Positions 1 to 64,000 of a DNA stretch of 64,000 nt are shown one piece after another. The notes beneath the pieces are model-generated. The model worked only from the letters and a program-made list of their open reading frames with translations. It was not told where the DNA came from and did no database searches. This stretch comes from Gammaproteobacteria bacterium HGW-Gammaproteobacteria-1 (GTDB lineage: Bacteria; Pseudomonadota; Gammaproteobacteria; Thiohalomonadales; Thiohalomonadaceae). The first letter of the stretch is position 1, and each line of letters starts with the position of its first letter. The translations under genes were made by a program, and so were the position numbers. Where the stretch lies: the NCBI GenBank assembly GCA_002840095.1, contig PGZL01000008.1, positions 62,001 to 126,000 on the forward strand, given 5' to 3'.

Positions 1-29
1 TGCCACTTGCCACTTGTAACTTGTCACTG
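1..29. repeat. ACTTG-type tandem-word repeat
   Basis: The words CACTTG, CACTTG, AACTTG follow each other just downstream of pyrX. The same wording recurs as the two arms of a large hairpin between gap and pgk near 48.8 kb. The left part of any hairpin here would lie outside the window. Confidence 0.5.
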
Positions 30-1304
30 ATGGTTTTCGTACACCAGCTTGCCGTCGAGCAGGGTGTGGCTGACCTTGCCTTTCAGCTCCCAGCCCAGGA
101 AGGGGGTGTTCTTGCCGCGGCTCACTAGGGCCTTCTCGCTCACCGTCCAGTAACGCTCGGGGTCGACGATGCAGATGTCGGCGCGGGCGCCGAGGCCGAG
201 GGTGCCGGCACTTTGATTGATGATGCCGGCCGGCTGCCAGGTGATGCGGCCGATGGCGTCGTGCAGCGGCAGCACCTTTTCCTCCACCAGGCGCAGGGTC
301 AGCGGCAGCAGGGTTTCCAGCGCCGAGATGCCCGGTTCGGTGGCGGGGAAGGGGGCCAGCTTGGCGTCGGCGTCGTGGGGCTGGTGGTCGGAGCAGACGG
401 CGCTGATGACGCCGTCGGCCAGAGCCGCGCGCAGGCCGTCGCGGTCGCGCTGGCTGCGCAGCGGCGGGCGCACGTGGCACAGGCTGTTGAACTGGCCCAC
501 GTCCAGTTCGGTGAGGTAGAGCTGGTGGGCGCTTACGTCGGCGGTGACGGGAACGCCCCGTGCCTGCGCCGCTGCCACCAGTTCCACTGCGCGGGCGGAA
601 GAGAGCTGGCTGAAGTGGGCGCGCACGCCGGTCTGTTCGATGAGCAGCAGGTCGCGGCCCACGGCGATCACCTCGGCGCAGGCGGGGATGCCGGGCAGGC
701 CGAGGCGGGTAGAGACCACGCCCTCGTGCACGCAGCCGCTGGCGCCGAGCCAGGGGTCTTCGGAATAGAGCAGCACCGGGATGTCGAGGCCGGCGGCGTA
801 TTCCATGGCGCGGCGCAGCACCAGGGTGTTGGCCATGGGGGTCTTGCCGTTGCTGACGGCGACGCAGCCGGCCTGGAGCAGGCCGTGCATTTCGCTGATC
901 TGTTCCCCGGCGAGGCCGGGGGTGAGCGCGGCCAGGGGCAGCACGTGGGCCATGCCCGCCTCGCTGGCGCGGCGGCGGATCAGCTCCACTACGGCCACGG
1001 TGTCGATGACCGGGCTGGTGTCGGGCGCGCAGCACAGGGTGGTGATGCCGCCGGCGGCGGCGGCGCGCGTCTCGCTGGCGATGCTGCCCTTGTGCTTCTG
1101 GCCCGGCTCGCGCAGGTGGGCGCGCAGGTCCACCAGGCCGGGCAGCACCCACTTGCCGCGGGCGTCGATGTCCTTCTGCACCGTGAAGCCGGTAGGCGCG
1201 GCGCCGATGGCGGCGATGCGCCCGGCGGCGATGAAAATGTCGGCGGTTTCGTCGCGGCGGTTGGCCGGGTCGATGAGGCGGCCGTTGCGGATGACCGTAT
1301 GCAT
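24..1304 (-). CDS. pyrX: Dihydroorotase-like protein, probably non-catalytic (PyrX/PyrC')
   Basis: A 426-residue member of the type I dihydroorotase family, last gene of the pyrR-pyrB-pyrX run. The usual metal-binding DxHxH near the N-terminus reads DLRAH (residues 59-63), so the first His is Arg61, while H63 and the later SDHQPH are kept. In pseudomonads the gene after pyrB encodes an inactive dihydroorotase homologue needed for assembly of aspartate transcarbamoylase; the lost ligand suggests the same role here. The ATG at 1304 is chosen because GGGAG sits 7 bases upstream and the codon lies just past the pyrB stop. A true catalytic pyrC would have to be elsewhere in the genome. Confidence 0.85.
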   Translation of the reverse strand: MHTVIRNGRLIDPANRRDETADIFIAAGRIAAIGAAPTGFTVQKDIDARGKWVLPGLVDLRAHLREPGQKHKGSIASETRAAAAGGITTLCCAPDTSPVIDTVAVVELIRRRASEAGMAHVLPLAALTPGLAGEQISEMHGLLQAGCVAVSNGKTPMANTLVLRRAMEYAAGLDIPVLLYSEDPWLGASGCVHEGVVSTRLGLPGIPACAEVIAVGRDLLLIEQTGVRAHFSQLSSARAVELVAAAQARGVPVTADVSAHQLYLTELDVGQFNSLCHVRPPLRSQRDRDGLRAALADGVISAVCSDHQPHDADAKLAPFPATEPGISALETLLPLTLRLVEEKVLPLHDAIGRITWQPAGIINQSAGTLGLGARADICIVDPERYWTVSEKALVSRGKNTPFLGWELKGKVSHTLLDGKLVYENHQ

Positions 1305-1306
1305 GT

Positions 1307-2287
1307 TCAGCTCCCTTCCCCTGCCGCTTCCGGCGCCCGTCCCAGACACATGGACATCACCGCCATGCGCACCGCGATGCCGTTGCTCACCTGTTCCAGG
1401 ATCACCGACTGGCCGCCGTCGGCCACCGCCGAATCGATTTCGATGCCGCGGTTGATGGGGCCGGGGTGCATCACGATGGCGTCCGGCTTGGCCAGGGCCA
1501 GGGTGTCGGCGCTGAGGCCGTAGAGCTGGAAGAATTCGCTGCCGCTGGGGATCAGCGCGCCCTGCATGCGCTCGCGCTGCAGGCGCAGCATGATCACCAC
1601 GTCCACGTCCTTCAGGCCGCGCGCCATATCGTGGAACACGTGTACGCCCAGCGCCTCCGCCTCGGGTGGCACCAGGGTCTTGGGGGCGATGGCGCGCAGC
1701 TCGCCGACGCCGAGGATGTTGAGGGCATGGATCTGCGAGCGCGCCACGCGCGAGTGCATGATGTCGCCGACGATGGCGACGCGCAGCCTGCCGAAGTCCG
1801 GCCCCTTGTGGCGGCGGATGGTGAACATGTCCAGCATGCCCTGGGTCGGGTGGGCGTGGCGGCCGTCGCCGGCGTTGACCACCGACACGTGCGGCGCCAC
1901 GTGGCGGGCGATGAAGTGGGCGGCGCCGGAATCGGCGTGGCGCACCACGAACATGTCGCAGTGCATCGCTTCCAGGTTGTGCAGCATGTCCAGCAGGCTC
2001 TCGCCCTTGGTGGTGGCCGAGGTCTGGATATTGATGTTGAGCACGTCGGCGGACAGGCGCTTGGCCGCCAGCTCGAAGGTGGTGCGGGTGCGCGTGCTGG
2101 CCTCGAAGAACAGGTTGGCGATGGTCTTGCCGCGCAGCAGCGGCACCTTCTTCACGCTCTGCGCGTCCACCGTGATGAACGACTCGGCGAGATCGAGAAT
2201 CTCGGTGAGGGTCTGGCGCTTCAATCCCTCGACGGTGAGAAAGTGGCGCAGGTTGCCGTTGGAGTCGAGCTGAATGTTATTCGGCAT
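1307..2287 (-). CDS. pyrB: Aspartate carbamoyltransferase catalytic subunit
   Basis: A 326-residue cytoplasmic enzyme that condenses carbamoyl phosphate with aspartate, the committed step of pyrimidine synthesis. The carbamoyl-phosphate motif STRTRTTFE lies near residue 65, and the HPGPINRG stretch near the C-terminus is typical of the aspartate-binding half. Length matches the pseudomonad class. Its start overlaps the end of pyrR by 11 bases and it is followed after 2 bases by pyrX, so the three are probably translated together and PyrB and PyrX probably form one complex. Confidence 0.95.
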
Positions 2288-2786
2288 GGCTTTGTATCGT
2301 CAGGGCGAGGTTGTCCGGCCCGGTCAGCTTGACCTGCTGATCGGCTTCCAAATCCATTTGCAGTCCGGCGACGTCGGCCTGGATGGGCAGCTCGCGGCCG
2401 CCGCGCTCCACCAGCACCGCCAGCATCACCGAGGCGGGCCGGCCGTAGTCGAAGATTTCGTTGAGCGCGGCGCGGATGGTGCGGCCGGTGTAGAGCACGT
2501 CGTCCACCAGCACGATGTGCCGCCCTTCCACGTCGAAGGGCAGGTTGGACGGCTTCACCTGCGGATGGACGCCGATGCGCGAGAAGTCGTCGCGGTAGAA
2601 ACTGATGTCCAGGGTGCCCAGCGGTTCGTCCAGGCCGAGCAGCGCGTGCAGGCGCCTGGCCACCCAGACGCCGCCGGTGTGGATGCCGACCATGCAGGGA
2701 TTGCCGATGCCGCGCGCGGCCAGGGTGTCGCGCAGGCCGGCGGCCATGGCGCTGAGGGTTTGTTCTATGTCGGGTTGCGTGGTCAT
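2277..2786 (-). CDS. pyrR: Bifunctional pyr regulator / uracil phosphoribosyltransferase PyrR
   Basis: A 169-residue PRPP-binding protein. The signature [17 protein letters not shown] marks the phosphoribosyltransferase fold. PyrR family members make UMP from uracil, and in some bacteria bind pyr mRNA to control transcription. The ATG at 2786 overlaps the ruvX stop as ATGA, which fixes the start; a longer frame upstream only mirrors ruvX. I see no obvious PyrR anti-antiterminator hairpin here, so a regulatory role is unproven. Confidence 0.92.
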
Positions 2787-3205
2787 GTGCGGTTCTCGGC
2801 GGCGTGGGTGTCGAGCCAGCTTTGCAGGATCAACTGGGCGGCCAGGGGGTCGATATCCTGGACCTTTTTGCCCTGGGCGCGCAGTTCCTGTTCCGCCTCG
2901 TAGGACGTGAGGCGCTCGTCGACGCTGTGGACCGGCAGATTGTACCTGCCCCCCAGCTGATTCCCAAAGCGCCGCGCGCGTGCCGTGCGTTCGTGTTCGG
3001 TGCCGTCCATGTGCACCGGCAGTCCCACCACCAGCGCCGCCGGCTGCCACTGGGTGATGAGCCGGGTGATGGCGTCCCAGTCGGGCTTGCCGTCGCGGGC
3101 GCTCACCGTGGCGAGGGCGCGGGCGCTGCCGGTGAGGGTCTGGCCCACCGCCACCCCGATGCGCTTGGTGCCGTAGTCGAAGCCGAGCAGGACGCCATCG
3201 GTCAT
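2783..3205 (-). CDS. ruvX: Putative pre-16S rRNA nuclease / Holliday-junction resolvase-like RuvX (YqgF)
   Basis: A 140-residue RNase H-fold protein, close to the usual 138. It begins with [15 protein letters not shown], the family's first acidic motif, has LVVGLP in the middle, and [10 protein letters not shown] near residue 100 supplies the second acidic residues. The family matures the 5' end of 16S rRNA. The start at 3205 puts the conserved core at the N-terminus; upstream in-frame sequence runs into a palindromic repeat and is not coding. It overlaps pyrR by 4 bases. Confidence 0.93.
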
Positions 3206-3251
3206 GGCGAGTTGCGAGTTACGCGGGGCAGGGTACGAACGGCACGGATTC

Positions 3252-3315
3252 GTAGGGTGCGCACCGCGCACCATGCGGCATCCGGCGGTGCCCCGGTGCG
3301 CGGTGCGCACCCTAC
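3252..3315. repeat. REP-like palindrome, GTAGGGTGCGCACC family, copy 1
   Basis: Two perfect inverted 21-base arms, the left beginning GTAGGGTGCGCACCG and the right ending GGTGCGCACCCTAC, enclose about 22 bases. It sits between algH and ruvX on the same transcript, so it would form a strong RNA hairpin. No T-tract follows. Confidence 0.8.
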
Positions 3316-3354
3316 ATTTCTTTTACCGCGCATCTCGTCCCCCGTGCCTGTCTT

Positions 3355-3918
3355 CTAGGCATGCCCCGTTTCGCTGGACAGCAGGGTGAGGTCGACGCCG
3401 ATGAGGGCGGCGGCGGCGGCCCAGCGTTCCTCCACCGGCAGGTCGAACAGGATGGCCGGATCGGCCGGGCCGGACAGCCAGGCGTTGTCGACGATCTCCT
3501 GCTCCAGCTGGCCGGCGCCCCAGCCGGCGTAGCCCAGAGCCAGCAGGAACTGCTGCGGCCCCTCGCCGTGGCCGATGGCGGTCATGATATCGCGCGAGGT
3601 GGTCAGCGCGATGTCGTCGGTGATCCCCAGGCTGGAGGTCCAGGCGCCCGCCGGACGGTGCAGCACGAAGCCCCGCTCCGGCTGCACCGGGCCGCCGGTA
3701 AAGATGGCGGTGTCGGTATCCACCAGCGCGCCGGGCTGGATCTGCATGTGTTGCAGCACGTCGCCCAGGGTGATGCTCATGGGCCGGTTGATGACGATGC
3801 CCAGCGCACCTTCGGCGTTGTGCTCGCAGATGTAGGTGACGGTGTGCGCGAAATTGGGGTCCGCCAGTGTGGGCATGGCGATGAGGAAATGGTTGCGCAG
3901 GTAGGAGGTCTCGGTCAT
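3355..3918 (-). CDS. algH: YqgE/AlgH family protein (UPF0301)
   Basis: A 187-residue cytoplasmic protein of the YqgE/AlgH family. The N-terminus LRNHFLIAMPTLADPNF and the GIVINRP segment are hallmark family sequences. In Pseudomonas aeruginosa the gene sits in the same place between tonB3 and ruvX; its molecular function is not settled. It lies 150 bases upstream of ruvX, with a palindromic repeat in that gap. The ATG at 3918 follows GGGAAGGAG-like sequence on the minus strand. Confidence 0.92.
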   Translation of the reverse strand: MTETSYLRNHFLIAMPTLADPNFAHTVTYICEHNAEGALGIVINRPMSITLGDVLQHMQIQPGALVDTDTAIFTGGPVQPERGFVLHRPAGAWTSSLGITDDIALTTSRDIMTAIGHGEGPQQFLLALGYAGWGAGQLEQEIVDNAWLSGPADPAILFDLPVEERWAAAAALIGVDLTLLSSETGHA

Positions 3919-4081
3919 GGCGCTAGTATCGGGAAGGAGGGGTTTGGCCGCAAGAGCGTAAGCGGGGGTGACCGCGGATTGGGGGTGTGAACCACGGAGA
4001 ACACGGAGTTAACCGCGCAACGAGGCGGGCTTTGGCAGTAATGCCGACCGGCTTGGTTTAAGCCCGCACGACGGCCTTGGG

Positions 4082-4145
4082 GTAGGGTGCGCACCGCGCA
4101 CCATTGCCGCGCCCGGGCATGCCCGGTGCGCAGTGCGCACCCTAC
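4082..4145. repeat. REP-like palindrome, GTAGGGTGCGCACC family, copy 2
   Basis: Same arms as the copy at 3252, with one mismatch in the right arm, just downstream of tonB. The gap also contains CCACGGAGAACACGGAG at about 3992, a half copy of another repeat family that appears complete before fba. Confidence 0.8.
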
Positions 4146-4154
4146 GGGAGAGGG

Positions 4155-5045
4155 TCAGTGCGTTTCCAGCCGGTTGTCGCCCTGGAACTGCCAGGTGCGG
4201 ATGATGTGCAGGACGTCGGTGTCCTTGCGCAGGGACTGCGGCAGCGGCGCGTAGGGCGCCGCCATCTGCACGATGCGGGTGGCGCCTTCGTCCAGCACGC
4301 GGTGGCCGGAGGAACGCACTACCTTGACGCTGTGCAGGCTGCCGTCGGCCTTGATGGCCACGTCGAGCAGCAGGTCGCCGGAGAGGTTGGCGCGGCGCGC
4401 CTCGTCGGGATAGTTGAGGTTGCCGATGCGCTCCACCTTCATGCGCCAGGCGTTTTCGTAGCTGGCGGCAATGTATTCGCGGGTGCTGGCGGTGATGTAC
4501 TTGTGGCGCGGCTCGGCGGCGTAGGTCTGCATGCGCTGGCTGATTTCCGCCGCCAGGGCCGCCATTTCCTGGGTGGTGGGCATGAGTTCGGCGGCGGTCA
4601 GCGTTTCCGGCACCTCGGGGCGCTTCTCGCCGGGAACGATCTGCGTCTTGAGGCGGGCGCGGTCGGTGGTGATGACGTTGCGCGGGTCCTGCGCCTGCGG
4701 CGGCGGCGCCGTCATCGGCTGTGTCTGCGGCGCGTTGCCCTGCTCGTTGCGCGAGGCGGTATTGGCGAAGGGACTGCCGGGGCGCACCTTTTCCTTCACG
4801 TCGCCGCCGCCCTGCTGGCTGACCTGGGCCAGATAGTCGGCCTTGTCCGGCTTTTCCTCGCTCTTGCTGTGCACCAGGATCACTTCCATGGTGCGCGGCA
4901 GGTCGGAGGCGTTCTTGTCGGTGGGCACGAAGCTGATGCCGAGGATGACGATGGCGTGAAACGCCACCGCGAGAAACAAGGTCAGGCCCAGGCGGTCGGC
5001 GGCGCCGATGCGGGGAATGAGCTGGGGAGTGAGGGTGCTGGCCAT
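4155..5045 (-). CDS. tonB: TonB family energy transducer (TonB3-like)
   Basis: A 296-residue inner-membrane protein with one N-terminal membrane segment (about residues 20-40, LTLFLAVAFHAIVILGISF), a periplasmic linker and a C-terminal TonB fold (NLNYPDEARRANLSGDLLLD to RTWQF, about residues 200-290). TonB proteins couple the ExbBD motor to outer-membrane transporters. In P. aeruginosa the homologue at this position (TonB3) is needed for normal twitching motility, which fits the Chp/Pil cluster later in this window. No exbB or exbD is adjacent. It follows the ApbE-like gene by 9 bases. Confidence 0.88.
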   Translation of the reverse strand: MASTLTPQLIPRIGAADRLGLTLFLAVAFHAIVILGISFVPTDKNASDLPRTMEVILVHSKSEEKPDKADYLAQVSQQGGGDVKEKVRPGSPFANTASRNEQGNAPQTQPMTAPPPQAQDPRNVITTDRARLKTQIVPGEKRPEVPETLTAAELMPTTQEMAALAAEISQRMQTYAAEPRHKYITASTREYIAASYENAWRMKVERIGNLNYPDEARRANLSGDLLLDVAIKADGSLHSVKVVRSSGHRVLDEGATRIVQMAAPYAPLPQSLRKDTDVLHIIRTWQFQGDNRLETH

Positions 5046-5054
5046 CGCGGCGGA

Positions 5055-6071
5055 TTATAGCGTATCGACGACCGGCGTCAGGCGTGCATTGGTCATGGAA
5101 ACGCGCGCCGCCAGCGGGCCGGTGACGCGCACGGTGTCCGCCGTGTCCACCAGCAGGGCGCGCTCGACGCCGAGGGCGCGGGCGGTGTCCACCCAGCGCG
5201 CGGGCCCGGCCACGAACAGGGCATGGGCGGCGGCCGCCGCCTCCGCCAGGCTGGTGTGGAACACGGTGACGGCGAACACTCCCCGTGCCGGCATCCCTCT
5301 GGCCGGGTCGAGCAGGGGGTGGTAGAGCTGCCCCTCATATACATAGCTGTTGCGCAGGGCGGTCACGGTGTAGGCCACCTCGTCCGGCCGCAGCGCGGCC
5401 TGTGCCAGCGGCGTCCGGCCGTCGGCGCCGGTAAACGTCAGCATCAGTTCCGCGCCGGCGCCGATACGGGCCGCCGCACCCGGCGTGGTCAGGCTGGCGG
5501 CACTCACCCCGGCCTCGCGCAGGCGGGCCAGTGCGGTATCCAGGGCGTAGCCGCGGCCGAAGTCGCCCAGGTCGATGCGCACCGCCCCGTTGCCGCTGCG
5601 CATGGAAATCCCTTCGATGGTGATGTCGCCCATGGCCGGCCGTCGTGCCGCCAGCGCGGCGACGGCCTCCGGCGCCGGCGGCGGGCCCTTCGGCTCCCGG
5701 TAAAAGCCCCACAGCTCCAGCAGCCCGCCCAGCGCCGGATTGAATAGTCCGCCGCTGCGCGCGGACAGCGCCTGCGCCTGACGGATCTGCGGCAGCAGCG
5801 AGGGCACGGCGGAAAACTCCCCGGTCGCCGCCAGCAGCTGGTTGGTGCGCGCCATCGGTCCCGGTATCGCCGGGTTGTTGCCGTCCTCGATATACAGCAG
5901 GTCGGTGGCCGCCTCATCCAGGGAGCGCTGCGCTGCCTCTGCCGTCGTGCCCTGTACGGTGATCGTTACCGGGCTGCCATAGGCGGTGAAGGTCTTGCGC
6001 TGCACCGGCGGCTCGCCCTGGCAGGCGGTGAGCAACAGCAGAAGGGGAAGCAGATAGGCGGGTTTCGGCAT
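5055..6071 (-). CDS. ApbE-like (flavin transferase family) lipoprotein, motifs degenerate
   Basis: A 338-residue lipoprotein; the signal sequence ends LLLLLTAC, so it should be anchored in the periplasm. The body resembles ApbE FMN transferases: DLGDFGRGYALD matches the DLGGIAKGYAVD motif, LYHPLLDPARGMPA matches the H-DP-G motif, and the C-terminal AEAAAAAHALFVAG matches the Ala-rich helix. Several positions depart from the consensus (YGS for MGT, F-G-R for I-A-K), so activity is doubtful. It sits between gshB and tonB, which are usually adjacent in pseudomonads. No flavoprotein substrate such as Nqr or Rnf is encoded nearby. Confidence 0.75.
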   Translation of the reverse strand: MPKPAYLLPLLLLLTACQGEPPVQRKTFTAYGSPVTITVQGTTAEAAQRSLDEAATDLLYIEDGNNPAIPGPMARTNQLLAATGEFSAVPSLLPQIRQAQALSARSGGLFNPALGGLLELWGFYREPKGPPPAPEAVAALAARRPAMGDITIEGISMRSGNGAVRIDLGDFGRGYALDTALARLREAGVSAASLTTPGAAARIGAGAELMLTFTGADGRTPLAQAALRPDEVAYTVTALRNSYVYEGQLYHPLLDPARGMPARGVFAVTVFHTSLAEAAAAAHALFVAGPARWVDTARALGVERALLVDTADTVRVTGPLAARVSMTNARLTPVVDTL

Positions 6072-6115
6072 GGAGTTTTAAGAGTGGTGCATGTGATAGG
6101 TTTGCTGCATCCAAT

Positions 6116-6136
6116 GTAGGGTGCGCACCGCGCACC
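6116..6136. repeat. GTAGGGTGCGCACC family, single arm
   Basis: One exact arm of the palindrome seen at 3252 and 4082, without its partner, between gshB and the ApbE-like gene. It looks like a half or decayed copy. Confidence 0.65.
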
Positions 6137-6145
6137 AACGGCATC

Positions 6146-7099
6146 CTATGACCGCCCAGCCAGTTTGACCGCAATGGCGTCCATCAGTTGCCCGGCGATA
6201 TCCAGGCCGAACTGGGCGTCCAGCTCGCGGATACAGGTGGGGCTGGTGACGTTGATCTCGGTGAGGTAATCACCGATCACGTCCAGGCCGACGAACAGCA
6301 ACCCCTTCTCCCGCAGCCGCGGCGCCACCTGGGCGCAGATCCAGCGGTCGCGCTCCGACAGCGGTACGCCTACGCCGCTGCCGCCGGCGGCCAGATTGCC
6401 GCGCAGCTCGCCCTCGGCGGGAATGCGCGCCAGGGCATAGGGCACCGGCTCGCCGTCGATGAGCAGGATGCGCTTGTCCCCTTGGGCGATCTCCGGCAGA
6501 TAGCGCTGCGCCATGGTGTAGCGCCGGCCGTGATCGGTGAGGGTCTCGATGATCACCGAGGTATTGGGATCGCCCTGGCGGGTGACGAAGATGGACGCGC
6601 CGCCCATGCCCCCCAGCGGCTTCAGCACCACCTCGCCCTGCTCCGCGACGAAGGCGCGCATGCGCTCCATGTCGCGGGTCACCAGCGTCGGTGGCATGCA
6701 CTGCGGAAACCAGGCGGCAAACAGCTTCTCGTTGGCATCGCGCAGGCTCTGCGTGCGGTTCACCACCAGCGCCCCCGCCGTCTCCGCCAGCTCCAGCAGG
6801 TAGGTGGCGTAGATGTACTCCATGTCGAAGGGCGGGTCCTTGCGCATCAGGATCACATCCAGCTCGCCCAGCGGAATGTCGGTCGCATCGCCCAGCTCGA
6901 ACCAGCCCTCCGGATCGGCGAACACCCGCAGCGGCCGGCTGCGGCCGTAGGCCACGCCGTCGCGCAGGAACAGATCCGCCGGCTCGAAATAATGCAGCTG
7001 CCAACCGCGCGCCTGCGCCGCCAGCAGCATCGCCAGGGTGGAGTCTTTCTTGTAATGGATGGCCCCGATGGGATCCATCACCACGCCGAGAGTCGTCAT
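6146..7099 (-). CDS. gshB: Glutathione synthetase
   Basis: A 317-residue ATP-grasp enzyme joining gamma-glutamylcysteine and glycine, the second step of glutathione synthesis. The N-terminal GVVMDPIGAIHYKKDST, central RKDPPFDMEYIYATYLLE and VLKPLGGMGG, and the C-terminal TEINVTSPTCIRELD segment are all typical. Length equals that of the Escherichia coli enzyme. It heads the minus-strand run that continues into the ApbE-like gene and tonB. Its usual partner gshA is 21 kb away, next to pilG. Confidence 0.96.
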   Translation of the reverse strand: MTTLGVVMDPIGAIHYKKDSTLAMLLAAQARGWQLHYFEPADLFLRDGVAYGRSRPLRVFADPEGWFELGDATDIPLGELDVILMRKDPPFDMEYIYATYLLELAETAGALVVNRTQSLRDANEKLFAAWFPQCMPPTLVTRDMERMRAFVAEQGEVVLKPLGGMGGASIFVTRQGDPNTSVIIETLTDHGRRYTMAQRYLPEIAQGDKRILLIDGEPVPYALARIPAEGELRGNLAAGGSGVGVPLSERDRWICAQVAPRLREKGLLFVGLDVIGDYLTEINVTSPTCIRELDAQFGLDIAGQLMDAIAVKLAGRS

Positions 7100-7129
7100 G
7101 GGCTGCGGTTTCGTGTGTGAGTTGCCGGG

Positions 7130-7135
7130 ATTATA
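7130..7135 (-). promoter_or_regulatory. Possible -10 box for gshB
   Basis: TATAAT on the minus strand about 31 bases upstream of the gshB start. No convincing -35 box is visible at 16-18 bases, so this is only suggestive. Confidence 0.35.
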
Positions 7136-7180
7136 CGTAAATTGGGCCGCCCGCGTTTCCGTCAGGCGTCAGGCACTTCC

Positions 7181-7204
7181 GGTGGGAGCGGCTATGCCGC
7201 GATA
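7181..7204. repeat. REP-like hairpin GGGAGCGGC-TAT-GCCGC
   Basis: GGTGGGAGCGGCTATGCCGC resembles the GGGAGCGGCTTCAGCCGCGA repeats common in pseudomonads and xanthomonads. A single copy is seen in this window. Confidence 0.5.
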
Positions 7205-7243
7205 CAGTCCATCCCCGGGCCACACGAGACTTCTGGCTGGTTC

Positions 7244-7272
7244 TTGACGTAATAACGCCACGCGTTAATACT
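7244..7272 (+). promoter_or_regulatory. Promoter with embedded operator for higBA
   Basis: TTGACG (7244) and TAATAC (7266) are spaced 16 bases apart. Between and overlapping them lies an imperfect palindrome, TAATAACGC-CAC-GCGTTAATA (7250-7270), with 9-base arms and a 3-base spacer. This is the layout expected for repression by the HigA antitoxin. The second toxin-antitoxin module near 55.3 kb has the same arrangement. Confidence 0.6.
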
Positions 7273-7555
7273 TGCCCCCTCCGATACGGAGCTTCAAGTC
7301 CAGGGATACGGAACTTGTCTTCAACCGGGTATTTGTTCGCAAACTCCCGGCGGACATCCAGGCCATCGCGCTGCGCAGCTGCGTTATCTCGACGCCGCCG
7401 GGCGATTGGAAGATCTGCGCGTACCACCCGCCAACCGTCTGGAGGCGCTGCGCGGCGACTGGAAAGGGTTCTACAGCATCCGTATCAACGACCAATGGCG
7501 TATCTGCTTCCGCTGCGGGTACGCCTACGATGTGGAAATTGTCGATTATCACTAG
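7272..7555 (+). pseudogene. higB: HigB-type toxin, frameshifted
   Basis: The first part reads [14 protein letters not shown] then [13 protein letters not shown] in one frame; the rest reads [20 protein letters not shown], then [12 protein letters not shown], ending [10 protein letters not shown] in another frame. Together these match a full HigB/RelE-superfamily mRNA interferase of about 90 residues. The break is at 7377-7378, where the expected AAG (Lys) codon is AG, a one-base deletion. The expected start codon before IRSF is CCG, and the only upstream candidate (TTG at 7272) lies at or before the predicted transcription start. Either the toxin is dead or the sequence has an error; the antitoxin is intact. 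Confidence 0.8.
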
Positions 7556-7564
7556 GAGGCGGGC

Positions 7565-7864
7565 ATGGCGCGCAAAAAACTACAGCCCATCCATCCCGGC
7601 GAAATTCTGCTGAAGGATTTCCTGGAACCCATGGAAATCAGCCAGTACCGCTTGGCCAAGGATATCCATGTGGCGCCGCGCCGCATCAATGAAATCGTCC
7701 TCGGCAAGCGCTCCGTCTCGGCCGACACGGCCCTGCGCCTGGCACGCTATTTCGGTACCACAGCCGAGCTGTGGCTCAACCTGCAGAATGCCTACGATTT
7801 GGATGTGGTACGCGACACCGTAGGCGCAACCCTGGAAAAGGAGATCCAGCCCCGAGCGGCGTAG
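7565..7864 (+). CDS. higA: HigA-family antitoxin, Xre-type HTH
   Basis: A 99-residue DNA-binding protein. The N-terminus HPGEILLKDFLEPMEISQ and the helix-turn-helix QYRLAKDIHVAPRRINEIVLGKR are typical of HigA. Such antitoxins bind the HigB toxin and repress their own operon, here most likely through the palindrome at 7250. GGAGG lies 6 bases upstream of the ATG, and the gene starts 9 bases after the end of the broken toxin frame. Confidence 0.92.
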   Translation: MARKKLQPIHPGEILLKDFLEPMEISQYRLAKDIHVAPRRINEIVLGKRSVSADTALRLARYFGTTAELWLNLQNAYDLDVVRDTVGATLEKEIQPRAA

Positions 7865-7932
7865 GTCGAAACGGGAGCATACCAACGCCTCCCGCCAAGC
7901 CAGGAAGGCGCAGGAGGTCGCCAGAAGGTCCC

Positions 7933-7972
7933 GTAGGATGGGTAGAGCGACAGCGAAACCCATCATCCTGTA
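7933..7972. repeat. GTAGGATGGGT...ACCCATCATCCT palindromic repeat
   Basis: GTAGGATGGGT and ACCCATCATCCTG form imperfect inverted arms around AGAGCGACAGCGA. It resembles, but is not the same as, the GTAGGGTGCGCACC family. It lies in the 256-base gap between higA and the phosphatase gene, which otherwise shows nothing recognisable. Confidence 0.55.
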
Positions 7973-8120
7973 CCGTCAGGGACATCGAGGTAGGCCGCGG
8001 CGGGAGGTGGCTGGAATCCATCCACCCCGCCTCTCCCTTCCCCAATCCCGCACATCGCGCTAGTATCGAACCATCCCGCGCCGGCCACGGAACCCAAGGC
8101 GCATAGGACAAGGGAACAAA

Positions 8121-8807
8121 GTGATGGACCACCGCCAGATGGACGACGGCTGCTGCGCCGCATCGAGCGAATCGCAGCCCCAGGCATATCCCTCCGCCCC
8201 GGCGGCAAGACTTCGTATCGCCCCCCGCGCCGCGATATCCCCATTGAAACTCCTGCTCATCCTGCTGGTGCTCTTCGTCACCAGCAGCGCCTACGCCGAT
8301 CCGCGTGCGCGGCCGACGGAATGGGCGCAGCCGATGCTCGACGTTCAGTTGGGCAATTTCTACCAGGTTAGCGACGAGCTGTACCGCTCGCGGCAACCCG
8401 ACGACGAGGAGATGGCCCAACTCGCCGTGATGGGCATCCGCTCAATACTTAACCTGCGCGAACATCACAGCGACGATGACGAAGCCGAGAGTACCGGCAT
8501 AAATCTATACCGCGTACCGATGAATGCAGGCGATATCAACGACGAACTGGTAACCAAGGCGCTGGATGCCCTCGCCGCCGCACCCAAGCCGGCCCTGGTC
8601 CATTGCTGGCACGGCAGCGACCGCACCGGCGCCATCGTCGCGATGTACCGCATGGTATTCCAGGGCTGGCCGCGCCAGCAGGCCATCGACGAATTCATCA
8701 ACGGCGGCTACGGCTATCACCGCAGCGTGTATCCGAACATCGAGCGCTATTTGGAAACGGTCGATATTGCGGGCTTCAGGCAGCGGATTGCGCAGCGTGT
8801 TCAGTAA
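8121..8807 (+). CDS. Exported dual-specificity/tyrosine phosphatase-like protein
   Basis: About 228 residues. The active-site loop HCWHGSDRTG (about residue 155) fits the HCx5R signature of cysteine phosphatases of the DSP/PTP fold. The hydrophobic segment LLLILLVLFVTSSAYA near residues 43-59 looks like a signal peptide cleaved after AYA, so the enzyme would act in the periplasm. The stretch before it is unusually long, and the true start may be further in; the GTG at 8121 and ATG at 8124 are preceded by AAGGGA. It stands alone, so the substrate cannot be guessed from context. Confidence 0.8.
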   Translation: MMDHRQMDDGCCAASSESQPQAYPSAPAARLRIAPRAAISPLKLLLILLVLFVTSSAYADPRARPTEWAQPMLDVQLGNFYQVSDELYRSRQPDDEEMAQLAVMGIRSILNLREHHSDDDEAESTGINLYRVPMNAGDINDELVTKALDALAAAPKPALVHCWHGSDRTGAIVAMYRMVFQGWPRQQAIDEFINGGYGYHRSVYPNIERYLETVDIAGFRQRIAQRVQ

Positions 8808-8924
8808 AGTCGGCTCCGATTCTTTTGGTCCCACTGATGTTTGGTCTGGAGGTTGGGCTTTTACATGTGGAAGTGCAGCCGAAAAGTAGTTGGCAGTTTC
8901 ATCCACTCATTACGGGAGATCAGA

Positions 8925-9704
8925 ATGCAACGCGCTTTTCTGTTAGCCATAATGCTTGCCCTCGGCGGTTGTGCCACACAATTCCCTGTTCCCGACACCC
9001 TCGGCGATCCAAAAAATGCAGGCAACTATGGCTATCACCCTCTTGACCCGTTGCCGGTAAATCTCACGGTCGATAAGACAAAGGTGCTCGATGCAATGCC
9101 GGACGAGACGATAAGAATAGCTGTCGGTACAGTTTCCGTGGACGGTGGAATTACGTTTGGCCCAGCGAAAATTGGGGCGGAAGGAAAGAACTATGTGGTC
9201 GTTCTCGACTACATAAAGTTCGGTACAGATTCTTTCGCCGTTGCATTGTCCGGTGAGAAAGGAAACCGGGTTGCCACGCTAGTCAAGGCATCTGATGCAC
9301 CCAAGGCAAATGCGGTTGTCCCGGTTTATATAGGCGTTGGGCTGCGACTTACCGCAAATATCTACGTAAAGAAAGGATCGGTTGATCTCGGCAGTCTGTT
9401 TGCTTTGGGCGTTGCTGCGAAAGCAGAGAAAGTGTCAGGGACCTTGGTAATTCAAACCTTGGGGGTGAGTGGGCCCGAAATCTCCGGCTTGATTCCGATG
9501 CCCGGCGAAATCAGTGAGTCGACTATCCAGAATGCAATACTCGCCCTCGCATCGATCAAAGCAAAAATGTACGACACCAAAACATTGATAACTCCAAGAG
9601 TTGTTGGCGTATACAACAATTTGGGCGGTGGTGAGGCGACGATAAATGGTTTCATCTCTTCGCTACTGGAACAGCCGATACCATTTCCTAGAGCTAGCAA
9701 GTGA
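8925..9704 (+). CDS. Hypothetical lipoprotein
   Basis: A 259-residue protein with a lipoprotein signal (lipobox LGGC, Cys at residue 17). The mature part is mostly predicted beta and soluble, with a long segment VVVLDYIKFGTDSFAVAL and a Gly-rich middle. I do not recognise the family. GGGAG upstream of the ATG at 8925 supports that start over longer ones. Base composition is lower in GC than the flanking phosphatase gene. It is followed after 51 bases by the M23 peptidase gene on the same strand. Confidence 0.75.
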   Translation: MQRAFLLAIMLALGGCATQFPVPDTLGDPKNAGNYGYHPLDPLPVNLTVDKTKVLDAMPDETIRIAVGTVSVDGGITFGPAKIGAEGKNYVVVLDYIKFGTDSFAVALSGEKGNRVATLVKASDAPKANAVVPVYIGVGLRLTANIYVKKGSVDLGSLFALGVAAKAEKVSGTLVIQTLGVSGPEISGLIPMPGEISESTIQNAILALASIKAKMYDTKTLITPRVVGVYNNLGGGEATINGFISSLLEQPIPFPRASK

Positions 9705-9755
9705 CGGCAACTGCTTTTGACCTGACCCTGAGCTTGGCGTTACGCAAATTAAATT

Positions 9756-10268
9756 ATGTCAAAAACCAAGAAAGCAGTTTTAGTCGTTATTGCAGTATTG
9801 GCAATCGGGTTTGTAGTTCCCGAAAGAATCACGATTCCGGTTGTGGGAGCATCGAAAGCTGACTGGAACAGGGATTCATTTTGGTATGAGCCTTGGGGCA
9901 CATCGGGGGTTCACAAAGGCATTGATATCTTCGCCAGGCTGGGTGCCGGCGTGACGAGTACAACAGACGGCGTTGTCGTATATACCGGCCAGTTTCCGAA
10001 GGGTGGCAATGTCATCGTCATTTTGGGGCCAAAATGGCGGCTGCACTATTTTTCACACTTAAACACGATAGACGTTTCGTTGCTTAGCTTGGTGGAGTTT
10101 GGCGATCTGATTGGTACGGTGGGGGATAGTGGCAACGCCAAGGGCAAGCCGCCTCATCTGCATTACTCCATTGTTCGCATCTTTCCGGCGCTTTGGGCAA
10201 TTGATAGTTCCACGCAGGGCTATAAAAAGGCGTTTTTTATTGATCCAGGCTCATATTTTGGTGGTTAG
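9756..10268 (+). CDS. M23 (LytM) family metallopeptidase
   Basis: A 170-residue protein with an N-terminal membrane/signal segment (AVLVVIAVLAIGFVV) and a compact peptidase domain. HKGIDIFA (about residue 53) and HLHYSI (about residue 127) supply the zinc ligands of the LytM fold, so it probably cleaves peptidoglycan cross-links in the periplasm. It lacks long coiled coils or LysM repeats. Lower GC than its neighbours suggests it was acquired together with the preceding lipoprotein gene. Confidence 0.88.
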   Translation: MSKTKKAVLVVIAVLAIGFVVPERITIPVVGASKADWNRDSFWYEPWGTSGVHKGIDIFARLGAGVTSTTDGVVVYTGQFPKGGNVIVILGPKWRLHYFSHLNTIDVSLLSLVEFGDLIGTVGDSGNAKGKPPHLHYSIVRIFPALWAIDSSTQGYKKAFFIDPGSYFGG

Positions 10269-10271
10269 GCA

Positions 10272-10347
10272 TCGAACCGGACAATGACGATGGACGGCTC
10301 CAGATAGGAATTACATGTGCTGCGTGAGAATTGCTTTACCGATGCTC
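10272..10347. repeat. Imperfect direct repeat flanking the repeat-lipoprotein gene, left copy
   Basis: TCGAACCGG, CAATGA, TCCAGATAG, CATGTGCTGCGTGAG and GCTTT occur in the same order and spacing as in the copy at 12136-12209. The two copies bracket the gene at 10462-12132. Confidence 0.6.
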
Positions 10348-10461
10348 TGACAGCCCCGCTTCGCAGGGAGTCGTCAGGGTCAGAACCCGTACTCCTCTAA
10401 TGTCAGCGGAATCTGCGTTCTGGCTCCACTTAAAGTTAAACAGTAAGGGAGGACGAGGATC

Positions 10462-12132
10462 ATGAAAGGAAACAGTGCGCTTTGCTGGAAACGCGGCCGT
10501 CTCAGCGGCGGGATCATAGTCATTGCACTGGGTGGCTTCCTGGTGGCCTGCGGCGGCGGAGGCGGCACCGCCGCCACCGGACCCACGGTCACTGCCGTCA
10601 GTCCCCCCGCAGACACCACCGGGGTGGCGCCGACGACAACGGCAACCGCCGTCTTCAGCGAGGACATGTTCGCCAGCACCATCAATGACGGCACGTTCAC
10701 CGTTGGCAACGGCAACGGCGCGGTGGCAGGGACGGTGAGCTTCGACGCGATAGGCAACGTCGCCACCTTCACCCCGACCGGCCGGCTGGCGCTGCTCCAG
10801 GTGCACACCGCCAGCCTGAGTGCCGGCATCACCAACCTGGCCGGCAGCGCCCTGGCTCCCATCAGCTGGTCATTCACCGTCGGGGAAGGGGCATGGGGCA
10901 CCCCTGCGCTGATTGAGACCTACAACGGTGGGAGTGCGACCTACCCGGACATCGCCATGGATGCCGGCGGCAATGCCCTGGCGGTGTGGTCGCAGTCGGA
11001 CAGTATCCGCCAGAGTATCTGGGCCAACCGCTACACGGTTGGCAGCGGCTGGGGCACGGCCCAGCTCATCGAGACTGACGATGCCGGAAATGCAGGTTCG
11101 TCGTGTATCGCCATGGACGGTAGCGGCAACGCCCTGGCGGTGTGGTCGCAGTCGGACGGTACCCGCCAGAATATCTGGTCCAATCGCTATACGGCGGGCA
11201 GCGGCTGGGGCACGGCGGTGCTTATTGAAACCGGTGATGCCGGCAATGCTTTCAACCCGGAAATCGCCATGGACGCCAGCGGTAATGCGCTCGCGGTGTG
11301 GAATCAGTTTGACGGCATCCGCGACAACATCTGGTCCAACCGCTACACGGTGGGAAGCGGCTGGAGCGCGGCCGAACTCATCGAGACTTTCAATACCGGA
11401 GGTACCGATTTGCCGCGTATCGCCATGGACGCCGGCGGCAACGCCCTGGCGGTGTGGTCGCAGTCGGACGGCACCCGCTACAACATCTGGTTCAATCGCT
11501 ACACGGTCGGCAGCGGCTGGGGCACGGCCCAGCTCATCGAGACTAACGACACCTCCCATGCCTTTTATCCGGATATCGCCGTGGACGGCAGTGGCAATGG
11601 GGTGGCGGTATGGAAGCAAAACGACGGCACCCGCTACAACATCTGGTCCAATCGCTACACGGTCGGCAGCGGCTGGGGTACGGCCCAGCTCATCGAAACC
11701 GACAATGCCGGACCTGCAGATTTGCCGCGTATCGCCATGGACGGCAGCGGCAATGGGCTGGCGGTGTGGCATCAGTCCGACGGCACCCGCTACAACATCT
11801 GGTCCAACCGCTACACCGCCGGCAGCGGCTGGGGCGCGGCCCAGCTCCTCGAGAGCGACGACGTCGCAACTGCTGCCTACCCCGAGATCGCCATGGACCC
11901 CGGCGGCAACGCGCTGACGGTCTGGTCCCACTGGGACGGCATCCGCGCCAACATCTGGTCCAGCCGCTACAGGATCGGCAGCGGCTGGGGCACGGCCCAG
12001 CTCATCGAGACTGACGACGCCGGAGACGCCCTTTCAGTACAAATCACCATGGGCAGCAGCGGTAACGCATTGGCGGTATGGGGGCAATCCAACGGCGCCA
12101 TAGACAATATCTGGTCCAACCGCTTTGAATAA
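10462..12132 (+). CDS. Lipoprotein with Ig-like domain and eight 52-residue repeats
   Basis: A 556-residue protein. The signal ends LGGFLVACGGGGG, a lipobox followed by a Gly run. Residues about 40-143 resemble a bacterial Ig-like domain (Big_5 type: SPPADTTGVAPTTTATAVFS). From 10894 on there are eight tandem repeats of 52 residues (156 bases, the last shortened), each starting WGTAQLIET and containing GNALAVW and NIWSNRYT-GSGW, which suggests a beta-propeller-like fold. It is probably exposed on the surface or exported; the ligand is unknown. The ATG at 10462 follows GGGAGGACGAGG. The repeats are close enough in DNA to recombine, so the copy number may vary between strains. Confidence 0.85.
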   Translation: MKGNSALCWKRGRLSGGIIVIALGGFLVACGGGGGTAATGPTVTAVSPPADTTGVAPTTTATAVFSEDMFASTINDGTFTVGNGNGAVAGTVSFDAIGNVATFTPTGRLALLQVHTASLSAGITNLAGSALAPISWSFTVGEGAWGTPALIETYNGGSATYPDIAMDAGGNALAVWSQSDSIRQSIWANRYTVGSGWGTAQLIETDDAGNAGSSCIAMDGSGNALAVWSQSDGTRQNIWSNRYTAGSGWGTAVLIETGDAGNAFNPEIAMDASGNALAVWNQFDGIRDNIWSNRYTVGSGWSAAELIETFNTGGTDLPRIAMDAGGNALAVWSQSDGTRYNIWFNRYTVGSGWGTAQLIETNDTSHAFYPDIAVDGSGNGVAVWKQNDGTRYNIWSNRYTVGSGWGTAQLIETDNAGPADLPRIAMDGSGNGLAVWHQSDGTRYNIWSNRYTAGSGWGAAQLLESDDVATAAYPEIAMDPGGNALTVWSHWDGIRANIWSSRYRIGSGWGTAQLIETDDAGDALSVQITMGSSGNALAVWGQSNGAIDNIWSNRFE

Positions 12133-12135
12133 GGC

Positions 12136-12209
12136 TCGAACCGGCCAATGATGGGGGATGACTTCAGATAGACATTGCATGTGCTACGTGAGGGCCGCTT
12201 TTCATCGTC
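12136..12209. repeat. Imperfect direct repeat flanking the repeat-lipoprotein gene, right copy
   Basis: Right-hand partner of 10272-10347, about three quarters identical by eye. It lies directly after the stop codon of the repeat lipoprotein gene. No transposase is nearby. The rest of the gap up to 12323 shows nothing I recognise. Confidence 0.6.
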
Positions 12210-12323
12210 CCCATTCCCATCCCCCGAACTAGGGAGATGGGATTGGGGAAACCTGCAAAATCTTGCGGCCAGCTGGCGGAGCGCCAGATGAGCGACCTCT
12301 GTAGCCCCTGGTTACGCACTTTC

Positions 12324-12653
12324 CTACGTATTGGTTTTCGCGCTTAGAATGCGTTTGAACTCTTCATCACCCAATTTTTGCAGCAGCTTTTGATTTTCCA
12401 GAATAACTTGGCCGTACTTTTCCCAGCTTTTTGAGAATCGCTTCAGTTTTGTGCACGGGAACTTTTTGCATTCATAACAATGTTGAATGCCTTGTTCCTT
12501 GCAGCAAAGATGAAATGATTTGCAGTTATTGCATTTCCTGAGATTTAACTCGGCGCCTGGGCACGGATTCGTTTCTCTTGTGAACACCGGGCAAGTTCCG
12601 CAATAAACCCCGCAAGCAGGAATTCTCCCATTGTATGTTGGGTTCGTTTTCAC
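12324..12653 (-). CDS. DUF3795-like cysteine-rich protein
   Basis: A 109-residue protein with about 11 cysteines, arranged as CGVYCGTC, CNNCKSFHLCC and CYECKKFPC. This pattern fits the DUF3795 family, predicted to bind metal; its role is unknown. The start is a GTG, since the nearby ATG is out of frame. It is clearly lower in GC than the surroundings, with many AAA and AAT codons, so it was probably transferred. Confidence 0.75.
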   Translation of the reverse strand: MKTNPTYNGRIPACGVYCGTCPVFTRETNPCPGAELNLRKCNNCKSFHLCCKEQGIQHCYECKKFPCTKLKRFSKSWEKYGQVILENQKLLQKLGDEEFKRILSAKTNT

Positions 12654-12732
12654 ATTGCGTCCATTCAGTGTTTGCGAGCAAGCCCAGACGCGCCGCGAAG
12701 CGGCGACGGCAGCGGTCTATTGGGCGTGCGGC

Positions 12733-13314
12733 TCACTCTATGTACCGGTAGTGACCGGTTATTGGGTAAGTGAACAGAACGTCTTCCTCTGTGGTCCCGG
12801 AGCCAATGTTATGGATGATGGTCGGCCGGGAAGTGCCGGGGACAATTCTGTCGGAGACGATACCGATGTGAGGAAGATTCCCTGGCAGCATCCACGTGAC
12901 CAAGTTGCCTGGCTTGTAGTCAGTTGGCAACCTTGAAATTGGCAGTGACGCCCCAGCACGTTGAAAGTACGTCTGTAGGTTGGGTACGCGGCGATGATCA
13001 ATGTTGCGATCAGGCTTAGATAAGCCCCAGAGCTTGGGATATGCAGAGAAGTTCTCGCGCATGTCTTCGTGCACCAAAACCTGAAGGTCAATTTTGACCT
13101 TGCGGTATGCCCGAATGACTACGTCAGTACATACGCCGCGGTCATCGGGGACGTCTCCCATCGGGTACGCGATTGTGCGATAAGAGCCGTCGTAAATCTC
13201 GGGCCTGGCTGTTCTTTCGCGTGCAGCGTCCACGAGCGATCTGGTGAAGTCATCCGCCATCGTGCTTTCTGAAACAGCGAGCGAGATGAGCAGCAGGAGA
13301 CAGTGTCGAAGCAT
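12733..13314 (-). CDS. DUF1287 family exported protein
   Basis: A 193-residue protein with a signal peptide (MLRHCLLLLISLAVSEST-MADD). The conserved DUF1287 segments are visible: RGVCTDVVIRAYRK near residue 60, DHRRVPNLQTYF near 105, and GNLPHIGIVSDR near 145. The Cys and His in these segments are laid out like an NlpC/P60-like peptidase or amidase fold, but activity is not established. The ATG at 13314 is the first that gives a signal peptide. No operon partner is seen. Confidence 0.8.
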   Translation of the reverse strand: MLRHCLLLLISLAVSESTMADDFTRSLVDAARERTARPEIYDGSYRTIAYPMGDVPDDRGVCTDVVIRAYRKVKIDLQVLVHEDMRENFSAYPKLWGLSKPDRNIDHRRVPNLQTYFQRAGASLPISRLPTDYKPGNLVTWMLPGNLPHIGIVSDRIVPGTSRPTIIHNIGSGTTEEDVLFTYPITGHYRYIE

Positions 13315-13417
13315 ACGAGGACCCTCCGCAATTGTGGGGACAGCATACGTAGTTCTCTGACGGGTGTGCCTTCGGGGTGACGGTGCCAGGTTGAGCACGG
13401 GCTGCGAGGGGCGCGCT

Positions 13418-13864
13418 TCAGCCAAACACGAAGGACAGGGCGGCCAATCCGAGCAGCAGGCCCTGCGCGGCGAAGAATGCCAGCTGCCGCCGGGCCAGCG
13501 TGATCGTGCCCCGGGCGCGCGATTCCCAGTCACGGCCTGCGACCGGTGCGTCATTGCCGAACAGGCGGCCGAGTCCGCGATCCAGTGCGTCAAGGTCGAG
13601 CCTGCCTTCGGCGATGCGCTCAAACAGATGGAGGTCGAACCTGACCCTCAGGGCGAAGTATTTCTCTATCAATCCGACGCAGAGCGAGATGCCGATCAGG
13701 GCGCCGCGTGTCCCGGCGTCCGGCACAGGGGCGATGAGCAAGGGCGCCAGCGCGATGCAGGCGCCGAGCAGCAGCACGGTGGCGGCGCCGTCGACGCCGC
13801 CGCAGGCGCGCAAAAACGGGGTCAGGACATGCAGCTCGGGAGCGGCGCGCAAAGGCTCAGTCAT
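13418..13864 (-). CDS. Small membrane protein at the end of the ynb-type operon
   Basis: A 148-residue protein with two hydrophobic segments near the N-terminal half (AATVLLLGACIALAPLLIA and GALIGISLCVGLIEKY) and one at the C-terminus (LAFFAAQGLLLGLAALSFVFG). I do not recognise the family. Its ATG at 13864 lies one base after the stop of the ynbD-like gene, so it is almost certainly part of the same operon. E. coli ynbABCD, as I recall it, has no such gene. A helper or membrane scaffold for the lipid enzymes upstream is possible but speculative. Confidence 0.75.
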   Translation of the reverse strand: MTEPLRAAPELHVLTPFLRACGGVDGAATVLLLGACIALAPLLIAPVPDAGTRGALIGISLCVGLIEKYFALRVRFDLHLFERIAEGRLDLDALDRGLGRLFGNDAPVAGRDWESRARGTITLARRQLAFFAAQGLLLGLAALSFVFG

Positions 13865-13865
13865 G

Positions 13866-15161
13866 TCAGGCCACCGCCTCGGCGAGTGCAGCGCGATGCG
13901 CCTGCGACAATACCGTGCGCCACTGGCGGGCGAGCAGACGTTCCGCCTCGGCGATATCGCGAGCATGTCCATGGTTGACCATCCAGGCGATCACCGCCGC
14001 GGCACTGCGTGACGCGCCCAGGGCGCAATGAACGAGCACCGGCCCTGCGGCCCGTGCCCGCTCTATGACCTGGGCGGCATGGCGCAGGGTCTGCGCATCC
14101 GGCACCACAAAATCGAGCAGGGGAATGTTCTCGTAGTGTCCGCCGCCGGTGCGGGCGGAAAACTCCGCCGTCAGATCCACGATGGCAGGCCAGTGCCCCG
14201 CTTCGCTGCGGCGCGGCAGGCGGCCTATGAACACATCGGCGGCGACCGGCACTGCCGCCGGCCGGGCGGCGGTGTGCGCCAGGTAGGAAAGCCAGGAGCC
14301 GAGCAGGTATGGCGCGAGCAGCCAGCGCGCCGCGACGCTGTGGCGCCCGGCCTGCTTCTGGAACACGGCCACGCCAAACGCCAGATAGCCGCCCGCGACG
14401 ATGAGGAGCGCCGCCGCCGGCCATAGCAGCAGCCAGGCCCAGTTCTGCGCCCATACTGCCAGCGCCGCGCAGGCGACGGCGCCGAGCGCGTAGCGTATGC
14501 CGAGCCTGCGGCGGACGACGTTCTGCGTCAGCCCGGTGAAGCGGAACGGCCGCTCCCCATCGGGCAGCAGGTACAGGCAGACCATGCCGGCAGCGAAGCC
14601 GGTCGCCACGTCGATGACGTGATGCTGGTACACCAGCACCACTGATAGCGCGATAAGCGTGAACCACAGATGCAGCATGTGACGCCACGGCGCCGCGAGG
14701 CTGCGCGCGTATATCACCCACAGGAGCATGAGCAGGCTGATGTGCAGAGAAGGTGCCTGGTTGAACGGCTTGTCGAAGCCGGTCAGGACGGCCAGCAGGT
14801 AGCCGTTGAAGCCGTCGACCGCGGGTCGCTCGAAGGAGAACTGCAGCGGGAACAGAAGAAAGCCCGCGGCGGAGATCACGATGGCGGCGACGATGCGCTG
14901 TGCGTGGCGGTCCAGTTCGAAGCGGCTGCTGCAAAGGAACACCGATGCCGCGAAGAAAATGTCTATGGACATGTACGGCAGCATGAGCTGCGGCACGAAC
15001 GGCAGATGCTGCTCCCAGGGAAAGTACAGCGACGGTACGTCGCTGCGCTGGGAGGTAAGCCAGTTGGTGAATCCGTAGACGAGAAAGAAGAACGGCCCGA
15101 GAAACACCATCCACAGGGCGGCGGCCTTCCAGGGCCTTCCTTCGTTTCGGGGCGCAGCCAC
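13866..15161 (-). CDS. ynbD: PAP2-type phosphatase fused to dual-specificity phosphatase (YnbD-like)
   Basis: About 431 residues if it starts at the GTG at 15161, 4 bases after the stop of the upstream gene. The N-terminal two thirds is a multispanning PAP2/inositol-phosphate-phosphatase-like membrane domain, with PSLHI and HHVIDVATGFAAG as its catalytic histidine motifs. The C-terminal third carries VHCALGASRS, a cysteine-phosphatase loop of the DSP kind. E. coli YnbD has the same fusion and size. It would remove phosphate from a lipid or lipid precursor on the outer face of the inner membrane, with a cytoplasmic or periplasmic DSP partner activity. An in-frame ATG at about 15110 is an alternative start. 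Confidence 0.85.
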   Translation of the reverse strand: MAAPRNEGRPWKAAALWMVFLGPFFFLVYGFTNWLTSQRSDVPSLYFPWEQHLPFVPQLMLPYMSIDIFFAASVFLCSSRFELDRHAQRIVAAIVISAAGFLLFPLQFSFERPAVDGFNGYLLAVLTGFDKPFNQAPSLHISLLMLLWVIYARSLAAPWRHMLHLWFTLIALSVVLVYQHHVIDVATGFAAGMVCLYLLPDGERPFRFTGLTQNVVRRRLGIRYALGAVACAALAVWAQNWAWLLLWPAAALLIVAGGYLAFGVAVFQKQAGRHSVAARWLLAPYLLGSWLSYLAHTAARPAAVPVAADVFIGRLPRRSEAGHWPAIVDLTAEFSARTGGGHYENIPLLDFVVPDAQTLRHAAQVIERARAAGPVLVHCALGASRSAAAVIAWMVNHGHARDIAEAERLLARQWRTVLSQAHRAALAEAVA

Positions 15162-15165
15162 CGCG

Positions 15166-16911
15166 CTAAGCCCGGCGGCGCGCGACGGAGACGGTGAAGA
15201 TGCCCCAGTCGTCGGCATACTCGTCCACCTTCTCAAAACCGGCGGCGTCGACGAGCTGATCCATTTCGGCCTGTGTCCGGCGACGCATGATCCAGGGACG
15301 GCCGTCGCGGTGGCTGGTGAGCACCCGGGCGATGAATTCCACCTGCGGATGCCAGGGCTGGTTGGTGTAGACAAGATAGCCGCCTGCCTCCACCGCCCGC
15401 GCCAGTCCTTTCAGCGAAGCGCGGACGGGGGCGTTGTCGGGAAACAGTTCGTAGAGTCCGGAGACCACCGCCAGCGTGGGGCGTGGCGTTACGCCGGCCA
15501 GGGACTCTTCATCGAAGGCATCGCCGCGCTCGAACCGTGCCAGCGATGTCATCTCCTTCTGCCTGATCAGTCGTGTCCCCGCCGCCACGTTGAGCTCGCT
15601 GAAGTCGCGCAGCAGCACAGACTCGATGTGATCAGGCATACCGTCCAGGGCCTCGAGAACGTAGCGCCCGTGACCGGCGGCGATGTCGAGTATCCGTATC
15701 GGGCTGCCGGCGTGCACCAGTTTCGCCACGGTTTCGCGCAGTGCGCGCTCGATGTGTTGCTTTCTCACCCTGATGCCGCGCCAACCGACGGCGTTCAGAT
15801 AGAACCGGTCGATCAGCCTGCCCAGAGGAGTAACGCCTTCGGCACGATTGCGGTAGACGTAGTCCAGCGTGCTGCCGGAATCGAAGCCGGTGGCAAATCC
15901 CAGGCTCACGCCGGACGACAGGCGGCCGAAGCTCGCCATGTTGGCCCGTGCGGCCGCAAACACCAGGCCTTTCGGCGACCATGCAGGCAACGGCGCCGTG
16001 AGCGCCTGGTATTCGTTCCAGGTGTATCCGGCCTTGTCGGCATCGAGCAGGGCAGGGGCGGCGACCGGGGCGGCGTACAGCCGCTCGATGAAGGCGTGCG
16101 CCTGGTCCAGCGCCAAATGGCGATCTTTCTCGCCGAGGGTGTCGTGGAAGAAGTCTTGGAAGACGTGTTTCTCCTTGATCTCCGAGCCGAGTCGTTCGAA
16201 GAAGTCGTGCTGCGGTTTATGGTGCACGACCCAGTCGGCACCGGAGATCAGGAGTTGGGTGGGAGTTTGGATGGCGCCGGCGTCGGCGACCAGGCGCTCG
16301 GCGGTATCGTAGAGTTCCAGCAGTATGTTGGCGGCGATGGGACGGGTGATGAGCGGGTCGCTGTTGTAGGACGCAATGCGTTCCGGATCGTGCGTGAGGA
16401 ACTTCGCCTTGACGTAGGAGTTGACGAAAAACTTTCCGCGCAAGGCCTGCATCACCCTCAGCCCGGGACGGGCGAACGGCACGTACAGCTTCACCTTGAA
16501 CGCGGGCGACGCCAGCACCATGCCGCGTATGCGCGGCGCGTAGTCATGCACCCAGGCCGCGGCAAGCACCGCCCCCACGCTCTGGGCAACCACCACCATG
16601 TCGGTGATGTCAATGGCGTAGGTGGTGCAGATGTGGCGGATGAAGGCGTCGACGTCCTTGATGGACGTCCCGATACCCGGCGAATAGCCGCGCTCGCCGG
16701 GGTTGCGTCCGTGGCCGCGCGCGTCCCAGGCGAACATGGCGCAGTCGTCGAGATTCAGACCGTCGACCACATGTTGCAGGCGCCCCGAGTGTTCGTGGCC
16801 GCGGTGGAATATTACGATGGCGCGCCTGGCCGGGTCCTGTGCGGGCCAGTGCCGGTAAAACAGCGGCGTACCGTCGAACGAGGTGAATTCACTTTCCTGT
16901 GCCTGGCGCAT
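15166..16911 (-). CDS. ynbC: Alpha/beta hydrolase fused to class I SAM methyltransferase (YnbC-like)
   Basis: A 581-residue cytoplasmic fusion. Residues 1-290 are an alpha/beta hydrolase resembling monoacylglycerol lipases: oxyanion region FHRGHEHSGR, nucleophile in VVAQSVGAVLA, and a late DFFHDTLGEKDRH region with the catalytic His. Residues about 340-581 are a Rossmann methyltransferase with ILDIAAGHGRYVLEAL as SAM motif I. E. coli YnbC is of the same length and architecture. The gene overlaps the acyltransferase gene by 23 bases. A deacylation/methylation role on an unusual phospholipid headgroup or lysolipid is inferred from the neighbours. Confidence 0.85.
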   Translation of the reverse strand: MRQAQESEFTSFDGTPLFYRHWPAQDPARRAIVIFHRGHEHSGRLQHVVDGLNLDDCAMFAWDARGHGRNPGERGYSPGIGTSIKDVDAFIRHICTTYAIDITDMVVVAQSVGAVLAAAWVHDYAPRIRGMVLASPAFKVKLYVPFARPGLRVMQALRGKFFVNSYVKAKFLTHDPERIASYNSDPLITRPIAANILLELYDTAERLVADAGAIQTPTQLLISGADWVVHHKPQHDFFERLGSEIKEKHVFQDFFHDTLGEKDRHLALDQAHAFIERLYAAPVAAPALLDADKAGYTWNEYQALTAPLPAWSPKGLVFAAARANMASFGRLSSGVSLGFATGFDSGSTLDYVYRNRAEGVTPLGRLIDRFYLNAVGWRGIRVRKQHIERALRETVAKLVHAGSPIRILDIAAGHGRYVLEALDGMPDHIESVLLRDFSELNVAAGTRLIRQKEMTSLARFERGDAFDEESLAGVTPRPTLAVVSGLYELFPDNAPVRASLKGLARAVEAGGYLVYTNQPWHPQVEFIARVLTSHRDGRPWIMRRRTQAEMDQLVDAAGFEKVDEYADDWGIFTVSVARRRA

Positions 16912-17572
16912 GATGGCCCTCCCTGGGTGTGTTTTCGATGTTTGGTGCGTGTCCGTCCCGCAACGAAAGAAAGCGGTCGGTCAGTTGCTGCATGAATGCA
17001 TTTTTGTTTTCGTCGTAGCCGAGTGCCTTGCCGATGTATACGTCGACAAACAGCGGCAGCGGTATGAACGCGCCTTTCGGCATGGAACGGCCCAGGCCCG
17101 ACATGAATACCGGCGTCACCTCCACGTCGGGAAAGCGGCGGACCAGGTGCCAGATGCCGGACTTGAGTTTCGCCAGCTCTTCCGCCTCGCCGCGCGTGCC
17201 TTCGGGGAAAAGGATGAGAATGTCGCCGCGTTCGAGGGCGGTGTAGCAGGCGGCCAGCGGATCCTGGCCGGCGTGGGCGCCGCGCAGCACCGGCACGATG
17301 CCGACGACGTTCTGCGAGAACCAGGCCAGCCAGCGATGTTTGAGAAAGTAGTCGGCAGCGGCGGCGGGGCGGACCTTCGATATCGCCCGCAGCGGAAACA
17401 GCGAATAAAGCGCCAGGATGTCGAGGTGACTATTGTGGTTGGCCGCGACGATGGCGGGCCCGCGCAGCGGCAGGCGGTCGCGGTGGCGCACCAGCAGGCC
17501 GAGCCAGAACAGAGCGACCGGATAAGCCACCAGGACGACGAAGAGCTTGCGCAGCATCGACGTAGCGGCCAT
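16889..17572 (-). CDS. PlsC-like 1-acylglycerol-phosphate acyltransferase
   Basis: A 227-residue membrane-associated acyltransferase. ANHNSHLD supplies the catalytic Hx4D motif, FPEGTRG the glycerol-phosphate binding motif, and the N-terminus (LFVVLVAYPVALFWLGLLV) is a membrane segment. It would acylate a lysophosphatidate or another lysolipid. The start ATG overlaps the stop of the CdsA-like gene by one base (TGATG). Its place between the ynbB- and ynbC-like genes differs from the E. coli operon as I remember it, and makes a dedicated lipid pathway more complete. Confidence 0.9.
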   Translation of the reverse strand: MAATSMLRKLFVVLVAYPVALFWLGLLVRHRDRLPLRGPAIVAANHNSHLDILALYSLFPLRAISKVRPAAAADYFLKHRWLAWFSQNVVGIVPVLRGAHAGQDPLAACYTALERGDILILFPEGTRGEAEELAKLKSGIWHLVRRFPDVEVTPVFMSGLGRSMPKGAFIPLPLFVDVYIGKALGYDENKNAFMQQLTDRFLSLRDGHAPNIENTPREGHHAPGTGK

Positions 17573-18516
17573 CAGTAGTGCAGGTAATAGATGAAGTGGA
17601 AGAACAGCGGCGCGGTATAGGTGAGTGAATCGAGGCGGTCAAGTATGCCGCCGTGTCCCGGCAGCATGGCGCCCGAATCCTTGACGCCGATGTCGCGCTT
17701 GACCGCGGACACGACGACGTCGCCCACGAAGCCGGTGAGGCCGATGAGCAGGCCCGCCGCCAGCGCCTCCCATTCGTTCAGCGGCGTAAACCAGGGAGCC
17801 ATGGCCCATGCCGCCAATGTCGTGGTTGCCGTTCCGCCCAACAGCCCGGCGACGGTTTTTCCGGGGCTGACCTTGGGAATGACCTTGCGCCGGCCGAAGC
17901 TCTTGCCCCAGACATACTGCGCCACATCGTTCAGCTCGGTCAGGACCACCAGGAAGAACACCAGCATCGCCCCGGTTACCGCGCCCGCGCTGCCGGCCTG
18001 GTCCGGCAGGGCCAGCAGATAGGCGATGTGGCTCAAGCTGAATACCGTGGTCATCAGGCCCCAGTGCAGCGTGCCGGCGGCACGCAGGAAGCCGCTGGTC
18101 TCGCCGATCATCACCATGCGCGTCGGCAGGAACAGGAACACGTAGACGGGAATGAAGATGATGAACATGCCGTACCAGGTGACACCGACCCAGTAATACT
18201 GAAGCGGTATCGCCAGGTAGGCCCACATCAGCACGCGATAGTCGGCGCGCCGCGTGGGCACCAGGGTGAGGAATTCCTTGAATGCCAGAAAGCTGACCAC
18301 GCCGAAGATGGCGATGCCGATACTGCGGCTGGAGACCATCGCTGCGATGAATACCGCGATGATCACCCACCAGGTGCGCACCCGCAGCTTGAGTTCCATA
18401 TAGGAGCGGTCGGGATGGCGGAATACCAGCCAGGCAACGAAGAGGGTCGCAAAGCCCAGGGCGCACAGCAGCCCCACCAACCCGACATGCAGCGGATTCA
18501 TCCACCAATCGCTCAT
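17572..18516 (-). CDS. ynbB: Phosphatidate cytidylyltransferase paralogue (YnbB-like)
   Basis: A 314-residue integral membrane enzyme with about eight hydrophobic segments. The complete CdsA signature is present near the C-terminus: SAVKRDIGVKDSGAMLPGHG followed by GILDRLDS. This family makes CDP-diacylglycerol from phosphatidate and CTP. Overlap with the ynbA-like gene by 4 bases (ATGA) indicates translational coupling. The housekeeping cdsA usually sits with the bamA/dxr genes, so this is best read as a pathway-specific paralogue, as in E. coli ynbB. Confidence 0.92.
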   Translation of the reverse strand: MSDWWMNPLHVGLVGLLCALGFATLFVAWLVFRHPDRSYMELKLRVRTWWVIIAVFIAAMVSSRSIGIAIFGVVSFLAFKEFLTLVPTRRADYRVLMWAYLAIPLQYYWVGVTWYGMFIIFIPVYVFLFLPTRMVMIGETSGFLRAAGTLHWGLMTTVFSLSHIAYLLALPDQAGSAGAVTGAMLVFFLVVLTELNDVAQYVWGKSFGRRKVIPKVSPGKTVAGLLGGTATTTLAAWAMAPWFTPLNEWEALAAGLLIGLTGFVGDVVVSAVKRDIGVKDSGAMLPGHGGILDRLDSLTYTAPLFFHFIYYLHY

Positions 18517-19106
18517 GCCAATTCCGCCAGGGCGCCCTGCGCACGTCGTGCGACAGTGATCAGCGAGAGTATCGCCGCGGCCAGCAGCGCCAGGTTGAGC
18601 AGGCCACCGAGCGGCACACCGAGCCCGATCAGCAGCCCCAGCAGGCCGAACAGGAAAGCACGGTCGCTCTTGCCGAGCGGGCCGTCGTAGCGGCGCGAGG
18701 CGCCTATCGCCAGGCCCGTCACACCAGTCATTTCGGTCAACGCCGCCAGCAGCACCGTGACGACCACCAGCGCGGCGTTGGCTTCCGGGAGCAATGCGAA
18801 CGGCAGGTACAGGGCCGCATCGGAAGCCACGTCGGTAATTTCGTTGAGAATCGCGCCCAGCGACGATTTCTGGCCGTGTTCGCGCGCCAGCATGCCGTCG
18901 ATGGCATTGAGCGCCATGCGTACAAACAGGAAGACGGGGAGCAGCAGGAACACGCGGTGCGTGGCCGTGACTGCGAGCACCCCGCCCAAGACTATCGAGC
19001 CGGCGGCTGCGGCGAGCGTGACCTGGTTGGCCGTGATGCCTCGCCGTGCGAGGAGATTGGTCAGCGGCCGCAACAGTCCCTGAAAGCGCGGCTTGAGGTC
19101 ATACAA
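18513..19106 (-). CDS. ynbA: CDP-alcohol phosphatidyltransferase (YnbA-like)
   Basis: A 197-residue membrane enzyme, first gene of the operon. The family motif DxxDGxxAR(8x)GxxxDxxxD is present but altered: NAIDGMLAR followed by GAILNEITDVASD, so the first and third Asp are Asn, with further acidic residues just after. As I recall, E. coli YnbA shows the same variation, so it marks the subfamily rather than decay. It would transfer a phosphatidyl group from CDP-diacylglycerol to an unknown alcohol. The start is uncertain: a TTG at 19106 gives the conserved LYDLKP N-terminus, while the good ribosome site GGAGGG lies further upstream before an out-of-frame ATG. Confidence 0.88.
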   Translation of the reverse strand: MYDLKPRFQGLLRPLTNLLARRGITANQVTLAAAAGSIVLGGVLAVTATHRVFLLLPVFLFVRMALNAIDGMLAREHGQKSSLGAILNEITDVASDAALYLPFALLPEANAALVVVTVLLAALTEMTGVTGLAIGASRRYDGPLGKSDRAFLFGLLGLLIGLGVPLGGLLNLALLAAAILSLITVARRAQGALAELA

Positions 19107-19377
19107 GGTAGCGATGGTACATGCCCTCCAGGAATCCTTCCTAATGCGTCCCTTTCGCCGATGGCGAGCGGCATAAACGCTAAGGCGGGGAGTCTAGCGG
19201 CAGTGAATGATGAAGCGCAAGGGAATACCCGGAGCGGCAATCGTGGGACGCATGAGGTGACCCGTTGGGCCGACGACCGGACGTGTCATGGTTCGGGCCG
19301 CGTGAATTGCGCCGCCTATGCGCGCAAAACGTCCGGCCGTTTCTTGACGATTTCAATAAGCGTTTTCCCAGCGTCCC

Positions 19378-20592
19378 TTAATGCACGTGCTGCGACACCG
19401 TGTCCCAGGTGTTTGCATTTCCCATCCGCTCGTCCTTGTCTGCCGCCAGTTCGCAACGGTTGCGGCCCTTGGCCTTGGCGCGGTAGAGGGCGGCGTCGGC
19501 GCGGTGGAGCAGGGCGTCGAGGTCTTCGCCGGGTTGCAGTTCGGCGACGCCGATGCTGACGGTGGTGTCGAAGGGTTGCGGGGCGATGAGTACGGTGGCG
19601 GCGTCGGCGGCGAAGGCGGCGCGGATGCGTTCGGCGGCGATGAGTGCGGGGCCGGCGGCGGTGCTGGGCAGCAGGGCGACGAACTCTTCGCCGCCGAAGC
19701 GGCAGAACACGTCTTCGCTGCGCAGCACGCGTTCGGCGGTGGCGACGAAGCGGCAGAGGATGGCGTCGCCGCTGCTGTGGCCGAGGTAGTCGTTGATCTG
19801 CTTGAAGTGGTCGAGGTCCATCATCAACAACGACAGCGGCTGGCCGTGGCGCCGGGCCCGGCCGATTTCCCTGGCGGCAATGAGCGAGAAGGCGCGCCGG
19901 TTGAGGGCGCTGGTGAGCGGGTCGCGGTTGGCCTGCCAGTCCAGGTTGGACTGGAGACGTTCGCCGGTCATCAGCACCATGCCCAGGGTGGTGGCCAGGG
20001 TCATGCACAGCCACCACAGCGTCGGCACGGCGGCGAGGCCATCGGGATTCAGGGGGCTTACGGGGATTTCGGCCTGGGCGGCGGCGATGGCGCGGGCGAA
20101 GAAAAACACGGCGTTGACGGCGTAGACCCAACCGGTGGCCTGCATGGCGTAGCGGCCTTGCGTACTGCCGGACAGCAGTTCGCGGGCGATGAGGGCCGAC
20201 ACCGCGGCGATGACCAGCGCGTTGCTGACGGAGCGCAGCGGCACCGACTGCATGCCGTGGGCGATGACTATCGGCACCAGGGTGGCTATGGCCAGTACCA
20301 CGAGCACCGGGCGCGTAAGCGATCCGCGGCCGAGGAAGCGGCGGAAGCCCTCCCAGACCAGGACGAAGGCGACGGAGATAACGACCTGCGCCAGCGACAG
20401 GGACAACTGCTCGGGCAGGGCGCGGTGGCTGATGATCAGGACCAGGGCGACCGGCGCCAGTATGCCGGCCAGGGCCCAGTGCGCCGGTCCGGGCATGGCC
20501 GGATGCATGCGCCACAGCAGGATGCGTGCCGCGGCGGAAAACGCCGATGCCAGCGCAACGGCGACCAACAAGGTGTGTATATCCAGCTGCAT
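19378..20592 (-). CDS. Diguanylate cyclase with N-terminal membrane domain
   Basis: A 404-residue protein. The first ~215 residues contain six or seven hydrophobic segments and act as a membrane sensor of unknown ligand. The C-terminal GGDEF domain (about 230-385) begins DPLTSALNRRAF and carries an intact RFGGEEF active site near residue 298, with RSED five residues before it forming the RxxD inhibitory site. It should therefore make cyclic di-GMP under product inhibition. It is a lone gene. A cyclic di-GMP link to the type IV pilus cluster in this window is plausible but not shown. Confidence 0.92.
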   Translation of the reverse strand: MQLDIHTLLVAVALASAFSAAARILLWRMHPAMPGPAHWALAGILAPVALVLIISHRALPEQLSLSLAQVVISVAFVLVWEGFRRFLGRGSLTRPVLVVLAIATLVPIVIAHGMQSVPLRSVSNALVIAAVSALIARELLSGSTQGRYAMQATGWVYAVNAVFFFARAIAAAQAEIPVSPLNPDGLAAVPTLWWLCMTLATTLGMVLMTGERLQSNLDWQANRDPLTSALNRRAFSLIAAREIGRARRHGQPLSLLMMDLDHFKQINDYLGHSSGDAILCRFVATAERVLRSEDVFCRFGGEEFVALLPSTAAGPALIAAERIRAAFAADAATVLIAPQPFDTTVSIGVAELQPGEDLDALLHRADAALYRAKAKGRNRCELAADKDERMGNANTWDTVSQHVH

Positions 20593-20718
20593 GTCCCGTA
20601 CGTATTTCCGAGGATGGGTGCTGCAACAGTCCGGATGCAGCCGGTATAGGCCGCCCTATGATAGGCCAAGCCGGCCGACAGCTCCATGCATTCCGCCGGG
20701 CGTGAGGAGGGACGGCTC

Positions 20719-21300
20719 CTAGGCCGCTGTTTGCCCGTAGCGCTGCGCGGCGGCGAGCCAGGCCTGCCGCTGCCTGTCGCTGGAGCCGCGGACGGAGCCG
20801 AAGTTGCGGATTCGCACCGGCTTGATGCCGCTGAATTCGAGGATGGTGCGTTTCATCTGGTGGTGGCCGGGCATGCGGTAGACCCAGCGGTAATACCAGG
20901 GCGGTGTGTCCATGGTGACCAGCAGGCGGGCGGAGCGCCCGGCCAGGAGGCGGTCCCAGAAGGGGGAGTCGGCGCGGTACTTGAAGGCGAAGCCGGGCAG
21001 GAATGCCCGATCGAAAAAGCCTTTCAGCAGGGCCGGCATGGCGCCCCACCACGTCGGATAAACGAACACCAGGTGTTCCGCCCAGGCAACGTCGTCCTGC
21101 GCGGCGCGCAGGTCCGGTTCCAGTTCCTGGATGCGCCGGTAGCCCTCATGCAGGATCGGATCGAAGGTGAGTTCACCCAGGCGGATGCTTCTCACCTCGT
21201 GGCCGGCCGCCCCCGCGCCGTCGATATAGGCACTGGCCAGCGCGGCACAAAAGCTGGCGGGGTCGGGGTGGCCGAGTATGACCAGAATGCGTTTGGGCAT
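20719..21300 (-). CDS. Flavodoxin-fold NAD(P)H quinone oxidoreductase (MdaB/KefF/NQO-type)
   Basis: A 193-residue cytoplasmic flavoprotein. The N-terminal RILVILGHPDPASFCAAL is the phosphate-binding region of the NQO/flavodoxin-like fold, and FVYPTWWGAMPALLKGFFDR is the most conserved family segment. It probably reduces quinones or similar electrophiles by two electrons using NAD(P)H and FAD/FMN. No potassium-efflux gene lies beside it, so a KefF-type ancillary role is not supported. It is transcribed away from the unknown gene at 21447. Confidence 0.88.
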   Translation of the reverse strand: MPKRILVILGHPDPASFCAALASAYIDGAGAAGHEVRSIRLGELTFDPILHEGYRRIQELEPDLRAAQDDVAWAEHLVFVYPTWWGAMPALLKGFFDRAFLPGFAFKYRADSPFWDRLLAGRSARLLVTMDTPPWYYRWVYRMPGHHQMKRTILEFSGIKPVRIRNFGSVRGSSDRQRQAWLAAAQRYGQTAA

Positions 21301-21446
21301 GGGGATTCCTTCTGCATGAAACCCGACTCCGGCAATATGGCGCGAAGTCTTTGCTAGTATGAATGCGTGGCTTCCCTTGGATGTCGCACCGCGTTATGCC
21401 AGGGAGGCCGCTCAACCTCATATCGAGCGTAGTCAAGGAGAGACAG

Positions 21447-22322
21447 ATGGGAACATTAATCGCGATGGCGTATCCGACCAAGCTGTTTGCCAATCAGGCG
21501 GATCACACCTATGTGAAGTGCGGTACCGGCGGCAAGGCGTGGGGCTGCTGGGGCGGCAAGACCGGCGGCACGGAACTGCGCCGTGGTACAGGCAGTACCA
21601 AGCGCGCCAACTGCATTGCCAAGCCGAACGAAAAGGCCGGTATCAAGTGCTACCTGATCAACGGCGTCTGCCACCAAGCCGCCAACCGCATCCTGCTCCC
21701 GGCGGGGATCACGGTGCGCGGCGCGCGCGGCTACAGCATTTCGGAGGCGCTGTTCGGCACCTATGGCCGGGTGGGGATCTGGCCGTGCAAGTCGCCGTTC
21801 GACAAGTGTGCCAGCACCACGGGCGATTTGCCGGAATGTACCGAGGCCGCGTTGTCGGCGCGGGCGGCCAAGGCAGCGCCGTTGCGTGCGCTGAGTTCGG
21901 GCGACAAGCTCGACTGGCATTACATCAACGGTGTGCTGCAGATCTACGACGAGGCGACGCCGATGATCAAGAGCCAGGCCACGACGGCGGCGCAGGCGTC
22001 GGCCTTCCATCTCAAGCTGTTCATGTACATGGCGGAATTCCATCTGGGGCCCATGCTGGACAAGACGCTGGCCAAGCGGCTCAAGCAGGTGCGCAACGAT
22101 ACCGAGAAGGCGCGCCTGAAGATCGAGAAGCCCTTTGCCGTCAACGAGGCCGGGGCGGCGGATTTCGTGGAGGCCTTCGATCGGCTCACCCTCGATTTCC
22201 AGGACGAGATGGCCAATGCCATGACGGCGGAGCAGTATCTGACCCTGTTCGATCTCAAGCCCGACGAGCGCGTGGTGCTGACGGATCGGAACATCGTTGC
22301 CAAAGTGTTCAAGCTGAAGTAG
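21447..22322 (+). CDS. Unknown protein with conserved-looking Cys/Trp-rich N-terminus
   Basis: A 291-residue protein I do not recognise. The N-terminal third has a striking composition: YVKCGTGGKAWGCWGGKTGG, then KCYLINGVCHQAANRILLPAG, then ARGY-SEALFGTYGR and WPC, with seven Cys in all. The GVCHQAAN stretch recalls Cys-His active sites of NlpC/P60- or LRAT-like folds, but this is only a resemblance. The C-terminal half is helical and charged. No signal peptide is seen. AAGGAGAG upstream of the ATG at 21447 fixes the start. The next gene starts 22 bases after its stop, so they are probably co-transcribed. Confidence 0.7.
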   Translation: MGTLIAMAYPTKLFANQADHTYVKCGTGGKAWGCWGGKTGGTELRRGTGSTKRANCIAKPNEKAGIKCYLINGVCHQAANRILLPAGITVRGARGYSISEALFGTYGRVGIWPCKSPFDKCASTTGDLPECTEAALSARAAKAAPLRALSSGDKLDWHYINGVLQIYDEATPMIKSQATTAAQASAFHLKLFMYMAEFHLGPMLDKTLAKRLKQVRNDTEKARLKIEKPFAVNEAGAADFVEAFDRLTLDFQDEMANAMTAEQYLTLFDLKPDERVVLTDRNIVAKVFKLK

Positions 22323-22344
22323 CCGCAGGCGGCAAAGAGGCGTC

Positions 22345-22770
22345 GTGACGAGCAAGGATGAACCGGACCATGGACCCCGCCTGAGCGGCGAGGAGTACGA
22401 CCGCGCCATCGTCGCGCTGTACAGCGACATGCCGCCGGTACCCTCGCGGCAGCAGCGACGGGAGCTTCGTCGCCGGGAACTGGACCTCGCCATCGACCAT
22501 CGCCTGGGGCGCGGTTTTCCACGCGCCAGGCGCGACGCCCTGTGGGCCGTGCAGCAGAAAGTGGAAAGGCGCCGCCTCAGGCTGATGTTCAAATACCTGT
22601 TGCGGCGCTTTTTTTCCAAAAGCCTGGTCCGGGACGCCCAGGGCCTCGCCGGTTATCTGGTGGAGGCCTACGCCACGGTACTCAACCAGGCCGAGCTGGA
22701 ACAGTTTTTCGGCAGGGAAGAGGCGCGCCACCCGGCGTTGCCCATCGACCCGGAGCAACTCGGCAAATAA
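22345..22770 (+). CDS. Hypothetical basic protein, partner of the upstream unknown gene
   Basis: A 141-residue, Arg-rich soluble protein (RQQRRELRRRELDLAIDHRL, VERRRLRLMFKYLLRRFF) with no recognised domain. It starts with GTG at 22345, 22 bases after the previous stop, with AAGAGG upstream. High charge and probable helical content would allow protein or nucleic acid binding. Its link to the preceding gene rests only on spacing and strand. Confidence 0.65.
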   Translation: MTSKDEPDHGPRLSGEEYDRAIVALYSDMPPVPSRQQRRELRRRELDLAIDHRLGRGFPRARRDALWAVQQKVERRRLRLMFKYLLRRFFSKSLVRDAQGLAGYLVEAYATVLNQAELEQFFGREEARHPALPIDPEQLGK

Positions 22771-22779
22771 ACTCGGGAT

Positions 22780-23394
22780 TCAGAAGTGGTGGCGCAGCCC
22801 GAGGCCGATGAAATTCGATCCCTCGCCGTCGGACACCAGGCCGAACACGCCGGAGCGGTGGTGTATGCGCAGGAAGCCGCTCCAGCTGCGCGTCTGCGGC
22901 GGCGCCGCGGTGATTTCGAACAGCATGTAGACCAGACCGCGGACCCCCTTGCCTTCCAGTTCTTCCACCTCGGGCGTGGCGAAGGCCCAGGACGCGCCCA
23001 GGCCGTAGGCGAAGGTGGTGCGGACGGCGTGATCCCAGGAGTAGCCGTGCCAGCGCACGATGCCGACGGCGTTGATCTCGGGATGGTTTTGCAGGCCCCA
23101 GTGCTGCGCTGCGTTCAGTTCCCACTCCAGCTGCGTATGCTCATAGGGTGCGGAAAATTTCCGCCCCAAGCCCACGGCCACCAGCCGGCTGGCGTCGAAA
23201 TCGGTCTTCAGGCGCAGGCTGTCGATGAAGGTGTCGTTGGTGACCTGGGCGACGTAGGTGTGCACGAACCAGTCACGGGGCGCGGCGGTTTCGCTCCGGG
23301 CGGGTGCGACCCACAGGCAAAGGGCCGCCGCCGCGGCGCGCCAGCTGCGCGTCCGTCCGCTACGGAATGTCGAGAGATGTCCCATGAAAATCAT
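22780..23394 (-). CDS. PagL-like outer membrane protein (acyloxyacyl hydrolase family)
   Basis: About 204 residues with an N-terminal export signal (AAAAALCLWVAPARS) and a beta-barrel pattern ending in GLGLRHHF. The C-terminal stretch RIHHRSGVFGLVSDGEG resembles the catalytic His-x-Ser and following Glu of PagL lipid A 3-O-deacylase; the Glu is at a slightly shorter distance than I recall. It could trim lipid A or be an inactive relative. The start could also be the ATG at 23385. It is divergent from yggU. Confidence 0.7.
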   Translation of the reverse strand: MIFMGHLSTFRSGRTRSWRAAAAALCLWVAPARSETAAPRDWFVHTYVAQVTNDTFIDSLRLKTDFDASRLVAVGLGRKFSAPYEHTQLEWELNAAQHWGLQNHPEINAVGIVRWHGYSWDHAVRTTFAYGLGASWAFATPEVEELEGKGVRGLVYMLFEITAAPPQTRSWSGFLRIHHRSGVFGLVSDGEGSNFIGLGLRHHF

Positions 23395-23431
23395 GATAGC
23401 CAGCGGCCGGGGCCGCGTTGCAGGAGTCGAT

Positions 23432-23734
23432 ATGTCGTTCTGTCATTGGGAGGGGGACACCCTGGTGCTCAACGTGTTGGGGCGACCGCGCGCCGGGCGC
23501 ACGGCCATCGGTGAAGTCATCGGTTCGCAATTGGAAATCCATGTGGCGGAACGGCCGGTGCGCGGCCAGGCCACCGCGCACATGGTGGCATTCCTGGCGG
23601 AAGAATTTCAGGTGCCGCAAAGCGCCATCGTGGTGGTGTTCGGGGTGTACAACGTGAACAAGCAGCTGCGCATCACGGCGCCGCGACGGCTGCCCGCCGT
23701 GATCCCGCCGCCGGTGCAGGGGTCGCTGTTCTAA
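23432..23734 (+). CDS. yggU: DUF167/YggU family protein
   Basis: A 100-residue cytoplasmic protein close to E. coli YggU (96 residues). The family core is clear: RPRAGRTAIGEVIGSQLEIH, then PVRGQATAHMVAFLAEEFQV, then VNKQLRIT. Function is unknown. The ATG at 23432 has AGGAG 7 bases upstream and gives family length. An in-frame ATG at 23384 would overlap the start of the divergent gene and has no good ribosome site. In many proteobacteria yggU sits with yggT and proC, which are absent here. Confidence 0.88.
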   Translation: MSFCHWEGDTLVLNVLGRPRAGRTAIGEVIGSQLEIHVAERPVRGQATAHMVAFLAEEFQVPQSAIVVVFGVYNVNKQLRITAPRRLPAVIPPPVQGSLF

Positions 23735-23786
23735 GCGGCTGACCGGTTTTTCCACGCCGTCATGGCCACTGTGCCGGAGCGGAATC

Positions 23787-24275
23787 CTAACGGCTGAAGA
23801 TCACGCCGATGCCGAAGTGGATCTGCGGCGAGCTGGGCGTGTCGCCGTCGCGGGGCCACAGGTACATCTGCTCGGCCTGGATCAGGGGAAAGACGTAGGG
23901 CGCCTCGCCCACCTTGCCTTCCAGGGTTCTGGCGACGCGCCCGCTCAGGGTGATGCGGCGGCCCGGCGCGTAGTTGACGCCTTCCAGGTAGCGCGAGGTA
24001 CGGGCGAGGAAGCGGCCCTGATCGCCGCTGCCGGTGTCCGGGCGCTGGGCGCCGTCCAGCGGGTAGGACAGGATCTCCATTTCGCTGTAGTCGGGCATGT
24101 TGCGGGTCACCATGATCACGCCGCCCCACAGGACGCGTGCATCGCGGTGCGCCTCGTCGGCGGCGGCCACCTGGGCGGCGGTGAGGCCGGTATCGATGCC
24201 CGCGGTGTCGTAGCGCGGACCGGCGGCGCAGCCCGCCAGCGCCAGCACCATGACGGTGAGGGCGAGGAGACGCAT
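23787..24275 (-). CDS. slp: Slp-family outer membrane lipoprotein, copy 2
   Basis: A 162-residue lipoprotein (lipobox LAGC). VLWGGVIMVTRNMPDYSEMEILSYPL in shape, ending LWPRDGD and GIGVIFSR, fits the Slp family of starvation- and stress-induced outer membrane lipoproteins. It begins 4 bases after the end of its paralogue. The two share the pattern WGGVI, SRPL/SYPL, GRFL, GR-T--G and YP-VR/I-A, so they arose by tandem duplication. Confidence 0.82.
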   Translation of the reverse strand: MRLLALTVMVLALAGCAAGPRYDTAGIDTGLTAAQVAAADEAHRDARVLWGGVIMVTRNMPDYSEMEILSYPLDGAQRPDTGSGDQGRFLARTSRYLEGVNYAPGRRITLSGRVARTLEGKVGEAPYVFPLIQAEQMYLWPRDGDTPSSPQIHFGIGVIFSR

Positions 24276-24279
24276 GAGA

Positions 24280-24810
24280 TCAGTAGGGATAGGGGCCATA
24301 GGGATACCACGGGTCGTAGTAGGGCCGGTAGAACGGCGGATAGTAGAAGGGGTCACGGGGAGCCTCCTCGCGCACCGGCCACAGATAGTGGCCCGTTGCC
24401 CGCACCAACGGATAGGTGTAGGGGTAGTCGCCGATGTTGCGCCGCTCGGTGCCCTCGATGGTGCCCACCACGGTGAATTCACGCCCCACGGCGTAGACCG
24501 CGGGATCGATGAAGCCGGCGACGCGGACCAGAAAGCGTCCCGCGGTCTGATCGGTATCCTGCGGCCGGCCGGACGAGCCCAGCGGCCGCGACACCACCTC
24601 CACCACGCTTTCCTCGGCCCGGTTGCTCACTGCGGCGATGACGCCGCCCCAGCGCACCGGTGCGCCCAGATAGGGCTCCGGCGTGCCGCGTACCTGGGCC
24701 GGATCCGCGGCCGGGTCCGCCGTGCCGCGGATCGCTTCCGGGACCGTGGTGCAGCCGGCCAGGACGGCCAGCAGCATGGCGCCGAAAACCGCGAGTCTGT
24801 TCCTGTTCAT
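24280..24810 (-). CDS. slp: Slp-family outer membrane lipoprotein, copy 1
   Basis: A 176-residue lipoprotein (MLLAVLAGC lipobox). The body has RWGGVIAAVSN, EVVSRPLGSSGRPQ and GHYLWPVR, as in Slp. The C-terminal 25 residues are a Tyr/Pro-rich tail (PFYYPPFYRPYYDPWYPYGP) that copy 2 lacks. The tail is low-complexity and could be disordered. The ATG at 24810 is chosen for the signal peptide. It is first in the two-gene unit. Confidence 0.82.
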   Translation of the reverse strand: MNRNRLAVFGAMLLAVLAGCTTVPEAIRGTADPAADPAQVRGTPEPYLGAPVRWGGVIAAVSNRAEESVVEVVSRPLGSSGRPQDTDQTAGRFLVRVAGFIDPAVYAVGREFTVVGTIEGTERRNIGDYPYTYPLVRATGHYLWPVREEAPRDPFYYPPFYRPYYDPWYPYGPYPY

Positions 24811-24999
24811 ATGACGCCTCCCCGGGGGGACGGCCCGCGCGTGACGCCCGCTGCGGCGGCCCTTAGACACAAGACTAGTTGCGGGGCCGTCGCCTTGCAT
24901 GGGGGGAATACCTTAGCGCCGCCACGGCGGGGAGCACGGGGGCTACGCTTTGAGGGTTCCCGCTCAAAGGAGGGCGTCCGTCATGGCGCGGATACCGCA

Positions 25000-26103
25000 A
25001 TGAGGCGCATGACCGCCGTAAGCTGCGCGGCCCTGCTCAGTGCGGCCTGCTCGTCGCAGTCGGTCGAGCTGGTCCCGGCGTTTCCGCGCCTGGTGCTGGA
25101 GCGGCCGGTGGCCCTGCTGGAGGCGGCGTCGGGCCGCCGCTACGTGGTGGAACAGGGCGGGCGCATCCTTACCTTCACCGCCGCCGACGGCGGCGATGCC
25201 AGTGTGTTCGTGGACATCAGCGACCGCGTCGACGACGGCCCGTCCGAGGCGGGGCTGCTGGGCATGGCGCTGGATCCGCAGTTCGCCGGCAACGGCCAGG
25301 TGATTCTTTCCTATACCCGCAGCGCCGCGCCCCTCACCTCGGTGGTGGCGCGCTACACCAGCAGCGACGGCGGGCTCACCCTGGACCCGGCCTCGGAACA
25401 GGTGATCCTGACCATCGAGCAGCCCTACACCAACCACAACGGCGGCCAGGTCGCCTTCGGGCCCGACGGCTACCTGTATCTGGGCTTCGGCGACGGCGGT
25501 TCCGGCGGCGACCCCCTGGGCAACGGCCAGAATCCCCTGACCCTGCTGGGCAGCATGCTGCGCATCGACGTCAGCGTCACACCCTACGCCATTCCTCCCG
25601 ACAACCCCTTCGTGCTGGGCGGCGGGCGGCCCGAAGTCTACGCCTACGGCCTGCGCAATCCCTGGCGCTGGAGCTTCGATCGCGCCACCGGCCGGCTGTG
25701 GGCGGGCGACGTGGGGCAGAACCTGTGGGAGGAAATCGACATCATCGTGCGCGGCGGCAATTACGGTTGGGCGATACGCGAGGGCATGCACTGCTACCAG
25801 GCCCTGAGCTGCACCGAGGCCGGGCTCATCGCGCCGGTGGCGGAATACAACCACTTTCAGGGCTGCTCGGTGACGGGGGGCTATGTGTATCGCGGCGCGG
25901 CGGTACCGGCCTTGCAGGGCAGATACCTGTACGGTGATTTTTGTTCCGGCCGCATCTGGGCGCGGCAGGTCGACGCCGGGCCGGAGGTCGAGTCCGTCCA
26001 GCTCATGAACAGCGGCCTACACATTTCCAGCTTTGCCGAGGATCGCGCCGGCGAGGTCTACGTGATCGATTACAGCGGGGCGATATACCGCTTCACACCC
26101 TGA
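25000..26103 (+). CDS. PQQ-dependent sugar dehydrogenase-like lipoprotein
   Basis: A 367-residue beta-propeller protein of the GSDH/Aldose sugar dehydrogenase (HHIP-like) family with a lipoprotein signal (LLSAACSS). Typical segments are SEAGLLGMALDPQF, YTNHNGGQVAFGPDGYLYLG, GDGGSGGDPLGNGQN, YGLRNPWRWSFD and VGQNLWEEIDII. Members oxidise aldose sugars with PQQ in the periplasm. The six-codon frame at 24983, with AAAGGAGG before it, ends TGA overlapping this ATG (ATGA), so translation may be coupled to a leader peptide. An ATG at 25009 is an alternative start. Confidence 0.87.
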   Translation: MRRMTAVSCAALLSAACSSQSVELVPAFPRLVLERPVALLEAASGRRYVVEQGGRILTFTAADGGDASVFVDISDRVDDGPSEAGLLGMALDPQFAGNGQVILSYTRSAAPLTSVVARYTSSDGGLTLDPASEQVILTIEQPYTNHNGGQVAFGPDGYLYLGFGDGGSGGDPLGNGQNPLTLLGSMLRIDVSVTPYAIPPDNPFVLGGGRPEVYAYGLRNPWRWSFDRATGRLWAGDVGQNLWEEIDIIVRGGNYGWAIREGMHCYQALSCTEAGLIAPVAEYNHFQGCSVTGGYVYRGAAVPALQGRYLYGDFCSGRIWARQVDAGPEVESVQLMNSGLHISSFAEDRAGEVYVIDYSGAIYRFTP

Positions 26104-26113
26104 ACCGCAGTAC

Positions 26114-26821
26114 CTACGCCCGGCTCAGCGGCAGGGCGAGGCGGAAGCGGCTGCCGCCCAGGGCGCTGTCGTTGGCCAGTTCGATGTAGCCGCGTTCGTC
26201 GCCGCTGCCGTGCATCAGGGCGATGAGGGCGCAGAAATAGAGGCCGAGGCCGGTACGGCCGGCGTTGGGATCGAGGGGGGCGTCCTCGTCGATGGTGCGG
26301 CGGCCGAGCATTTCCGGCGGAAAGCCGGGTCCGTTGTCCTCGATGTCGAGCAGCAGCCAGCCGCCGTGCTCCCGCGCGGTCATGCGGACCGTGTCGCGGG
26401 TGTAGCGCACGGTGTTGGTGATGACGTTTTCCAGCACGGCGGCCACCATGGCCTGGTCCAGGGGCCAGACCAGTTCCTCGTCGCAGTCGATGGCACAGCT
26501 GACGCCGTGGTGATCCATCATCGGCTTGTTGCCCAGGTAGTAATCCTCCAGCAGTTCATACACCCGGCAGTCGGTGAAGCGCGGCTGGTACAGGCCCTTG
26601 CCGGTGCGGTACAGGGTGAGCAGCTGCACCAGGTTGTCGTTGGCGCGGCGCGCCTCGTATTGCAGGCGGGCGATCTGGCCGGCGTCGCAGCGGCACTCGC
26701 CGCTGTCGGCGTCGAGCAGGCCGTCGAGGGAGGTGAGCACCATGCCGAGGGCGTTCTTGGTGTCGTGGATGCTGATGGCCAGGATGGTGCTGAAGTCGAT
26801 GTTGCTCACGCTGCTCTCCAT
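26114..26821 (-). CDS. Soluble histidine kinase without sensor domain
   Basis: A 235-residue cytoplasmic protein consisting of little more than a kinase core. SIHDTKNALG (His19) is the phosphoacceptor helix; ENVITNTVRYT is the N box, DIEDNGPGFP the G1 box and GRTGLGLYFC the G2 box. There is no membrane segment or PAS/GAF domain. It starts 3 bases after the end of the response regulator-TPR gene, so the two are a pair; the input must come from another protein or from the TPR part of the partner. Confidence 0.9.
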   Translation of the reverse strand: MESSVSNIDFSTILAISIHDTKNALGMVLTSLDGLLDADSGECRCDAGQIARLQYEARRANDNLVQLLTLYRTGKGLYQPRFTDCRVYELLEDYYLGNKPMMDHHGVSCAIDCDEELVWPLDQAMVAAVLENVITNTVRYTRDTVRMTAREHGGWLLLDIEDNGPGFPPEMLGRRTIDEDAPLDPNAGRTGLGLYFCALIALMHGSGDERGYIELANDSALGGSRFRLALPLSRA

Positions 26822-26824
26822 GGA

Positions 26825-28030
26825 TCAGGCCAGCCGGGTTGCGCGTTCGTTTTCGCCCAGGGCGCGCAGCACCGGCGCCAGCTGTGCCGCCGCGTCCCTG
26901 GGCGGCGGTCCGGCCTGGGCGAGAGCGTCCAGCTCCTGCATCAGCGCGGTACGGTCGGCGGTGGGCGCGGTACCCAGCATGTTCAGCTTCGCCACCACCG
27001 TCCACCACGGCGTCTCCGGGTGGCTGCGAAATTCCTGTGCCAGCTTTTTCAGCGCGGCCTGGGCGTCGCGGTTGTCCCCCTTCAGGGCCAGGGTGGCGGC
27101 CAGGGCGGCATGATAGGCCGGGTGATCCTTTTCCATCTGCCGGGCCAGGGCGATGGCACGGCGCCAGGCCCGCTCGGCGACGTCGGTCTTTTTCAGCGCC
27201 TGCGCCAGGCGGCCCAGGGCCAGCTGGCGCGGCAGCGACTTGGCCGAGCGCTCCACCGCCGCCACCAGCAAGTCGCAGGCGGCCTGCGCATCGCCGCCCG
27301 CTTCCAGCACCGCGGCCAGGCCGTCGTGCGCGGCCATGTAGGCGGGGGTGAGGGCGATGGCCTCGCGGAACAGTTTTTCGGCTTCGGCCGGCTGCCCGTC
27401 CCGTGCCGCGATGCGGCCCAGCAGGGTCAGCGCCCAGGCGGCGGGCCGGGCGTCCAGCGCCTGCCGGCAGGCCGCCGCGGCCGTCGCCGTGTCGCCGCTG
27501 TTCAGGGCCAGCTCCGCCTTGAGGCGCAGCAGTTCCGGGGTGTTGGCGGGATTGCCCGCCAGCAGCCGGTCGAGGTGGGCGACGGCGCCGGCGGTGTCGC
27601 CCTTGCGCAGGGCGTCGTCCACCTTTTGCAGCGGCGCCTTGCGCGGCAAGGCGCGGGCCAGGCGGGCGCGCAGCAGATCCTTGGTGAAGGGCTTGGTCAG
27701 GTAGGCGTCGGGCAGGGCTTCCAGGGCGCCCATGACCATTTCGCTGGAGTTCTCGGCGGTGACCATGATGAAGATGGTGCCGTGGCCGATGATGCCCTCG
27801 GCGCGCGCCGCCTCGAACAGTTGCTGGCCGTCCATGCCGCTGCCCAGGTTGTAGTCGCACAGCACGATGTCGTAGCGCTTGGCGCGCATGCGCTCCAGCG
27901 CCTCCTCGGCCTTGAGCGCCGAGTCCACCTCCTGCACGCCGATGCTCAGCAGCATCTGGCGCAGGGTGGCGCGCATGTTCTGGAAGTCGTCGATGACGAG
28001 GACGGTTTTCTTGGCCAGGTCGATGGTCAT
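26825..28030 (-). CDS. Response regulator with C-terminal TPR repeats
   Basis: A 401-residue protein. Residues 8-125 are a receiver domain: acidic pocket D14/D15, phosphoacceptor D59 in LCDYNLG, and TKPFTKD with the conserved Lys. Residues about 135-400 form TPR-like helical repeats (for example DTAGAVAHLDRLLAGNPANT and AEAEKLFREAIALTPAYMAA). There is no DNA-binding or enzymatic output, so it would act through protein contacts. It is upstream of the small histidine kinase and 72 bases downstream of gshA on the same strand. Confidence 0.92.
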   Translation of the reverse strand: MTIDLAKKTVLVIDDFQNMRATLRQMLLSIGVQEVDSALKAEEALERMRAKRYDIVLCDYNLGSGMDGQQLFEAARAEGIIGHGTIFIMVTAENSSEMVMGALEALPDAYLTKPFTKDLLRARLARALPRKAPLQKVDDALRKGDTAGAVAHLDRLLAGNPANTPELLRLKAELALNSGDTATAAAACRQALDARPAAWALTLLGRIAARDGQPAEAEKLFREAIALTPAYMAAHDGLAAVLEAGGDAQAACDLLVAAVERSAKSLPRQLALGRLAQALKKTDVAERAWRRAIALARQMEKDHPAYHAALAATLALKGDNRDAQAALKKLAQEFRSHPETPWWTVVAKLNMLGTAPTADRTALMQELDALAQAGPPPRDAAAQLAPVLRALGENERATRLA

Positions 28031-28101
28031 GGTTGTTGTTTATTGAGGCCCAGCGGCGATGGTAGCAGGTGCCACCCGGCCCGTGGCACCTCGTTTGCGC
28101 C

Positions 28102-29400
28102 TCATTCCGCGTCCAGCGCGCGGATCTCCCTTGCCGCCGCCAGCAGGGCCAGGCGGGCGATGACGCCGTAGGCGTAGAAGCGGTTGACGCCGGCGTCGGG
28201 GAACTCGGTGCAGTCGGGCATGTTGCAGGGCTCGGCGAAGGCCAGCGGTTCGAAGTGCATGCCGGGGGCGTTGAGGTTCTCGTTGGGACCGCGTCCGGTG
28301 TGAACGCGGTAGAAACCGCCCACCACGAAGTGGTCGATCATGTACACCACCGGCTCGGCCACGGCGTTGGCCTCGCCCCAGGTCTCGAAGGTGTAGACGC
28401 CTTCCTGAATGATCACTTTGCTTACCGCCTGCCCTTCCTTGGTCTTGGACATGTGGGTGCGCTGCTTGCGGTTCAGTTCCTGCACCTCCTCCACGCTGTG
28501 GGCGGTCATCACCGCCATGCCGTAGGTGCCGGACTCGGACTTGATCACCACGAAGGGCGGCTTGTCGATGCGGTACTGCTCGTATTTCTGGCGGATGGCG
28601 GACAGCAGGGCGTCGACGTTGCGCGCCAGGCAGTTTTCCCCCTCGCGCTTCATGAAGTCGATTTCGCCGCAGTTGCGGAACAGCGGGTCGATGAGCCAGG
28701 GATCGATCTCGGCCATGGCGGCGAATTCGTCCGCCACTTTCCGGTAGTGGCCGAAGTGGCCGGACTTGATGCGGCTGGACCAGCCGATGCCCAGGGGCGG
28801 GATGACCGCCTGGTCCAGGTCTTCCAGGATCTCCGGGCGGCCGCCGGACAGGTCGTTGTTCAGCACCACCACGCAGGGGAAGAAGTCGTCCACCCCGACC
28901 TTGTCGCCCTCGCGCCGCACCGGTTCCAGGGTCACCTTGCGCCCGGAAGGCAGCTCGATGACCTGCGGCCCTTCCAGGTCGGGCAGCAGGGAGCCGATGC
29001 GGGTTTCGTAACCGGCCCGGGCGATGAGCTCGCGCAGGGTGGCCAGGCTTTCCAGATAGAACAGGTTGCGGGTATGGTTCTCCGGTATCACCAGGACGCG
29101 GCGCGCCGTGGGGTAGAAGCGCTCCAGGGCGGACTGGATGGCCTGGATGCACAGCGCCTCGAAGGCCGGGTTGAGGTTGTTGAAGCCGGCCGGGAACAGG
29201 TTGGTGTCCACCGGCGCCAGCTTGAAGCCAGCGTTGCGCAGGTCCACCGAGGTATAGAACGGCGCCGGCGTCAGCCGCCACTGGTCACGGAACCAGGCCT
29301 CGATCTCCGCCTGGTGGTCGAGCAGGTGGGATTCCAGCTGCAGCAGCGGGCCGGTGAGGGCGGTGGTGAGGTGAGGTACGGCATGCAGGGCTGTATTCAT
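28102..29400 (-). CDS. gshA: Glutamate-cysteine ligase, Acidithiobacillus type
   Basis: A 432-residue enzyme making gamma-glutamylcysteine, the first step of glutathione synthesis. It belongs to the proteobacterial type distinct from the E. coli enzyme (TIGR02049-like), with TSVDLRNAGFKLAPVDTNLF, VVVLNNDLSGG, VVIKSESGTYGMAVM and GGFYRVHTGRGPNENLNAPG. It is divergent from pilG across 181 bases. In pseudomonads gshB, not gshA, is the gene divergent from pilG. Confidence 0.93.
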   Translation of the reverse strand: MNTALHAVPHLTTALTGPLLQLESHLLDHQAEIEAWFRDQWRLTPAPFYTSVDLRNAGFKLAPVDTNLFPAGFNNLNPAFEALCIQAIQSALERFYPTARRVLVIPENHTRNLFYLESLATLRELIARAGYETRIGSLLPDLEGPQVIELPSGRKVTLEPVRREGDKVGVDDFFPCVVVLNNDLSGGRPEILEDLDQAVIPPLGIGWSSRIKSGHFGHYRKVADEFAAMAEIDPWLIDPLFRNCGEIDFMKREGENCLARNVDALLSAIRQKYEQYRIDKPPFVVIKSESGTYGMAVMTAHSVEEVQELNRKQRTHMSKTKEGQAVSKVIIQEGVYTFETWGEANAVAEPVVYMIDHFVVGGFYRVHTGRGPNENLNAPGMHFEPLAFAEPCNMPDCTEFPDAGVNRFYAYGVIARLALLAAAREIRALDAE

Positions 29401-29491
29401 AGGTGGCCAGTGTTCGATGATTGCGCGAGGGTAAGTGTATCAGCCGAAGCCGGCCGGTACTTCACGGGGAAACATACGGCTTAATAAGGGC

Positions 29492-29518
29492 TTGTGGATT
29501 GCTTTTAAAGAATATGAT
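29492..29518 (+). promoter_or_regulatory. Possible promoter for the pilGHIJ-chpA cluster
   Basis: TTGTGG at 29492 and TATGAT at 29513 are separated by 15 bases in an AT-rich stretch between gshA and pilG. The spacing is short, so this is tentative. Confidence 0.35.
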
Positions 29519-29581
29519 AAAAAGCTCGCGAGCCTGTCAGGGACTACCAGAGAACCATAACTCAAGGCAGATGGGGGCGCA

Positions 29582-29989
29582 GTGGCCAGCGACGCAGCAG
29601 AAGAAGGCTTCCAGGGACTCAAAGTCCTGGTGATTGACGACAGCAAGACCATCCGGCGTACGGCTGAAACCCTCCTCAAGAAGGAAGGGTGCGAGGTCAT
29701 TACTGCCAACGACGGCTTTGAAGCCCTGTCCAAGATCGCCGATTACAACCCCGACATCATCTTCGTCGACATCATGATGCCGCGCCTGGACGGCTACCAG
29801 ACCTGCGCCCTGATCAAGCACAACCAGAAATTCCGCAATACTCCCGTGATCATGCTGTCCAGCAAGGACGGGTTGTTCGACCGTGCCCGCGGGCGTATCG
29901 TGGGCTCCGAAGAATATTTGACCAAGCCGTTCACCCGGGAAGAGCTGCTCGGTGCCATCAAGCGCCATGTGCTTGATGCGGCAAAATAA
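29582..29989 (+). CDS. pilG: Twitching motility response regulator PilG
   Basis: A 135-residue single-domain receiver. LKVLVIDDSKTIRRTAETLL, FVDIMMPRLDGYQTCALIK and EYLTKPFTREELLGAIKRH match PilG closely. In the Chp system PilG is a target of the ChpA kinase and promotes type IV pilus extension and cAMP signalling. Start is GTG with GGGGG about 5 bases upstream. It begins the cluster pilG-pilH-pilI-pilJ-chpA-chpC. Confidence 0.95.
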   Translation: MASDAAEEGFQGLKVLVIDDSKTIRRTAETLLKKEGCEVITANDGFEALSKIADYNPDIIFVDIMMPRLDGYQTCALIKHNQKFRNTPVIMLSSKDGLFDRARGRIVGSEEYLTKPFTREELLGAIKRHVLDAAK

Positions 29990-30024
29990 ACAACTAGGCG
30001 AACAGGTAGGCTAGGGGAACAACC

Positions 30025-30390
30025 ATGGCACGCATTCTGATTGTTGACGACTCTCCGACGGAGATTCACGTCCTGACCAGCATCCTGCAAAAGCACGGCC
30101 ACGAAATCAGTACGGCCGCCGACGGCGAAAAAGGCGTGGCGGCCGCGCGCGAGGTCAAGCCCGACCTGGTGCTGATGGACGTGGTCATGCCCGGCATGAA
30201 CGGCTTCCAGGCCACGCGGCAGCTGACCAAGGACCCGGCAACGGCCCATATCCCGGTGATCATCGTCACCACCAAGGATCAGGAAACCGACCGTGTCTGG
30301 GGCATGCGCCAGGGCGCCAAGGACTATGTAACCAAGCCGGTGGCTGAGGCCGACCTGCTCGCCAAGATCAAGGCGGTGCTGGGCGCCTGA
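30025..30390 (+). CDS. pilH: Twitching motility response regulator PilH
   Basis: A 121-residue receiver with no output domain. RILIVDDSPTEIHVLTSILQ, LMDVVMPGMNGFQATRQL and DYVTKPVAEADLL are present. PilH is the second receiver of the Chp system, thought to favour pilus retraction or act as a phosphate sink. It lies 35 bases after pilG and 8 bases before pilI. Confidence 0.95.
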   Translation: MARILIVDDSPTEIHVLTSILQKHGHEISTAADGEKGVAAAREVKPDLVLMDVVMPGMNGFQATRQLTKDPATAHIPVIIVTTKDQETDRVWGMRQGAKDYVTKPVAEADLLAKIKAVLGA

Positions 30391-30398
30391 GCCGGACC

Positions 30399-30941
30399 AT
30401 GACAGTCCCCTCCCAACATCCCATCCTCCTGCTGCAAGAGATAGAGCGGCGCAGCAAGGTCCACGCCTTCGAATTGCCCCAGCAGCTGGACGTCCGTACC
30501 ACCTGGGACGGCGTCGGCTTCCGTCTGGGCAATGCGCAGCTGGTGGCGGCGGTGGACGAGGTGAAGGAAATCCTGCCGCTGCCGCGCATCTCCGCCGTGT
30601 TCGGCGCGCAGCGCTGGGTGAAGGGCGTGGCCAATATCCGCGGCACGCTGCTGCCGATCATGGATTTGCAGGGTTTCATGCAGGGCAGCGTCACCCAGCC
30701 CGGACGCCGCAGCCGCGTCCTGGTGGTGCGCCACAAGGGCATTTCGGCCGGCCTGCTGGTGGATGAGGTTCTGGGCCTGAAGCATTTCTACGAAGAAGAA
30801 TTCGGCACCGACGGCGGCGACAGCGATCCCGCCCATGCGCGTTATCTGCGCGGTGTCTATCGCCAGGACGGCGAGAGTTGGCCGGTGTTCAGCATGGCTG
30901 CGCTGGTCGACAGTCCGGAATTCATGCAGGTGGCCGCCTAG
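30399..30941 (+). CDS. pilI: CheW-like adaptor PilI
   Basis: A 180-residue CheW-domain protein that links the PilJ receptor to the ChpA kinase. The segments [38 protein letters not shown] and [15 protein letters not shown] follow the CheW fold. Size and position between pilH and pilJ match P. aeruginosa PilI. Confidence 0.94.
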
Positions 30942-31012
30942 GCCGTCAAATACAAAGTGGGTTGCGTCAACTTCGATTTTCCGAAAGCGTTCGTGGTGTA
31001 GGAGCGAGAACA

Positions 31013-33064
31013 ATGAAAGCACGATCCAAAGGTGCCGCCGGCACCGCAGGGGGCGATAAGTCAGTCTTCATCCTTATCTTCTTCCTGCTGTTTTTCGTGG
31101 TGGCCATGGCGGCAATATACGGCTACGTCGCCATCCAGGATGGCTACGACAAGCAGTACATCACCCTGCTGGGTGAGCAGCGCGTACTGTCGCAGCAGAT
31201 AACCAAATACGCCGGCCAGACGTCGCAGGGCACCGCCGCGGTGTTCAGCCAGCTGAAGAAGAGTCACGAGTCGTTCCGACACTCCTTCATGCTGCTGAAG
31301 GAAGGCGACCCGGAAACCGGCATGCCGCCCACCCCGGTCGAGGTGCTGGAAGCCTTGCAGACGGTGGAAACCGAGTGGCGCCGCTTCGACCGCAACGTGA
31401 CGGTCATACTCTCCCGCGAACAGGCGGTACGCGCCATGCGCGAGACCGTGCAGGCCATCAACGAACGCGCCGCCCAGCTGCTGGCGCTGTCCGACGAAGT
31501 CGCGACCCTGATGGCACAGCGCGGTGCCGAATCCGGCCAGGTCTACATCGCCAGCCGCCAGCTGATGCTGTCGCAGCGTATCGTCAACAACGTCAACCGC
31601 GTGCTGGAAGGCGGCGAAGGCGCGGTCACCGCCGCCGACCGTTTCGGTCGTGACGCCGCCCTGTTCGGCCGCGTTATCCGCGGCCTGCTGGAAGGCAACC
31701 GCGGCCTCGGCATCGAGCGTGTCAGCAACAATGAAATCCGCACCAAGCTGGGCGAGGTCAACACCCTGTTCGACGAAATCGGCGCCCAGGTGAGCGCCAT
31801 CCTGGAACGCAGCCCGGAAATGTTCGAAGTGTCCGAAGCGGTGCAGGAGGTGCTGACCCACTCCGACCGCCTGCTCAACGCCATTTCGACCCAGGAAGAG
31901 GCCTACCAGACCTATACCACGGAGCGCAAGCTGAACACCGCCATGGGCAACCTGTTCGGTCTGGTCGCACTGTTGCTGCTGTTCTACCTCGGTTACTCGC
32001 TGCGCAAGGAAGGCAATGTGCGCGTGCTGGAAGCCGACTCCCAGCGCGTGGAAAGTGAGGAGCAGAACCGTCGTAACCAGCAGGCCATCATGCGGCTGCT
32101 GGACGAGATGGGCGACCTCGCCGACGGTGACCTGACGGTGAACGCCACGGTTACCGAGGACATCACCGGCGCCATCGCTGACTCCATGAACTACGCCATC
32201 GACGCCCTGCGTACCCTGGTAACCGCCATCAACGAAACCGCCAGTCAGGTATCGGCGGCGGCGCAGCAGACCCAGGCCACCGCCATCCATCTGGCCGAAG
32301 CGTCCGACCACCAGGCGCAGCAGATTGCCTCCGCCTCCGGCGCCGTTAACGAAATGGCCATCTCCATCGAAGGCGTGTCGCGCAACGCCGACCAGCTCGC
32401 CGAAGAAGCCCAGCTGTCGGTGGATATCGCCGCCAAGGGTACGGCGGCGGTGCAGAAGACCATCGAAGGCATGGATTCCATTCGCGAGCAGATTCAGGAG
32501 ACCTCCAAACGTATCAAGCGTCTGGGTGAGTCCTCGCAGGAAATCGGTGACATCGTGGAACTGATTAACGACATCGCCGAGCAGACCAACATTCTGGCCC
32601 TGAACGCCGCCATCCAGGCGGCCATGGCCGGTGAGGCGGGCCGCGGCTTCGCCGTGGTTGCGGACGAAGTGCAGCGACTGGCCGAACGTTCCGCCGACGC
32701 CACCAAGCAGATTGAGGCGCTGGTTAAGACCATTCAGGCCGACACCAACGAAGCGGTCATCTCCATGGAACAAAGTACCGCGGGCGTGGTGAACGGTGCC
32801 CGTCTGGCCGAGGACGCCGGCACCGCTCTGGGTGAAATCGAAAACGTATCCATGCATCTGGCCGAACTGGTCCAGAGCATTTCCGGCGCCACCCGCCAGC
32901 AGGCGGCGGCGGCGGCCAACGTTTCCGACACCATGAACGTCATTCAGGAAATCACCACCCAGACCTCGGCCGGTACCACGCACACTGCGGCGGCCATCGG
33001 TAACCTGGCCGAGCTGGCGGATGACCTGAAGAAATCCGTATCTGGCTTCAAGCTGCCCGGTTAA
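31013..33064 (+). CDS. pilJ: Methyl-accepting chemoreceptor PilJ
   Basis: A 683-residue inner-membrane receptor, near the 682 of P. aeruginosa PilJ. Transmembrane segments lie at about residues 18-42 ([17 protein letters not shown]) and 312-330 ([17 protein letters not shown]), with a periplasmic PilJ-type domain between. A HAMP-like region and a long coiled coil follow. The signalling tip [20 protein letters not shown] is near residue 525. It senses pilus-surface interaction in the Chp system. GGAGCGAG precedes the ATG at 31013. Confidence 0.95.
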
Positions 33065-33094
33065 GAGCCTGTCGGTCTTGATGTATCTCGCGCT

Positions 33095-39010
<5,916 letters not shown>

Positions 39011-39026
39011 GGCAGGAAGGCGGAAT

Positions 39027-39536
39027 ATGAGCGAAGCGAAAAGCAAACCCGAGGCCGCCCCCGCCGATCCGCTCGCCGGCGTGACGGTGCGCAGCCTGAT
39101 CGTCCCGCTCAACGGCGTCACGCTGGTGTTGCCCAATACCGCCGTGGCGGAGGTTTCCGACTACAAGACGCCGCAGCCCATCGCCGACGCCCCCGCCTGG
39201 TTGTTGGGCATGATGCTGTGGCGCGGTCGCTCCATCCCGCTGCTGGCCTGCGAGCCCTTGCTGGGCGGGTCCGCGGGTGTCGGCGGCGTGCACGCCCGCG
39301 CGGTGGTCTGCAATACCCTGAACGGTAATTCCCAGCTCCCCTTCATCGCGATTCTCTCCCAGGGCATTCCGCGCCTGCAGGAGCTGAAGTCCGATGTAGT
39401 GGAGGCGGCGGCGGCGGCGGATGACGATTCCGCGGTGGTGGCGGCAAGGCTGCTGCTGGGCGGGCGCGAAGCGGTTATTCCCGACTTGGACGTTATGGAA
39501 CGGCAATTGTTGCAGCTGGGTGTCAGAGTGGGTTGA
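39027..39536 (+). CDS. chpC: CheW-like protein ChpC
   Basis: A 169-residue CheW-like protein following chpA by 16 bases. LIVPLNGVTLVLPNTAVAEV, APAWLLGMMLWRGRSIPLLA and ILSQGIPRLQELKSD fit the fold. In P. aeruginosa ChpC links a second receptor input to ChpA. The intervening chpB methylesterase gene of P. aeruginosa is absent here. Confidence 0.88.
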   Translation: MSEAKSKPEAAPADPLAGVTVRSLIVPLNGVTLVLPNTAVAEVSDYKTPQPIADAPAWLLGMMLWRGRSIPLLACEPLLGGSAGVGGVHARAVVCNTLNGNSQLPFIAILSQGIPRLQELKSDVVEAAAAADDDSAVVAARLLLGGREAVIPDLDVMERQLLQLGVRVG

Positions 39537-39586
39537 TTCGGGCTAGAATCGCCCTATTGAAAAAACGCAATTATCGAGCGGCAAGA

Positions 39587-40318
39587 ATGACCACTAAAAC
39601 GAATCATGCTGATGCAGCCCGGCACGGGCGCGCGCCCACCCGGCGGATTGGTCTGCTGCTGTCCGCCGTGCTGATCCTTACCGGCGCAGGCAGCAGCATC
39701 GCCGCGACCCAGGAAGAGATCCTCGCCGAGCGCAACCGCCTGCTGCAAATCATCAAGGAAGTGGAAAGCGATACCTCACTGCGCGCCGCGGCCATTGCCG
39801 AGGGTGCCGACCGCTCCCTGCTGTGCAGCAGCTGCCACGGCCGCGACGGCAACAGCAAGCAGCCGGATACCCCGAACCTGGCCAGCCAGCACCCGGCCTA
39901 CCTGCTGGAGCAGCTGCAGCTGTTCGCCTCCGGCCAGCGCAAGAACTTCGTCATGCAGTCCCTGGCGGCCAACTTCAGCACCGCCGACAAGGTGAACCTG
40001 GCCATCTACTATTCGAGCATGCCGGTGCTGCCGGCACCGTACGACAAGAATCTGGCCGCCCGCGGCAAACGTATCTATGACAGCGTCTGCTTCGTGTGCC
40101 ACGGCACCAACGGCAAGGGCGAGGAAGGGTTTGCCCGCATCGCCGGCCAGAAGCCGGAGTACGTGAGCAAGACCCTGCATCGCTACCGCGCCAACGCCCA
40201 GGGCAAGGCCGATCCCGATGAGGTCAAGCGTACCAACCCGCGCATGGAGCAGGTGACGCAGAATCTCAGCGACGAAGACATCCGCGAACTGGCCAACTAC
40301 GTCGCTTCGCTGCGCTAG
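39587..40318 (+). CDS. Dihaem cytochrome c (c4-type)
   Basis: A 243-residue periplasmic protein. A signal peptide ends near GAGSSIAA; two haem sites follow, CSSCH at about residue 83 and CFVCH at about 171, each with downstream Met candidates (NFVMQSL and NPRMEQV), as in cytochrome c4. It would shuttle electrons between the bc1 complex and terminal oxidases. The ATG at 39587 gives a proper signal peptide; the longer frame overlaps chpC. A hairpin terminator follows. Confidence 0.88.
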   Translation: MTTKTNHADAARHGRAPTRRIGLLLSAVLILTGAGSSIAATQEEILAERNRLLQIIKEVESDTSLRAAAIAEGADRSLLCSSCHGRDGNSKQPDTPNLASQHPAYLLEQLQLFASGQRKNFVMQSLAANFSTADKVNLAIYYSSMPVLPAPYDKNLAARGKRIYDSVCFVCHGTNGKGEEGFARIAGQKPEYVSKTLHRYRANAQGKADPDEVKRTNPRMEQVTQNLSDEDIRELANYVASLR

Positions 40319-40335
40319 CGCGCGCTTGCGCGCGC

Positions 40336-40417
40336 AGTTTCGAGTTTCGAGTTTCGGATTTCGAAAAAAACGGCTCCCGCGAGGGGGCCGTTTTTTTTGA
40401 CTCGAAACTCGAAACTT
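40336..40417. repeat. GTTTCGA tandem-word inverted repeat around a terminator
   Basis: Three GTTTCGA-like words on the left (40336-40356) and their complements ACTCGAAACTCGAAACTT on the right (40400-40417) enclose the GC-rich terminator. It is another member of the hairpins made of short repeated words in this window. Confidence 0.6.
40364..40398. terminator. Bidirectional Rho-independent terminator
   Basis: A-run, CGGCTCCC, loop GCGA, GGGGGCCG, then eight T. It serves the cytochrome gene on the plus strand and rsmE on the minus strand. Confidence 0.88.
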
Positions 40418-41144
40418 AGAGATCCCCCCACCGCGCCTGCAACACCGCCAGGGCCGCCACGCCGGCGGTTTCGGTGCGCAATACGCGCGGGCCGAGCTGG
40501 ATGCCGCGGTACCCGGCCCGTTGCGCCGATTTCAGTTCCACCTCGCTCAAGCCCCCTTCCGGTCCCACCAGCAGGCTGACCTGCGACGGCGTATCGGCTA
40601 TGGCCGCGATGCCGCCGTCCGCCAGCGGGTCCAGGGTCAGGCGCAATTCGTTGTGATCCTGTGCCAGCCATGTCTCCAGCGACAGGGGGTGTTCGATGAC
40701 GGGAATGCGGTTGCGCCCGCATTGTTCGCAGGCGCTGACGGCCACCGCCTGCCAGTGCTGCAATTTCTTCTCCCAGCGCTCGCCGGACAGGCGCACATTG
40801 CAGCGTTCGGTGACCAGCGGCACCAGGCGCACCACGCCCAGCTCAGTGGCCTTCTGGATGGTGTAGTCCATGCGCTCACCCTTGGCGATGCCCTGAGCCA
40901 GGGTGATGGCCAGCGGCGACTCGGTTTCGCGAGCGCGGAATTCGCCCACCGCCGCCGTGGCGCTGCGCTTGCCGACCTCATGCAGATGCGCCGCGTATTC
41001 ACCGCCCTCACCGTTGAACAGCGTCAGCGCCGCACCGGCCGACAGGCGCAGCACGCGGGTCACGTGATTGGCGGCACTGTCACTCAGTTCAACGACGGCG
41101 CCGGATGCGAGTGAGCCCGGTTGATGGATGCGAGGAATGCGCAC
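40416..41144 (-). CDS. rsmE: 16S rRNA m3U1498 methyltransferase
   Basis: A 242-residue SPOUT methyltransferase (E. coli RsmE 243). SLLVGPEGGLSEVE and LGPRVLRTETAGVAAL form the knotted SAM site; IAKGERMDYTIQKATELGV is the family's middle motif. It methylates U1498 of 16S rRNA in the assembled small subunit. The GTG at 41144 follows AAGGAG and gives the conserved RIPRIH N-terminus. Confidence 0.95.
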   Translation of the reverse strand: MRIPRIHQPGSLASGAVVELSDSAANHVTRVLRLSAGAALTLFNGEGGEYAAHLHEVGKRSATAAVGEFRARETESPLAITLAQGIAKGERMDYTIQKATELGVVRLVPLVTERCNVRLSGERWEKKLQHWQAVAVSACEQCGRNRIPVIEHPLSLETWLAQDHNELRLTLDPLADGGIAAIADTPSQVSLLVGPEGGLSEVELKSAQRAGYRGIQLGPRVLRTETAGVAALAVLQARWGDL

Positions 41145-41193
41145 GGCGAGCTCCTTATTTAGCCACGCAAGGCACAAAGAACTTCAAACCCCG

Positions 41194-41260
41194 CCGCAGA
41201 GACGCAGAGACACAGAGAATTCATTAGCCAAGAATTCTCAGCGCCTCCGCGTCTCTGCGG
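41194..41260. repeat. CGCAGAGA tandem-word hairpin, copy 1
   Basis: CCGCAGAGACGCAGAGACAC...GAATTC on the left pairs imperfectly with GAATTCTCAG...CGCGTCTCTGCGG on the right, around ATTAGCCAA. It lies between metF and rsmE. Similar copies follow before metF and before ahcY. Confidence 0.8.
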
Positions 41261-41290
41261 CAATCCGGTTTTGCCCGCCGTGTGTATGCC

Positions 41291-42142
41291 TTAGCGCGGC
41301 AGGCCCAGCGCCTGCCAGATGGCGTGGGTGGGTTCGAACTGGTTCATGGTGTAGAAGTGCAGGCCAGGCGCGCCGGCGTCGAGCAGGCGCCGGCACAGGT
41401 CCGCCGTCACTTCCAGCCCGTAGGCGCGGATCGATTCCAGATCCTCGCCCATGCCTTCCAGCCGCTTGCCCAGCCAGCGCGGAATCTCGGCGCCGCAGGC
41501 GTCGGAGAAGCGCGCCAGCTGCTTGTAGTTGGTGATGGGCATGATGCCCGGCACGATGGGCAGTTGCAGCCCCATTCTTTCGCACTCGTCGACGAAGCGC
41601 AGGTAGGCGTCCAGGTTGTAGAAATACTGGGTGATGGCGGCGTTGGCGCCGGCCTCCACCTTGCGCTTGAAGTTCTGCAAATCCTTCTGCGCGCTGGGTG
41701 CCTGCGGATGAAATTCCGGATAGGCCGCCACCTCGATGTGGAAGTGGTCGCCGGTCTCGCTGCGGATGAACTCCACCAGCTCGTTGGCGTAGTGAAACTC
41801 CCCGGTGTCGCGCATGCCCGAGGGCATGTCGCCGCGCAGCGCGACGATACGCTTAACGCCGAGAGCGATGTAGTCCTGCAACAGCGCGCGGATGTCGTCA
41901 CTGCCGGAGCCGATGCACGACAGATGTGGGGCCGCATCCAGTCCGCCGGCGATCAGGTCACGGATGGTTTCGAGCGTGCCCTGCTGGGTACTGCCGCCGG
42001 CACCGTAGGTGACCGAGGCATAGACGGGCTTGAGTGCGGCAAACTTGTCGCGTGCCACCAGCAGCTTCTGTCGCCCTTCCGGCGTCTTGGGCGGAAAAAA
42101 TTCGAAGCTGAACCCCTGCCGGTACTTCTTTTGCGATTCCAT
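41291..42142 (-). CDS. metF: Methylenetetrahydrofolate reductase
   Basis: A 283-residue flavoenzyme reducing 5,10-methylene-THF to 5-methyl-THF for methionine synthesis. FSFEFFPPKTPEG at the N-terminus, VTYGAGGST, IVALRGDMP and QYFYNLDAYLRFVDEC are conserved MetF motifs. It follows ahcY on the same strand, with a repeat hairpin in the gap, so it probably shares the SAH-responsive transcript. Confidence 0.95.
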   Translation of the reverse strand: MESQKKYRQGFSFEFFPPKTPEGRQKLLVARDKFAALKPVYASVTYGAGGSTQQGTLETIRDLIAGGLDAAPHLSCIGSGSDDIRALLQDYIALGVKRIVALRGDMPSGMRDTGEFHYANELVEFIRSETGDHFHIEVAAYPEFHPQAPSAQKDLQNFKRKVEAGANAAITQYFYNLDAYLRFVDECERMGLQLPIVPGIMPITNYKQLARFSDACGAEIPRWLGKRLEGMGEDLESIRAYGLEVTADLCRRLLDAGAPGLHFYTMNQFEPTHAIWQALGLPR

Positions 42143-42162
42143 GCTAACCCCCGATAAAGACT

Positions 42163-42246
42163 AACGCAGAGGCGCAGAGGCGCGGAGGACGCAGAGAGTT
42201 ACAAGGTGTTTTCTCTGCGAGCTCTGCGCCTCTGCGGCTCCGCGTT
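42163..42246. repeat. CGCAGAGA tandem-word hairpin, copy 2
   Basis: AACGCAGAGGCGCAGAGGCG on the left and complementary CTCTGCGCCTCTGCGG words on the right, around GAGAGTTACAAGGTGTTTTC. It lies between ahcY and metF within the presumed transcript. Confidence 0.8.
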
Positions 42247-42262
42247 GGGTGTTGTACCGATA

Positions 42263-43678
<1,416 letters not shown>

Positions 43679-43697
43679 TGAAATACTCCATCAAGAA

Positions 43698-43767
43698 CGA
43701 GCGCCGTTGTTACAGAACCGCCCCCTGAGCCTGACGGGTTTTACCCGCTGCAGCGCTCCTCAGGGGA
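43698..43767 (-). promoter_or_regulatory. S-adenosylhomocysteine (SAH) riboswitch
   Basis: On the minus strand the leader of ahcY reads CCCTGAGGAGCGCTGCAGCG, then GGGTAAAACCCGTCAGGCTCAGGG in two halves, then CAACGGCGCTCG. GAGGAGCGCTGC, CAGGCTC and CAACGGCGCTC are the conserved parts of the SAH riboswitch; GAGCGC... pairs with GCGCTC to close the pseudoknot-like fold. It sits 20 bases before the ahcY start, the usual place, and should turn ahcY on when SAH is high. Confidence 0.92.
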
Positions 43768-43788
43768 ACGGCGAATACTTCAAACCCC

Positions 43789-43857
43789 GTCGCAGAGACG
43801 CGGAGACACAGAGATTTTCAAAACGAATTCACCTCGGCGGCTCTGCGTCTCTGCGAC
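43789..43857. repeat. CGCAGAGA tandem-word hairpin, copy 3
   Basis: GTCGCAGAGACGCGGAGACA on the left and CGGCTCTGCGTCTCTGCGAC on the right, around AGATTTTCAAAACGAATTCA. It lies between metK and the ahcY riboswitch, so it could end the metK transcript or form part of the ahcY leader. Confidence 0.8.
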
Positions 43858-43873
43858 AGAGTGTTTTCCGCGA

Positions 43874-45037
<1,164 letters not shown>

Positions 45038-45105
45038 GCTTATTCTCTGTTGACCAGCGTCGCGAACGCGCGGCCGGGCCCAGGCCCGTGGAAGTTGAAC
45101 CGCGC

Positions 45106-45133
45106 ATTATAAGCGTTTGCGGGAAATTGTTAA
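45106..45133 (-). promoter_or_regulatory. Promoter for metK
   Basis: Minus-strand TTAACA (45128-45133) and a perfect TATAAT (45106-45111) are separated by 16 bases, about 70 bases before the metK start. Confidence 0.65.
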
Positions 45134-45769
45134 GACTCTCCGTGGCTTGCGCGGGCGGGATTTTTCGGCGCCCCGTCCCCGGCCGGGCGATGGCCGGGGA
45201 GGCCGCCCGAGACCGGCGGCGCCGGGCCGGACGGGTCGCCGGTACCGGGATAACCCCCGGCCCCAGGGGGGGATGTCGTGTAATTCTCGGCTCCGCAGTG
45301 TAAAGTTGACCCCCCCTGCCGGCGTCGTGGCCGGCGGGTCCGGCATGCGGCCGACTACCGTTTTCCGCCGCCAATAGCGGAAGTTATGGGCATAAAACAG
45401 AAAGTTATGGATAACGGAGATATTGCCGCAAAGGCCACGATTGGGTAAAAATCGGGTGTTCTTACATCAGCCGCGGGAATCAAGAAGGCAGAAAATGCCG
45501 CCCCTGCGCTCGGTGCGCGCGTGACGCGATGCCGAATATAACAACAGAATTTTGATGTCTTGCTGGGAGTAACGCGGTGCGCGCGCGTCAGCGCCGCACC
45601 GAAAGAATGTATCAATGACAAGGCCACGTCGCGCATCGTGCTTCGCGATGCGTAGTGTGGTCGTCCCTGTCTCATTCTCCCCTGACGTCAAAGCGTGACC
45701 GGTTGCAAACACGTGCGGTGTTGCACGTGCAGTCAAGGTTTTGAGTATTCATCTATCCAGGAGAAGCAC
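45134..45769. other. 636-base intergenic region between metK and tkt
   Basis: No gene is convincing here. The part near metK is very GC-rich with several short palindromes. AAGTTATGG occurs twice at 45381 and 45402, exactly 21 bases apart. A weak promoter for tkt may be TTGCAC (45721) and AGTATT (45744), 17 bases apart, preceded by two CACGTGC words. Confidence 0.5.
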
Positions 45770-47767
45770 ATGTCGAATCGTAAAGAACTAGCCAACGCCA
45801 TCCGCGCCCTGAGCATGGATGGGGTGCAGAAAGCAAACTCGGGTCACCCCGGCGCCCCCATGGGCATGGCCGACATCGCCGAGGTGCTGTGGAACAGCCA
45901 CATGAAGCACAACCCGGCCAACCCGAAGTGGGCCGACCGCGATCGTTTCATTCTGTCCAACGGTCACGGCTCCATGCTGATCTACTCCCTGCTGCACCTG
46001 ACCGGCTACAACCTTTCCATCGACGATCTGAAGAGCTTCCGCCAGCTGCACTCCAAGACCCCGGGTCATCCCGAGTACGGTTACACCGACGGCGTGGAAA
46101 CCACCACCGGCCCGCTGGGCCAGGGCATCACCAACGGCGTCGGCATGGCGCTGGCCGAGCGCACCCTGGCCGGCCAGTTCAACCGTCCCGGCCACCACAT
46201 CGTCGATCACTACACCTACGTGTTCATGGGCGACGGCTGCATGATGGAAGGCATCTCCCACGAAGCCTGCTCCCTGGCCGGCACCCTGGGCCTGGGCAAG
46301 CTGATCGCGTTCTGGGATGACAACGGCATCTCCATCGACGGCCACGTCGACAACTGGTTCACCGACGACACCCCGAAGCGCTTCGAAGCCTACGGCTGGC
46401 ACGTGGTGCGCGGCGTGGACGGTCACGACGCCGCCGCCATCGACAAGGCCATCCACGAGGCCAAGAGCGTCAACGACAAGCCGACCCTGATCTGCTGCAA
46501 GACCGTGATCGGCTACGGCGCGCCCAACCTGTGCGGCAGCCACGATTGCCACGGTGCCCCGCTGGGCGCCGACGAGATCAATGCCACCCGCGAAAACCTG
46601 GGCTGGAAGCACGAGCCCTTCGTCATTCCCGCCGACGTGTACAAGGGCTGGGATGCCAAGGACAAGGGCGCCAAGGCCCAGGCCCACTGGGAAGAGAAGT
46701 TCGCCGCCTACCGCAAGGAGTTCCCGGAACTGGCCGCCGAGTTCGAGCGCCGCGTCATCCGCGGTGAACTGCCGTCCAACTGGCAGCAGGTGGCCGACGA
46801 CTTCGTCAAGGCCGTCAACGACAAGGCCGAGACCATCGCCTCGCGCAAGGCCTCGCAGAACGCCATCGGCGGCTACGCCAAGGCGCTGCCCGAGTTCCTC
46901 GGCGGCTCCGCCGACCTGACCCCCTCCAACCTCACCAGCTGGAAGGAAGCCAAGGCGATCACCAACACCGTCGCCGACGGCAACTACCTGTCCTACGGCG
47001 TGCGCGAGTTCGGCATGTCCGCCATCATGAACGGCGTCACCCTGCACGGCGGCTTCATTCCGTTCGGCGGCACCTTCCTGATGTTCTCCGAGTACGCGCG
47101 CAACGCCCTGCGCATGGCCGCGCTGATGAAGGTCCGTACCCTCTTCGTGTACACCCATGACTCCATCGGTCTGGGCGAAGACGGTCCGACCCACCAGCCG
47201 GTGGAGCAGATCGCCACCCTGCGTCTGATCCCCAACATGAGCGTATGGCGTCCCTGCGACGCGGTGGAATCCGCCGTGGCCTGGCGTTGCGCCATCGAGA
47301 AGAAGACCGGCCCCAGCTGCCTGATCTTCTCCCGTCAGAACCTGGCCCACATGCCGCGCAGCGCCGAGCAGATCGCCAACATCACCCGCGGCGCCTACGT
47401 GCTGCAGGAAGGCGCTGCCAATCCCGACGCCATCATCATCGCCACCGGCTCCGAAGTGGAGCTGGCGACGAAGGCCGCCGCCGAACTGGCCGGCAAGGGC
47501 AAGAAGGTGCGCGTGGTTTCCATGCCCAGCGTCGAAACCTTCGATGCGCAGGACGCTGCCTACAAGGAAGCCGTGCTGCCCGCCGCCTGCACCAAGCGCG
47601 TCGCAGTGGAAGCCGGTGTCACCGCCGGCTGGTACAAGTATGTTGGCCTCAATGGCAAGGTGATTGGTCTCGACCGTTTCGGTGAGTCCGCCCCGGCCGG
47701 TCAGCTGTTCAAGGAATTCGGCTTCACCGTGGAAAACGTGGTGAAGGCTGTCGAGTCCGTCCTCTAA
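45770..47767 (+). CDS. tkt: Transketolase
   Basis: A 665-residue thiamine-diphosphate enzyme moving two-carbon units in the pentose phosphate and Calvin cycles. [20 protein letters not shown] opens the protein, [18 protein letters not shown] is the ThDP site, and [20 protein letters not shown] is the second-domain motif. CAGGAGAAG precedes the ATG at 45770. It heads the co-oriented tkt-gap-pgk-pyk-fba group. Confidence 0.97.
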
Positions 47768-48790
<1,023 letters not shown>

Positions 48791-48793
48791 GTA

Positions 48794-48881
48794 GCAAGTG
48801 ACAAGTAACAAGTGACAAGAATGTGCTGGCGGGCTCCGCCCGCCAGCCTTCTTGAAACTTGCAACTTGAAACTTGTAACTG
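48794..48881. repeat. ACAAGT/ACTTG tandem-word hairpin
   Basis: GCAAGTGACAAGTAACAAGT on the left and CTTGAAACTTGCAACTTGAA on the right are complementary series of words. They flank a perfect inner stem, GCTGGCGGGC-TCC-GCCCGCCAGC. It lies between gap and pgk. Confidence 0.8.
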
Positions 48882-48954
48882 CCGTCAAGAGAGCCATTGG
48901 CCAAGCCCCGCCGGCTTCGCCAATGACTTTCAAACTTTACGAGGGAGCTGAACC

Positions 48955-50136
48955 ATGTCTGTAATCAAGATGACCGATCTCGATCTCAAGGGTAAGCGCG
49001 TCTTCATCCGTGCCGATCTGAACGTGCCCGTGAAGGACGGCAAGGTCACTTCCGATGCCCGCATCACTGCCTCCATGCCCACCATCGAATTCGCCCTGAA
49101 GGCCGGCGCCAAGGTCATGGTGACCTCGCACCTGGGCCGTCCCACCGAAGGCGAGTGGAGCGAAGATATTTCCCTCAAGCCCGTCGCCGACGTGCTGTCC
49201 GCCAAGCTGGGCAAGCCCGTGCGCCTGATCAAGGACTGGGTCGACGGCGGCTTCGACGTTGCCGAAGGCGAGCTGGTCCTGCTGGAGAACTGCCGCGTCA
49301 ACAAAGGCGAGAAGAAGAACGTCGAAGAGACCGCCAAGAAATACGCCGCCCTGTGCGACGTGTTCGTGATGGACGCCTTCGGCACTGCCCACCGCGCCGA
49401 AGCCTCCACCCACGGCGTGGCGAAATTCGCCCCCACCGCCGCCGCCGGCATCCTGCTCACCGGCGAGCTGGACGCGCTGAACAAGGCCCTGGCCGCCCCG
49501 GCCCGCCCGATGGTCGCCATCGTCGGCGGCTCCAAGGTTTCCACCAAGCTGACCGTGCTGGAATCCCTGTCCGAGAAGGTCGACCAGATGGTGGTCGGCG
49601 GCGGTATCGCCAACACCTTCCTCAAGGCCACCGGCAAGAACGTCGGCAAGAGCCTGTGCGAGGACGACCTGGTCCCCACCGCGCAGATGCTGATGGAAAA
49701 GATGAGCAAGCGCGGCGCCAAGATTCCGGTCGCCGTCGACGTGGTGTGCGGCAAGAAGTTCGACGCCAACGAGCCCGCCGTGCTGAAGGACGCCGGCGCC
49801 GTGGCCGACGACGACATGATCTTCGACATCGGCCCCAAGAGCGCGCAGGAGCTGGTGGACATCATCATGAATGCCGGTACCGTGGTGTGGAACGGCCCGG
49901 TCGGCGTGTTCGAGTTCGATCAGTTCGGTGAAGGCACCAAGGCCATCTCCATGGCCATCGCCAACACCAAGGCCTTCACCCTGGCCGGCGGCGGCGACAC
50001 CATCGCCGCGATCCAGAAGTACGACATCTACGACAAGGTGTCCTACATCTCCACCGCCGGCGGCGCGTTCCTCGAATACCTGGAAGGCAAGGTGCTGCCC
50101 GCGGTGGCCATTCTGGAAGAGCGGGCCAAGGGCTAA
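48955..50136 (+). CDS. pgk: Phosphoglycerate kinase
   Basis: A 393-residue enzyme interconverting 1,3-bisphosphoglycerate and 3-phosphoglycerate with [19 protein letters not shown] and [13 protein letters not shown] are in the N-domain; [20 protein letters not shown] and the Gly-rich [10 protein letters not shown] are in the C-domain. GAGGGAGCTGAACC precedes the ATG. Third gene of the group. Confidence 0.97.
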
Positions 50137-50154
50137 GCCGGATGTCTGGCTATC

Positions 50155-50191
50155 AACGCGCACGGTGCGGAATAAACGCGCCGTGCGCGTT
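50155..50191. other. Strong inverted repeat after pgk
   Basis: AACGCGCACGG and CCGTGCGCGTT are perfect 11-base arms 15 bases apart, 19 bases after the pgk stop. No T-run follows, so it may stabilise the 3' end or be a repeat rather than a terminator. Confidence 0.6.
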
Positions 50192-50347
50192 GTGCCATCC
50201 CGGGAAGTCCATTAGGGGACGTTTCCTTATGGATTTTTCGGGATAAAAAAAAGGGACCGGCGTCGTACGCGGCGTCGGCCATACGGGCGGCCATGAGCCG
50301 CCCTGATTCGCTTATGGCGAATCGTTGAGGCGAGCACACGAGAGAAT

Positions 50348-51781
50348 ATGTCTAGACGAACGAAGATAGTGGCAACCATGGGGCCGGCAACCGACGACCC
50401 CAAGATGCTGGACAAGATCATCGAGGCGGGTGTCGATGTGGTCCGCATCAACTTTTCCCACGGCACGGCCGAGGAGCACATGGAACGCGTCGAGCGCGTG
50501 CGCAACCGTGCCCGCGCCCATGGCCGCCAGGTCGGCGTGCTGGCCGATCTGCAAGGCCCCAAGATCCGCGTCGAGCGCTTCAAGAACGGCAAGGTGCTGC
50601 TGGAGGAAGGCAAGCCCTTCATCCTCGACGCCAAGCTCCCCGCCGACGAAGGCGACGAAACCCGCGTCGGCCTCAGCTACAAGACCCTGCCCGACGACGT
50701 GAAGCGCGGCGATACCCTGCTGCTGGACGACGGCCGCCTGGTGCTGTGGGTGGACCAGGTGCACGGCCCCGAGATCCACTGCCGTGTGGTGGTGGGCGGC
50801 ATCCTGTCCAATCGCAAGGGCATCAACCGCCAGGGCGGCGGCCTCACCGCGCCGGCACTGACCGACAAGGACCGCGAGGACATCAAGACCGCGGCCAAGA
50901 TGCAGGCCGACTACGTCGCGCTGTCCTTCCCGCGCAGCGCCGCCGACGTCAACGAAACCCGCGACCTGCTGCGTGCCGCCGGCGGTTATGGCGCCATCGT
51001 CGCCAAGATCGAACGTGCCGAGGCGCTGCCGGTGGCCGAGGAGATCATCGCCGCTTCCGACGTGATCATGATCGCCCGCGGCGATCTCGGTGTGGAGATC
51101 GGCGATGCCGCGCTGCCGCCGGTGCAGAAGCACCTGATCCAGCTGGCGCGCAAGATGAACCGCGTGGTGATCACCGCGACGCAGATGATGGAGTCGATGA
51201 TCGAAAACCCGATCCCGACCCGCGCCGAGGTGTTCGACGTGGCCAACGCCGTGCTCGACGGCACCGACGCCGTGATGCTGTCGGCGGAAACCGCCAGCGG
51301 CAAGTATCCGGACAAGGCGATCCAGGCCATGGACCGCGTGTGCGTAGAGGCGGAAAAGCAGCGCATCGCCATCCAGTCCGATCACCGCATCCACACCCAG
51401 TTCACCTACATCGACGAGGCCATCGCCATGTCGACGATGTACACGGCGAACCACCTCAACGTAAAGGCCATCGCCGCGCTGACCGAATCCGGCTCCACCC
51501 CGCTGTGGATGTCGCGCATCAGCTCCGGCATTCCGATCTACGCGATGACCCGCCACGTCGAGACGCGGCGCAAGGTCACGTTGTATCGCGGCGTGTACCC
51601 GGTCAGCTTCGACGTGCAGACCACCGACCACGCCGAAGTGAACCGCGAGGCCATCGACGAGCTGCTGCGCCGCGGCGCCGTGCGCGACGGCGACCTGGTG
51701 ATCATCACCAAGGGCGACCTGATGGGCATGCACGGCGGCACCAACGCCATGAAGATCGTCAAGGTCGGCGAACTGGTTTAA
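50348..51781 (+). CDS. pyk: Pyruvate kinase
   Basis: A 477-residue enzyme making pyruvate and ATP from phosphoenolpyruvate. RRTKIVATMGPATDDPKML and VVRINFSHG at the start, AKIERAEALP with the catalytic Lys, and TATQMMESMIENPIPTRAEV are typical of the PykA/type II branch. It is 211 bases after pgk. Confidence 0.96.
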   Translation: MSRRTKIVATMGPATDDPKMLDKIIEAGVDVVRINFSHGTAEEHMERVERVRNRARAHGRQVGVLADLQGPKIRVERFKNGKVLLEEGKPFILDAKLPADEGDETRVGLSYKTLPDDVKRGDTLLLDDGRLVLWVDQVHGPEIHCRVVVGGILSNRKGINRQGGGLTAPALTDKDREDIKTAAKMQADYVALSFPRSAADVNETRDLLRAAGGYGAIVAKIERAEALPVAEEIIAASDVIMIARGDLGVEIGDAALPPVQKHLIQLARKMNRVVITATQMMESMIENPIPTRAEVFDVANAVLDGTDAVMLSAETASGKYPDKAIQAMDRVCVEAEKQRIAIQSDHRIHTQFTYIDEAIAMSTMYTANHLNVKAIAALTESGSTPLWMSRISSGIPIYAMTRHVETRRKVTLYRGVYPVSFDVQTTDHAEVNREAIDELLRRGAVRDGDLVIITKGDLMGMHGGTNAMKIVKVGELV

Positions 51782-51790
51782 CCCCTGGAC

Positions 51791-51825
51791 TCCCTCTCCC
51801 CCAGGGAGAGGGCGGGGGTGAGGGG
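51791..51825. repeat. CCCTCTCCC...GGGAGAGGGCGGGGGTGAGG repeat
   Basis: A common proteobacterial intergenic palindrome: CTCCCTCTCCC, then CAGGGAGAGGGCGGGGGTGA. Partial relatives follow at about 51849-51888 (CCTTCTCCCTGGAGGAGAAGG), 53211-53244 and 61095-61119. Confidence 0.75.
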
Positions 51826-51909
51826 ATCAAACAGAGTATTGGTTTACTCCCCTCATCCTGACCTTCTCCCTGGAGGAGAAGGAACGAACCCAATAACGGA
51901 AAAGAGATT

Positions 51910-52042
51910 GACCACGGAGGGCACCAAGGACACGGAGACTTCTTATGGCGGACCCGATGCGGCAGCGAGCAGCGCCGCCGCGACCCGAAGGAACGCCGAA
52001 AGACACTGCATCGACTCCGTGTTCTCCGTGCCCGCCGTGGTT
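51910..52042. repeat. CCACGGAG tandem-word inverted repeat
   Basis: GACCACGGAGGGCACCAAGG with GACACGGAGA on the left and TCCGTGTTCTCCGTGCCCGC with CGTGGTT on the right face each other across about 75 bases of GC-rich filler, just upstream of fba. A half copy is at about 3992. Confidence 0.75.
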
Positions 52043-52087
52043 TACAGTAGATTCATTTAACTTCAAGAGAGCATAAGGAGATTCACA

Positions 52088-53152
52088 ATGGCCCTGGTTT
52101 CCCTGCGTCAACTTCTCGATCACGCCGCCGAGCACGGTTACGGCCTGCCCGCGTTCAACGTCAACAACATGGAACAGGTGAAGGCCATCATGGAGGCCGC
52201 CGCCGAGACCGACAGCCCGGTGATCCTGCAGGGTTCCGCCGGTGCCCGTAAGTACGCCGGCGAGCCCTTCCTGCGCCACCTGATCCTGGCCGCCCTGGAA
52301 GCCTACCCGAACGTCCCGGTGGTCATGCACCAGGACCACGGCGCCTCCCCGGCCGTGTGCGTCAACGCCATCCAGTCCGGCTTCTCCTCCGTCATGATGG
52401 ACGGCTCCCTGATGGAAGACGGCAAGACCCCGTCCTCCTACGAATACAACGTCGACGTCACCCGTCGCGTGGTCGACATGGCCCACGCCTGCGGCGTGTC
52501 CGTGGAAGGCGAGCTGGGCTGCCTGGGTTCCCTGGAAACCGGCAAGATGGGTGAGGAAGACGGCCACGGCGCCGAAGGCGTGCTGGACCACTCCGCCCTG
52601 CTGACCGACCCCAACGAAGCCGCCGACTTCGTCAAGAAGACCGGCGTCGACGCCCTGGCCATCGCCATCGGCACCAGCCACGGCGCCTACAAGTTCACCT
52701 CCAAGCCCACCGGCAAGATCCTGCGCATCGACCGCGTCAAGGAAATCCACGCCCGCATCCCCAGCGTCCACCTGGTCATGCACGGTTCCTCTTCCGTGCC
52801 CCAGGACTGGCTGGAAATCATAAACAGCTACGGCGGCGACATGGGCCAGACCTACGGCGTGCCGGTTGAAGAGATCGTGGAAGGCATCAAGAACGGCGTG
52901 CGCAAGGTCAACATCGATACCGACCTGCGCATGGCCTCCACCGGCTCCATCCGCAAGCACCTGGCCGACAACAAGTCCAACTTCGACCCGCGCAAGTACT
53001 ACAAGGCGGCCGAAGACGCCATGAAGCAGATCTGCAAGGCCCGCTACGAAGCCTTCGGCGCTGCCGGCATGGCCTCCAAGATCAAGCCGATCTCCCTGGA
53101 GAAGATGGCCGGCCTGTACGCCAAGGGCTCGCTGGACCCGAAGGTCAACTAA
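52088..53152 (+). CDS. fba: Fructose-bisphosphate aldolase, class II (Calvin-cycle type)
   Basis: A 354-residue zinc-dependent aldolase. [20 protein letters not shown] and [14 protein letters not shown] carry the metal-binding His and Glu; [15 protein letters not shown] and [15 protein letters not shown] bind the phosphate. The sequence fits the CbbA-like subgroup found in autotrophs, which can also act on sedoheptulose bisphosphate. No RuBisCO or phosphoribulokinase gene is in this window, so autotrophy is only suggested. AAGGAG precedes the ATG. Confidence 0.96.
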
Positions 53153-53171
53153 GTACCGACCTTGCTGTAAC

Positions 53172-53203
53172 AAAAAGGGGCCGCAAGGCCCCTTTTTTGT
53201 TTT
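53172..53203 (+). terminator. Rho-independent terminator after fba
   Basis: AAAAAGGGGCC-GCAA-GGCCCCTTTTTTG: a perfect 6-base GC stem with flanking A/T tracts, 20 bases after the fba stop. A nearly identical hairpin recurs at 55279. Confidence 0.9.
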
Positions 53204-53397
53204 ATCGTGCTTTCCCTATCACCGAGGGAGAGGGCGTGGGTGACAAAAAACCCTTGAGAAACAATGACAACCAGTCGTTGTAATCAATAACCCCTATGAC
53301 AATATCGCATAGAGCAAAGGATGCTCGTATGTTGTCGCGTTTCTAAGCCGGATAAGCCTATTGTGGCTACAGGGTCAAGTTGGCACTATATGCTTCT

Positions 53398-54051
53398 ATG
53401 AAACTGGATAGCTTAAACAGCACTCTTGTATTGGCAGGTGCTTGGAATCCTGAAATCCTATCGCCAGCATGGATTGCGGAAAACATTCTTGGACTCGCTC
53501 CTGAGGCCGAAGATGTTGTCCAAATAGAGTTTTCTCCGTTTGTCGGCGCACCTCCGAAATATACGATGGATGAAATTGTCTACGTGACTTCGAGAGACAG
53601 ATTAATCCTCGCTCCAGTAAAGTTTTCCGTTGAAGCATTCAAGAAGGCCAGAGACATTGCAGGCAAAATTCTCAAGATGTTGCCCCACACCCCAATTAGG
53701 GCTGTAGGCGAAAACTTTGTCTTCACTGAGCCCACACCTGAGCCGGAGGCGCTTGAACTGTTTACGGCAGCATCTAGTGATCTGGCGGATGTACTAAACT
53801 TTGAACATGAAATTGCCGGTTCTTCATTACGCTCAATCATTAGTTTCGAGAAACGTAAATTGAATCTGACTCGAAAATATGATCAACGAGGGCTTACGAT
53901 TTCTTTCAACTTCCACTATGACGTTGATGGTGCAGTGGCGGCTGCGGAAGTGTTGCCAAACTCCGTTGAGAGGAATCTCGAAGTTGTCGACAGCGTTTTA
54001 CAGGGACTTTACGGATTAACCGTAGATGCTACTTTGGGAGATATGGAATGA
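53398..54051 (+). CDS. Unknown protein, first gene of a low-GC cassette
   Basis: A 217-residue soluble protein. DVVQIEFSPFVGAPPKYTMD and LNLTRKYDQRGLTISFNFHY hint at a beta-rich fold loosely like TIGR04255-type proteins, but I cannot name a family. No membrane segment or catalytic motif stands out. Its GC content is clearly below that of the fba gene upstream. The ATG at 53398 lacks a good ribosome site; a TTG at 53380 is an alternative. It overlaps the next gene by 4 bases (ATGA). Confidence 0.75.
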   Translation: MKLDSLNSTLVLAGAWNPEILSPAWIAENILGLAPEAEDVVQIEFSPFVGAPPKYTMDEIVYVTSRDRLILAPVKFSVEAFKKARDIAGKILKMLPHTPIRAVGENFVFTEPTPEPEALELFTAASSDLADVLNFEHEIAGSSLRSIISFEKRKLNLTRKYDQRGLTISFNFHYDVDGAVAAAEVLPNSVERNLEVVDSVLQGLYGLTVDATLGDME

Positions 54052-54302
54052 AATCTTTAGGTAAGGACAGCACGATTAGCGTATCTGCTTGTAGTTCTGG
54101 AGTACAGGATTGGTTCGCCCGAAAGGAGATTTCGACGATCGCTGCCACGAATACAGGAGAGAGCATGGTTACTGTTTCGGCACGAGGGAGCGCGAGCGCA
54201 ACGGTGACAGTGTCTTTGACTCATCCGAAGGATTCGCCGATTGCGCGCGCAAATCGCACTCTTCGGGGTGAATCGCTGAAATCCGTGATCTCGACGGAGT
54301 GA
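54048..54302 (+). CDS. Small unknown protein, second gene of the cassette
   Basis: An 84-residue protein rich in Ser, Thr and Ala (MVTVSARGSASATVTVSLTH). The middle looks like beta strands. No signal peptide or known domain. The ATGA overlap with the gene before and 22-base gap to the gene after make it a real member of a three-gene operon despite its size. Confidence 0.65.
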   Translation: MKSLGKDSTISVSACSSGVQDWFARKEISTIAATNTGESMVTVSARGSASATVTVSLTHPKDSPIARANRTLRGESLKSVISTE

Positions 54303-54324
54303 ATTACATTTTTGATCACGTCGT

Positions 54325-55182
54325 ATGCATTTTACCTACGAGTCATCGGTAGGCGTCGACCTTTCCCAAGGAGACATATTAAGACGTACTCCAGAGGTCG
54401 ATACCCTTTTTAAGGAAGTCCATCCGCGTTATTTCTATAACGATGACAATAAATACTTTATCGTTTTAACGCAGTCTTGCGATTTAGTTCGACGCCATAA
54501 GGGGTCCTGCAAATCGCCTTATATTACACTCGCAGCAGTTCGTCCTCTTAGTGCTTTATTGAAGCGCAAGCTGGAATTTACAGAAATAAATGGTGTGCCC
54601 GTATGTTCAGCAAAGGTGCGCTATGAGCAATTTCTGGAACGCTTAATAAACAATAACGAACCAGAATATTTCTACCTTCACCAAGAGCCGACAGCGGATT
54701 TCCCTGAACCTTGCTGTGCATTCCTCGCACTTTCGATACCTGTTAAGGCCGATCTACATTATCAGAAATGCGTAGACGCACGAATTCTGTCACTACAGGA
54801 AACCTTCAAGGCTAAGCTAGGTTGGCTAGTGGGCCAGATGTATTCTCGAGTTGGTACGCAAGATTGGGAACGCAGCGCTCTCAAAGAGAAAGTGAGTGAG
54901 TTGATTGATCAAGCTGCTCTATGGTTGGACACAAAACAAATAAAGGAATTACAGCGAGCGGTGAATGAGTGGCGAGCGGCTAATCCGACGACAGAAATTA
55001 CTCCCAAGCTGGTACTTGAACTTTCCGAACAACTACCAACGAGAAAACAAAAAGCTTTGAGCCGGATTGAAGCGATTGTAAAGGGGGGGGGCAAAGGGGT
55101 CCCCGAGCTTACCCCAGAACAAATAAAAAGCCTCCTTCGGCATTTGAGCAATGACCAAGGGCTAACTGAGGTCCTTCGATGA
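54325..55182 (+). CDS. Unknown protein with YFIVLTQSCDLVR motif, third gene of the cassette
   Basis: A 285-residue soluble protein. SQGDILRRTPEVD and YFIVLTQSCDLVRRHKG form a conserved-looking N-terminal core: a start with GDI followed by (V/L)(L/V)TQSCDL, a pattern I associate with uncharacterised proteins in mobile regions. The C-terminus is helical and charged. Low GC. A terminator lies about 100 bases downstream, which closes the operon. Confidence 0.72.
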   Translation: MHFTYESSVGVDLSQGDILRRTPEVDTLFKEVHPRYFYNDDNKYFIVLTQSCDLVRRHKGSCKSPYITLAAVRPLSALLKRKLEFTEINGVPVCSAKVRYEQFLERLINNNEPEYFYLHQEPTADFPEPCCAFLALSIPVKADLHYQKCVDARILSLQETFKAKLGWLVGQMYSRVGTQDWERSALKEKVSELIDQAALWLDTKQIKELQRAVNEWRAANPTTEITPKLVLELSEQLPTRKQKALSRIEAIVKGGGKGVPELTPEQIKSLLRHLSNDQGLTEVLR

Positions 55183-55278
55183 AGCACAAACAAGACACCC
55201 ACTCATAAGGGCCCTGGGCAACTTTTGTGTGGGGGGTTCAGCGAGCGTTGGTCGTGACCGACACGCAGTAAAGACTAA

Positions 55279-55307
55279 GGGGCCGCGAGGCCCCTTCTCT
55301 TTTTGTG
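55279..55307 (+). terminator. Rho-independent terminator, near copy of the fba terminator
   Basis: GGGGCC-GCGA-GGCCCC followed by TTCTCTTTTTG. The stem is the same as the one after fba and the loop differs by one base. Confidence 0.88.
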
Positions 55308-55332
55308 CCGCCGGCTGGTAGGTGTTGCCGGC

Positions 55333-55360
55333 TTGCATGTATACGCAGGATGCGTATACT
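55333..55360 (+). promoter_or_regulatory. Promoter with embedded operator for the second toxin-antitoxin module
   Basis: TTGCAT (55333) and TATACT (55355) are 16 bases apart. A perfect palindrome, GTATACGCA-GGA-TGCGTATAC (55339-55359), covers the spacer and -10 box. Transcription would start within a few bases of the toxin ATG at 55369, giving a nearly leaderless message. Confidence 0.72.
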
Positions 55361-55368
55361 CATGACTT

Positions 55369-55715
55369 ATGAAATGGATATTCATCGAGACGCCGGTTTT
55401 TACCCGGCTTCTCCCTCATTACATGGATGATGAGGGTTACCGTATTTGCAGTTGGCGTTGCAGTCGAATCCCGAGGCCGGCGCCGTCATGCCCGGCACCG
55501 GCGGCTTCCGCAAACTGCGCTGGCAGGACCCGCGCCGAGGCAAGGGCAAGCGCGGTGGCATTCGAATCATCTATTACGTCCTGACCGAGGATCGCCATAT
55601 CTGGTTGTTTACCCTCTACGACAAGGACGAGCTTTCCGATTTGACGCCGAACGAAAAGGCGGCAATGAAGCGGGCAATACAGCAGGAATTGGCCGCCAGG
55701 AGACACAAATCATGA
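55369..55715 (+). pseudogene. RelE/ParE-superfamily toxin, frameshifted
   Basis: The first part reads MKWIFIETPVFTRLLPHYMD with DEGYR; the rest reads LQLALQSNPEAGAVMPGTGG, then RGKGKRGGIRIIYYVL and IWLFTLYDKDELSDLT in another frame. Together they make one full RelE-type mRNA interferase of about 115 residues. The frames part at 55444-55445, where two bases stand in place of one codon, a one-base deletion. The C-terminal frame alone would lack the first helix and strand. The stop overlaps the antitoxin start by ATGA. Confidence 0.8.
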
Positions 55716-56044
55716 GCAAGAACCGCAAGCTAATCGACGAGATGATGAGCGGCATCGAGGCGATGCGCCAACAGCGCGAAAGAAAAATCACGCTTCGTAC
55801 CCATGAAGTGGACGAACTGCCGCGCCCGGAGATCGCGCCGGAACTCATCCGTGCCATCCGCGAGCAGCTGCATGTCTCGCGGGCCGTATTTGCCCGGCGT
55901 CTGCGCGTCTCCACCCGGACACTCGAGAACTGGGAGCAGGGGCGGGCCAAACCCAACGCGCAGGCGGCAGCATTGATTTTGATGGTGCGCAAGTACCCGG
56001 ACACGTTGGCTAGGTTGGAGCAGTTGAATGGCGAAGCGGCGTGA
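55712..56044 (+). CDS. Xre/HTH antitoxin of the second module
   Basis: A 110-residue protein. The C-terminal half holds a Cro/C1-type helix-turn-helix (ELIRAIREQLHVSRAVFARR, then VSTRTLENWEQGRAKPNAQA) as in antitoxins of toxin-first RelE-type modules. It probably represses the promoter at 55333 through the palindrome. Intact and translationally coupled to the toxin frame. Confidence 0.9.
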   Translation: MSKNRKLIDEMMSGIEAMRQQRERKITLRTHEVDELPRPEIAPELIRAIREQLHVSRAVFARRLRVSTRTLENWEQGRAKPNAQAAALILMVRKYPDTLARLEQLNGEAA

Positions 56045-56067
56045 AGTCGCTGCATAAGAGACCGTGG

Positions 56068-56105
56068 TCTGTCCCCGGTTGTTCTGCGTGATCTGTCCCC
56101 GGTTG
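56068..56105. repeat. TCTGTCCCCGGTTG direct repeats
   Basis: Two exact TCTGTCCCCGGTTG words 24 bases apart, upstream of the NACHT gene. GGGGACAGA occurs in the opposite orientation just after that gene, at 60173. Such wording is often seen around REP-associated transposase remnants, but none is present here. Confidence 0.6.
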
Positions 56106-56167
56106 CTATGCTGGGATAGGTCATGGGGATGCTCATACCAGCAGGGTAATTTGTTATAACTCCGTCA

Positions 56168-59100
56168 ATGTCACAGTCATCAATTCCTCAACAGATAAGC
56201 GAGACACGAGCATCAGCTCAACCCGAAGAGGCAGCATCGGCCAAGAAACCCGGTGGTGGTACAGCTGCTGGTGGCGGCATTAATTTTCAGGCAGCGGTGA
56301 CCGCGATCGCAGGTGCTTACCTCTTGCGTGGTATACCGCTCGGCTGGTTCCCGGTGGGTGATGTGCCCGTGGCTGTCTGGGCGGAGAGCGAAGGCGCTGG
56401 TGATGACGTGCGTCTTGAGCTCTCATCCGGCATCGCGGTCGAGATCCAGGCGAAAAAAGGTCTTACTCGTGGCCTGAAACTGTGGGAGGCGCTCGAAGCC
56501 CTAATCACGGCTGTCAGCGACGGCCGCCTCGAATACGGAACACTGGCGGTTGCACCGGATTCAAGTCGCACGATCCGCGAAGACCTGGCCAAGGATCTCG
56601 AACGACTCGGCCAAGGCCGACATGATCATCTCGCAGACATTGGAGACGAGCTGCATCGCCGACTCCGGGACATCGGCGGCAAATGGGAGCAGGCGTGTCA
56701 GCGGGTCGGCATCCGTGTCGTCCATGCGCTCAAGTTGGACGATGCGGACATAAGGGTAGCTAAGGAATCGTTGCGATGGGTGTGCGCCGACGAAGCCCAG
56801 GCCGACGCCGCTTGGAACGCGCTCTATCGTGACGCGGTAGCGCTTATCGAGCACCGCGGGCGCTGGACCATGGTCCATCTGCTCAGGCTGTTCCAGCGGG
56901 AAGGCATCGTGATCCGCGACGCCGATTTTCCTGCCGCGATCGCGACGAAGCTCGCGGACTGGGTGCGTTCGACACGCGACAGCTTCACGCTGCCGGCGAC
57001 GCGCAAGCGTCTCCCGCTCAGCGCACTGCTCGAAATGCGTGCGGTCGGAACGGTGATCGAGCAACCGGACGCCGAGGATGCAGCGGCTGCGCTCGCACGC
57101 TATCACGATGCGGCGGGTGCACTCGACCGTGATGCCCCGATTTACGACGCCGAATGGACAGGCCGGTTTAGGCGCCATGCGGTCGTTGTGGCAGGGCCGG
57201 GACTTGGAAAGTCGACCTTAATGACCTTGCTCGCCAGTAGCTATGCCACCGATGGATTCCAAGTGTTGAGTGCAAAACTCAAGCCGATCGCCGCGGCAAT
57301 GGAACGAGGAGCCAGTTTCGACTATGCGCTGCGCAGCCAGGCACTGGACGGCTCAGGTATCACTCCCGATCGCCTCGATAGCGTGAAACTAGAGGGCTTC
57401 GTCGTACTCGCGGATGGTCTCGACGAATGCGGTAGCGGCCACGATGCAGTTGCGCGTGCGCTTTACGCCTTTGCATCCGGCCATCCGTCCGCCCGCATCG
57501 TTGTCACGACGCGTCCGATCGGATACACAACTTCCGCACTGGCGGACTGGAAGCACTACCGGCTGTTGCCGCCTGACAAAGACCATGGCGCGGTGAATCT
57601 GGCAAAGCTACTAAGTGCCCTAGAGGGCTCCGACAGCACCACTGAGGACGCGCTCCAAGTTGCTAAGCGTGAGCTTGCCGCATCAAGAGCGGCAGAGACA
57701 ATCAGCACCAGCCCGCATCTTCTGGGTATGGCGGCTGCACTCATATCGTCCAGAGGAAGGCTCCCGAATACACGGCCTCGGCTTTATGCCGAGCTTATCG
57801 GCCTCTTCGAGACCACCGGCGGGACGGCAGCGTCATGCCCAGTCCCTGCGTCCATCGCGGAATATGTCCTGAATGGGCTGGGCTGGCTGCTGATGCACGA
57901 CTCGTTGGCATCGTCCGATGTGCTGACCGATCGCTGTTCCGGGCTGCTCGCCGAGCCGATGGGTCGTACACCGATGGCCGTGCTTGAGGTGGTGGAGCCG
58001 GCGCTGCGCTATTGGGAGCAGCTCGGGATCATCGAGCTTCTCCATCACGACGGCATCGCCTACTGGACTTTCATCCACAAGACCTTCACCGAGTTCACGG
58101 CCGCGCGTCACCTCAAGGCGTTATCCGCCGAGCAGCGTGCGATCGAGCTCGATCGACTCGTCGACCAGCCCGATTGGCACGAGGTCATCGCGTTCGCAGG
58201 CGGTCTTGGTCTCGGTCACGAGATCGCACGCCTGCTCGTGGACAGGCGCATAGTTGGTCATCCGGGTCAGATGGAACGGGCGCTCGCGCTCGCGGCTGAC
58301 AAGGATGCCGAAATGAACGACGACGAGGTCCGACAGCTCGCCAAACTCGCCTTTGAAGCTGTGGAGACTGACGGCGGGGACCGGTTTAGCATCGGCCTGG
58401 CGCTCGCCGAATTGGCCGAGGCCCATCCGGAGATCATCGGATCAATCGCCGCCGCTCACGTCCATGACGAGCGTAGATCGGTCCAGCTCGTGGCCTGGGC
58501 ATGCGTGGTCGCGGCCGAGCCCAAGGGTTATACAGGCGTTGAGTTGGCCCAGGTGCTGAGCACACTCCTACCCACCATTAGCAGGGCCGTTAGCGCATCG
58601 CTGCTTGGCGGCATGCGCCTCGGTGGCAAGAAGGACCGCGTTCTGATCGAACGCATCGCGCTGGCAGCACTGGCCGCGCAGCCGGATACAGACCTCAAGG
58701 CCTTTGCGGAGATGCAGCTCGACCATGAGGCTCTGAGCACATGGGGGTTCCAACGCAAGGTCACGGTGCTGCTGCGCGCGCGTGGTGTCACCGAAGAAGT
58801 CGTACCTTCCTGGATGCGCTCTTCAGCATCTTCGGCGTTCGCGTTGCTGTACCCGCACGACGAATGGCGCCGCGCGTCTGCGAAAGCCATGCGCGCGCTG
58901 GCCGAGGCTGTTGTTATCGAGCGCAGGGTGACGTGCGGTACAAGTCCCAAGTCGCAGCGGTTCCCGCAGTTCGGCGCACTGGTCGCTCTGACGGGATTTA
59001 ACGAAGTACCGGCGTACGACGTCCATCAATGGGAAAAACCCTATGACGTGGCGGTCGTGCGCGTCGTCGTGCAGGCAATAGTGCATGCATCGGCGATCGA

Positions 59101-60139
59101 TCCGCAGGCGCTGAGCGCAGAGGCGGCTGCAGTCGTGCGTCGCGCCGATGACGATGACCGGTTAGATCTATTCGATTTCCCTCATGTCGATGTTCCCGAG
59201 CCTGATTGGAGCAAGGCTGCGGCGCTGATAGCCGACCACGTCACGCTTGTGGCGGCGATGAACCACGGCTCGGACTGGATGGCGTATGTTGGGGGGAATA
59301 TTCTCGCGGCGTCTAGTGCGACCCAAGAACAGTTCCGCTCGCTGCTCGATGATGCCGCGGGGAAGTCACTCTGGATGGCAGTGGAGGTGGTACGGCAGCA
59401 GCAGCCGACTGACGTCGCCAATGCGCTGATACTCGATCGACTTGCAGGATATTTGACGGATGGCTCCGAACATCTGTTCAAGGGGCTTGAGAAAGGGAGA
59501 GTTAAACAATCGCCAGCACTTCACGAGGCGATTAGGCGAGGCCTCAATAGCCCGTCCCCCACAATCGCGGCCGCGGCAGCGAGCTTCGCCAAAGATCTGG
59601 CTGAACGCGGACAACCGCTGGAGCTCAAGATGATCGTTGACGCCTATGACCACTGGCTGGTCCATGAGCCCAAGCAGAAGGGCAGCATCATCCCGACAAG
59701 CCCGCGCGAGCCATTGCTGAAGCTGCTGATCTCGCAGGACGCGCTCGACGATGACCGACTACTCGCCACGCTGTCGGATACCCGATCGGATGTTCGCAAC
59801 GCTGGTGAGATGCGAATGCACGACGCAATCGCCACGTCGGATTCTCTCAAGAATGTCGTTATCGAGCGTATAAAGTCGCGGAGTCTGCCGCCAGCAATCG
59901 CGGCCAGCGTGTTGCGACGTGAGACGCCGCTGTTGGATGAGCAGGTCCGTGCTCTCGAAACTCTGTTGTGTGAACAAGACCCGAAATGGCGTCGTGCAGG
60001 TGTCGAACTGCTGCGGCGATGCTACCTGGGCGCCGACCAGATCGCCGAATATGGTGCGAAGCTTTCTGCGGATGACGAGGATGAAATACGTCGAGCCGTC
60101 GAACAACGTCTAGCGGCCTCAACTGCGACATCGCCCTAG
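56168..60139 (+). CDS. Nuclease-NACHT STAND NTPase, putative anti-phage protein
   Basis: A 1323-residue cytoplasmic protein. The N-terminal ~240 residues resemble a PD-(D/E)xK nuclease: GGINFQAAVTAIAGAYLLRG, then D79/D80 and VEIQAKKG (E92, K96). A NACHT NTPase follows: Walker A AGPGLGKST (about 342-350), Walker B VVLADGLDE (about 410-418), sensor ARIVVTTRP (about 440-448), and FIHKTFTEFTAARHL (about 637) as the usual winged-helix-end motif. The last ~650 residues are helical, HEAT-like. This layout matches bacterial NACHT and Avs defence proteins, in which the C-terminus senses a phage product and the nuclease kills the cell or the phage. It is a single gene without an obvious partner. Confidence 0.88.
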   Translation: MSQSSIPQQISETRASAQPEEAASAKKPGGGTAAGGGINFQAAVTAIAGAYLLRGIPLGWFPVGDVPVAVWAESEGAGDDVRLELSSGIAVEIQAKKGLTRGLKLWEALEALITAVSDGRLEYGTLAVAPDSSRTIREDLAKDLERLGQGRHDHLADIGDELHRRLRDIGGKWEQACQRVGIRVVHALKLDDADIRVAKESLRWVCADEAQADAAWNALYRDAVALIEHRGRWTMVHLLRLFQREGIVIRDADFPAAIATKLADWVRSTRDSFTLPATRKRLPLSALLEMRAVGTVIEQPDAEDAAAALARYHDAAGALDRDAPIYDAEWTGRFRRHAVVVAGPGLGKSTLMTLLASSYATDGFQVLSAKLKPIAAAMERGASFDYALRSQALDGSGITPDRLDSVKLEGFVVLADGLDECGSGHDAVARALYAFASGHPSARIVVTTRPIGYTTSALADWKHYRLLPPDKDHGAVNLAKLLSALEGSDSTTEDALQVAKRELAASRAAETISTSPHLLGMAAALISSRGRLPNTRPRLYAELIGLFETTGGTAASCPVPASIAEYVLNGLGWLLMHDSLASSDVLTDRCSGLLAEPMGRTPMAVLEVVEPALRYWEQLGIIELLHHDGIAYWTFIHKTFTEFTAARHLKALSAEQRAIELDRLVDQPDWHEVIAFAGGLGLGHEIARLLVDRRIVGHPGQMERALALAADKDAEMNDDEVRQLAKLAFEAVETDGGDRFSIGLALAELAEAHPEIIGSIAAAHVHDERRSVQLVAWACVVAAEPKGYTGVELAQVLSTLLPTISRAVSASLLGGMRLGGKKDRVLIERIALAALAAQPDTDLKAFAEMQLDHEALSTWGFQRKVTVLLRARGVTEEVVPSWMRSSASSAFALLYPHDEWRRASAKAMRALAEAVVIERRVTCGTSPKSQRFPQFGALVALTGFNEVPAYDVHQWEKPYDVAVVRVVVQAIVHASAIDPQALSAEAAAVVRRADDDDRLDLFDFPHVDVPEPDWSKAAALIADHVTLVAAMNHGSDWMAYVGGNILAASSATQEQFRSLLDDAAGKSLWMAVEVVRQQQPTDVANALILDRLAGYLTDGSEHLFKGLEKGRVKQSPALHEAIRRGLNSPSPTIAAAAASFAKDLAERGQPLELKMIVDAYDHWLVHEPKQKGSIIPTSPREPLLKLLISQDALDDDRLLATLSDTRSDVRNAGEMRMHDAIATSDSLKNVVIERIKSRSLPPAIAASVLRRETPLLDEQVRALETLLCEQDPKWRRAGVELLRRCYLGADQIAEYGAKLSADDEDEIRRAVEQRLAASTATSP

Positions 60140-60519
60140 TACAAGAAAAACCTGATCCTCAGGTTGGGAAATGGGGACAGATTTATTTTCTGGAATAGCC
60201 GGGCCAGCTCAGACCATGGCTAACCACAACTGCCTGGCCGCTGCGCACCCCAATCTCGATAAGCAAAAATAGCAGTTCATTCCTTGTGGTTTATCCGGTA
60301 TGCCCGCCCGGGTAGTTGTTTATCCCATGTCTGGTGCCTTCCAAAAGGGGGAGAGGGGTCAGTACCCTTAAATCGATTCCAAATTCTGGCAAACTGAATC
60401 AATGAAATGACGAAGGGGGCCACCGGCCCTCTTCTTGTTTGTGTAACTACAACCACGCTCCACCTAGGAAAAGCGACTACAAAATTTGAGGGTCTTGCGT
60501 TTCGCTGCCCCAATCTAGC
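60140..60519. other. 380-base gap after the NACHT gene
   Basis: Contains a small perfect stem AACCTGA-TCC-TCAGGTT (60149-60165), GGGGACAGATTTATTTTC (60173) typical of decayed mobile-element edges, and a terminator-like hairpin at 60412. No convincing gene. Confidence 0.5.
60412..60440. terminator. Terminator-like hairpin between the NACHT and xre genes
   Basis: GAAGGGGGCC-ACC-GGCCCTCTTC followed by TTGTTTG on the plus strand. It could end the minus-strand xre transcript as well, though the T-run on that side is poor. Confidence 0.5.
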
Positions 60520-60717
60520 CTACCTAAGCAGGTCACCAACATCGCACTTGAGAGATTTGGCGATCTGGTCGAGGGTCTTGATAGTAGTATTCTGCGCGCC
60601 GTTTTCCAGGCGGGTAAGGGTAGGCCTGCTGATCCCCAGCTTGCGGGCGAACTGTTCCTGTGTCAGGTCTCCCCTGCGGTTCCGCAGGTTCTTCGCTAAG
60701 GTGGCGGCAAGGCTCAT
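60520..60717 (-). CDS. Xre/Cro-type transcriptional regulator
   Basis: A 65-residue protein that is essentially one helix-turn-helix domain: LTQEQFARKLGISRPTLTRL followed by ENGAQNTTIKTLDQIAKSL. Such minimal regulators occur in phages and toxin-antitoxin modules. The palindrome TATGTGAACATA at 60724-60735, a few bases upstream of the start codon, may be its own operator. Its leader carries a 10-base match to a C4-like antisense RNA encoded just upstream. Confidence 0.88.
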   Translation of the reverse strand: MSLAATLAKNLRNRRGDLTQEQFARKLGISRPTLTRLENGAQNTTIKTLDQIAKSLKCDVGDLLR

Positions 60718-60905
60718 GTTCTTATGTGAACATAGTGGCTTGGAAAGGAATTGGGGTTAGAACACAGTTTCCTAACCAGTCGGCTGATTTTTAATGGGCG
60801 CTCGAACACCGCGCAGATTATTGCCGAACAAAGGAAGGAACAGGTTAAGGAAAAGAAGAAATGAACGCTTGACATCTACTGTCTGTTCATACACCTTACG
60901 TCATT

Positions 60906-60985
60906 AAGAAAAAGCGCCACCCGGCGGTGCTGTAACACCAACCGGGCGGCTAACCCCAAGACTGCATCACCAGACCTTGGGGCTG
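60906..60985 (-). ncRNA. C4-like antisense RNA
   Basis: On the minus strand two stem-loops follow each other: CCCCAAG...CTTGGGG, then GCCGCCCGG-TT-GGTG-TTACAG-CACC-GCCGGGTGGC (in pieces), ending GCTTTTTCTT like a terminator. This two-hairpin shape and wording resemble C4 antisense RNAs of phages P1/P7 and many genomes. The linker TTGGGGTTAG is perfectly complementary to CTAACCCCAA in the leader of the downstream xre gene (plus 60751-60760), about 35 bases before its start codon. C4 RNAs silence the downstream gene in just this manner. The C4 label is from memory of the motif. Confidence 0.68.
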
Positions 60986-60991
60986 CGCGAG

Positions 60992-61000
60992 AGTATATCA
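60992..61000 (-). promoter_or_regulatory. Extended -10 promoter for the C4-like RNA
   Basis: TGATATACT on the minus strand combines a TGn extension with TATACT. Transcription would start about 60985, at the foot of the first stem. No clear -35 box. Confidence 0.5.
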
Positions 61001-61271
61001 CCGGGTCCGGCCCCAGCTGGATCCCGGCTCGTCCCACAATGAGCCAGGAGGGCTTTATGGACGGGACCGTCGATCGTAGTGGAATTCTTATTGATCCCCT
61101 TTCCCCATGGGAGAGGGAATACACCGGAGGACGGGCGCATGCCCAGGGCCGCAGCCCGCGGTCCACAGTCCCCAAACCCCCGCCACCACCCCATTCTCCG
61201 CCATGCCGGGCTGCCCGTACGGGGCTTGGCGCCTGTAGATTACCCGCCTTCTTTCGTCGTTGACTGCCGCC
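61001..61271. other. Gap between the C4-like RNA and the second xre gene
   Basis: Holds a partial CCCTTTCCCCATGGGAGAGGG repeat at 61095-61119 (related to the one at 51791) and GC-rich sequence. No convincing gene. Confidence 0.45.
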
Positions 61272-61556
61272 ATGGCCAGAGGAGTGGCACGGAGGTTGTT
61301 GGCGCAGAACGTCCGCGTTCTGCGGTTGATGCGGGGATGGTCACAGGAGGTGTTGGCCGAGGCGGCGGAGTTGGACCGTTCCTATGTCGGTGACATCGAA
61401 CGGGCCCGGCGCAACGTCAGCCTGGATAGTCTGGAACGGTTGGCAAGCGCCTTCGGGATGGTGGTACCGGACTTGTTCCGCGAGCCCGATCCCGCCGAAC
61501 TGGGGGCGCAGCTGCTGCGTACGATATCGAGCGAAATAGTCAGGGAAAAGGACTGA
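61272..61556 (+). CDS. Xre-family transcriptional regulator
   Basis: A 94-residue HTH protein. RVLRLMRGWSQEVLAEAAEL, then DRSYVGDIERARRNVSLDSL and ERLASAFGM form a Cro/C1 domain similar to controller proteins of restriction-modification systems and to general Xre regulators. No restriction or methylase gene is adjacent. The ATG at 61272 is preferred; a TTG lies 12 bases upstream. Confidence 0.85.
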   Translation: MARGVARRLLAQNVRVLRLMRGWSQEVLAEAAELDRSYVGDIERARRNVSLDSLERLASAFGMVVPDLFREPDPAELGAQLLRTISSEIVREKD

Positions 61557-62011
61557 CATGGAACTCGTCAAAATCGGACAGGAGGATACTGGGTAAGCGG
61601 TTCGCTTGGGAGGGCCAAGGTTGCCCTCCCAAGCTCACCATGGTATAGAAACCGCCACCCAAGGACGAAATCATTCCCCCGTAACAAGGAGACGTTACGT
61701 GTCCCCAGTTCCTGCGCACCACATTCACCTGATCTGCACCACTGCCGGCACGGCATGTCCCTTGCGCGCCTTTCATGACACCGGGCTCATCTGGCAGTTG
61801 CCCCAGTTTCAAGCCGTCGCCAGCATAGCCACTGTCGCCTCGATGCCTGGCCAGCAGGATCAACTTCATCTCACCGGCCAGAAAGAGGACGGAGGAATTG
61901 AATTTTGATCAATGCCCAACGAGTCCCTAATGCTGAAGGCTGGTTTGTATCGGTTTTACACTTTAACTAAATCTGTAGCGTGTTTTAAATCAAAGTTAAG
62001 GAGGAATGGCT
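61557..62011. other. 455-base gap with a perfect hairpin
   Basis: TTGGGAGGGC-CAAGGTT-GCCCTCCCAA at 61606-61632 has perfect 10-base arms without a T-run. The rest shows no coding signal I trust. AAGGAGG at its right end is the ribosome site of the next gene. Confidence 0.55.
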
Positions 62012-62548
62012 ATGGCGTGGGAATTTTTATACAGCGTGCGGCGTGAATTTCAGGGGGACAGCAATTGGGGCGATATGTACATGAAGTCCGCCGACAACAA
62101 GGCGTGGGAGTGGCTGTGTTACACCTATGAGCTGCCGTGGAAGGCTGATGCCGCCGGCAAGAGCATTAACAAGAAGAGCCGCGTGGAGATGGGTGTCTAT
62201 GAACTCCGCGTACGAACGGATGGAAAATCCCGTGATCAGGGTGGTAAAGGCTGGCGCTTGGAATTGCGAAACACCAAACACCGAGATAACGTTCAAATCC
62301 ACCGGGCGGCGCCCAGCATGTATATCGAAGGCTGCATCCTCCCCGTGCATTTCAACACGTTTTCGGCTTCCACAATACGAAAAGGTGATCGCTTGATCCG
62401 GTCGAAATCCATTGAACTTATGGACAAGATACAATCGCGTTGGTCGACGCTTTTGAACAGTGGCACGGTGACAGGTGCCCCGACGCTGTGCATCGCCGAG
62501 ACCCTACCTGCCGAGTTGTCGACCAACCGGAGTCATGCCCATGCGTAA
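62012..62548 (+). CDS. DUF5675-like protein
   Basis: A 178-residue soluble protein. GVYELRVRTDG, GWRLELRN, DNVQIHRAAPSMYIEGCILP match my recollection of the DUF5675 domain, found in phage-related and secreted contexts with unknown activity. The ATG at 62012 is preferred because AGGAGG lies 7 bases upstream; the ATG at 62006 is too close. It overlaps the next gene by 8 bases, so an effector/partner or enzyme/inhibitor pair is possible. Lower GC than the core genes. Confidence 0.72.
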   Translation: MAWEFLYSVRREFQGDSNWGDMYMKSADNKAWEWLCYTYELPWKADAAGKSINKKSRVEMGVYELRVRTDGKSRDQGGKGWRLELRNTKHRDNVQIHRAAPSMYIEGCILPVHFNTFSASTIRKGDRLIRSKSIELMDKIQSRWSTLLNSGTVTGAPTLCIAETLPAELSTNRSHAHA

Positions 62549-63086
62549 ATCAAAATACTTGTACCTGCCGTGGTTTGTGTTGTCACTGCTCACGTCTTCC
62601 CTTGCCTTCGGTGGGGAACCTCTTCCGAACAATCGGTATGAGGACGGCATCACGTTGACGATTACGAGCAAGCCATTTGATCCCAAAGCACATGCCATTA
62701 AAAAATGTGAATATGCGATTTGTGTCATTGATGGTCGATTCATTTATGGGGGCAATGGGGATATTCCGAAAGAGGAGGTGGCAAGCCTTGTGTTCGAACA
62801 AAACGGCAAAACGATTAAACTAGATGTCTCCTCAATGTATGACACGGGCGTGAACAACGCAAATATCAAACAACACATATCTGTTACCAAATGGGGTAGG
62901 AGTTCTTATCAGCTGGTAGGTTACTTTAGCGATGGCGACGATACCTATATCGGCAGATGGCTCGTTTCTCCAGATGGCGCTATACGACATTATCTAGGTG
63001 ATTACGAAACGCTCGTCAGTTTGACGACCAAAGTGCAACGAGACTATGGGCTGCCCAGTACGACCGGCCCTGACAGTAACCAATAA
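62541..63086 (+). CDS. Exported unknown protein, partner of the DUF5675 gene
   Basis: A 181-residue protein with a signal peptide (LPWFVLSLLTSSLAFG, cleavage near GGEP). The mature part is beta-rich with CEYAICVIDGRF (two Cys likely disulphide-bonded). No family recognised. It starts 8 bases before the end of the DUF5675 gene; GGAG lies 8 bases before the ATG at 62541. A periplasmic immunity or binding role is conceivable from the arrangement alone. Confidence 0.72.
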   Translation: MRKSKYLYLPWFVLSLLTSSLAFGGEPLPNNRYEDGITLTITSKPFDPKAHAIKKCEYAICVIDGRFIYGGNGDIPKEEVASLVFEQNGKTIKLDVSSMYDTGVNNANIKQHISVTKWGRSSYQLVGYFSDGDDTYIGRWLVSPDGAIRHYLGDYETLVSLTTKVQRDYGLPSTTGPDSNQ

Positions 63087-63229
63087 CTATTAATCGCCCC
63101 CCGCCGTGCAAGGTCAAGTCAAGCCATCACTATTAAATCGAACCATAACGCCAATGCTGTTCTTGTTGGGGGGCGTTAGTGATTTGCCGGTGTGTCGGCA
63201 TTTCAATACAGAATGGCAAGCGCAGATTA

Positions 63230-64000
63230 ATGTGCCCTCATCGTAGTTTCAGTATTAAAACATTTCTGCTAACTGCCCTCACAGGCTGCGTTCTTGCAGC
63301 CTGTGTGTCCAAGCCAGCTGTACAGCTGCGCTGGGATGCGCAAGCCCACAGTGTATATCACTTCGCCAGCGAGAATTTCCCGCAAGAAATGGATATAGAC
63401 GTGGGCGCCATGCTGGCGAACCCGGCTTTGTTGCAGGCCAAGATCAACGAACTCAAATCGCTGCCACTAGATCCGCACTCCTTTCCGATCCAATTGAAGA
63501 TGGAGCCGGAGGCCCATGGGCAGGCCAGCGTGCTGGCCAAAAACAGGCGTGTCGATTATCCCGGTCAAGCGAGCGACGAAGGCGAACAGCGACGCCGGGA
63601 AATGCAGGAAGCAACAATCGGCCTGGTCCAACTGAATACCATCATCGACCAATATGGCGTAAACCAGAATCATTTTATAAAGCCGTTGCAAAATAACCTG
63701 GTGAACATGATGTTCCGAGTGCCGGACTATCCGGTTACAGTCGGCGAGCACTGGCAGATCCCGGTAGTCCTTTCGTCCCTCAACACCCCCTTTCTTGCTG
63801 ATCGTGCCCATCGAGACAATAAAGTGTGGATTAAGTCCATAAGCAATGATCCAGTGGCCGGGAGAGTGGCGGAGATTGTCTATCTATTGCAGGAGAAGAT
63901 ATCTGGGAAACGTCAACATTTCACAACGGAGCCCGCCACTCCGTTTGAGGTGAGTGCTACGTACTTTGCGGTCGGTGAGTATCAAATCGAAGGACATAAG
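63230..64000 (+). CDS. Hypothetical lipoprotein, cut by the window end
   Basis: An open frame of 257 codons from ATG at 63230 to the last base, without a stop. The N-terminus MCPHRSFSIKTFLLTALTGC, followed by VLAACVSKP, is a lipoprotein signal with lipobox LAAC. The mature part contains FPIQLKMEPEAHGQASVLA and MFRVPDYPVTVGEHWQIPVV, suggestive of a periplasmic protein; no family recognised. A 143-base gap separates it from the exported protein gene before it. Its C-terminus lies outside the window. Confidence 0.72.
   Translation, partial: MCPHRSFSIKTFLLTALTGCVLAACVSKPAVQLRWDAQAHSVYHFASENFPQEMDIDVGAMLANPALLQAKINELKSLPLDPHSFPIQLKMEPEAHGQASVLAKNRRVDYPGQASDEGEQRRREMQEATIGLVQLNTIIDQYGVNQNHFIKPLQNNLVNMMFRVPDYPVTVGEHWQIPVVLSSLNTPFLADRAHRDNKVWIKSISNDPVAGRVAEIVYLLQEKISGKRQHFTTEPATPFEVSATYFAVGEYQIEGHK

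Follow-up and report, generated by a model that had tools for sequence, protein, structure and literature searches.

On the minus strand of the window, the whole 64,000-nucleotide stretch analysed here, positions 60985-60905 very probably encode a small structured antisense RNA. The explanation that accounts best for the evidence as a whole, and in which we have considerable confidence, is that this is a SymR-family cis-antisense RNA acting on a leader-xre mRNA of the opposite strand, with locus specificity set by its two apical loops. In the proposed mechanism, the RNA made from the minus strand would cover a plus-strand mRNA over the first ~80 nt of its leader; this mRNA would begin just beyond the RNA 3' end and encode a short leader peptide and a control-protein-like Xre regulator, the latter translationally coupled to the leader ORF. 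The two apical loops would probably make the first contact, by kissing their complementary sites in the sense leader, and the pairing would lower translation of the leader ORF and, through it, that of xre. As the loops differ between paralogous copies, each RNA would act on its own locus only. SOS (LexA) control of the sense promoter is a further possibility. Transcription of both strands, repression by the RNA, the kissing-loop start and the coupling are what we infer from the sequence. The features concerned are collected in Table 1.

Table 1. Features of the antisense RNA locus and its surroundings (window coordinates).
Feature	Position	Strand	Basis or remarks
Candidate SymR-family antisense RNA, ~80 nt	60905..60985	minus	Fold, ten near-identical copies, covariance models; 5' end placed from the -10 box
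Extended -10 box TGATATACT of the antisense RNA	60992..61000	minus	Alignments
Apical loop 1 (GTGATG), hypervariable between copies	60965..60970	minus	Pairwise comparison
Apical loop 2 (TTACAG), hypervariable between copies	60930..60935	minus	Pairwise comparison
T-tail CTTTTTCTT after hairpin 2, predicted intrinsic terminator of the RNA	60906..60914	minus	Sequence and alignment
Predicted promoter of the sense mRNA (TTGACA, 15 bp, TACACC)	60869..60895	plus	Kept in all ten copies, flanks not
LexA-like box CTGTctgttcatACAC inside the sense promoter	60879..60894	plus	7/8 core positions
Putative 5' untranslated leader of the sense mRNA	60903..61056	plus	Layout of ten copies and two sister copies; predicted transcript
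Small hairpin GAGCC-AGGAG-GGCTT with the Shine-Dalgarno sequence in its loop, followed by the leader ORF ATG	61041..61059	plus	Sequence; minimum-energy fold
Leader ORF, 68 aa, ending at the xre start	61057..61263	plus	Present in all ten copies
xre of restriction control-protein type, putative regulated gene	61260..61556	plus	TTG 61260 (overlaps the leader stop) or ATG 61272
xre gene taken as the target in the preliminary description; outside the repeat	60520..60717	minus	HTH_3 5.9e-15

The region of the RNA folds into two hairpins separated by a single A (-48.7 kcal/mol, z = -5.3), and none of 200 shuffled sequences folded as well. The minus-strand element of about 80 nt with two stem-loops, an extended -10 box and a T-tail, as given in the preliminary description, is borne out by these data; the TATACT of the -10 box is unchanged in the alignments of ten copies and both sister-species copies. 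By genome search, ten copies of the RNA were found on eight contigs of the window's own genome (G000), 91-97% identical to the window RNA (itself 100%), each within a longer repeat, 80-90% identical, to which the opposite-strand xre also belongs. Within the genus, the RNA is present only in the window species and in one sister species (G004, copies L023 and L025). A DNA search of the 700-bp unit against plasmids and phages returned nothing, and a strict RNA pattern run across genome contigs was found in one MAG only, UBA3588. The genes downstream on the RNA strand are unrelated between copies. Between the sense promoter and these variable neighbour genes, copies c2-c8 of G000 carry a conserved, apparently non-coding block at about +150 to +450 from the RNA start. 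The idea that it represents a shared N-terminus of the variable neighbours was rejected, because the reading frames are broken in most copies.

The best Rfam match of the RNA is SymR (RF01809), at 37.5 bits and E = 2e-5 in the window, and the other copies and the sister species score 35.6-39.4 bits with the same model. Since the Rfam gathering score for SymR is 61 bits, the window RNA is not a member by Rfam's own rule. Judged by models built from its own sequences, which recognise the authentic symR, the RNA is homologous to SymR. A first covariance model, for which the ten copies and the two sister copies, all of them linked to xre, were the sole input, finds the annotated symR of E. coli K-12 (28.2 bits, E = 1.5e-7) and, across 369 genomes of the class, five further loci; at one of these the RNA overlies a SymE start codon (PF08845, 50.7 bits). 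A second model, built from 17 sequences, scores the annotated symR at 47 bits (E = 9e-14). With E <= 0.01, it matches in 38 of 398 Pseudomonadota genomes, the window's own included, and in 34 of 213 genera; 31 genomes of this phylum sample have matches at E < 1e-4, and a few of the weakest matches are expected by chance. Matches were also found in 20 of 29 phage or prophage contigs, which had been selected by pattern. The Rfam cut-off for SymR was reached by none of the 20 phylum-sample loci scanned, the best of them scoring 57 against the required 61 bits.

The two-hairpin structure is accompanied by extensive covariation. In an alignment of 59 sequences, which was fitted to the model and so favours pairing, 93.6% of cells are paired, 23 of the 26 base pairs have changed on both sides, and covariation scores 0.674, as compared with 0.189 for shuffled alignments and at most 0.121 for slid structures. 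In the 17-sequence set, 97.3% of cells are paired and 16 of the 26 pairs show changes on both sides.

SymR is an established antisense RNA that represses translation in cis (Kawano et al., 2007; PMC1891008). The genes that lie opposite its relatives are diverse. At 46 of the 49 other loci, a start codon of the opposite strand falls within the RNA; it is usually ATGGCT, preceded by a Shine-Dalgarno sequence. One of the three exceptions, L105, is not a real one: its match lies near a contig end and the cut was misplaced. Among 29 distinct opposite-strand proteins are six SymE, one ArdA and one with an HNH domain, and most are of unknown kind. The ArdA antirestriction gene is on a phage contig, with the SymR-like RNA (L052, 8094-8180) over its start. 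In a genome of another genus (G490), ten copies of a SymR-like RNA (L110-L119) lie ahead of short ORFs; in those copies that were read further, CsrA comes next, with one PF02599 match at 82 bits and another copy that reads as CsrA-like. Three copies in this genome are without the usual start codon and stand ahead of an ORF that has no Pfam match. SymR has been treated as the antisense RNA of a single SOS toxin gene in enterobacteria. In the open-access literature searched, it is described with SymE only; this is absence from one library and does not amount to proof.

The opposite strand of the ten copies has a common layout. A predicted promoter faces xre from just beyond the RNA 3' end, and the first ~80 nt of the predicted sense leader are the complement of the antisense RNA. 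In the ten copies and the two sister copies, the RNA lies opposite the predicted leader of the leader ORF-xre mRNA, so that this layout of promoter, leader, ORF and xre makes the RNA antisense to the first ~80 nt of that mRNA, if the mRNA is made as predicted. The leader ORF is intact in 10/10 copies (68-84 codons) and ends no more than ~12 nt from the xre start, with an ATGA overlap in seven; its dN/dS of 0.70 indicates that it is weakly constrained as a protein. The opposite-strand xre is likewise intact in 10/10 copies, with a dN/dS of 0.32. It matches HTH_3 (3.4e-12) and the PADLOC model Control_protein (PDLC03665, 8.1e-19), and not SymE_toxin (PF08845). A pair of restriction and methylase genes was not noticed among the ORFs near the ten copies, some of whose neighbours were searched. 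In the sister species, L023 has a different leader ORF, which also ends a few bases before xre, and TAAGC/GCTTA at the place of the Shine-Dalgarno hairpin. L025 has no leader ORF, and its Shine-Dalgarno sequence serves xre directly. The core of the LexA-like box agrees at 7/8 positions in the G000 copies, at 8/8 in L025, which has a full CTGTN8ACAG at this site, and mostly at 4-6/8 elsewhere, most relatives being without such a box; the window genome's own lexA promoter carries CTGTATATAATCACAG.

The window copy departs from the other nine in its leader, where the GC-rich hairpin segment present in the others is missing. This segment, CGGCCC-GGGCCG-N10-CGGCCC, lies upstream of the Shine-Dalgarno sequence and is conserved in nine G000 copies, L023 and L025. 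It allows two alternative hairpins and is a possible RNA switch. The sense-leader element CGGCCCCG...CGGGGCCG-TTTTCG was considered as a conserved terminator; the sister species lacks its T-run, and the window copy lacks the element.

The locus shares with SymR/symE of E. coli the two-hairpin fold, the GTTAGC junction, the second hairpin GTGTTnnnGCAC, a LexA-like box in the sense promoter and a position opposite the 5' part of the target mRNA, which is a predicted one here. On the other hand, the target here is a control-protein-like Xre behind a leader ORF rather than the SymE toxin, ten paralogous copies with diverged loops are present, and the RNA covers a leader without the start codon. 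The ATGGCT of the relatives reads GGGGCT in the window subfamily, and therefore translation must start further on, the next start being 75-115 nt downstream. In this subfamily, the RNA covers neither the ribosome-binding site nor the start codon of the target. Because the leader ORF starts only about 75-115 nt past the GGGGCT, the route to repression would be less direct than for symE, and how an RNA no longer placed over the start codon would reduce xre translation is the weakest step of the proposal. Plasmid copy-number antisense RNAs have as their target a leader peptide to which the regulated gene is coupled, as in CopA/tap/repA of R1 and Inc/repY/repZ of ColIb-P9. In both of these systems, as proposed here, loops set specificity and a leader with a short ORF is coupled to the main gene. 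They differ from the present locus in that it is chromosomal, has an Xre gene, and is unrelated in sequence as far as tested; the Rfam scores for ctRNA_pGA1 and Plasmid_R1162 are weak only.

The apical loops are where the ten copies diverge. The two loops differ by 0.52 among copies versus 0.23 for the leader (p = 9e-5), while the difference is 0.02 per site in the RNA core, 0.01 in the stems and 0.21 at third codon positions of xre. Mean pairwise differences are 0.48 for loop 1 and 0.62 for loop 2 at variable positions, and no 7-column stretch of the leader in the ten copies is as variable as loop 1. Loop 1 is common to the copies in two pairs, and the combinations of loop 1 and loop 2 are unique in 10/10. 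Predicted loop duplexes have a mean energy of -13.8 kcal/mol for cognate and -2.4 for non-cognate partners, and 0/90 non-cognate pairs reach the cognate energy. The same hypervariable-loop pattern appears independently in the ten copies of G490, and in six near-identical phage SymE loci the positions of highest variability fall in the loops. Since the same DNA encodes sense and antisense RNA, the loops of a locus match without further constraint; what seems to be selected is that they are unlike those of other copies. Gene conversion that has homogenised the flanks could account for part of the excess loop divergence. Loop-loop initiation of pairing is established for plasmid antisense RNAs, and the loop variation, as analysed by these comparisons, would fit such an initiation. 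The pairing site is probably the two hypervariable loops, in place of the 10-nt linker named in the preliminary description. A target for the loops further downstream on the RNA strand was also considered and discarded, as complements of loop 1 are absent nearby.

That linker, TTGGGGTTAG, had been the core of a different proposal, in which a C4-like RNA represses the downstream xre of its own strand (60717-60520) by pairing of the 10-mer with the leader of that gene; we regard this as very improbable. The C4 immunity RNA of phages P1/P7 (RF01695) does have a length of ~80 nt, two hairpins and an antisense logic in common with the present RNA, which also ends in a T-tail, and the exact complement CTAACCCCAA (minus, 60760-60751) does sit in the leader of the 65-aa HTH gene, close to its start codon. 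However, the C4 model gave no match in the region up to E = 5, and over the whole genome none at the RNA, with weak matches elsewhere only. C4 lies upstream of its target on the same strand, whereas the target favoured here is on the opposite strand. All ten RNA copies of the genome have the 10-mer unchanged; it is mostly paired within a stem, and TTGGGGTT forms the 3' arm of hairpin 1, so that TTGGGGTTAG is not a free linker. Its complement is found at the window copy only and is absent downstream of the nine other RNA-bearing loci. Such a match has a chance level of about 1-2%: after dinucleotide shuffling, 0.8% of leaders contain a 10-nt complement, as do 2% of window stretches of the same length. 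Furthermore, the similarity between copies stops near 60867, and the same-strand xre is therefore not part of the repeated unit. The lack of a C4 match together with the absence of the complement at nine loci that keep the RNA is the outcome that the preliminary description itself had named as speaking against its reading. Its proposal of an Xre-type gene as the target very probably holds; the gene in question is the one on the opposite strand (61272-61556), not the same-strand xre downstream.

Two other readings leave the RNA without an antisense function at this locus. The hairpins might be a leader attenuator or terminator for the genes downstream on the RNA strand, acting in cis only, since a terminator closes the RNA and, in most copies, genes of the same strand follow downstream. 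This is improbable in view of the homology to an RNA of established antisense function (PMC1891008) and of the position of the relatives' RNAs over opposite-strand start codons; hypervariable loops are not expected of an attenuator, and the supposedly attenuated genes are unrelated from copy to copy. The loss of the ancestral ATGGCT start, the ten dispersed copies and the confinement to two species of the genus would suit a decayed or selfish repeat, in which the RNA would be left over from a SymR-type locus and have no present role. We consider this unlikely, though a little less so, because the RNA core is nearly invariant (0.02, against 0.23 in the flanks), the loops have diverged more than the flanks, the sense promoter is conserved, and xre is intact and constrained throughout.

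Taken beyond this locus, the SymR-family reading leads to a broader proposal, which we favour with some reserve: SymR would be the part known so far of a widespread superfamily of cis-antisense RNAs in Pseudomonadota and their phages, a portable cassette placed before unrelated genes (SymE, ArdA, HNH nucleases, CsrA paralogues, Xre control proteins), with loops selected to differ, so that at least ten copies can coexist as mutually insulated regulators. If this is true, the SymR scaffold is present in up to about a tenth of the sampled Pseudomonadota genomes and controls many kinds of genes, and the loci examined here escape the Rfam threshold. The specificity of loop-loop antisense pairing, which to our knowledge has until now been examined chiefly in plasmid incompatibility RNAs, could then be measured with a ready natural library, namely the sets of ten copies whose stems are almost the same and whose loops differ.

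The neighbours of the ten units include toxin and defence-like genes. Genes of Tse2-type ADP-ribosyltransferases adjoin two units (L013 and L014, copies c2 and c3), and an Mrr-type nuclease and a PDC-S06 candidate ATPase are each encoded at one copy. Beside the window copy, 56168-60139 (plus) encodes a 1323-aa NACHT/STAND-like protein with weak AAA/nSTAND matches, whose N-terminus matches the candidate defence family PDC-M54A (2.3e-7). A DUF5675 protein and then an overlapping, secreted-looking protein are encoded at 62006-63086 (plus), downstream of the control-protein-like xre; the two resemble an effector-immunity pair. Elsewhere in the window, a SAH riboswitch at 43692-43767 (minus, 67.1 bits) is the only Rfam match above its curated score.
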